This document shows, piece by piece, positions 1 through 64,000 of a stretch of DNA of 64,000 nt (the first letter of the stretch is position 1; every line of letters begins with the position of its first letter). Position numbers and translations under genes: made by a program. The notes below the pieces were generated by a model. The model was not told where the DNA came from and did no database searches. It saw nothing but the letters and a program-made list of their open reading frames with translations. Origin of the DNA: Neoarius graeffei (Eukaryota > Chordata > Actinopteri > Siluriformes > Ariidae); assembly GCF_027579695.1 (NCBI RefSeq), contig NC_083577.1:30041698-30105697 (forward strand). Direction: 5' to 3'.

Positions 1-3000
1 CCTGCGCCGAAGAAGGAGCGCCTTACAAGCGTCAATCGAGCTCGGAGACGCGAAATAGAGGAACAACAAAAGGTACGTTTAATGATTTAAATTTGATCAC
101 GAATTGTGACTAATCTTTGTTTTTCAACAGATTTGAATCATTATAAATCATGGATACAGTTGTTGTTGTTGTTGAGCGATAATAGAAGAAAGTGTGACTA
201 GTCTTACCATGCTTAATTAGATAATAGAATAACAATTAAACATCACTCTTCAATAGAATTAGGGTATTGGATGTCCATGTCATTTATGAAATTCTTAGTC
301 ATGTCAGGTCCTTTCTCCTTTGATAGAGATTATTTGTTGTGTTAATTTCATATATATTCATATTAATTCTTTGCTAAAATAATGTAGAAGAATTTTTTCA
401 TTTAATAACAGACAACGCCCTCGAAAGTCCAAAGGCTATCATTATCATCTTCATCAGAGGCAGCAAGCAGCAGAACGCGAAAGAAACAAAATCAAGAGGT
501 ATGATGATTTTTATGGGCTTATCTAAAAGTAAGAGTATGATATGGTCTAATAGCATTAACTTGGTCACATTGTAAATATATTATTTTTTCATTCAGTTTG
601 TTCATGCTTAAAAAAGCATGCTTTCCGAACAATATTAAATCACAGACAAGCTGTTGTTGACTGGATTGTTGACCAAATTCAGTCTCATCATGTGGATACT
701 GAACCTACCATTCATGTAATAAGACAGTGAATTTTGTTCAAAAGCATTCCCTGACAAGATATCATGCATGAGATTTACAAAAATTATAATATATGTGATG
801 AGTAATGAAACCAAAAGTGCAAAGTGACTTTACATATTTCTATGCTATTTCTCATTTTGATTAGCAACATTCCAGACTAGTTCTTCAACAAACCTTAGTA
901 AAACATGTCCACAGTGTTATTTTTATTTATATTTAATGTTTTTGATATTAAAATACTGTAAAGTTGAAGTAAGATATTATTGTTGATAATGTTGATAAAT
1001 ATTTGCTTATATCAAATTTTGACTAGCTGTTATTAAAGTTGTTATATGAATTCCAAAATATTTTAATGAGAGAGACTTTTTGACATATCTCTTTTTTTAA
1101 ACAAACATAAAGCTCATAATGACCTTGATAATTGCATAAGTTTAGTTTATCTTTGCTAACTGATCATTTATTGTATTTTGCACATACGTGTTGTTGTATC
1201 TTTTTAAAATGATCCGTTATCACATGATATACATTTATTAGTGCATTCATGTTACGCTGTATCCTACTGTGCCTAACTTTCCTTGTAAATTTGTGTATAA
1301 CTGTAATTCGTTACTTATTATTTCATTTCAGTACTTTTGTTTTTAGGAATACCCATTATTGGATATTATTTTACAAATCAGCTACAGCTTTATAGCTCAA
1401 CATATGATCATTTATGACAATTTAGACACACACCTTTCATATAATTTGAAAGTCAATACAAATGTCAATTTTATCATATATTTTGTTTGAAATTAATAAT
1501 AACAAATTAATCTCATCTCATCTCATTATCTCAAGCCGCTTTATCCTTCTACAGGGTCGCAGGCAAGCTGGAGCCTATCCCAGCTGACTACGGGCGAAAG
1601 GCGGGGTACACCCTGGACAAGTCGCCAGGTCATCACAGGGCTGACACATAGACGCAGACAACCATTCACACTCACATTCACACCTACGGTCAATTTAGAG
1701 TCACCAGTTAACCTAACCTGCATGTCTTTGGACTGTGGGGGAAACCGGAGCACCCGGAGGAAACCCACGCGGACACGGGGAGAACATGCAAACTCCGCAC
1801 AGAAAGGCCCTCGCCGGCCCCGGGGCTCGAACCCAGGACCTTCTTGCTGTGAGGCGACAGCGCTAACCACTACACCACCGTGCCGCCCATAACAACAAAT
1901 TAATATCCTATTTAAAAAAGGTTAGAAATTGATTTAACAAATTATATCCATATAAGCATTGCAGTTCCAATAGCTTCATAGATATTGTTTATTTCAGATC
2001 ACCACAGCTGTCTCGAGTGAAACACACACAGATGTTCCACAATCACCAGTGATAAGTCGGAGAACACCTAGGAAACACATCGATTATGGGCAGGGACAGG
2101 CATGATTCATGTCTTTCTGTCATCACTGTCATCAACAAGATGAAAGGTTGATGTTTGACCTGGAAATAAGTGACTATTTCAAACTGTACAGTAATAATAT
2201 ATAATATATATTTCATGATATATACCTGTGTGTGTTTAACTTTATGTGAAAATTAGTAAAAATGATAAATTTATTTCAACAAGATAAAACCTCTCGTTTG
2301 GAGTTTAACAAACATTTAAATTTTTATAGAATAAGCATTTCTAGGGTATTATTTTGATATTTGAAAATATTGGAGGTATGCGTTGTATATAGGTTCTTCA
2401 TATGACTAAGACTAATGTCATGTTTACTTTAAATTGTATTACAACCCTATATACAGTACACAGTTATCATCAGTGTTTATTATTTCTATTTCTGAAGGGA
2501 ATTGCACATCCTGTCTATGGCACACCTCGAAGGACTAGATTGGACCATCCATATTCAATTCCACTGACCTATAGAACATACGCCACACAAACTGAGCCTG
2601 TTTTCACTATGGAGAAAGCTTCATCAACTGGAGGTAGTCCACCAATCATAGAACAGTCAGCAAGCAAGAAAAGACCAGCTACAACACCAGAAGAACTAGA
2701 AAGCTCATCCATGAGTTCCCTCTCTGGGAGTGATGTGTCAGATGCAGATTTACAAATTGCTCAGGGTGATGCAGAATACTTTCTTTCAACAGAGGATGAA
2801 AGCACTATGAGTGAGCAAGATGAAGAAAGATTAGACCCTGTGGCTGTAAGGAAATATATAGTTTTTGAAGACTGCTTATCAGAACTGTTACGTTTTTGTA
2901 AAGACTGTGGCAAACCAGTAATTCAAAAATCAAAATTTGAAGTGGGCTCCTCAGTTGGATATAAACTGTTATGCTTAGAGGGACATAATTACATTTGGCA

Positions 3001-3845
3001 TTCACAGCCAATTGTTAACAAACTGCCGATAGGAAACCTACTCATAGCTGCAGCTGTTCTCTTCTCTGGCAACATGTACAGGAGGTTAGAGGAGTTCAGC
3101 AGAATCCTGAACTTGTCAATGTTCAGCAAACCGGTTTTTAACAAAATGCAAAAAAACCAGTTGTTGCCTGTGATACAAGATACCTGGAAGTCATCCCGAG
3201 ATGCAGCAATTGCAGAAGTAAAGAAAAATGCAGTGATTGTCGTAGGTGGTGATGGTCGAAGTGATAGTCCAGGATACACAGCCAAGTATGGGTCATACAC
3301 GCTGATGCACAGTGATGGTGTCAACATTCACGCAACAGGAAAGATAGTTGCCATGAATTTAGTTCAGGTTTCTGAAGTAAGCTGTGTTAAAAATATTCTT
3401 TTCATTATTTTTATCTAGCATCAATTTCTGAAATAAGATATTCATGATATTCCATATGTATGGTATGTTCATGTTTTGTTTTCATGTTCACAAGTATTCA
3501 CAAATGTACCTGATTATAAATAATTAAAAATTATATCTCATTTAATAATAGCATTTGGGTGCATTTTTCATTTCCTTTTAGGTAAAAAATTCAAATCACA
3601 TGGAGCCAGAGGGTTTGAAAAGATGTCTCCAAGACATGAAGGAGAAGGACTTGAAAATGGATCATTTGGCGACTGACCGGCATATAATGGTATCAAGTAT
3701 CATGAGAAAAGAACATCCTGGAGTAAGTTTGTCACTTAAAAAATTATTGAAATTATTCTACATTGTATTTATAAGATAAGTGTTACTAAGATGCAAGATG
3801 TATTTCTAATGTTTTCCTAAAATTGTAACTGTTAATTAATAACAT

Positions 3846-3927
<82 letters not shown>

Positions 3928-5492
3928 CAGTGTGTATATTATATATATGTATATTATATAGTTAGGTGTTCAGGATATAAAAATAGATTGTTAGGAAATG
4001 AACAAACATGCATTTTTATCTTTTTCCTATTTCTTGTGTTTTCTTATTGTGAATGTTTTCTTATTTCCTTACAGTGACGTAATTATTAATTTTAAATCAG
4101 TGTATTATTTAGAATTGCTGATATTTTTTTTTTCAAAGATTGACCATCAATTTGACATATGGCATGTGGCCAAAGGGGTTGTGAAAAGTTTAAGCAATAA
4201 GGCAAAGACAAAAATGTGCAGTGATCTCTCACCATGGGTACAGAGCATCTCAAATCATCTTTGGTTTTCATGTCACACATGTAATGGTGATGAAAAGGTG
4301 TTGCGGTAAGTATGTACATTACAATATGCTATCTTATCAAATTAAATATTGATACATACAAGTGTCATTGACAGACTTGAAAAATATATAAATATGTCAA
4401 TTTTCTTATACTTTTTTTAACTACATAACCTTATGTCACAGGCTATTATTATTATTATTATTATTATTATTATGTTTTTGTGCTTTAGGAACCTGTGATG
4501 TCCATTTTGTATATGACAGATTAAGAATAATGAAATTGTGTTGAAAATAATTGAAAATTAATTGAAATACATCACCATTTAAAAACTCATTTCGTTTTAT
4601 TACAGTGAAAGATGGCTGTCAATTTTGCACCATATAACTGACAAACATGAATGGTCTGGTAATGAGAAGGTTCATAAATGTGCACATCCACCACTTTCTA
4701 CAGAAGACAGGAAATCAATCAAATGGCTCAAGAAGCCATCACCTGCTTTTTCTGCATTGCAAGCAATGGTCACAGATGCAGGACTTCTAAAAGCCATGAA
4801 AAACATGACACACTTTTGTCACACAGGAGACCTGGAAGTTTTCCACAGTATGCTTCTCAAATACTGCCCAAAACGACATCATTTCCACTATGATGGTAAA
4901 ATTATTTGAATTATGTTACTAGTAATTATAAAGAGAGAATTATTTTGATTTTAAAGGATTTTATATATATAATATAAAATATAAAATAAAGGATAGATAT
5001 TGAATTAAAGATATATAGATATATGGATTTGGGTGTGTATAAACATTTTAACTGTCATTTGTAAACAAAGATTCCCTTTTTGCAACATCAAACACTCAAA
5101 AAGTATCACTATTATTCATATTTGAATATATCTGCACAGTCATCATAACTTGACATTTAGAACATAATCGAAAAATAATCCTTCAATATTTTCACTAATT
5201 TGTTAACACGCTGCTTTAATATTAATATTAAAATGTACATTTGTAATGATTGTTTTTTATAATTTTAGCGATGTATGGAAGACTGATGCTAGCAGCCATC
5301 GATTGGAACTCCTCAGAAAGAATTCCAAGACTTGACAAAGATGGAAATTCAACAGTGTCTGTTGTTTACTCCAGAAGAAGAAAGGATTTTGTCCTGAAGG
5401 GTAATTATGTCAGGAAGAAGCAGGGGCGTCGTAGTGGGGGGGGGGAAGGCGGACTGAGTTACCAGGGCCCCAAGTGGGGGGAGAGCCCTTGA
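1..5492 (+). CDS. DDE transposase-like multi-exon gene (Kolobok type, tentative), 5' end outside window, 3' end cut by a hAT
   Basis: Exons that fit by splice site and phase are 1-72, (412-499), 1998-2099, 2498-3376, 3582-3722, 4139-4305, 4606-4895 and 5269-5492. All introns use GT-AG except that after 2099, which would be GC-AG. The early exons are low-complexity and basic or serine-rich. Exon 2498-3376 holds a long acidic linker and then a globular part. Catalytic candidates are D in GGDGRSDSPG (about 3247-3274), D in LATDRHIMV (about 3671) and E in GDLEVFHSMLLKYCPK (about 4826-4870). DIWHVAKG lies between the second D and the E. This D-D-E plan with DSPG, WH..K and LE.FH matches transposase proteins I know as Kolobok-like in fish and cnidarians. 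A THAP finger, if present, lies before position 1. Exon 412-499 is 88 nt and would break the frame; skipping it keeps phase 0. The last exon runs 25 codons into the hAT at 5421. The AATAAA near 6958 would serve the uninterrupted gene. Confidence 0.65.
1512..1890 (-). mobile_element. tRNA-headed SINE (family A), copy 1
   Basis: Full copy in minus orientation inside the intron before exon 1998. The head, at the right end, carries A-box-like TGGTGTAGTGG and B-box-like GGTTCGAGCCC. The tail, at the left, is made of ATCTC repeats. The 11-bp direct repeat aacaaattaat lies at 1501-1511 and 1894-1904. This is the same family as the copies at 8209, 12844, 18439, 24932, 35958, 37334, 43635 and 48780. 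Confidence 0.85.
3846..3927. repeat. (TA)n microsatellite
   Basis: Long uninterrupted TA run, preceded by a short CA run, in the intron between exons 3582-3722 and 4139-4305 of the transposase-like gene. An (ATT)n run of about 30 bp follows at about 4443-4472 in the next intron, and another TA run lies at about 8149-8178. Confidence 0.9.
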
Positions 5493-6570
5493 GGAGTCTG
5501 TAATTTTATTTTCCTTTAAATATCAATACCATTTAAAGATCACAATATATGTTGCTAACTAATGTAAATGTAATGTTTTGGGTAAATAAATCGTTTGATT
5601 AATGGATTGAATTGTGTGTCCTATCCTACATATAGTGTCTGGGGACAGCCCCCCCTTGCACGAAATGGTTTAGTCCGCTTTCACCGGGCTTTTTTAACTA
5701 AGCGCATTTAACGTAGCGTTCATTCTGCTGGAGCAGCGCATGCGCATTGTAGGCGATCTGTGCTATAGAAGATGATGCACAAGAAAACAAAATCCGTTTT
5801 TTAGAAACGAAAAGAGAGGCAGGAAAGAGACAAGAAAAGAAATGAGGGAAAGCAACTGCTCGCAAACTTCTTTCCCAAGAAAGGTGAGCCCAAGTGTGAA
5901 AGCAAATAGCCTACATTAAATGAACACCCGCGGTTATAAATGCTTCAATACCACCGCGATTGTCAGTGCTAAAAACTGCACAACACAAAATTAGAAACAA
6001 CATGATGCCTTTTTTCTCTGCATTGCAATCGAAAATTAAATTATATTGGGCCATAACGTAATTAGGCTAATAGCTGGGGTATAAATTCCAGTGTTTAGCA
6101 CTTTGTGGAAGCCTGTTTTCTTTTTGCCCTTTTTAAAATGAAAAATGACGAGAGTCAAGTTTTGTTTACCTTTCATTCTAAATGAAGTATTTTGTTAATG
6201 TAGAAATCTGGAAATGGCATTTCTTTTATGTAATAAATAAGCTACTTGATAAAAATCTGTTCTCTTCAGCCCAATGCAAAGGTGCTCAATTTTCATGCAG
6301 GCCTATTATGTTTGGCGACCTTTGGTGGCATTTACTGTTACAACTTTTAATCATTCTGCAAATAAAACAAAGATTCAGTGACGTATTGTGTGATTAGGGT
6401 TTTTTATTCATTTAAGAGTTGTTAGATTAATGTGTGGCTACATAACTGACTGGACTGGTAGTACGCCCTTGTTGTTAGATACTTTCAGCATTGTTAACTG
6501 CTGAGTTTTTTTTGGGGGGCCCATGGCCACTGCTTGTGCATAGGGCCCAGAATTTGGTGCAACGCCCCTG
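5421..6570. mobile_element. Non-autonomous hAT transposon inserted in the last exon of the transposase-like gene
   Basis: Ends are CAGGGGCG and CGCCCCTG, flanked by a perfect 8-bp target duplication GGAAGAAG at 5413-5420 and 6571-6578. Both are hAT hallmarks. The 1150-bp element holds only a decayed trace of a transposase N-terminal exon (about 5770-5885, lysine/arginine-rich, ending before a GTGAGC donor). Its sibling, at 12282-15902, preserves that exon better. Being inside coding sequence, it replaces the host gene's C-terminus with a short element-encoded tail and a stop at 5492. Confidence 0.92.
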
Positions 6571-6746
6571 GGAAGAAGACAGATGTTATGACCAAGCTGG
6601 CAAAGACTGTTTACATGACCCACAAGGAGAAGTCGTCTCTATCACCATTGAAACGCCCTGCCCTACCTAAGAATGTGGCTCCTGTGGAAAAACCTGACAA
6701 ACAAACAATGCTGTCAAAATATAGGTCACGTATGAAGCGCTCATGA
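6571..6746 (+). pseudogene. Severed 3' end of the transposase-like gene's last exon
   Basis: After the hAT and its target duplication, an open frame resumes for about 58 codons: KKTDVMTKLAKTVYMTHKEK, then a lysine- and proline-rich tail ending in RSRMKRS and TGA at 6744-6746. Its composition continues that of the exon before the insertion (RRRKDFVLKGNYVRKK). AATAAA follows at about 6958. The next stretch to 7230 shows nothing else. Confidence 0.7.
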
Positions 6747-7230
6747 ATTTACAGGTCAGCTTCATTTATTATTTCTCCAAACATAGCCTAATTTGTTAGA
6801 AAAATATTCCTCAGTGTTAGTTAGTATTGCTTTTCAAGAGTTTGTAAAGGAGAAAACTGCATTTCTAAAAATGAAATGTTACTTTCCTATGAAGCTTAAA
6901 GTTTTCTAGAGAAGAAATGACAACTTGTGTTCCTTGACAGTTATTCATGGATAGTTTAATAAAGGGAGTTTAAATGTTAAAGGGTCAAAATGGGTCATAG
7001 TGCTGTGTAATGTTAGGAGTAATTAAAATTGTAAATACACATCTGTTATGTATTTTCATTTGCATGTGTTTGTGGAAAAATTGAATAAACTGTGCAAGTG
7101 ATAATAGAACATGGGCATGTATATATTTCTTATGTACCTAAGTGAGAAATTAGAACATAACCAATTTCCCAAAGCTGTAAATAATGAATTTGCATAAATA
7201 AAGAACCCACATCCTTCCAGTTTAGTCCAC

Positions 7231-7531
7231 TGTAGAGCTCTCTTAGGTGTGGGTGGAGCACAGAGGACGGCAGGACAAAGCTTCAGGGAACAACAGGCTT
7301 TTATTGCCAGACTTCTCAGTATAACAATTGTTCTTATTTGGTAAATACACACACGCGCTGTGTTCTTGTCCCGGGAAGAGCTCTCCTCTGCCTCCTTAAA
7401 TAGGGCGCGGTTACTGGGAAGACACACAAACACAGGTTAATTACCGTCAGGTGTAGTGATTCTGCCACTCACCTTCCCTGGCTCCGCCCTCCCGTCACAG
7501 ACCGGCGCTTGACCACGCCCCCGCTGCCACA
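7231..7531 (-). repeat. Solo LTR of a Gmr1-like Ty3/gypsy element (fossil)
   Basis: The 301-bp stretch begins TGTA and ends CCACA. It matches the LTRs at 57892-58200 and 62498-62806 along its length, with more divergence than those two show from each other, so it is older. The 5-bp target repeat TCCAC flanks it at 7226-7230 and 7532-7536. No internal element remains, as expected after recombination between two LTRs. It sits between the two convergent genes of the 1-9934 unit. From 7537 to 7846 only AT-rich DNA is seen, presumably the 3' UTR of the minus-strand gene. Confidence 0.85.
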
Positions 7532-7846
7532 TCCACAAAGAAATGTTTGTTTTTACATAATAAATACGTTATGCTTTTATCTTTAAATGTCTTGTAAATA
7601 AAGAGGTTTTAAAAATATTACAGGTTGATATAAAAGAATGTTCATTGAAACTTAAATTTTATTTTGAAAGTGTTACATTATCTTTTTGATACAAGAACTA
7701 TTCAATGAATCTCCAAACATTTCTAAAAGCAGCCAAAATATATGTACACAGCAAAAATAATAATTCAATACAGATTTTAAATTTCATGCCAAAAGCTGCA
7801 ACAAAAATAAGAATGAATTATTTCAATTTATACAAAAAGTTTATCA

Positions 7847-8144
7847 TTAATGAGAGTCATCATCATCCCCTGACACATAGGCCTGGTATTCTTCCCCTTC
7901 TGCCTTGGGAAAATTTCTTCTAATGTCGTGGACTGCACATGAAGGTATCACCTTCCTCTTGTTTGGTCCCAGCTTCCCATGCACCCACCAGGTAAACTGG
8001 CGATATGCTGCATATCGAAGTTCTCTAATTTGAAAATTAATTAAAAAAAATTTTCTAAAAACTTTATATAGCAAGTAGGTAGTGTCACAAGTCGTATAAA
8101 ATATTATGAATTTTGTAAAGTTGCTGTTATTGATAAAATTTGTG

Positions 8145-8183
<39 letters not shown>

Positions 8184-9718
8184 CATGTATGTGGAATTTA
8201 TGCTACATCTCATCTCATTATCTCTAGCCGCTTTATCCTTCTACAGGGTCGCGGGCAAGCTGGAGCCTATCCCAGCTGACTGTGGGCGAAAGGCGGGGTA
8301 CACCCTGGACAAGTCGCCAGGTTATCACAGGGCTGACACATAGACACAGACAACCATTCACACTCACACCTACGGTCAATTTAGAGTCACCAGTTAACCT
8401 AACCTGCATGTCTTTGGACTGTGGGGGAAACCGGAGCACCCGGAGGAAACCCATGCGGACACGGGGAGAACATGCAAACTCCACACAGAAAGGCCCTCGC
8501 CGGCCATGGGGCTCGAACCTGGACCTTCTTGCTGTGAGGCGACAGCGCTAACCACTACACCACCGTGCCGCCAATTTATGCTACATATTTTAAGAATATT
8601 AAACCTTGACATGAGATTCTGCAAGCTATATGATGATATTAAATACGATTCAGTAACTGTATATCTTTTAAAGACATGATATGTTTAACGAAATATTAAG
8701 TAGAACAGCTACCTACGTCCACCATATTTCATTTTTATTTACCTGTTTGATGGTGGGTTAACCTTCCAACTGTCTCCAACTACATTGTTAAGACACACCA
8801 ACACATTTTGTAGAACTGACCTGGTCAGACACAAAAGCTTGAAATCCTCATTGTATGTGATGCATACTGTGCTTTCTAAAAAGAAAAATGAATGAAAACA
8901 GATTAACTCAATGAATACAATAAGGAAAGATTGTTTTTTTTTTTTAATTTTTAACAATAAGATATACTAACACACAAGTCCCAAAAAGCATAATTAACCA
9001 CATAATATAAACCTGCACACATTAGCATTTATGGTCAGTAAGACACTTTGTTTACTCACACCAACAGTAGGCTTATAACTGCATGACTAGAGCTACCATA
9101 ATTGATTATATATCTAAGCGATCTATTGTTATTATATGTAGATACTGATGTTATGATGGGGGATTATTACAACATCGAATTGTTAACACTATATCTACTA
9201 GTGAATGTAGCACTAGCCCTATGTATTCGGCCGGGTATCGTTGACTTAGATACACGATACACGGCTGAATACATGAAACTGTATTAGAAACATAATCTAA
9301 CGTACTGAAAATGCTACATGTACAAATAATAATTGTTATTGTAAGAAACCATCTGAATCAACATTCACATATACTACTTTTAAGAGATCTGTCTTTCACC
9401 TGATGCATTTTCCGATGGTGCTGCAGAGGATTTTGTGCTAGGTCTCTCATGGCAGCATAAACATTCCTCTGGTCGCTGCAAAGTCACGGTGGAACACAAG
9501 CCACACTCACACCAGTCCGTGCTCGTCAGCCGGAAAGAAATGTCTTCATCTATCTTCTGAACCCATACGACTTCGTCATCCAAATCGCTTTCTTCATTGA
9601 CTGTTGTCTCTTCCTCTCCAGGTTTTCGTCGAGGCTCGAACATATAGCCACCCAACTCCAAAAAATCGGTGTCAGTATCGCTTGCACATGAACTTGCGCT
9701 ATCGCTATCACTCGCCAT
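7847..9718 (-). CDS. Stand-alone P2X7 ballast-domain-like protein, 209 aa, three exons, intact
   Basis: Exons on the minus strand are 9718-9400, 8875-8743 and 8024-7847. Junctions are GT-AG, phases fit (1, then 2), and 630 nt give 209 residues plus stop. Residues 1-60 are acidic and serine-rich and include GYMFEP at 24-29. A cysteine cluster follows: C70, C72, C75, C86, C88, C89 (WCECGLC...CLCCHE). Then come [19 protein letters not shown] (111-129), ELRYAAYRQ (152-160) and [19 protein letters not shown] (176-194), with an acidic end. From memory of human P2X7, its C-terminal cytoplasmic ballast has the same blocks in the same order (CxCGxC, CIT, VLQ, CAYR, ILPSC, IR.EFPK.EG). No membrane span or channel part is present, so it is not an ion channel. 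Homologues of this lone domain are common in fish and invertebrates; their role is unknown. A SINE (8209-8572) lies in intron 2. Start chosen at the first ATG of exon 1. Confidence 0.87.
8209..8572 (-). mobile_element. tRNA-headed SINE (family A), copy 2
   Basis: Full copy in intron 2 of the P2X7-ballast-like gene. The direct repeat aatttatgctacat lies at 8195-8208 and 8573-8586. The SINE has the same orientation as the host gene. Confidence 0.88.
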
Positions 9719-9750
9719 CTTTTATGAAGGGCGGTCAGTGGTGGGCCGCG

Positions 9751-9758
9751 TGACGTCA
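9751..9758. promoter_or_regulatory. CRE-like palindrome TGACGTCA upstream of the P2X7-ballast-like gene
   Basis: A perfect 8-bp CREB/ATF site 32 bp upstream of the minus-strand start codon (9718), in a GC-richer patch (9725-9765). Position and composition suggest a short, TATA-less promoter; no TATA box is seen. This is sequence match plus inference only. Confidence 0.4.
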
Positions 9759-9934
9759 CGCAGTAGATCAATATGGTGGAACGCATCTAAGCTGAGCTCA
9801 GTGCAAGCCCATATTATTAAAAGTGAAAAGATACTGTTATGCGGTCTGTTCTTTCTCTATAAATTCCATGATCGATTACTTTATATATTTATCTATCTAT
9901 TTGTGGTGATTTTGTACAAAAGTTGCTTTATCCT

Positions 9935-11297
9935 TTAAGCTGATATGTGATTGATCTAACGGTAAAACAGGACGAGGGCTTGAGAACCTTTTTGACACGT
10001 TGAAGGGTTACAATTTTACTTGGCAACAGAATGTATCTGAATTCTGATTGGTTGTTGTTATATTATTGCCCTTCTGTTGTCTTCTTGAGCCCAGAGCGGA
10101 GGGGGGAGGGGGAGGAGGGAGTGACAGGGTTCTACAGAGAAAAGTTTTTGCCCCCGCTTTCAAATGAAGCCCCTCGAGAACCAATCAGTTCAGCGGATGT
10201 GTGTTCTCGGTATGGAACGTTTTCAAAAGAGAGGCGGGAGGAACCAAACATTTCTGATTCAGAAGGCGGAGGCTGTTTTGCTTATTACGTGAAAATGTTT
10301 GAGAGCGAATATTCATGAGTGAATTTTGCATGCTGTTTCGCCCAGTGGAAACCTACAGGAACCATTTGTGTACCTCGATTTTTTTTTTTCTTCAATCAGA
10401 AATATTGGTCGGGACACGCCCATACCGTCCATACCCAATTCTACACCTATGCAGTAAGACTCTTAATTCTGTGTGTGTGTGTGTGTGTGTTCAGCACCTG
10501 TAACTCTGGACCCCAACACTGCTCATCCTGAACTCATTGTATCTGATGATCTGAAAAGTGTGAGACGCAGCAAAAAGAAACAGAAACTTCCTGATAATCC
10601 AGAGAGATTTGATAAATATTGGGATATCCTGGGATCTGAGGGCTTTAACTCAGGGACACACTGCTGGGATGTGGAAGTTGGAGACGGTACGTGGTGGTTT
10701 GTGGGTGTGATGACAGAATCTGCTCAGAGGAAGGGGAAGATATTCTCCAGAAGTGGAATCTGGTGTGTGCGGGATTATGGTGATAAATATTGCGCAGTTT
10801 CTACACCACATGCATTCACTCAGCTCTCAGTAGCACAGAAACTCCAGAGGATCAGAGTGAAGCTGGACTGGGACAGAGGAAAACTGTCATTCTCCGACCC
10901 TCTCACTAACACACACTTACACACTTTCACACACACATTTACTGATAAATTACTGCCATTCCTACATGTTAATCATAAAGAATCTCCTCTAAAGATCCTC
11001 CCACTTGAGTGCTCTGTAAGAGTGAATCAGATCAGTTAGCATTGATGTTGTTTTATTCCAGTTCATTAATAAAATACTGCAGATTAAAAGATTAGTGTTC
11101 TTTATTTAAGTCTTTTTTTCCCCCTTTTGGAAACCCTGAAGCGCACACTGTGATTTTTTTCAAGGGGATAAACTCAAAATATTGACAGAATATCTTGAAA
11201 TAATGAATTAACTCAAATAATAAGATATCTTAAAATTATATTATGATAGCTTTTGAAAGTATGAGGAAGTCAAAATAAGCGAATTAATGATATACTG
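9935..11297 (+). repeat. Segmental duplication, copy 1 (partner at 38104-39480)
   Basis: Intron DNA, a B30.2 exon and 3' flank match 38104-39480 over about 1.36 kb, with long identical runs. Intron sequence is retained upstream of the exon, so this is a DNA-level duplication and not a retrocopy. The left edge is the TTAA where the 1-9934 element is proposed to end. Confidence 0.85.
10495..11039 (+). CDS. Orphan PRY-SPRY (B30.2) terminal exon of a TRIM gene
   Basis: The acceptor TTCAG after a GT repeat opens a 545-nt exon in phase 1. It encodes PVTLDPNTAHPELIVSDDL, the usual start of the PRY part in fish TRIM proteins, then the SPRY core with GTHCWDVEV, WFVGVM, SGIWCV, RIRVKLDWDRGKLSFSD and a C-terminal LKILPLECSV. 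It ends in TAG at 11039, followed by AATAAA near 11068. The expected length is about 180 residues and it is intact. No RING, B-box or coiled-coil exons lie upstream in the window; those could sit before position 1, beyond the inserted 1-9934 element. It is a paralogue of the last exon of the TRIM gene at 24484-39231. Function by family: ligand-binding module of an E3 ubiquitin ligase. Whether this copy is expressed is unknown. Confidence 0.85.
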
Positions 11298-11455
11298 AGT
11301 GCTCTGTAAGAGTGAATCAGATCAGTTAGCATTGTTGTTGCTTTATTCCAGTTCATTAATAAAATTCTGCAGATTAAAAGATTAGTGTTCTTTGTGCAAG
11401 TCTCCCCCCCCACCTTTGGAAACCCTGAAGCATACAGTGATTTTTTTTTTTTAAG
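11298..11455 (+). repeat. Second, partial copy of the B30.2 exon's 3' end
   Basis: From about 11298 the sequence repeats the last codons and 3' UTR of the exon ending at 11039, including the stop, an AATAAA and the following T/C-rich run. It is cut off at about 11455 by the RTE LINE. It implies an earlier tandem array of B30.2 exons here. Confidence 0.75.
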
Positions 11456-12843
11456 TGAATCATCTTCTTCTCCTTCCTCTTCTTCTTCTGGTTGCTCCCG
11501 ATCAGGGGTCGCCACAGTGGATCTTTCGTCTCCATTGCTCCTTGTCTTCCACATCCTTCTCTATCACACCTGCCACTTTCATGTCCTCTCTCACCACATC
11601 CATGTATCTCCTCTTTGGCCTTCCTCGTTTCCGTGTGCCTGGCAGCTCCATCCTCAACATTCTCCTTCCAACATGCTCTGCATCTCTTCTCAGGATGTGC
11701 CCGTACCATCTCAGTCTCATCTCCCTTAGCTTCATTCCCAAGCTCTCCACATGTGCTGTCCCTCTGATGTGCTTGTTCCTTATCCTGTCCAACCTTAACA
11801 TCCTCAACTCCGCCACCTCCAACTTTGCCTCCTGTCTCTTCGTTAAGGGTACTGTCTCCAATCCATACATCACAACTGGTCTCACTACTGTCTTATACAT
11901 CTTACCTTTCACTTTTGCTGGGACTTTCCTATCACAAATGACTCCCAAAATCCTTCTCCAACTGCTCCACCCTGTCTGCACTCTCGACCTCACTATCGCA
12001 GACCCCATTTTCCTGCACAGTTGACCCCAGGTACTTGAAATCACCAACTTTCTTTACGTCTACTCCTTGCATCTTCACTACACTCTCATGCCCATTCTCA
12101 CTGATGCACACGTATTCTGTTTTGCTACTGCTCACCATCAGTCCTCTTCGTTCCAATGCATACCTCCATCTCTCCAAACCCAACTCAACCTCCTTTCTAC
12201 TTTCACCATATCACAATATCTGCAAACATCATGTTCCATGGTGACTCTTGCCTCACTTTGTCCGTCAAGCTATCCATCACTGGTAGTGGGGGGAAAGGGG
12301 GACTGAGTTACCAGGGCCCCAAGTGGGGGGAGGGCCCTTGAGGAGTCTGTAATTTTATTTTCCTTTAAATATCAATACCATTTAAAGATCACAATATATG
12401 TTGCTAACTAATCTAAATGTAATGTTTTGGGTAAATAAATCTTTGTCGTTTGATTAATGGATTGAATTGTGTGTCCGAGCCTACATATAGTGTCCAGTGT
12501 TGCCAGATACTGCTGACATTTTCCAGCCCAAAATATGTTCAAAACCTGCCAAAATGCACTTAAAACCACCCAAAATGTAAAATGTACTTGATGCCTATCT
12601 TGCAAAGTAAAAATATGCAGCTAAAGACCAGTATACTATTTGTAAATTGAACAACAATGCAAACAACTTCTAAATGGCAACATGAGACCATCAGTGCTGG
12701 AGGTGAAAAATCTGCTGTCTGGTACTCGGCTCCGTATGTTTGAATCAGATTATAACTTTGCAATCATCTGCTGTGTTCTGAATCCTACATGCACCAGTAG
12801 GTGATGCACACGCATAATATTATGTAGGCTATGTTAGGCTACG

Positions 12844-13214
12844 GCGGCACAGTGGTGTAGTGGTTAGCACTGTCGCCTCACAGCAAGAAGGTCCGGGTTC
12901 GAGCCCCGTGGCCGGCGAGGGCCTTTCTGTGCGGAGTTTGCATGTTCTCCCCGTGTCCGCGTGGGTTTCCTCCGGGTGCTCCGGTTTCCCCCACAGTCCA
13001 AAGACATGTAGGTTAGGTTAACTGGTGACTCTAAATTGAGCGTAGGTGTGAATGTGAGTGTGAATGGTTATCTGTGTCTATGTGTCAGCCCTGTGATGAC
13101 CTGGCGACTTGTCCAGGGTGTACCCCGCCTTTCTCCTGTAGTCAGCTGGGATAGGCTCCAGCTTGCCTGCGACCCTGGAGAAGGATAAAGCGGCTAGAGA
13201 TAATGAGATGAGAT
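12844..13214 (+). mobile_element. tRNA-headed SINE (family A), copy 3
   Basis: Full copy, head first, ending in GATGAGAT. The direct repeat gttaggctacg lies at 12833-12843 and 13215-13225. It is the third nesting level (SINE in hAT in hAT in RTE). Confidence 0.9.
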
Positions 13215-13574
13215 GTTAGGCTACGATGCATATCTGACATCTGCATTGCTGAGGTTATTTATTTTTTATTTGTCTTTTATTTATTTATCTTTTTATTTAT
13301 CCTGCTTGTTTTATTAATTTCATAGGCCTAGTTATTCTACTTAATTTATTTTTGTCTACAAAAATATGTATTTTCTTCATCTGTTTTCCTGATTTTTGTG
13401 GATTTGTTAGATTGTACCTGTTTTATATACTTCAATTAAAAAAAAAGTTAGGCTACGATGCATGGCTGAATGTAACATGAGAAGAGAAAATGGAGAATGG
13501 ATTGCGTCATTCTTATTTACTAGTTTGAGTTCAGTTTCTGCACTACATTGCACACATTCATATTAGTCTTACAG

Positions 13575-13922
13575 TTATCTGACATCCTGCAGTGTGTCAG
13601 ATAACTCATCCACAGCATTAATCGAAGTGTGGCAAGCAACGTATGTTGCTATCCGTAGTTCACGACGTTTCTGGTCATCACGGATATCAGTCGTGCTAGC
13701 TCTCCTCACCGTAAAAGTTCTGACCGTTGGCTGGCACCTCATCTTGTGCTTTTTAGTTGCAGCGTGGTCTTTCAAGTCCTTGAGGTGAGCTCTTATGTCG
13801 GTATTGCAAACTTTGCAGTGTGCCTTCTCTCCATCATTCGATGAAACTATCCATAACTTTAAATCTGGGTCGTTTTCCCACTCCTTTCTGTACTTTATTT
13901 TGTATTTTGCCCACTGTGGCAT
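13575..13922 (-). pseudogene. hAT transposase N-terminal zinc-finger exon fragment
   Basis: Open for 115 codons from ATG at 13922. It starts MPQWAKYKIKYRKEWENDPD, then has a zinc-finger-like C-x2-C at residues about 38-41 and histidines about 53-59. No downstream catalytic exon exists inside the host element (12495-14270). Leftover of the autonomous parent. Confidence 0.6.
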
Positions 13923-14355
13923 CTTGACTAGCCGTCGTTCACTAACTGCACTCTGTGTCGATCTCTGATTGGGTCACAGAAGTGTTTAATATGGATTGGA
14001 TTGGGTGTAGACTAGTGGACGTACAGTAGATAGTAATGTACATAGAATGTGCTGCATCAAAGTCCTTCTAAGGCTATATACTGTAAGTGTCTCTGGCTGT
14101 ATTCTCACACAGAACGTTGGTGCGAAATATTTATAAACATCTGATAAAAACCCGCCGAACTAACGTCAAACCCGCCCAATTTTTGTCAACCAGCCAAGCC
14201 ATTTTTTGCCCGCAAAGTAAAATTCAAAACCGCCCAATTGGGCAGGAAACTGCCCAATCTGGCAACACTGATAGTGTCTAGGGACAGGCCCCACCACCCT
14301 TTGCATGAAATGGTTTAGTCCGCTTTCACCGGGCTTTTTAACGAGGCGCAATTAA

Positions 14356-14811
14356 AGGTGTCATTCCACAACAAACCGTTTAATACTTGCTCTTTTTGTA
14401 ATACCATAGGTCACTCCAAGTTGCATATGCATGTTGCACGTGAAAATGTTCTCGTACCCCCATTCCCTGTATTAGCCTATGAAAGAAAATAGATGGAAAA
14501 ACAAGAGAATCAGAAAAAGCCCTACGAACTTATGTCACTTCAAAAATTAGTAGTCATAGCCTCGCCCATAACCCACTGGAGGGAGCGTCACAGTGCTGTT
14601 AGCCAATCAGAAGCGATATGTTTACATGTCATGAATATTCATGAGTAAGAGCTGAAATCCTGTCGTTCTCTCCCCACCCACTCCTCCACCAAACTAGAAC
14701 AGCCTGAAACAGGAGCACCACAGCATTTTTTTCACCAAAACTGGCTCACAGGGCATTCATTCATACTAGAGACCACCGCACAATTAATGAAAAAACGATG
14801 CAATGACACCT
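14356..14811. mobile_element. TTAA-flanked MITE (Kolobok- or piggyBac-like)
   Basis: Ends are AGGTGTCATT and AATGACACCT (10-bp inverted repeats), flanked by TTAA at 14352-14355 and 14812-14815. The empty site is visible in the sibling hAT near 5710 (GCGCATTTAACG). 456 bp, no coding. It is about 85% alike (by eye) to the terminal part of 33588-34290, which carries a THAP exon. That favours Kolobok over piggyBac. Confidence 0.85.
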
Positions 14812-16662
14812 TTAACGTAGCGTTCATTCTGCTGAAGCAGCGCATGCGCATTGCAGGCAATCTGTGCTATGGAAGATGATGCACAAGAAAACAAAATCCA
14901 GTTTTCAGAAACGAAAAGAGAGGCAGGAAAGAGACAAGAAAAGAAATGAGGGAAAGCAACTGATCACAAACTTCTTTCCCAAGAAAGGTGAGCCCAAACG
15001 TGAAAGCAAATAGCCTACAGTAAATGAACACCCGTGGTTGTCAGTGCTAAAAACTGCACAACACAAAATTAGAAATAACATGATGCCTTTTTTGTTTGCA
15101 TTGCAATAGTATACTAATCAAAAATTAAATTAATATTTATTATTGGGCCATAACATAATTAGGCTAATAGCCTAATTTAGTCTCAATGTCATAGGTTCAT
15201 AAGGGTAGGCTGTCAAATTAGTAGCAAAGCTAACTTGTGAACCGCATGGCACTCAGTTTCAGAGACTGTCACAGAGGGGGATGCAGCAACAGACCCCTCA
15301 TCCTCTCATACTGGGGATCTGAGACAAGGTGAGCCTTTAGTTTAAAATGAAAGCACATAATTTTAGCTATTTTTACTGTAATGTGTTAAGCAACACTAAA
15401 GTCATGCTCTGTGTTTTACTGAAGGCTATGTTTGGCTATAGCCTAATTAGAATAAGAGACTAAAAGTTTACATGTTTGTCACATCCATAAGAAAAATAAA
15501 ATGCCACATAGTTTATGATGCAAATGAATATATTTTCTTTTATGTAATAAATAAGCTACTTGACAAAAATCTGTTCTCTTCAGCCCAATGCAAAGGTGCT
15601 CAATTTTCATGCAGGCCTATTATGTTTGGCGACCTTTGGTGGCATTTACTGTTACAACTTTTAATCATTCTGCAAATAAAACAAAGATTCAGGGAAGTAT
15701 TGTGTGATTAGGTTTTTTTTTAATTCATTTAAGAGTTGTTAGATTAATGTGTGGCTACATAACTGACCGGACTGGTAGTACGCCCTTGTTGTTAGATACT
15801 TTCAGCATTGTTAACTGCTGAGCTTTTTTTGTCTTTTTTTTTAGGGGGGGGCCCATGGCCACTGCTTGTGCATAGGGCCCAGAATTTGGTGCTACGCCCC
15901 TGCATCACTATGGCAAACAAGAAAGGACTCAAAGCAGATCCTTGATGAAGTCCCACCTTCACCTCGAACCATTCAGCTGTTCCAACTGCACACCTCACTG
16001 CTGTTTCACTGTTCTCATACATGTCTTGCACCACTCTAATATACTTCTCATTCACTCCACACTTTCTCATATAATACCATAACTCATCTCTCGGCACTCC
16101 ATCGTATGCCTTCTCCAGGTCTACAAACACACAATGTAGCTTTCTCTGGCCTTCCCTGTACTTCTCCATTAACATTCTTAAAGCAAAAAATTGCATCCAA
16201 CGTGCCCTTCCTTGGCATAAACCCGTACTGCTATTCACAGATTGTTACCTCTCTTCTCAATCTCGCCTCCAATACCTTTTCTCATAACTTCATGGTGTGG
16301 CTCATCAATTTTATTCCTCTGTAATTACTGCAGCTCTGTACACCTTCCTTATTCTTGTATATTGGGACTAGCACACTCTTTCTCCATTCATTCGGCATTT
16401 TCTCATTCTCGAAGATCTTGTTCAAAAATCTCGTTAGGAACTCCACAGCGGTCTCACCCAAACATCTCCAAGCCTCAATCAGGATACCATCTGGTCCGAC
16501 TGCTTTTCCAGTCTTCATTCTTTTCATGGCTGCCCTCACCTCATCCTTACTAACCGACTCTACTTCCTGATTTGCTGTCTCCAGCAAATCTGACCTTTTC
16601 TCTTTTGGATTCTCCTCATTTAATAAATCCTCAAAGTACTCTTTCCACCTTCTCAAGAAAGC

Positions 16663-16998
16663 ACAACTTTATTCATCACACACTTGTGAAATTCCTCTCT
16701 GCATTTCACCCATCTGAAGCAGTGAAAACACACATACTATGTGTGTTAGCCATGCTAACAGCGCCCAGGGAGCAGTTGGGAGTTAGGTGCCTCACTCAAG
16801 GGCACCTCAGCCCAAAGCCATCCCATATTAACCTACCGTAACTGCATGTCTTTGAACTGTGGGGGAAGCCGACGCAGACACAGGGAGAACATGCAAACTC
16901 CACACGGAAAGGTCCCCGCCGGCTGCTGGGCTCGAACCTAGAACCTTCTTGCTATGAGGCGACCATGCTAACCACTTACACCACCGTGCCGCCCCACT
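16663..16998 (-). mobile_element. tRNA-headed SINE (family B), copy 1
   Basis: Head and middle resemble family A, but the tail is different (ATTCATCACACACTTG..., then AAATTCCTCTCTGCATTT). Inserted in the RTE linker region. Other copies are at 41713 and 49590. Confidence 0.8.
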
Positions 16999-17450
16999 TA
17001 ATACACTCTCTTTGTTTGTCAGCACATTTCCATTTACATCTTTCATCACTCTTACCTGCTGTACATCCCTTGCCTTTGCTACCGCTCTTTTTGCCTTCTG
17101 TCTCGTCTCTCTGTATAACTGCCTGCTTTCCTCGTCTCTCTGATCGTCCCAATTCTTCTTTGCTAGCCTCTTCTCTTTTATAATTTCCTGCACTTCTTTG
17201 TTCCACCACCATGTCTCCTTGTCTTCCTCCCTCCCTCCCTCCCTCCCTCCCGATGACCACCCTAGCACCTTCCTTGCTGCCTCTCTTACTAGTATAGCAG
17301 TGGTATCCCAATCTTCTGGCAGACTTCCATTACCACTCAATGCTCGTCTCATTTCTTCCCTAAACTCCTTCTGACGTTCAACCCCTTTTAGTTTCCACCA
17401 CCTAATCTTCTGCTCCACTATTTCACACTTCCTCGTTTTCACTTTCAAGT

Positions 17451-18084
17451 AGGGGTGGGCGTATCGATCTGAGTATCGATATATCGATACCAAGGTGAGT
17501 ATCAGAATCGAATCGATACTAGCGTGATGAGATCGATACTTTCGTTGCAGTTTCTCTTCAATACATCCAGTAAATTACTCGAATTTACGCAGAGTTCATG
17601 CGAGGATAGTTTCTTTCTAAATGTGTCTGTGTAAACAGCGCACCTGTCTCTCTCGCTCTCTGCCGCTCACACCTTGCCCCTCTCCCTCCCTGTTTTGTTG
17701 GAGAGCGGAGAGTCAGGGCGCTGACTGAGTGCAGACCGTGATGGCGGAGAGAAAGAGAAGCGCTGTGTGGACATTATTCACTGCAGTTGACAAAGACAAT
17801 GCCACATGTGATGTGTGCAGAAAAGTTATTCGCTACTGTGGTAACACCACCAATTTATTTAAACATATTAAAGCTGTTCACCCCAGAGAGAACACTGAAC
17901 TGCAAAAAAAGTTGAGGGAGGGGGAGGGGGAGATCCCCAAACCCAGGCCAGACCTCCGACAGACACAGAGGTCTCTGGAAGAGACTCTTCAACCCAAAAC
18001 TCAGGAATATCCAGGTAATCTCCAGCATAAAGTAATATTTTCACAGCGTAATTGGTGATCAGAGATGCAATTTCAGCAGACTAA
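17451..18084 (+). mobile_element. hAT (ZBED-type) transposon fragment
   Basis: Starts with the terminal-repeat-like TAGGGGTGGGCGTATCGAT, followed by TATCGAT-rich DNA. It carries the BED-finger exon described separately. No catalytic exons follow; the right end is not seen, and a piggyBac-like end begins at 18085. Confidence 0.6.
17741..18012 (+). pseudogene. BED zinc-finger exon of a ZBED/hAT transposase
   Basis: ATG at 17741 opens MAERKRSAVWTLFTAVDKDN, then CDVCRKVIRYCGNTTNLFKH (C-x2-C ... H-x4-H, completed by IKAVH), a BED finger. A basic/acidic linker follows, ending at a GTAATC donor after 18012. In intact relatives the next exon holds the RNase H-like core and C-terminal dimerisation domain; here none follows. 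It is an exon fragment, about 91 codons. Confidence 0.75.
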
Positions 18085-18740
18085 TTAACCCTTTGATGCA
18101 AAACATGGGTCAAAAGTGACCCGGCTGAGTTTTTATCTTCTATATCTTTGCAATAAATTAATTCCATCATTCAGTATTCAAGGTATTCCTCAATTAACTT
18201 GTTTTTGATCATCATACATCCTTATTTTATTTTTTCCTTTCTTACTTTTTGAATAAAAACCCTTTTTGTATCACTACCCTTCTAATGCACAACATGGGTA
18301 AAAACCGACCTGCATTCATTTTCCAGGTTATTTCATGTATGGCTGAGTATTTCTATGATATACTTTTGAAATAAATTCATTTTGTCATTTACTTTTCCAA
18401 ATATGCAGTAAATATCTTGTTTTTGTTTAGCACAAATCTCATTCATTCATTCATTCATTCATTCATCTCATTCATTATCTGTAGCCGCTTTATCCTGTTC
18501 TACAGGGTCGCAGGCAAGCTGGAGCCTATCCCAGCTGACTACGGGCGAAAGGCGGGGTACACCCTGGACAAGTCGCCAGGTCATCACAGGGCTTTAGCAC
18601 AAATCATCATTTTTATTTTTCCTTTCTTATGAACAAGCACAGCTTTTGTAATTCTACATCAAGTTTACACACATGTCATTGTTTGTGTCAAACAAGTTGT
18701 GAATTTGTTGTAACATGAACACAGGAGATAACTGACTCTG
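18085..18740. mobile_element. Possible left end of a piggyBac-like element
   Basis: TTAA at 18085-18088 is followed by CCCTTTGATGCA and a short repeat (AACATGGGT) that recurs near 18290. A TTAA target with a CCC start is the piggyBac pattern. The opposite end and a transposase are not visible, so this is weak. A truncated SINE lies at 18439-18592. The rest of the stretch is AT-rich with no gene. Confidence 0.35.
18439..18592 (-). mobile_element. tRNA-headed SINE (family A), copy 4, 5'-truncated
   Basis: Only the tail-proximal 154 bp remain, with an (ATTC)n tail. The 13-bp direct repeat tttagcacaaatc lies at 18426-18438 and 18593-18605. The clean target duplication shows truncation at insertion, as LINE machinery does, rather than later loss. 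Confidence 0.88.
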
Positions 18741-19339
18741 TGCTTGCAGTGATGCTCGGAGCTCCTGGTTTCTGGGTCCAGGTCCAAACTGTAAGCTGGT
18801 TGGAGCAGAATCACGCGAACGAGCTTTTATCATTGGCTGTTGCGTTACATCTTACCCAGATACTACAATGCTATTTTCTGATTGGCTATTGTGTAGCCCC
18901 TTTCTTTTTTGATTGGCTGGTAAGTTACAGGCTCGATTTAGACCGACAGCGGAGACGCGCTTGTTCCATGGTGAGAGCCGCGAGAGGGAGAGAAATGTTG
19001 GGTGCAGCGGCAGATTATAAGTTGTTTTTCAGCGTGAGAAACACCCTGTGTGGCGGGAGAGCACGACAAAAGCCCGAAAAGAGTGACCCTAGGCTGACAC
19101 TTGCACGACTTTTGGCCACAATTTTGTCGTGGCAAGTCGTGCCATTTTGGGGCACGAACTGGGAGGCTCCCGCACTGTTCACGACTAGTTCACGCATAGT
19201 TCACGACGAGTTCACGAATGCGTGCCCGTCCACATTCACGAACTGGCACGACGAGTTCACGCATAGTTTGCGCATAGTTTACGCACTTCCCGCATTGGCA
19301 CGACGAGTTTGCGCAATTCGGACGGTGTCGTGCCGACTT

Positions 19340-19597
19340 GGGCACGCCTGTGTCATGCACAACCTCATCCTCATCAGATACCCACACGCAATTTCAGAAG
19401 TGGACCGCGAAGATCCGGACACACATGATTTGATCCCTGGTGGATGGAGGACTGACCGACACCTGCAGGGGCTGCTGCCTCTAACCGGCCATCATACCCA
19501 GAAGGATGCAAAGGATCAGCGAGACTACCTGTCACATTACTACATGTCCCCTGCTGGTGCTGTCCCTTGGCAAGAAAGAATGGTAGTAGCTTCATGA
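19340..19597 (+). pseudogene. C-terminal fragment of a HARBI1-like nuclease
   Basis: About 85 codons ending at TGA (19595-19597): HACVMHNLILIRYPHAI, then VDREDPDTHDLIPGGWR and YYMSPAGAVPWQERM. The 'VMHNL' and 'SPAGAVPW' blocks are those I know from the end of fish Harbinger nucleases. The DDE core is missing. The longer open frame starting at 18740 is a chance extension through non-coding repeat arms. Confidence 0.65.
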
Positions 19598-19634
19598 GCT
19601 GCATCCACAGTTGTTCCATTTTTGAAATAAAAGA

Positions 19635-19641
19635 AACGAAC

Positions 19642-19672
<31 letters not shown>

Positions 19673-19673
19673 A
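19635..19673. repeat. Poly-C/poly-A run
   Basis: About 23 C followed by about 13 A immediately after the Harbinger fragment. A homopolymer junction like this is a likely place for assembly error. Confidence 0.8.
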
Positions 19674-20545
19674 AAGTCATGAAGGAATAGAAAATAAAAG
19701 ACATTAAAGAAAAAAGCAAGAAAAAAAATTGCGAATGGCGAGAAGTGTCCGGGAAGCCCTATATATACCCCCGCACCGACGCGAGCGCCACTGTCGCACA
19801 GTAGTCGTGAACTGCTCGTGAACTCGTCGTGAACTGCTCGTGCCATGCGCAAACTGTTCGTGAAGTGCGTAAACTAATCGTGAACTGCTCATGCCATCAA
19901 TGCGTGACCGTGTCAGTGGGAAGGCACGGCCACGCTGCGACGCGCACCAATTCGTGAACATGTTGTGAACTACTCGTGAACTCGACGTGAGCTGTTCGTG
20001 AACTATTTGTGGCAGTTCGTGACAGTCGCGCACTTCCACGCACTGGCACGCATCCTCCCGCATCGTCCCGACGAGTTCACGACGAGATCACGAACAGTTT
20101 GCGCATAGTTCATGACCCGGTCGCGAAATTTTGTCGTGACCAAAATTTTGAACATTTCAAAATTCTCGTCCCGATATGGCACGCAGTCACGACGGGTTTA
20201 CGCACACTTCACGCCAGTTTACGACTAGTTTGCGCACTGGCACGACTCGAGTCGTGCCAATGCGTGCCACGGAATCGTGCAAGTGTCAGCCTTGCATGAC
20301 TGTCACACTTAATGCGCGACACTTGAGAGCCCTGAAAGATGAGTGAAAAGGGTTTGAAAAAAATCCACCTTTTAGTGAAGTCGCTTCATCTCACGCTGAA
20401 AAAATGAGAAAAAAATCCAACCTTTAATGGAACTAAATTTATTCAGAGAAAAACAAATGACTTATCAAGAACTAATTATTTTCAACAAAAAAAATGTTCC
20501 ACAATTATTGGCACCCCTGGAAAGTATAGCGAACACAGTGTAACT

Positions 20546-22869
20546 CAGGCCCGGCGCCGTGTGTGTGTGTGTGGGGGGCGAAAGGGGGCGTCGCCCCCTC
20601 GTGGCTACAGCCCCGCCCCCTCAACGGAGATTCAGATCATTTAATTGTTTTCTTAATTGTTATTGTGGGTGTATGTGTGAAATGCTGACACAGCTGCGCA
20701 CACACAGACCTGTGATAAGGACAAGGGGAGGGGTCGTGCGGGCGGGGGTTTTACATGTACACTTACAAGTGTACTGTCTCTGCAATATCCTGTAATATGC
20801 AGTCAAGTTTACGGGAGTAGTCTTTCCCCCACCGAATTAAACGAATTCAATCACAATATTGTGAATCCATTTTCTTTCTTTGTAGGCTAAGTTTATCTCC
20901 GTTTATGTTGGTGTATGTGTTCATATATGGTCCGCTTTGTGCGCAAATAGCGTAAGAATATGTGTCATTGACATCACCCCCCATGCAGCGGGGGTGAAAA
21001 TTCATCACTTCAGAGTGTTTAGTCCCCTACACGCCTAAACTGGGGTCGCGGATTAAGTGGTTAGTGTTGACTCGGTGCGAGTCAGGAAGGCTATTACTGG
21101 TGCAGCCGCGGGGTCTGTTGATTTTTTTTAAATTATGATTTTGGCCGCCGAGCCAAGTACCTTAGACTTGCATTGACGTTTTGTTTTCATGCCGCGGAGC
21201 TATTTGTATGTATTTTAAATTTAAAGGACTTGCCTGTAGGTTTGTGTGTGTTGTTTTATGTTTGGCATCTTTCCGGTTGTAACCAGTGGTGTAGTGGAGA
21301 TTTTTAAAGTGGGGGTACGCGATTCGTGACATCATCGATTTGATATCATGTCAGAAGCGGTAGCCTTTGTTTGGTCGCCTATGTTTGGTATGAATGATTT
21401 GTATAAATGTTACGTTCTTTTAACAACACGAGGGCACAAGAAGACACTTTTTTTCAGACATTTTTATGTGTGCAATTTTCATTCGTGTTTGTCAGTACAG
21501 CCCAACTGTAATGGCGAAAAGCCGCGGTTTATTTTGTCTCCAATAAATATGCCGAAATGGCTAAAGAGGAACAAATTCGCCTTCTCCTTCCGAATGCATC
21601 GTCTTAGACAGCACCACTCTGCTGCTGGAACTCAACATAAACCTTGCATAGGTTTAACATGGACTATCAGGCGTGAAGCCAAAATATTGGAAATTATGAT
21701 GCACAAACACCTTTGTTCATGTTCGATTCATGTTCATTTGAGCCGAGCTGCATTCGGAATTCGATATTTTTACTAGCCTACTTACTGCCGTGGCAACAGC
21801 TACAGCATGTGTCCAGAAGTTCAAAAAAAGTCACGTCCCTCACTCACATCGCATACAAACCAGCAATGGGCTGAAATTTATTATAAAAGGCACCAATCGA
21901 ATAAATCAAGCATTTAGTCTGGCGCGATTGAGGCACCTGCGTATACAAAATACATGACATGCAGCCATTGGGTTAAGCCCTACCATGCACTCCTTCTTAA
22001 AGACTTGAGTATTTCTTTAAATTTATTGTCATTTCACATTTTTGGATGTACAACAAAACACTAAACAGGAAGGCCACAAAGATTATGAATTTCAAATCAT
22101 ATATATATAATACAGTATGTGGTGAAATTATCCGCGTAAGGATGACCAGGCAGGCGATTATATCAGTTCTGTTGCCCTCTCGGTGCTGCTACCATGAACG
22201 CCCAGAAATCACACACACGCGTGCGCGCACACACACACACACACACACACAGAGACCCTACTGTTATTATTAGGCTATTCAAAATCATAGGCCTATACTG
22301 AGCAAAAATCACATTAGAACTTAAAAGATCATAAAGCATTAAACCGACAGATGGTGGAGTCAACCGTTTACATAATTCTAATATCTCGGCTGCGTTTAGA
22401 ATGCATTCTACTTTGCGTCGCTACGTTTTACGTAACGTTCGATTGGGGGGGGGGGCATTGATGATGAGCACAAAGGCACGTGTCACTTACTGTAGAGCGT
22501 ATAAACTCAGGCCATTGAATGACAGTTGTTGTTTTTTTTGAATCTCACCTTGGGAGAAGTGGGTGGACGGCGTACCCCCGCGTACCACGCCCACTACACC
22601 CCTGGTTGTAACGCGTGTCTGTGAGAAAATTGGAGGGGAGTGTTAACAGGTGGGCATGGGTGTTGATAAAGCGCAACTGCCCTGGTAATATGTCACATGA
22701 TTTTCCCGGACTAAAGCAACCTTCAGGGCCGTGGTTTTGTGGTTGGCGCAGTTAATTGTTTGAAACACGTTGTCAGACCGCCATCACTACTACACACTAT
22801 ATGAAAAATATTTGCCCCCTTGCGATTTCTAATTGCCCCCTTAGTAAACTGTTCCTGCCGCCGGGCCTG
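20546..22869. mobile_element. hAT transposon, non-autonomous, with a second hAT inside
   Basis: Ends are CAGGCCCGGCG and CGCCGGGCCTG. The 8-bp target duplication GTGTAACT lies at 20538-20545 and 22870-22877. Internal GGGGGCGTCGCCCCC-like palindromes sit near the left end. The nested hAT occupies 21284-22604. No transposase is recognised in the remainder. Confidence 0.93.
21284..22604. mobile_element. Nested hAT transposon
   Basis: Ends are CAGTGGTGTAGTGG and CCACTACACCCCTG. The 8-bp target duplication GTTGTAAC lies at 21276-21283 and 22605-22612. The open frame at 21348-21776 has no recognised domain and is not called a gene. A (CA)n run lies at about 22220-22250. Confidence 0.92.
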
Positions 22870-23625
22870 GTGTAACTGAAGCATGTTTCCCATTTAAATT
22901 CTACATTTTTTAGTTGATTGGAGTGTCGGAACTTTCAAGCTGTAATCCATGATTTCCTGAGTCTGTTACGTGACAACAGTTTTTCGAAGTACTCCTGAGC
23001 CCATGTGGCTGTATTTGTCACATTAGCATGACAGTTTCCCAGTCAGTGCCGCCTGAGGGCTCGAAGGTCACGCACATTCAACAGTGATTTCCGACCTTGC
23101 CCTTTATGCACTGTGATGTCTCCAAATTCCCTAAAACTTTTCAAAATGTTATGTACTGACGTTTTTGAAAGAGCTAAATTCTCTGTAATCTTGCATTGAG
23201 AATTTTTTTTTAATAACTAGCAAATCTCTCTCAAATTTTGGCACAAAGAGTGAGCCACAACCCATCCTTGCTTGCAAAGACTGAGCTTTTGGTGCTGCTC
23301 CTTTTATACCCAATCATGTGACCCATTAAGCTCCTCACTGTGAAATCTTCCAAAATGGTGTTACTTGAATATCCTATAAACTTTTCAGTCTTATTTTGCC
23401 TCCATCCCAACTTTTATATTTAATGTGTTGCAGGCATCAAATTCAAACTTCATTTATATTTACAAAATACAATTAAGTTTGTCAGTAAAACTATTGAAAA
23501 TAATTTCTTTGTGCTTTTGTCAATTAAATAAAGATGCACGTGAATTAACAAATCACAGATTTTTGTTTTTATTGCATTTTGGAAAATATCCCTATTTTTC
23601 TGGAAATGAGGTTTGTATTTAAAAA

Positions 23626-24483
23626 AAAAATGTGAAAAATGTTACAACTGACCCCCTTCTATAAAACGGTTAATGCAACAAAATATCAGACAATATTATA
23701 CAAATATGATGAATATCATTTTCCATACAATATTGGTAAATGTTTTCCATTTATGATCATCAACATCTTGCATCAGTTGTAGCACTACAGGATTTGCATC
23801 AACTGTGTTATGTAGAGTGAATATTATGAAAAACTATAAACTCAGTACAGTATGTGACTATTTGCCATTGCGCTGTTTCCTGTGGGTGTCTTTCTTATTC
23901 AGGTCTGAGGATAAGGTGCAGTATCATTTGCTGTTTATAAGAGCTTATAACTCTTCTGACTGAGATCCAGTTCATTCCACTGATGATTAGAGCATTCTGG
24001 GTCTTGTGTCCGAAACTGCAAGATCGACTTTAAATGATTCCAGAAGTGAAACATTATTTTCAGTTCAGAAGAGTGAAATTCATCACTGGATAAATTTGTC
24101 CCAAAATTACAGTTAATTCTCAGTGCTTAAACATAAGTAAGTGCCGTGTGCTGTTTCTGATGTAACTGAGGAGTGTAACAGGTCATAATGTGTCTCTCGA
24201 AAACTCCTCCTATTAAGGAAGTGCCAAGTCTGACACGACTGAAGTCCTTCATTAACAGCCTACAGTGTTCTGCTCTGGTGAGTTGAGATTTATTCTCAGT
24301 TTATGGAGAAATCTGTGTCTCATTTTCAGCACAGTGAAAGGAAGTGATGATTAACTGAACCTACAAAGTCATCTATTTAGCTTTAAAGAAACCTGAAATC
24401 AGGGTGTGATTACTTTTCACAGGAGTGAAAGTGAAACTCTGAGCATTCGGACAAGAGAGAACAACAATAGCAGCAAAAAAAAA
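23626..24483. other. Upstream region of the TRIM gene
   Basis: AT-rich, no gene seen. It probably holds the TRIM promoter and 5' UTR. GAAACTGC (24013) and GAAAGTGAAACTCTG (24426-24440) occur. The latter, with GAAA repeated at six-base spacing, resembles an interferon-stimulated response element and lies 44 bp before the start codon. Confidence 0.35.
24426..24440 (+). promoter_or_regulatory. Possible interferon-response-like element
   Basis: GTGAAAGTGAAACT lies shortly before the TRIM start codon (24484). It matches the GAAANNGAAA core of interferon-stimulated response elements. Many fish TRIM genes are interferon-induced, which fits. Position within the 5' UTR or promoter is not known, so support is moderate. 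Confidence 0.4.
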
Positions 24484-39231
<14,748 letters not shown>

Positions 39232-39480
39232 CATTGATGTTGTTTTATTGCAGTTCATTAATACAATACTGCAGATTAAAAGATTAGTGTTCTTTGTGTA
39301 AATCTTTTTTCCCCCTTTTGGAAACCCTGAAGCACACACTGTGATTTATTTTTTCAGGTGAATCAACTCAAAATATTGACAGAATATCTTGAAATAATGA
39401 ATTAACTCAAATAATAAGATATCTTAAAATATATTATGATATATTTTGAAAGCACGAGGAAGTCAAAATAAGTGAAATAA

Positions 39481-41712
39481 TGACACACTGTCTTGAAATA
39501 ACAAGGTATTGACTCAAAATAATTACTCAGCGTTGAATTAAAATCACAAAAGTGTGTTTAAATGCAGAATGAGCTGAAAAGAATTTTATTTTATTTATCT
39601 TTTAAATAGTTTAAATAAACTGAGAATTTGTTTTAGTTTATTCTCAGTAAATGTCTTTACTGTATTTGTACTTGTTTGCATTTGCTGTTAATCTTGGATT
39701 AAGTGTGTGTGTGTGTAACTGTGCAGTGGAGGAGAATTCAAGCTCTAAGTTTCCCTCCACCAGCAGTTTGTGGTTTTGTAAAGATCAGATGGATTTGTAT
39801 GTTAATGCTGCATTAGGTGATGATTCACAAGTTTAAATCAATTCTGAGTGAAATAAATTCACTTTGTTCATTCTGATATTAAACACTGTTAATCTGCAGA
39901 ATAGGACAATTAAAATATGCACAAATAAATATATCTGTAATCTGTGTAATGTTTATTATTAACAGTTAAAATGTTCATGATGTGCACAGTTATATATTTG
40001 TACAGATGTGTGCAGTGGTGGTTGTTATCTTCATGATTAGTATCAGGGATGTGTTCAGTTTAATGTGTGTGTAAGTGATCACTGAGAGGATGTGGAAGAG
40101 AGAGAGGCAGGTGAGAGAGTCAGTCATTAAAGGTGTTAAAAGCAACAATTTTCTCAATGTTCTCTATCGTCATTTAACCGCAAGTTATATTTTACTCTCA
40201 TCCATTATCCCTGGCTGCTGTATCATATGGGTTAAATCATGACAAGATCTGTCTCGTCTATAATAAATAAAAATTAAACATTTAGGCCTAGGTATTTTAT
40301 TTTTGTCCCATGTCTTCCCACTACACAGTGTTCCAACTTTTTTGGAATTGGGGTTGTATTATTATTACAAAGCTTTGTTAAATACTTGATTCTGATTGGT
40401 TTACCGTCTGTTTTTTTCATGTTGTTATGGACCATGACATTACCAGAAGCAATAAAATCATTTTAAAACAATATCTTTTGTCAGATTGTTGAGTTTTTTT
40501 AGTATGTAACTGTGTAATATGTGGGATCATGTATAGTGAGCCAATTCTTATCGCAAAATAAAAGCCCTTCAGGGTGATTCAAGACCTTCTCTGCTTTGTG
40601 TTGGACTCCTGCATCACCCTGTCAGGGTGTATTTCATGATAATAACCAGCTTACTGTACATTATCGCTCACTCATTTACATGAACTTAATAATCTTTGAC
40701 CTAAACTAACCTGGAGCCATGGGTTCTTTGCAAACGACCACTCACAATGCAAAAGTGCTGATGGTTTGTGCTGCTTACAGCTGTTCTAATAGATCAACCC
40801 TGGGGGAGAAAAAGAAAAACAAGGGCTACAGAAATGGACAAATTTCCCCATCCAGCTACCTCTGCTAAACAAACGAGACCATTATTGAGTACAAACACGA
40901 TCCAGTTTTCCTCTTACAATTCATGTTTGAATTTTACCAAAAGGTCTGTTTTGTGTGCCAGTCTTCTGAACTTTTGGGATTAGTACATTTTTTTGAATGT
41001 AAGGTCAGAGATTTTGATTTGCAACACCGTTCATGACAACAGTCATGATGACAGCAGAATGTTTGAAGAGAAACAGAGATCATCAGTGTGTTTAAACTGC
41101 GAAACCTTTTAAAACTTGACTTGGAAACCTGACAGAATGGTGTTTTTAAGTGTCCAAATACTTTTGGGGGCCTTGAATAAGATTCCACAACCATCCCTAG
41201 TTGGACTAGTTTGACAGGTACTGTGGGTTTTTCCCTATCTTTCAATTCAATTCAGGACTATAAGTAGATTTTTATGAGGAACACTAATTTTGAAGCTGTA
41301 CTGCCTTTCAGATTTTTCAACTTTATGTCATAAATAGAATTTTCCCCTGACACCCAATTATTTTTTGGTTAGTGGAGCAAAAGCTACTGAATTCAAATCA
41401 CAGACTTCCAATTTTATTAGTTTTTTTTTAAATAGAACAATGAATGAACTGAGGGCCATGTGGCGCTAAATTCTCTGGTATTTTTTCCTGCTTCACCATG
41501 ACCCAATTCAAGATACTATGTCATTCATCACGTGGTGGGCTTTCCTCATTCTTGCAAGGCATTGCGGAGTACAAATTTGAAACAGAAGAGAAAAATGGAG
41601 GATGTGAGTGTGCAAATGAAATGTGAAAGACCGATTACAGTAACGGAAAGCGAGAAGAAAAGACATTATGTTGTGAAGGAAAGGAAAAGAAGAAACCTTT
41701 ATTTTATGAGAA
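39481..41712. other. No gene recognised; one repeat fragment
   Basis: AT-rich DNA downstream of the TRIM gene. A fragment at about 40318-40362 ends in TTTTTGGAATTGGGGTTGTA, a common fish transposon terminus. The small open frames (39651, 40768, 40934) show no domain. Confidence 0.4.
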
Positions 41713-42056
41713 AAGAAAAAAGAAGAAATCTTTGTTTTATTCGTCACATGCACACTTCAAGCATAGTGAAATTCATGCTCTGCATTTAACCCATCTGAAG
41801 CAGTGAACACACGCACACACTCAGAGCAGTGGGCAGCCACACCAGAGTGCCCGGGGAGCAGTCAGGGGTCAGGTACCTTGCTCAAGGGCACCTCAGCCCA
41901 AGGTCGCCCCACGTCAATATAACTGCACGTCTTTGGATTGTGGGGGAAACCAGAGCACCCAGAGGAAACCCATGCAGACAAGGGGAGAACATGCAAACTC
42001 CACACAGAAAGGCCCTCGCTGGCCGCTGGGTTCGAACCCGGAACCTTCTTGCTGAA
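41713..42056 (-). mobile_element. tRNA-headed SINE (family B), copy 2, head incomplete
   Basis: Tail TTTTATTCGTCACATGCACAC at the left; middle shared with family A; ends at TTCTTGCTGAAGC, so the first about 40 bp of the head are missing. Confidence 0.8.
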
Positions 42057-43392
42057 GCAGGACCAAACTAATAAATATTGGTGGTCAGCGAACACCTCGG
42101 TGTGATCAGCTGTTCATTTAATGACATAATGATGGAACTGTCTGTGCAGGGTCAAAGGTAAACCTGTAGATGGCAGTAATGCAATACTGTGGATGCCAGC
42201 TGCTGTAAAACCCAAAAGAAGTAGCAGATAAACCTGCGCATGCGCACATGGACTTCCTCTGTCTTCTTGACTGCATGAAACGAGCGATTTGATGCACAGT
42301 ATTTGCTTGGGAATCCCCTCAAATCACTTCCCAGCCACAGAATGGCCTATGTTTTTTTTTTTTTGATCCCCCGCTGGCCTAAATGCCCGAAGAGGGATTA
42401 TGTGGTGGCGAAGTCCATCCGTCTGTCTGTCCAACCTTCCATCCCGGAAAGGGTTCTCACCTTTTGAAATCAACTCTTCTCACAAATTTTTGGAGGAATT
42501 TCACGAAACCTGGCAAAAGGCTTTGTTATAGGACAGTAATGTGCATATTGCAATTTTATTTGCAATATATTGTAGTGGGTGATATTGTGTTCTCAGAGCA
42601 CCCTTGTTTAGATATTACAGAAATAAACACACAGTATAGGGTGGATTTTGATACTATTTCAAGAAGCAAAATGCTACCGTATTTCAAAATGACTGTTTAC
42701 CGGGATGCTATTTGAAATCCCTGGGGAGAACACTGCTCTTTACTTACTTGTTTCAGGGTTAATTATTTGTTGCAGTCAACATTCATAATAAGTGTCCTAT
42801 TCCTTTGATTGCTTGCATTCTGATAGAAGCAAGAGTGGGGGATACGTAAGTGAGCAGTGGCTCACAGTTGATCTTGTTGCGGGCATGTCGGACAGAATGT
42901 ACCCACATGTGGCTTTGCCTGAGTTTGGGTTGAATATTTAAAGGAGAACTGAAGTCATTTTTAAACTTGCTTTATTTCTTAATTAACGTGTCATTCAATT
43001 ATGTTTTCGGTTTTAGTAACCTTATATCGTGATTCGTATTGGCAATTAACTGCAATTAAATATGATACTTATCGGCCTGTTCAGTTTTTAGCCATGTTGA
43101 ATTTAGTTCGTTTGGTCCACGGCAGGCGTCACTTATCCGCGCGATCTTCATGAGACTTTTGCGAGACTTCGAAATGTGAAGAGTCAGCCAGGTGTCAGTG
43201 CCACCATATTGAAAAATGTTTTCCAAATGAAATATTGCACAAAAATGAGTTTTCAATGATGATTACTGCCTACATTTTTCAAACTTTCCTGATTGCTATG
43301 AAAACAAACAAAACATCTAGCTTGATTACATCAGCATTCGAAAGAGGGCATGTGCATCTTTTGACAATGCTGGCAGATGTTGGTCACTTTCA
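42057..43392. other. No gene recognised
   Basis: Includes CTGTAGATGGCAGTAATGC at about 42165, a phrase I associate with dispersed fish repeats, and an AT-rich stretch from 42480 to 43380. The open frame 42383-42715 has no known domain. Confidence 0.3.
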
Positions 43393-44322
43393 CTGTGTCC
43401 GAAATCGCTCCCCCTACTCACGATATAGGTCACTATATAGTGAGGATTCCATTTTGTAGTGCTGTCTGAAACCTTAGTGAGGATTATTTACACCCTATAT
43501 AGTGCACTCAAAGTATCCCACAATGCATCATGAAAAGTAGTGTACGACCGATGGTCACTAACCAAGCAATATATCCCATCATGCATTGTGGTCGTGCTGA
43601 AAGAATTCAAATTTGATTTAATAAAAGACAGCGGCGGCATGGTGGTGTAGTGGTTAGCGCTGTCGCCTCACAGCAAGAAGGTCCGGGTTCGAGCCCCATG
43701 GCCGGTGAGGGCCTTTCTGTGTGGAGTTTGCATGTTCTTCTCGTGTCCGCGTGGGTTTCCTCCAGGTGCTCCGGTTTCTCCCACAGTCCAAAGACATGCA
43801 GGTTAGGTTAACTGGTGACTCTAAATTGACCGTAGGTGTGAACGTGAGTGTGAATGGTTGTCTGTGTCTATGTGTCAGCCCTGTGATGACCTGGCGACTT
43901 GTCCAGGGTGTACCCCACCTTTCGCCCATAGTCAGCTGGGATAGGCTCCAGCTTGCCTGCGACCCTGTAGAACAGGATAAAGCGGCTAGAGATAATGAGA
44001 TGAATGAATGAAAAGACAGCGGCAAAGAAGAAAGTATTCAGCCTTTATTTAAAGGAACTGAAAGATGCAGATATTTTGTATTTATTAATGTGGGAAATAC
44101 ATGCATGTGTTTATTATTTTGAAAACCCACCAGCCGACTGATTTGGCACGTTTTAATTGTGCGACAGTAATGACGTAAATACCAGCACGACGGACTGGTG
44201 TCTGAAAGCATTTTTTTTTTTTATTTTACCAATGAACTCACTATATAGTGAGTTCATTGAACTCACTTTATAGTAATTCCCTATATAGGGAGTAATGAAT
44301 GAGTGAGCGATTTTGGACACAG
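43393..44322. mobile_element. Non-autonomous DNA transposon with CTGTGTCC ends
   Basis: Inverted ends CTGTGTCCGAAATCGCTC and GAGCGATTTTGGACACAG. It contains several CTATATAGTG palindromes and CAATGCAT motifs in both halves. A SINE (43635-44010) sits inside. Superfamily not determined. Confidence 0.8.
43635..44010 (+). mobile_element. tRNA-headed SINE (family A), copy 8
   Basis: Full copy with tail GATGAATGAATG. The direct repeat aaaagacagcgg lies at 43623-43634 and 44011-44022. Confidence 0.9.
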
Positions 44323-44644
44323 GGTTTGATTTCTGCTGAACGTTTTACGTCCTACGATGTCTCGCACAGGTCTCAACGAATCTCGTTTACAGCCATTCCT
44401 TTGACATATGGACTGATATATTCCATAGCATATTTCAAACTCTATTTCACTATTGCTATAGCAGTGAAAAAATAGCTATCAAAAATGCATTCCTATATTT
44501 AATAAAATGAGAAATAGAATTTTGATTATAAAAAAATTTGCCTTCAGTTCCCCTTTTATCCGAAATGCCGCAAATTTGCTCAATTATCGGTGGCTTGAAC
44601 AATTCTGCTGAGGCTAGAGTCAGGTTTTTTAGTTAAAATGCGAG

Positions 44645-47600
44645 AAGGACCCCAGAAATCCAAGATGGCACTGCAAGAGTGGCAGCTAGTTGCAGTAGCT
44701 CCGAGCATGTTTATGTGTTTTGGTATGTTTTTGTACTTTTTTCTTGTTTCTTTCTGCACTAGTCTCAGTCGGTAGTGTGCACCTAGGGATGTACTACTCG
44801 TGAGACTGTGCATTTGTATTTTTCTCTTTCTCTTTCTGGTGCTACTTAAATCGGCATCAGCGGACCCTTTCAGCCATGGCTCCATTGTTTACATTCGGGA
44901 GCAGCTTTTAGTACTGTGCAACACCAAGGTACTCCCCGTGGAAAGACCGGTGATCCCCGCGGAATTAAGGAGAATGAGAAGGGGATGCAAAGCTGGAACA
45001 AAGTGCCGGGAGAAGAAAAGACGATATAAACCATGCATACCGTCTGTCATCATGGGAAACATAAGATCTCTCTCTAATAAGATGGATGAGCTAATGGCGC
45101 TAACCAGGCTGCAGAGGGAGTACCGGGAGTGTAGCCTTATGTGCTTCAGAGAGACTTGGCTGAATGAACTCTCACCGGACTCACACGTCACTCTGGATGG
45201 ATTTCAACTCGTGAGAGTGGACAGGAAAGCCAAGGAGAGTGGTAAGAGGAAAGGAGGGGGTATAGCGATGTTTGTGAATGACAGATGGTGTAACCCGGGG
45301 CACATCAGGGTAAAGGAGCAATACTGCAGTAAAAACATTGAACTGCTAGCAGTTAGCATTCGGCCATATTACCTCCAGAGGGAATTCTCGCACGTTATCG
45401 CGATAACTGTGTACATCCCCCCGGTGGCCGATGCTGCTGCAGCCTGTGAGCTCTTACACACTGTAGTGTCAAAACTTCAGACATTGCACCCCCAGTCCCT
45501 GCTACTAATCTCTGGTGAGTTTAATCATGCTTCCCTGTCCTCCACTCTCCCAACCTTCACTCAGTATGTGAAATGCCACACCAGAGACAATAGAACTTTG
45601 GATTTAATGTATGTGAACACCAAGGACGCATATAGCTCATCATCCCTCCCCCCACTAGGCCGTTCTGACCACAATCTGGTTCACTTGTCTCCTACATACA
45701 TACCTATGGTGAATAAACAACCACCCACCAAGAGGTAAGTAAGGAGCTGGTCTGAGGAGACCAGTATGGCACTGAGGGACTGCTTTGGCACCATGGACTG
45801 GGATGTGTTGTGTGAACCTCACGGGGATGACATTGATAGCCTGACAACCTGCATCATGGATTACATTAATTTCTGTGTAGAAAACACTGTGCCTATCAGG
45901 AGGGTACGGTGTTTCCCAACAATAAACCCTGGGTGACCTCTGAACTAAAAGCCCTATTAAACAAGAAGAGGGTTTTTAAATCTGGCGACAAGGAGGAGAT
46001 GAGGAGAGTGCAGAGGGAGCTGAAGAAGGGGATAAGGAGAGGCAAGGACAGCTACAGGAGGAAGCTGGAGGAGCACCTCAAGGGGAGCAACACCAGAGAG
46101 GTATGGAGAGGCCTGAAAACCATCTCTGGCCACACAAAGGACAGTGGGAGGGGCCCTGTATCTGGGGGCCAGGACTGGGCAAATGAGTTGAATCTCTTTT
46201 TCAACTGATTTGACTGTGCCACCCCACCCTCCCCCACTCACCATAGTCCTGACCGGTCTGTGATATCACTCCACCACCACCCCTCTCCCCTCATTATACC
46301 TCTGACACCAACAGTTCCCTCCTCACACCACATCACCCCCCTCCATTCCCTGCCAGACCAATCCACACACTTCACCCTCGACCTCACTCTACAGGAGTCA
46401 CACCTCGGCTACACCCCTCACCTCTCCATAACAGCTGATCAGGTGTTGAAGGAGCTGAGGAAGACCAAGACGAGGAAAGCTGCTGGCCCTGATGGTATCA
46501 ACTCCAGACTGCTTAAGGACTGTGCAGATCAGCTCTGTGCGATACTTCTGTACATCTTCAACCTGAGCCTCAGGCTGGAGAGAGTTCCACTTCTGTCGAA
46601 AACATCATGTGTGGTTTGAGTTCCCAAGACTGAGCACCCCAGGGAGCTCAACCACTTTAGGTCAGTAGCTTTAACATCTCACCTGATGAAGATCATGGAG
46701 AGGATTGTTCTCTCCCACCTCCGACACCTGGTGAACAGCGAGATGGACCCTCTGCAGTTTGCATATCGACCGGGCATTGGTGTGGATGACGCTGTCATCT
46801 ACCTGCTGCACCGGTCACTTTTACATCTGGAGGGCACTGGGAGCACTGTGAGAGTCATTTTAGTTGACTTCTCCAGTGCTTTCAGCACAATCCAGCCATC
46901 ACTGCTTAGGGGGAAGCTGGAGGGAGCTGGTGTCGACTGCCACCTGGCTGCATGGATCATCGATTACCTCATTAACAGACTGCAGTATGTGAGGCTCCGA
47001 CTGTGTGTCTGATGTGGTAGTCTGCAGCACGGGGGCTCCACAGGGTACAGTGCTCTCTCCTTTCCTCTTTTCATTTTACACATCTGACTTCAGCTACAAC
47101 ACGGACAGCTGCCACCTCCAGAAGTTCTCAGATGATACAGCCATCGTTGGACGTGTGTCAGAGGGGGATGATCTGGAGTACAGAGAGGTCATCACCAACT
47201 TTGTCACCTGGTGCGAACTGAACCACCTGCGCATCAATGCCAGCAAGACAAAGGAGGGGGTGATCAATTTCAGAAGGAAGGCTCCTCAAATTGCACCAGT
47301 GAACATCCTGGGTTTGGACATTGAGATCGTGGTGGAGTACAAATCCCTGGGTGTTCACCTCAACAACAAACTGGACTGGACAAACAACACAGATGTCATG
47401 TACAAGAAGGGCCAAAGTCGTTTCCACTTGTTGAGAAGACTGAGGTCTTTTGGTGTGTGCAGAACACTGCTTAGGACTTTTTATGACTCTGTGGTGGCAT
47501 CAACGATTTTCTACGCTGTGGTCTGCTGGGGCTTTGGAAGTTCAGAGAGGGACAGGAAGAAACTTAATAAACTGGTCAGAAGGGCTGGCTCAGTCTTGGA

Positions 47601-48040
47601 CTGTCCTCTGGACTCCATTGAGGAGGTGGATGAGAGGAGGATGTTAGCCAAGCTGACATCAATCATGGATAATCCCTCTCACCCCCTACATGAGGCTGTG
47701 GGGGCCTTAAGCAGCTCTTTTAGTAGTAGACTGCTACACCCATGGTGTAAGAAGGAGAGATACCTCAGGTCATTCATACCTACTGCTGTCAGACTGTATA
47801 ACACCCACAACTTCTAATGTAGCACCGATAACTTGTTTGTCGTTATATTTACACTACTTCACCACCACTATCTCTGCCATCTCTCATCAATGTAATTGAT
47901 ATGTCAATCTTTTTAATCTTTCATTTGTCTAATTTTTATTTCAGTTTTATTTGTTATCTGTTTGACAATTTCTTGCTACTGTAACACGTGAATTTCCCCG
48001 ATGTGGGATCAATAAAGTGAATCTAATCTAATATAAATGG
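44645..48040 (+). mobile_element. L2-like LINE, nearly full length, with frame breaks
   Basis: 44800-45738 encodes the AP-type endonuclease: MGNIRSLSNKMDEL, ETWLNE, GGGIAMFVNDRWC, YIPPVADA, ISGEFNH (the usual D is E here) and GRSDHNLV. 45909-46208 is the basic linker; 46260-46619, 46686-47012 and 47005-47817 are reverse transcriptase (KTRKAAGPDGINSRLLKDC, FAYRPGIGVDDAV, GAPQGTVLSPFLF, FSDDTAIVG) and the C-terminus (VCWGFGSSERDRKKLNKLVR). The 3' end is CCCCGATGTGGGATCAATAA with a short AATCT repeat. Stops or shifts at 45739, 46209, 46620 and 47010 break it, so it is inactive. Clade by resemblance; CR1/Rex1 is the alternative. Confidence 0.82.
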
Positions 48041-48439
48041 AAGATCTAACCTGTAGATGACAGAGATAGTGGCTTGCAAATCTGAACAGAGCAGACATAA
48101 AAGAGACCAGCTACAAATATGTACGAGTATGTGCAGATTCTTTCGTAAAGGATAAGTTTATATTTCTACCATTTATGTGAACCATAGACAAACTATATAT
48201 AAAGATGTGACATACTGTCAGTGAGATACATGTAAGCACGACTCCAATTTATAGTGCAGTTACAATTGCATAGCACAAAGCCCCAGTAAAATGTAGGTAG
48301 TTGAGCTCGGTAAAATGTTGCCTTCGAAGATGTCAAGGTTGTTTTTTTTTTGTTTGTGTTTTCTGTAACATTTGCCCACATCAGGAACCTATTAGAGACT
48401 TACAGTAAACTTGCGCTAAAAAGTAAATTATAGTGTACG

Positions 48440-48652
48440 TCAGTTGGTACCAGTGATGAAGCTAGTAGTTAACATCTGGTAATTCACGATGTCTGTGTAA
48501 TTCACACTTGGTGACATCCGTACATCGTCTTCATACTCTACAACATTGCTGTACGGATCCACCCCTGACCATTCTTTTATCTTTTCCCTGTATCTGACCT
48601 TGTCACTATTACTCAATTCATGATATATTTGCGAATAATTATGTTTTGCCAA
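48440..48652 (-). CDS. Short exon-like ORF resembling the N-terminus of fish YqaJ/SWIM-type transposon proteins
   Basis: 71 codons from ATG at 48652. YSQIYHELSNSDKVRYREKI is followed by GVDPYSNVVEYEDDVRM and then SVNYTDIVNYQ. The block 'DPY ... YTDIVNY' resembles 'DPYxxP ... LPxVTYPDIVNYL' in repeated fish proteins that carry SWIM and YqaJ nuclease domains. No further exon is visible downstream on that strand before the LINE. It is probably a stray exon. Recognition is from memory and weak. Confidence 0.35.
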   Translation of the reverse strand: MAKHNYSQIYHELSNSDKVRYREKIKEWSGVDPYSNVVEYEDDVRMSPSVNYTDIVNYQMLTTSFITGTN

Positions 48653-48779
48653 TGTACTCTCCTAGGTCGCCATGGATGTTATACCACAAAGATGGTGGAC
48701 ACAACAAAATCAGAGAGCATCACGGGAGATTCATGATGTAAGTGCAAACAGTCTGTAAGGTCTGTGTGTCGTGGAAACT

Positions 48780-49165
48780 CCATCCATCCATCCATCCATC
48801 CATCCATCCATCCATCCATCCATTGTCTGTAGCTGCTTATCCTATACAGGGTCATAGGCAAGCTGGAGCCTATCCCAGCTGACTGTGGGTCAGAAGCGGA
48901 GTACACAAGTCGCCAGATCATCGTAGGGCTGACACATAGAGACAAACAACCATTCACACCTGCAGTCAATTTCGAGCCACCAATTAGCCTAACCTGCATA
49001 TCTTTGGACTGTGGGGGAAACCGGAGCACCCAGAGGAAACCCACACAGACACGGAGAGAACATGTAAACTCCACACAGAAAGGCCCCCCTTCAGCTGCTG
49101 GGCTCAAACCCAGGACCTCCTTGCTGTGAGGTGACAGTGCTAACCACGACACCACCATGTCACCC
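48780..49165 (-). mobile_element. tRNA-headed SINE (family A), copy 9, diverged
   Basis: The (CATC)n tail at 48780-48825 is followed by a diverged SINE body, and the head ends at CCACCATGTCACCC. A repeat of GGAAACTC flanks it (48773 and about 49171). Confidence 0.8.
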
Positions 49166-49589
49166 ATCATGGAAACTCTCAAAACCTAAACTCTCTGAGC
49201 AAAAATGATTCAAAGTCCAAGAGGTTACAGAAAAGTTTAGACTTTTATTAAATCAAATAATAAAAGCTGAGTTTGGTCTGCAGAGTGAACCAACTCAAAA
49301 TCACAAAGTTCTCATTTTATACAGTTTCAAAAAAAACACAGTGTATACAAATAATCTCACTGCTTAACATGTCACAACATACCACTTCAGCATTTTCTAA
49401 TGGGCATTACAACTCATGCTTCTCATATTTTGTATCAACTGAGCCAAATTTTCCAGTCTGAATGGTCAATTCAGGAAGAATCAAAACATATGATAAGAAG
49501 TGGTACATCATGAAAAACACAGCATTCAGAGTGTACAATACATGATTCAAAATGACGGGAGTCAAATTAGGTTGAGGATTGATAAGAAG

Positions 49590-49996
49590 AAGACGAAGCC
49601 TTTATTTGTCACATGTACACTCAAGCACAGTGAAATTCCTCTCTGCATTTAACCCATCTGAAGTTGTGAACGCACACATGCACACACAAGTGAGCAATGA
49701 GCACACACACATACCCAGAGCAGTGGTCAGCTATGCTACAGCGCCCGGGGAGCAGTTGGGGGGTGGGTGTCTTGCTCAAAGGCACTTCAGCCCAAACTCA
49801 GGCCATGGCTGCCCCATGTTAACCTAACCGCATGTATTTGGACTTTGGGGGAAACTGGAGCACCCGGAGGAAATCCATGCAAACACGGGGAGAACATCCA
49901 AACTCCACACAGAAAGGCCTCCGTTTGCCACTGGGCTCAAACCCAGAACCTTCTTGTTGTGAGCTGACAGTGCTAACCACTACACCACCATGCTAC
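49590..49996 (-). mobile_element. tRNA-headed SINE (family B), copy 3
   Basis: Tail GCCTTTATTTGTCACATGT at the left, then a CA-rich stretch, a middle domain shared with family A, and head ACTACACCACCATG at the right. Confidence 0.85.
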
Positions 49997-50539
49997 AGGC
50001 TGCAGGTACAGTACAAACGAACACAAAACTCAGGGCCTTGACCAGTCTACCACACCATAGGATAAAAAAAAAAGAAAATGCATATTGCAGCTTGTAACAA
50101 TACCCAATTCAGAATAATTTGATAAAATGCATCCGATTGGCATGCAAAACACTCCAGAATGAACAATTGCTTTACTCAACATGGTCTCAGCTCACTCATT
50201 CCAACAAATGATAACACTGCAGGTGCTGGAGTTAGAATAATACACTTTTTGAATAGGCCTATGATTTAACAGAAAACAACCTGCAGTATAAACAATCTCA
50301 ATGTCTTACTGTATTTTACTGTAATTATGATCTTTCATAAATCAATTTATTATTACTTTTAATTGAATCAACTTCATTTACTCTTTCCTGAAAATCAACA
50401 TACTTGGCTTTTAATTAACATATAATCATAAAACACAACTGCTTTTGTGATTACATCATGGTGTGTGTGGTTACATATGAATCAAAATACAATCATCATA
50501 AACCAAATTATTGTTTATATGATGACATCAAGGCATGTG
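49997..50539. other. No feature seen
   Basis: AT-rich DNA between a SINE and the chromovirus fossil. No open frame or repeat recognised. Confidence 0.4.
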
Positions 50540-52410
50540 TGTATGGTTACATACCGTAGATGCCTCAGAAACAGGAGTAGGAGCCATCCTGTCCCAGCAG
50601 TTCGGGGAAAAACATAAGTTACACCTGGTGGCCTTCTTCTCAAAGAAATTGATGCCCGCCGAGAGGAACTATGATGTAGGAAATCGCGAGCTGTTGGCCA
50701 TCAAGTTAGCCCTCGAGGAATGGCAACACTGGTTGGAAGGGGCCACCACCTGTTTGTTATCCTTACTGACAATAAAAATTTAGAGTATCTCAAGAAGGCC
50801 AAGAGGTTGAATACACGTCAGGCCATTTCTCCATAATTTCTCCATCTCCTTCCATCCAGGTTCCAAGAACACCAAAGCGGATGCCCTATCCCCGGCAGTG
50901 GAACCTTCTCCCAAGGACACAGAACCGCAACCCATCATTCCATCACAGCACTTCGTGCAATCCACCACATGGAATTTAGACAACAAAATCCATAAGTCAC
51001 AACCACAGACCTTACCAAGTCACTTCCCACCTGATCTTCTCTTCGTGCCAACGCACCTATGCAGCAAACTCATCACCTGGGTGAATGCATCTCCTGCCAC
51101 TGGTCACCCAAACAGTCAACATGCCTACCAGATGTTGAAGAACAGGTACTGGTGGGACGACATGCTCTCAGAAATAAACCAGTTCATCTCTTACTGTTCC
51201 GACTGTGCTCAGGCCAAGGTTCCACAATCTCCTCCCACTGACAAGCTATGTCCTCTACCTATCCTGCAGTGACCCTGGTCACACCTTGCGATCGATTTCA
51301 TCACGGACCTCCCTTCCTCACAGAACAATACCACCATCATGGTGACCATTGATCATTTCTCGAAAGCCTTGAAGCCCATTCCTCTACCTGGTATCCCTAT
51401 GGCCGCTCAGACAGCAGAGCTACTGTTCCAGCAGGTCCTCAGGTATTACGGCATTCCAGAAGACATCATCAGTGATAGAAGACTGCAATTCATTTCTAAG
51501 TTCTGGTCCAGCTTTATGGAGAGGTTGGGAGTGTCCATAAGCCTTACCTCCAGCTACCATCCTCAATCCAATGGACAAGTAGAAGGAGCTAACCAAGAAA
51601 TCGGCTGCTTTCTACAGATCTAATGTATGCACAATCAGGGGGACTGGGCACATTTCCTGCCATGGGCCAAGTATGCACAGAACTCACTAAAACATTCTGC
51701 CACTCAACTAACACCATTTCAGTGCATACTCAGCTACCAACCACCTTTGTTCCCCTGGGACAATGCACCCAGCCAGGTACTGGCCGTTGATGAATGGTTC
51801 AAGTGCAGTCAAGCCATTTGGGAGGAGGTTCATCAGCGGTTAGAAGTCGTCTGTGCCAAGTACAAGACATATGCCAATAAACACAGAGGAGAGACTCCTA
51901 CTTGCCTTCCCGGCGACCGAGTATGGGTGGCCACAAAACATCTATGAGAGACCAACACCTGTAGAAAGCTCCAGCCACACTACATCGGGCCATTCAAAGT
52001 TCTCCAATGCAGCAACGAAGTCTCGTACCGCCTGGAACTTCCACCTCACAGCCGAGTGTCTCCCACATTCCAGGTCTCAAACCTCAAACCTGCCATCCCA
52101 GGGCCCCTTTCCAACAATACACCTACCCAAGAACACCCCTCTTTGAATCTGGAAGGGGAACCCATCTACCAGTACAACAAGATCCTCGACTCCAGATAAA
52201 GAGGAGCCCAGATCGAGTACCTGGTGGACTGGGAAGGGTACAGGCCAGAAGAACAAAGTTGGGTCAAGTCTAAGGACGTAATTGACCCCCTTCTGAAACA
52301 GGACTTCCATGCACAGCACCCCAAAAAGCCAGCACCCAGAGGTAGAGGACATCCCCCAAAGAGTGTAGCTCCCAGAGGTAGCTCCTCGGGGGAGAGGCTC
52401 TGTCAATAAA
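50540..52410 (+). mobile_element. Fossil Ty3/gypsy chromovirus, 3' half of pol
   Basis: Parts in order: RNase H (about 50545-50790; [14 protein letters not shown]), integrase zinc finger (about 51030-51230; GHPNSQHAYQMLKNRYWW and CSDCAQAK), integrase core (about 51290-51620; [15 protein letters not shown] and [17 protein letters not shown]), integrase C-terminal region (51627-51947) and a chromodomain (about 52190-52290; [13 protein letters not shown]). The 5' half (gag, protease, most of RT) is absent. It is broken, with roughly half a dozen breaks, and clearly old. The chromodomain puts it among vertebrate chromoviruses. Confidence 0.85.
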
Positions 52411-52860
52411 CCCGCTGAAGACGAGCAAACTACAATCATGGACAAATCGGACTACAACTCCCAGCACACACAGCGCCCTCTATCTCCTGCCTACTGAATC
52501 ACAGATGACTCACATTTCCACAATCACCTGTCTCTCGAGATAAACCCCAGTCTCACACTCATCCATTGTGAAGTATCATCCTGAAATTTCAGTTCATACC
52601 AAGCCTTGTATCTTTCTGACTGCTTTACTGCCTTCTGACCCTCGCTTTGTTCTTCCTCGTTTTTCTTGCTCTTTGTTTTATCCTCGTAAGACCGTTTGCC
52701 AGTTGCCTGATGCACGCTAGCTTACTGACTACGATTCCTGTCTCTCGATTTGGCTTGGTTTTCTCTTTGAAAGCTGTCTTCCACTGCACATACATCTGTA
52801 CGTGCAGCGGAAGATGTATGTGCAGCAGTAGTTGATTATTGTTTGCTTTGAATAATATTT
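52411..52860 (+). repeat. Possible LTR-side remnant of the chromovirus
   Basis: Directly follows the chromodomain region. It contains GACTACAACTCCCAGCACAC, a phrase found in fish gypsy LTRs, and T/C-rich runs. With no second copy in the window, its limits cannot be set. Confidence 0.35.
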
Positions 52861-54410
52861 GTGTCATTTGAAAGTCCACCAGATCTGCAAATTTCAGTAT
52901 TCCTGACTGTAAGAATAATGTATTTGTACAATCCCAGTAACCAGCCTTGTGTATAATCCTTATTGCTCTTTTTTGGAGAATGAATCATGAATGTATTGTA
53001 TTTTTGTAATTATTGCCCCATACCTCTGCACAGTAACTTGAATAAGGTGAAACCATGGAGCAGTAAAGAATCTGGAGTGAATTGTGATCTAGAAACTGTT
53101 TGACTTTGTTTAACATTGCAATACTTCTTGATACTTTGGATTGCATGATTTTTTATGTGGTTTCCAGCTGAGTTTTTCATCAATAGTTGTTCCAAGAAAT
53201 TTGATTTCCTTAACTCTTTCTATAATAACCTCATCTATTTGAATATTTATTTGTGTGTTTTTGTTTTGTTGTTACCAAATAATATTACTTTGGATTTGTT
53301 CAAGTTTAATGATAATTTGTTACTGATGAACCATATTATTAATTTACTTACAGTATTTCTGTTGTGATCTCCTGCAATAGTTCCATTAAATTATCACCAG
53401 AAAAGAGGATATTTGTATTGCCATCAAACAAGACAAGCTTCATTACTTTAGATACACTACATATGTCATTGATATATAGTATAAAAAACTTTGGTCCGAA
53501 CACTGACCCCTGGGGGACACCACAAGTTATGTCCAAACATGAGGAAGAGCAATCTCCCAGCTTCACAAACTGTCTCCTGTTGCTTAAGTAGCTTTTAACC
53601 CAGTTTAAAACTATCCCCTTATGCCATATCTTTCCAGTTTTTTATTAATATGTCATGATTTATTGTATAAAATGCCTTCCTTAAATCAATGAATATTCCA
53701 ACTGCATGTTTTTTCTGCTCTATGGAATTGGTGATTTCTTCAACTAATTCTATTAAAGCCAGTGATGTTGATCTATATGCTCTAAATCCATATTGACTGT
53801 CACTAAGTAGTTTGTTTGTCAATGAATTTATCCAATCGGTTATTAAAAAGTTCTTTGAGAATTTTGGAGAATTGCGGAAGTAGTGAGACAGGTCTGTAGT
53901 TTGTGAAGTGATGTTTGCTCCCAGATTTGTACAGAGAAATGACTTTTTTGCTGTTTTCATTCTGTTTGGAAATGTACTGGTTAGAAATGACAAATTACAT
54001 ATATATGTGAACGGTTTGGATATTCCATCAATAACATTTTTCAATATCATCATGTCAATGTCATCACAGTCAGTAGATTTTTTTTGTTTATACATTTCCC
54101 AACAAGATCAACAATTTCTTTTTCTTCCACTGCTGTGAGGAACATTGAAAAAGGATTATTATCTATCAAATTGCCCAGATGTTCCTGGATCTGGGATTTG
54201 TTCTGCTAAGACCGGTCCTACATTTACAAAGTAATGGTTGAAGCTATTAACTACCACATCCAAATTATATTCATCTTTGTCATTATTAAGAAAGTACCTT
54301 GGATAATTATGTCTTTTTTTATAACTTATTTTTAATTGAAATTTTCTTTCAACAAATACAGTGTCAGGTTTTAAACACTTCACAAAGCAATTATTCTCAC
54401 ATCAGTGTCC
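52860..54410 (-). mobile_element. LINE fragment (Jockey-superfamily type) with reverse transcriptase
   Basis: Minus-strand pieces: 54383-54159 (linker region with FNHYFVNVGP), 54095-53619 (RT start: DDIDMMILKNVIDGISKPFT, LLSDSQYGFRAYRSTSLALI and GIFIDLRKAFYTINHDIL) and 53566-53348 (ITCGVPQGSVFGPKFFILYI; the catalytic box reads VLFDGNTN in place of an ADD form). Frame breaks between all three. 5' truncated, with no endonuclease. It abuts the L1 at about 54410. Confidence 0.75.
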
Positions 54411-56871
54411 TTATTGTCCAGTGGTGGTGCCCTCTTGCTGTGTCCTATAATCTGTCAATTTCTCCAATTTTTCCTGGAATTGTGTCTCTTGTAATCGTAG
54501 TTTGTGTAATTTTTTCCATTACAAATAATTCTTCCACAATGCACACCCACTGCTCCACTGTCGGTGGTTCTGCTCTATACCATAACCTTGTTATTGCTTT
54601 TTTATTTGCTGATAGCAGAACTTTAACAAGATACTCATCCTCTTTTTGTATTATATCTTGTGTCAAATTTCCCAAATAAAGTATCTTACAAGATTTGGGT
54701 ATCTCATATCCTATTTTTCTTAAACCCCACCATATTTTATCCCAATATCCTATTATCTTTTGGCAAGACCAGAAAATATGGGCTACATCCATGTGTCCAC
54801 ATAGCCTCCAGCATGGATGTTGGTTACATTCAGTTTCCTTCCTAATGTTTGGAGTTATAAAAAATCTGACTACATTTTTCCAATTAAATTCTCTCCAGAT
54901 CCTGGAGCTAGTGGCCGTGCACTGTGTTTTACAAATATTAAACCATTCCTCCTCAGTTATCTGTTTCTTCAACTCTTTTCCCCATTTTTCTTTGATATAA
55001 AGAGAGGAATTCTTCCTACATGACAACAAACCTTTGTAAAGGGCTGAGATTACTTTACATTGTTTCCCTCATAAGCTTTCAAAAACACATCAATAACTTC
55101 ATTGTCAGTGTCAGTTTTTATCTCCTTATCATAATAATCCCTTATTCGTCTATATCGATATTGATCATGTTCATCCAATCCAAATGTATCCCTTAACTTT
55201 TCAAAGCTCTGCAGCTTCCCCCATTCGACCATGGTACATATCGCTGTAATGCCTTTTTTTTTTACTCCAATGCTTAAACCCCTTATCATTCGTACCAGGT
55301 ACAAACCTCGAATCAAATGCAAACCAACTCAAAATTTTTATTTCTTTCTCCAATTTATGTCTTTCAACAACCTTGTTCCATATTTCTACTGTAGTTTTGG
55401 TTATTAAGTCCAATTGGTTACCTAACTTGCGGAATAATCCTTTGTGTGCAATTAAGTTTCATATTTCAATATCTTTTTGCCCTATTTCTATACTTTTCCA
55501 TCTTGCAACATACTCATCCTTGCACCAATATATCAGAGGTCTTATGTGTGCAGTGTAAAAGTATTCCCTAAGGCTTGGTAAAGCCAGACCTCCTTTGTCC
55601 TTTGGGAGCTGCAGAGTTTTGTATCTGATCCTGGGTTTCTTTCCTCTCCATATAAACCTCGATATCCACTTATCCCATTCAATGAATTATTTTTGTGGGA
55701 TCATCACTGGCAATGACTGGAACATATATAAAAGCCTTGGTAGAATGTTTATCTTAATTATTTCTATCCTTGAGCTAAAGTCTAAACTAGTTACTGACCA
55801 TCTCTCCAAGTCCCTCCTAATTTCTTGATTTAGTTTTGTGTAATTCACATCATAAAGCTTGTTTAATCCTTTTGTGACATTTACCCCTAAATATTTTATT
55901 GATTTAGCATTCCACTTGAGCTTATAAGTTTCCTTTATCTCTTGAGATGGAGAATAATTTATTGACAAAAATCTGTGTTTTTGTGACATTAATTTTGTAT
56001 CCTGAGTAGAATCCATAGTTCTCTAATAGTCTCATAATTTTTGGAAAACCTTCATTAGGTTGTTTTAGGAAGATTAATACATCATCCGCGAACAACCCTA
56101 TCGTGTTCCTCCTGTCCTATTGTCACCCCTTTAATTTCTTCCTCCTGCCTAATCATCTGAGCGAATGGTTCGACAAACAGCGCGAAGAGACTTGGTGAGA
56201 GGCAACGACCCTGCCTCATTCCCCTTTCCAGATTGAATCGATTTGTCAAATTACCATTTATTTTGATCCTTGCCATTGGTTCCTGATATATTGACCTAAT
56301 ACAGTTCACAGAATCCTCATTAAATCCTAATTTTTCCAATACCTTATACAGAAATACCCAATTCACGCTATCGAAAGCCTTTTCCGCATCTATGCTTACC
56401 AGAATTACACTTTCTCCCTTCTTTTGTACCTTTTCAATGATATGTAGACTCCTTATGTTATCTTGCATTTGCCTTTCTCTAATAAAGCCGGTCTGATCCT
56501 CATTGATCAAATCCTGCATAAATGTCTCTAACCTCTTAGCTATAATAGAGGTGTAGAGTTTATAATCCACATTTAAAATTGATATTGGTCTGTAATTACA
56601 ACAGTATTCTTTATCTTTACCCTCCTTTGGAATGATGGAAATAATAGCCTCTTTCCATTAGGGAGGGATCCTGCCTTTCTTGAGACTAAAATGAGTCACA
56701 TAATAGTGGGGTTAACTCCCCTTTAAATGTTTTATAAAAGGAGGCATCTAATCCATCAGCCCCTGGTGATTTCCCCGATTTAGCCCGACTAATTGCCTTT
56801 TCTATCTCTTCCACAGTTATTTTTGAAGTCAACATCGCATTCTGTTTTGTACCAATTGTTGGCAAATCTAA

Positions 56872-57554
56872 TGGCCCTTTTCCACTACCCTTTTTCAGCT
56901 CACTTCAGCTCGCTTCAGCTCACTTCAGCCCGACACGGCTCGTGTTTCGACTACCAAAAACCAGCACGACTCAGCTCGCTTCAGCCCTGCTTAGCCCCTA
57001 AAACTCGCACCGTTTTGGAGTAGGGCTGAAGCGAGCCAAACTGAGCCGAGTGAGGCTGGAGGCGTGAGCAGACACTCCCCTGTGCACTGATTGGTGAGGA
57101 GGAGTGTCCTCACACGCCCCGCGAGCGCGCTGGGATCTGTAAACACCGCAAACCCGGAAGAAGAATAATTACGAATTACGAGAATTTCTGAAGCCTTATG
57201 CGCCTCGCCTCATCTATACGCTCTTGCCAGTATCTGTCCGCGTTGTCGGTGACAACAAGCCACAGCACCAAGACCAGCAACACTAACGACTCCATGTCCT
57301 CCATGTTTATTGTTTACTATCCGGGTTGTGAGACTACCGCTTAAAAGCTCACTGATGTCACTGTTTGTGCCGCTTAACAACATCACCTGACGTCCACCCA
57401 CTTTCGCTAACTCCACCCAATGTGTCCACCTACTTCCAGCCAGCACGGTTCAGCGCGGTTGTAGTCGAAATGCAACTCCAACAGCCCCGCTCAGCCCGAC
57501 TCAGCACGGCACGGCTCAGCCCGACTCAGCCGCGTTTGTAGTGGAAAAGCGGCA
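56872..57554. mobile_element. PIF/Harbinger-type MITE inside the L1
   Basis: Ends are TGGCCCTTTTCCACTAC and GTAGTGGAAAAGCGGCA. The 3-bp target duplication TAA lies at 56869-56871 and 57555-57557. Subterminal GCTCAGCCCGACTC-type words are repeated at both ends in opposite orientation. TWA targets are the Harbinger signature. It is non-autonomous; the open frame at 57210-57446 is not coding. Confidence 0.85.
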
Positions 57555-57891
57555 TAATTGGTCTAAAAATTCCCTTAAGTCCTCTTCACCCACTGAGGTA
57601 GGCTGTGTATACAATTTACTGTAATATTCCTCAAATATTTTTTCTATTTCTTCTGGTTCATATAGGATTTTATTAGTTGAAGGGTCTCTTATTTTATGTA
57701 TATTATTTAATGCTTGCTGTATCTTTATACGTCTAGCAATACTTTTAGTGGCTTTAGATCCCCCCTCATAGTAAGTTTGTTTCATAAACCTAGCTTTCCT
57801 TTCCACCTCTTCCAACAGGATATCATCTACTTTTTTCCTAACTTCTTTAACCTGGTTAAGTATTACTGGATCTTTTGTCTGTTTATGCTGG

Positions 57892-58200
57892 TGTAACGGT
57901 TCGGTGTTGGTGGGTGGAGCACAGAGGACGGCAGGACAGAGATAAGGTTTGACAGACTGTTTTATTTCTACACTTTTCAGCATAACAATCGATGTGTACT
58001 TTGCAGACACACACGCTCAGCGTCTGGGTCAGGAAGAGCTCCCTTCCGCTCTCGCTCTCCCTCCTTATATAGGGCGCGGTCACTGGGAAGACACACAAAC
58101 ACAGGTTAATTGCTCTCAGGTGTAGTGATTCTGCCACTTACCTTCCCTGACTTCGCCCTCCTGTCACAGACCGGCGCTTGACCACGCCCCCGCTGCCACA
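57892..58200 (-). repeat. 3' LTR of the Gmr1-like element
   Basis: 309 bp, TGTAACGG ... GCTGCCACA on the plus strand. It contains a TATATAGG-like motif near 58066-58073, probably a TATA box. Confidence 0.92.
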
Positions 58201-59577
58201 TACCCCCACCGCCCGATTCAGGCCGGGTGGCCATCCGGCCTGCAGCCGACTCCCCCCCCCCTTGACGGGAGAGGAAGTCCGCCATGACCATCTGTGCCCC
58301 CGGCCTGTGGACCACCTTGAAATTGAAGGGTTGGAGCCCAGATACCAATGGGTGATCCGCGCGTTGGCATCTTTCATGCGGTGGAGCCACTGGAGGGGCA
58401 TGTGGTCCGAACAGAGGGTGAAAGGGCGCCCCAGCAGGTAGTACTGGAGGGCGAGAACCACCCACTTGATGGCCAGACACTCTTTCTCTATGGTGCTGTA
58501 GCGCCCCTCACGCACCAACAGCTTTCTGCTGATATACAGGACAGAGCCGTCCTCCCCCTCCCCCTCCTGGGACAAAACCACCCCCAGCCCTCTGTCCGAC
58601 GCATCGGTCTGCAACATAAAGGGGAGAGAAAAGTCAGGGAAGTGTAGAAGTGGCCCTCCACACAGTGCAGCCTTTACCCCAGAAAAAGCCCGCTGGCATT
58701 GCTTCGTCCACTGGACTGGATCTGGTGCCCCCTTTTTAGTGAGATCAGCCAGCGGGCTGGTGACGTCCGAATAATTAGGTATAAACCTACAATAATAGCC
58801 AGCCAGCCCCAGGAACTGTCTCACCCCCTTTTTGGTCTTGGGCCTCGGGCAGGCCGCAATTGCTGCGGTCTTGTCAATTTGGGGACGCACCTGCCCGTTG
58901 CCCAAGTAGAAGCCCAGATACCGTACTTCCACCAGCCCAATCGCACACTTCTTTGGGTTGGCTGTGAGACCCGCTCGCCTCAGCGACCTAAGGACGGCCC
59001 TTAGGTGTTCAAGGTGCCTCGGACAGTCATTACTATATATGATAATGTCGTCGAGATAGGCGGCCGCATAGGTGGCGTGGGGGTGGAGGACCCTGTCCAT
59101 CAGCCGCTGAAACATAGCGGGCGCCCCAAACAGCCCAAACGGAAGTGTGACGAATTGGTGTAAACCAAACAGTGTGGAAAAGGCCGTTTTTTCTCGGGAT
59201 AGTGGAGTCAAGGGGATCTGCCAATATCCCTTCGTCAAATCCAGTGTCGAATAAAAGCGAGCCGTGCCTAGTCGATCGAGCAGCTCGTCAATACGAGGCA
59301 TTGGGTACGTGTCGAATTTAGACACCGCATTGACTTTTCTATAGTCCACACCGAACCGGACCGACCCGTCGGCCTTGGGTACCAAGACCACCGGGCTGCT
59401 CCAGTCACTGTGGGAGTCCTCGATGATGCCCATTTCGAGCATGGTCTCAAGTTCTTCCCGAACCACCTTTTTTTTGTGTTCGGGTAGCCTGTAAGGGCGG
59501 CTACGCACTACCACCCCCGGGGGCATCTCTATGTGGTGCTCTATGAGGTTAGTGTGACCGGGCAGGAGCGAGAACAC
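58138..59577 (-). pseudogene. Reverse transcriptase and RNase H region (fossil)
   Basis: RT with SPVVLVPKADGSVRFGVDYR, TLDLTKGYWQIPL, LPFGLFGAPAMFQ and AYLDDIIIYS; RNase H with LQTDASDRGLGVVLSQ, SRKLL and CLAIKW. Located after the integrase, which is diagnostic for Gmr1-type elements. Confidence 0.9.
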
Positions 59578-60207
59578 ATCCTAAAACTCGGTCTGCAACT
59601 GGGCGACCTCCGTGAGTTGGGTCGGGGAGAGGTGGTCTCCACAGGGGACCGGAGAGGTACGTGATGCCAATGCCCCTTTTTGAACCTCCGGCCCCAGCTC
59701 CGCCTTCTCTGGAACCACCGACACCAACGCCACAGGGACCTCCTCCTTCCAGAGTGTAAGAAGATTGAGGTGGTAAATTTGTAGCGCCCCACCCCTGTCC
59801 GTTCACCTCACCTCATTGTCGACGTCCCCGACTCGCCGTGTGACCTCAAAGGGACTTTGCCACTTGGCGATCAATTTGGAGCTCAAAGTGGGCAACAGTA
59901 CGAGTACTTTATCTCCCTGGGTGAACTCCCTAAGGCGCATACCCTTGTTGTACAGGCGGGCTTGCCGTTCCTGGGCCTGCCGCAAATTCTCCTGGGTTAG
60001 GTGGGTGAGCGTGTGGAGTTTTGCGCGCAGGTCCATAAAGTATTGAATTTCATTCTTGCTTTGTGAAGGTCCCTCCTCCCAATTTTCCCGCAGCACGTCT
60101 AGGATGCCACGCGGCTTATGCCCATATAATAATTCGAATGGGGAGAACCCCGTGGAGGCTTGGGGAACCTCTCACACTGAGAACAACAAGGGCTTGAGCC
60201 ACTTATC

Positions 60208-60936
60208 TCAATTACGTGCGTTCTCACTTACGAATTTTTTAATGATATTTTTAAGGGTGCGGTTGAACCATTCTACTAAACCGTCCGTTTGTGGGTGATA
60301 CACACTGGTGCGGATTGGCTTAATCCCCAATAACCCATACAGTTCGCACAGTGTCCGTGACATAAATGTAGTGCCTTGATCAGTCAGAATCTCTTTCGGG
60401 ATTCCGACTCGGGAGATGACGCGGAAGAGTGCCTCTGCAATACTGCGTGCTGAGATATTGCGCAGAGGCACTGCTTCCGGGTATCGCGTTGAATAGTCCA
60501 CCAGAACTAATATAAAGCGGTACCCTCGTGCTGACCGATCTAATGGCCCGATGAGATCCATCCCAATTCTCTCAAACGGGGTCTCGATCAAAGGAAGAGG
60601 GCGCAAAGGCGCTTTTGGAATGGTCGCTGGATTTACTAACTGGCATTCGCGGCATGCCGTACACCACCTACGAACATTGCCGCGAATTCCCGGCCAATAG
60701 AATCGGGCCATTATTCGGGCTAGTGTCTTATCCTGCCCTAAGTGTCCAGCCATGGGATTAAAGTGAGCCGCCTGGAATACCAATTCCCGGCGGCTCTTTG
60801 GAATCAAAAGCTGCGTGACTCGCTCTTTAGTTTGAGTGTCCTGCGTCACTCGGTAGAATCTATCATTCATAATCGCAAAGTAGGGGAAGGATGGGGTGGC
60901 GTTCGGCTGGAGCGTTTGACCATCGATTACTCTCAC
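60208..60936 (-). pseudogene. Integrase region (fossil)
   Basis: HHCC zinc-binding part (HFNPMAGHLGQDKTL; CTACRECQ), core with DLIGPLDRS, LTDQGTTFMS and SVYHPQTDGLVEWFNR. A C-terminal stretch with FTQGDKVLVLLP lies at about 60096-59803. Confidence 0.88.
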
Positions 60937-61566
60937 TTGGTCAAACGCATGTCGCAGAGTCTCGTCTCGTGATTGTTCTCATGGGAAATCCGCGAGGGAT
61001 TCCCCAATAGAGAGAGGAGGAGCCGGCGGCTCCTCACTCTGACGCGGAGATGACGTAGATGGCTCTGTGACAGCTGCTCCCGCCAAATTGACACCGGGAC
61101 CTCCCCCTGTCAAATGGCAGGACCCACTCTTTACTAGGTGTGTCATTAAACCCCGAAATCCCGGCCAATCAGTCCCCAAAATTAAAGAGTGGGTAAGGCG
61201 AGGATTAACCGCCGCCTTCACTATAAATTTTTCCCCTCTGAAAAAAAAATGTGGACCGACACCAAAGGGTAGCTGTGAACATCCCCATGCACACACAACA
61301 CCTTCACCCCCTGTGCTCCCTCCACTGCCTCGTTTTGAACCAGGCTTTGGTGAATTGAGGTCTGGTTACAACCAGAATCCACCAACGCCTGATATGTATC
61401 CCCTTGGATACTCACCGGTATGCGATACGCTCCGGCCCAATCGAGGGCGGCCTCTGGCGTGTCGGGGATCCGAACCACCGCCGTGCACTGCTGTTGAAGG
61501 TGGCCCGGCTCCCCGCAGCACCAGCAAACTGGCCCGGGCTTTCCCTCTGCACCGGTGATCTGGGGC

Positions 61567-62232
61567 TCACTCACCTGAGGTGGGGGAGAGACAGACACAG
61601 AAGGGAGAAACGGGAGGGCACTGCGGGTGCGGCGGGCCGGCTGGGGTGGTGCCGGCCCCTGCCTCTGCGGTGGGGGAATGGGACGAGGATGGGACACAGG
61701 AGGAGGGGGAGAGAGAGAGAGAAGAGGAGAGAAGAGAAGATGCCATCTGCTGTCCTGCCGCCGGGACAGCCGCCAAATGGTCCTCCGCCAGCTCGACTGC
61801 CTGATCCAGCAATGCCGGGCGGTGGCACCGGACCCACTCCGCGGTTCCTGCTGGCAAGCGCGCGACGAACTGCTCCAGCACCACCTGATCGACAATCTCC
61901 TCGGCGTCACAGTTGTTGGCCCTCAGCCACCGCCAGCAGGCATCACGGAGTTGCTGGACAAACGTGAACGGCCGGCCGACTTCCTCCAAGTGCAACGCGC
62001 GGAAGCGCTGGCGCTGCTGTTCTGGGGTGCACCCCACGCGCTGGAGGACGGCCCGGCGGAGGTCCGCGTAGGCCAGTCGGCGGTCGGCGGGGAGCTGTAG
62101 CGCGGCCAGCTGTGCCTCTCCCGTTAGCAGGGGGAGGAGGCGTGCCACGCGCTGCTCCATCGGCCTCCCCGAGGCTTCGGCGACTTGCTCGAAGAGCGTG
62201 ATGAACGCCTCGGGGTCGTCCTGTGGGCCCAT
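61567..62232 (-). pseudogene. gag region with SCAN-like domain (fossil)
   Basis: Contains LPADRRLAYADLRRAVLQR, HLEEVGRPFTFVQQLRDACW and VLEQFVARLPAGTAEWVRCH, a helical fold with the pattern of the vertebrate SCAN domain. SCAN is known to derive from Gmr1-type gag. A zinc knuckle (CWCCGEPGHLQQQC, about 61510-61550) and protease motif (VDSGCNQTS, near 61360) follow in the element. Confidence 0.85.
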
Positions 62233-62497
62233 CTTGGTGACGGTGAGGGGAGATGGGCCCGGGGTAGGAGCACTGGTGGACCCCGCCGATGCGAGGAGGT
62301 GCCGGAACGCCTCTCGATCTTCTTATTGGGCCAACACCAGGGCCTCGAACCGCTGTTCTTGCTCCTTTCGGAGGGTGAGTAGCTCCTGGTGCTGGCTTTG
62401 CTGGGCCGTGGCGAGGGTGTGGACCAGTTCAGCGAACAGGGAGGACTCCATGGGACTGTTAGGCTGCTGTGCTCCAGATCCCGGGTTTCGGCACCAC

Positions 62498-62806
62498 TGT
62501 AACGGTTCGGTGTTGGTGGGTGGAGCACAGAGGACGGCAGGACAGAGATAAGGTTTGACAGACTGTTTTTTTTCTACACTTTTCAGCATAACAATCGATG
62601 TGTACTTTGCAGACACACACTCTCAACGTCTGGGTCAGGAAGAGCTCCCTTCCGCTCTCGCTCTCCCTCCTTATATAGGGCGCGGTCACTGGGAAGACAT
62701 ACAAACACAGGTTAATTGCTCTCAGGTGTAGTGATTCTGCCACTTACCTTCCCTGACTCCGCCCTCCTGTCACAGACCGGCGCTTGACCATGCCCCCGCT
62801 GCCACA
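62498..62806 (-). repeat. 5' LTR of the Gmr1-like element
   Basis: 309 bp, about 98% identical by eye to 57892-58200, followed inward by the primer-binding site. Confidence 0.92.
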
Positions 62807-63780
62807 GCTGGTTTTCCAGTTCTTTTAATTCTTCAATTTGTTTCTGGTACGTTTCTAACCTGGCTTTTTTTTTTTAGCAAAAGCTGTGTACGAAATCAGC
62901 TTCCCCCTTATTACAGCTTTTAGGGCATCCCATAAGATTGTTGGGTCTACTTCCCCATTATCATTTTCTTCCCTGTATCTAATTATTTCCCCTTTTAATT
63001 CCTCAACTAATCCCTTATTGTTCAGTATACCTTTGTTAAGTCTCCATACCGTATTTTTCCTCTTGTTGTTCAGATTAATTTCTAGGTAAATTGCACTGTG
63101 ATCTGATATATGAGTTACCCCTATCCTGCACTCCTTCACTTTGTATATATCTCCCTTATTCATTAGAAAATAATCAATTCTGGAGTACATTGCATGAGGG
63201 ACCGAGTAGTGGGTATAATCCCGAACAACTGGGTGGAGTTCTCTCCATACGTCTATCCATTTCTGACATTACCATCTTCATATATCTATTAACTTGTTCT
63301 TTGCTTCTCTTCATACTTGTTGTGTCTAACCTGTAGTTTAATACCACGTTGAAGTCCCCACCACATATCAATGTTCCTTCCGATTCCAAATTTATAAGAT
63401 CAAATATTTTCCAAAAAAAAGTTTTCCCACTTTGTGGAACGGCATACACATTGAATATTGTCACCAGTTGGTTTTCTAATTTACCTTTAACCATAATATA
63501 TCTTCCCTCTTTATCAGCAACTTCCTTAATCAATTCAAACTTCATCATGTTAGCAATCAGTATTGCCACACCCCTCTTATGATTTTGTCCAAAAGAACTA
63601 GAAAATGAATTCCCGTAGCCTAACTTTTTAAACTTTTCATGCTCCTCTCGCGATACGTGTGTCTCCTGTAAAAAAAAAATATCTACATCTTCTCTTTTCT
63701 AAACTTAAAGCTTTACCTCTTTTTTTATTATTCAGGCCACTGATATTCAGCGACACCACTTTTTATATCATTATATTGCA

Positions 63781-64000
63781 TTGTTTATATCCCTCGAAAT
63801 GATTCCTAATCCCTCCACTATAATATTATCAACCCACATTTTCCTACGAACCAAATATGAACAAGCACTGAAACTTAAACTGAACTCCCAAGCAAATAAG
63901 GACCTTATTCCCCATGGGCAAGGACGTGTTATCCTAATGGGCTTCATGGGCAGCTGCCCAGGGCCTTGGCCACTAGGGGGCCTCAGAGGTAGCGAGATCG
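63781..64000. other. Window end; possible L1 5' part and start of a hAT-like repeat
   Basis: To about 63935 AT-rich DNA continues from the L1. The final 60 bases (CCTAATGGGCTTCATGGGC ... GGGGCCTCAGAGG) resemble the GGGCCC-rich ends of the hAT elements at 26431 and 30286, but are too short to call. Confidence 0.25.

Follow-up and report, generated by a model that had tools for sequence, protein, structure and literature searches.

A convergent ballast-like gene related to the P2X7 tail in a two-gene Kolobok transposon of a sea catfish

How does a gene for a stand-alone protein resembling the cytoplasmic ballast of the P2X7 receptor come to lie beside a transposase gene in a sea-catfish genome? 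The window analysed here, a 64,000-nucleotide stretch of the Neoarius graeffei genome (C9:30041698-30105697), contains two convergent multi-exon genes to the left of a TTAA at 9935–9938, and both sets of exons noted in an initial annotation of the stretch are present. That annotation proposed that the genes form a single Kolobok-like unit and that the P2X7 tail may have come from transposon cargo. Rump et al. 2020 (PMC7016195) proposed the capture of an ancient ballast exon; in the accessible main text of that paper the strings 'transpos' and 'Kolobok' are absent. Kojima and Bao 2022 (PMC9587614) reported that the KolX protein of Kol0 Koloboks has the P2X7 cytoplasmic ballast fold, that membership of lone ballast proteins in Kolobok families had not been pointed out before, and that P2X7 arose via fusion of a P2X4-like gene and KolX. 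Among the papers listed, no further open-access one linking ballast and Kolobok was found, as judged by titles and the beginnings of abstracts. Thus, the central inference of the initial annotation is supported by the data below and is not new, since the derivation of P2X7 from KolX was published in 2022.

The locus is almost certainly a two-gene (Kol0) cut-and-paste DNA transposon of the Kolobok superfamily. We examined it against the window's own genome (2.34 Gb, 38 contigs). The whole element measures 10,610 bp and extends from window coordinate –675 to 9934 (1–9934 within the window), with TTAA on either side; the bounded unit is therefore real, while position 1, taken earlier as its start, is merely the edge of the window. 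Its left end was found in the 20 kb leftward of the window, at –675 (L009 9325), where the terminus starts with AGGATAAGGCAACTTTTG and is immediately preceded by the left copy of the TTAA target-site duplication (–679 to –676; L009 9321–9324), the right copy being at 9935–9938. The first 130 bp and the reverse complement of the last 130 bp (the right terminal inverted repeat, 9805–9934, minus strand) agree at 127 of 130 positions, so that the proposed leftward extension did return a matching inverted end with its TTAA. The termini, AGGATAAGG...TTATCCT (AGG...CCT), satisfy the 5′-RR/YY-3′ rule (PMC9587614). The bare motif AGGATAAAGC, by which the inverted end had been predicted, was rejected as a mark of an element end because six of its eight exact matches in the window fall inside a common SINE-like repeat; the left inverted end exists, and it is the 130-bp repeat that carries the evidence. 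Repeat comparison also placed SINE-like repeats inside the element itself, within a transposase intron (1511–1890) and within intron 2 of KolX (8206–8575).

The plus-strand gene encodes a THAP-DDE transposase whose D, D, DxxH and E residues lie on separate exons. Exon 1 (–308 to 72, of which 1–72 are in the window) encodes an N-terminal THAP domain (PF05485, E = 7.6e-15, profile positions 1–87 of 87) and ends in AVPTLF. It is followed by exon 2 (412–498, in frame, borders read from the sequence), exon 3 (1998–2099), exon 4 (2498–3376) with the first catalytic D at 3251, exon 5 (3582–3722) with the second D at 3675, exon 6 (4139–4305) with the DxxH as DIWH at 4154–4165, and exon 7 (4606–4895) with the E at 4835; the C/DxxH thus lies between the second D and the E. 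A Cys/His cluster (SCHTC ... HKCAH), spotted by eye only, begins in exon 6 and runs into exon 7, between the DxxH and the E, and is a candidate for the zinc finger that characterises Koloboks at this place. The last coding exon is split into 5269–5420 and 6571–6746 (stop TGA at 6744–6746) by a 1,150-bp insert at 5421–6570 with an 8-bp duplication, GGAAGAAG. This insert, which we take to be hAT-like, opens with CAGGGGCG and closes with its inverse, the inverted match covering only about the first nine bases. The D-D-E transposase of the initial annotation therefore has its catalytic residues in place in a gene that is not intact. Because the later insert breaks the transposase gene, the window copy is probably no longer autonomous, with the KolX frame remaining open.

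Two side observations concern this gene. After exon 3 the sequence reads GC where GT would be expected (donor read from the sequence, window 2099–2101); this represents either a GC-AG intron or damage and counts against the two-gene Kolobok reading. The public predicted protein LOC132892136 (P0036) is 100% identical to the transposase exon across 35% of the query, and its final 43 residues are the antisense of KolX exon 1 (window 9429–9557); the model is an annotation artefact that fuses the broken transposase with antisense ballast sequence.

The second gene, KolX, lies on the minus strand, convergent to the transposase. Its three exons, 9400–9718 (start ATG at 9718), 8743–8875 and 7847–8024 (stop included), have AG/GT borders and encode 209 amino acids with no internal stop, confirming the intact stand-alone ballast-like protein described earlier. 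The spliced protein matches Pfam P2RX7_C (PF20478, E = 2e-19), and PF20478 alone, with no P2X channel domain. It also matches four distinct solved P2X7 chains (E from 5e-8 to 1e-7) and retains all but one of the eight ballast cysteines seen in those chains when aligned (C70, C72, C75, C88, C89, C111 and C180). KolX thus shares PF20478 and these seven cysteines with the P2X7 ballast and Nanor-like lone proteins (PMC7016195), and differs in being without the channel domain and in having alanine 181 in place of the eighth cysteine, the last of the SCC motif. Across 124 aligned rows (window KolX and 123 proteins), cysteine occupies positions 70, 72, 75, 88, 111 and 180 in 117, 116, 117, 115, 123 and 124 rows, respectively, and position 181 in 68. 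Judged by sequence, the second protein would have the ballast fold, as in Kol0 KolX, and its gene lies inside the same inverted ends as the transposase. When five KolX exons of different families were compared, changes were third-position-heavy in 10 out of 10 comparisons (for example, dN 0.23 against dS 1.97 over 48 codons); as dS was saturated in 7 of the 10 and the exons had been picked for being alike, this suggests protein-level constraint on KolX and goes no further. A comparison of the KolX alignment with viral contigs gave eight pattern matches, none of which was confirmed.

The sequence to the right of the element had been described as the counterpart of a paralogous empty block at 38103. 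That block turned out to belong to a dispersed repeat found on many contigs (40 copies scored of 804 candidates), of which it is an unbroken copy. Among 10 of these 40 copies examined, eight have the same left half and extend past the TTAA without a break, one (L081) has the same left half without TTAA, and one (L076) has another left neighbour. To the left of the Kolobok lies another element, made of tandem repeats, and a genome search for left and right flanks meeting at one TTAA gave zero matches with up to two mismatches allowed. Thus, the block confirms the right edge only and provides no clean empty site, and since the expected junction was not found, the case for insertion rests on the ends of the element and on its recurrence. 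The dispersed repeat (tested at 9936–10290) adjoins a PRY-SPRY (B30.2) coding stretch at 10467–11036, both being inside a block (9935–11297) that is repeated at 38103–39490; spread of this repeat may bear on the expansion of PRY-SPRY immune-type genes.

Recurrence was measured over the whole genome. Matches to the transposase (85) were merged to 80 loci, and matches to two ballast queries (65 and 113) to at least 131 ballast-like loci, drawn from the best-scored candidates. Thirty-six of the 131, counting the window's own, have a Kolobok transposase match no more than 25 kb away; some of these pairs belong to the same family, so that they are not all independent. The pairs involve 36 separate transposase loci and are convergent (tail-to-tail) in 36 of 36 cases, and in 34 of 34 at distances of up to 15 kb; when loci were placed at random on the same contigs, 2000 trials gave a mean of 0.37 pairs and never more than 4. 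With the first ballast query alone, 17 of 65 loci were paired, all convergently (random mean 0.22, maximum 3); the 25-kb limit was set after the matches had been seen, and limits of 10, 15, 25 and 40 kb give 13, 15, 17 and 18 of 65. The remaining 95 of the 131 loci have no transposase match within 25 kb in a list that may miss divergent transposases, and several of those inspected are short fragments. In a second family (L032), both genes are enclosed by their own TTAA-flanked inverted ends, TTAA-AGTAGTTTTAGAATTT...AAATTCTAGAACTACT-TTAA (TTAA-AGTAGTT...AACTACT-TTAA), 8,192 bp in length; for a copy of this family in L033 the left end was not found. In a 10-Mb region of contig C1 (85–94 Mb, G000), similarly scoring ballast-like genes and transposase fragments occur together, none of them within 25 kb of one another. 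Co-occurrence at other loci, proposed earlier as a check, is therefore borne out in this one fish genome, and shared ends together with recurrence support the ballast protein as the second gene of a Kolobok-like transposon.

Compared with described systems, the element shares with Kol0 (Kolobok-1_XT type) the TTAA duplication, RR/YY termini, a DDE transposase with DxxH and a ballast-fold second gene (PMC9587614). The species and family are new with respect to that paper, and the present analysis describes the exon structure, the 130-bp ends and the convergent order; the words 'convergent' and 'opposite' are absent from its accessible main text. With the Xenopus Kolobok XKol (PMC6004289) the element shares the THAP domain, the DDE, TTAA and ends that begin with AG. 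XKol has an AVPTIF box where AVPTLF is found here, its full lengths of about 7–14 kb are comparable to that of our element, and the accessible main text of that paper contains neither 'P2X' nor 'second gene'. What we add to the published picture is the species, the full anatomy and the convergent order across 36 pairs.

How the window KolX relates to P2X7 tails was addressed with two unrooted maximum-likelihood trees, built from 44 and 30 proteins chosen among 123 ballast proteins, with the window KolX and three P2X7 fragments added to both. The smaller tree also included a P2X7-type ballast frame at C18:32477933-32478418, which is 62% identical to a minnow protein and has one stop. This frame points towards a transposase represented by pieces that carry D, D, DxxH and E. 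The last of these pieces to match ends 1.3 kb from the frame; stops occur in the pieces too, and a search for inverted ends of the pair over 14 kb found no TTAA pair that reached 13 of 18 matches. In both trees the window KolX falls in a half with cnidarian and metagenomic proteins, and the mammalian P2X7 tails in the other half, together with lone proteins of bony fish, chimaera, lungfish and bivalves. The split of the halves has 100/100 support in the 30-protein tree; in the 44-protein tree the root fork is weak (71/64) and the branch leading to 18 rows of the KolX side is supported at 100/99, with one row (P0129) changing sides between the trees. The C18 frame groups with the fish lone proteins in the 30-protein tree. 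The P2X7 tails sit on a long branch, and the trees do not resolve its attachment point inside their own half. In these trees, then, the window KolX is outside the half of the P2X7 tails and belongs to a different ballast subgroup. A search for the host P2X7 gene did not locate it, the two weak genome matches being a broken frame and an altered-motif fragment. The proposal that transposon cargo gave rise to the P2X7 tail, already made in PMC9587614, is compatible with the trees and not proven by them; it gains support here, and the KolX of the window is not on the P2X7 side. There is a hint that the P2X7-like ballast subgroup, a different one from that of the window, is transposon-linked as well.

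With the trees unrooted and the place of the P2X7 tails inside their half unresolved, the direction of transfer could also be the reverse, with Koloboks having acquired their ballast domain from a gene of animals, either P2X7 or a Nanor-like one. In divergent Kolobok families the ballast gene occurs in a single, convergent arrangement, and the ballast domain is present in cnidarians and bivalves, while typical P2X7 was found in bony fish and tetrapods and in neither agnathans nor cartilaginous fish (PMC7016195). Against this background we consider reverse capture quite improbable.

The copy number of the window's subfamily bears on another alternative. A search with KolX exon 1 yielded eight other close copies at 93–97% identity (among 150 scored of 951 candidates). 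In each of the eight, the alignment covers the TTAA-flanked right end, KolX exon 1 in whole or in part, and a left part of the element; in 20 kb around each there was no match of more than 300 bp to the middle of the element except SINE-like repeats. The TTAA-flanked left end is also present in three of them, and in the other five the terminal pattern did not find it. From their structure, the eight appear as deletion derivatives spread over the genome would. The other 141 of the 150 scored matches (of 951 candidates) are distant KolX-like frames at 33–39% identity. A first impression that these represent a second gene family was dropped: of three examined, two share an 875-bp repeat at 98.6% (L027 4594–5468 and L029 4644–5518, with TTAA at both ends in both copies checked) and the third matches it at 86.9%. 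The repeat holds a KolX exon 1-like frame below the Pfam cut-off (17.0 versus 23.5 bits). For the transposase core, the one close match is the window itself, and identity is at most 58% in the remaining 84 of the 85; KolX exon 3 likewise has one, followed by a match at 67% (65 matches; 150 scored of 241 candidates). Among the matches listed, the window thus has the sole full-length copy of its subfamily, and two whole copies cannot be compared.

Such a solitary copy, with a KolX open over three exons and a broken transposase, is also what would be seen if KolX here, or the pair, were a domesticated host gene kept for the fish, as has been proposed for Nanor. The transposon ends are nevertheless still identical at 127 of 130 positions, which suggests a recent insertion, and the open frame may simply be young; domestication thus appears still less probable. 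Finally, a degraded transposase lying by chance beside an unrelated ballast gene, a notion to which the broken transposase gene and the other mobile elements in and around it lend some colour, is rejected as having a negligible probability, given that both genes lie between matching TTAA-flanked inverted ends that the genome holds 35 other convergent pairs where 0.37 would be expected, and that a second family repeats the arrangement.

We therefore return to the two-gene Kolobok. Judging by its family, ends and catalytic residues, the THAP-DDE transposase is expected to attach to the inverted ends, excise the element and integrate it at TTAA. The tail-to-tail second gene would provide KolX, a zinc-ballast protein that stands alone and is akin to the tail of P2X7. 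Its presence in divergent Kolobok families in one fixed order, along with the apparent protein-level constraint, points to a part in the transposon's own cycle, accessory or regulatory, as the most likely role of KolX. Tentatively, and rating it somewhat below an even chance, we propose that two old ballast subgroups both exist as convergent Kolobok cargo, and that the P2X7 tail would derive from the second, SCC-type one, still transposon-linked in the catfish in one case, the C18 locus. If KolX serves transposition, the P2X7 ballast would owe its binding of zinc and guanine nucleotides to an accessory function of a transposon.

The 36 convergent pairs provide independent within-genome support for the published claim that the tail of an inflammatory ion channel came from a transposon gene. 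The present work also narrows the search for its donor to a ballast subgroup other than that of the window.
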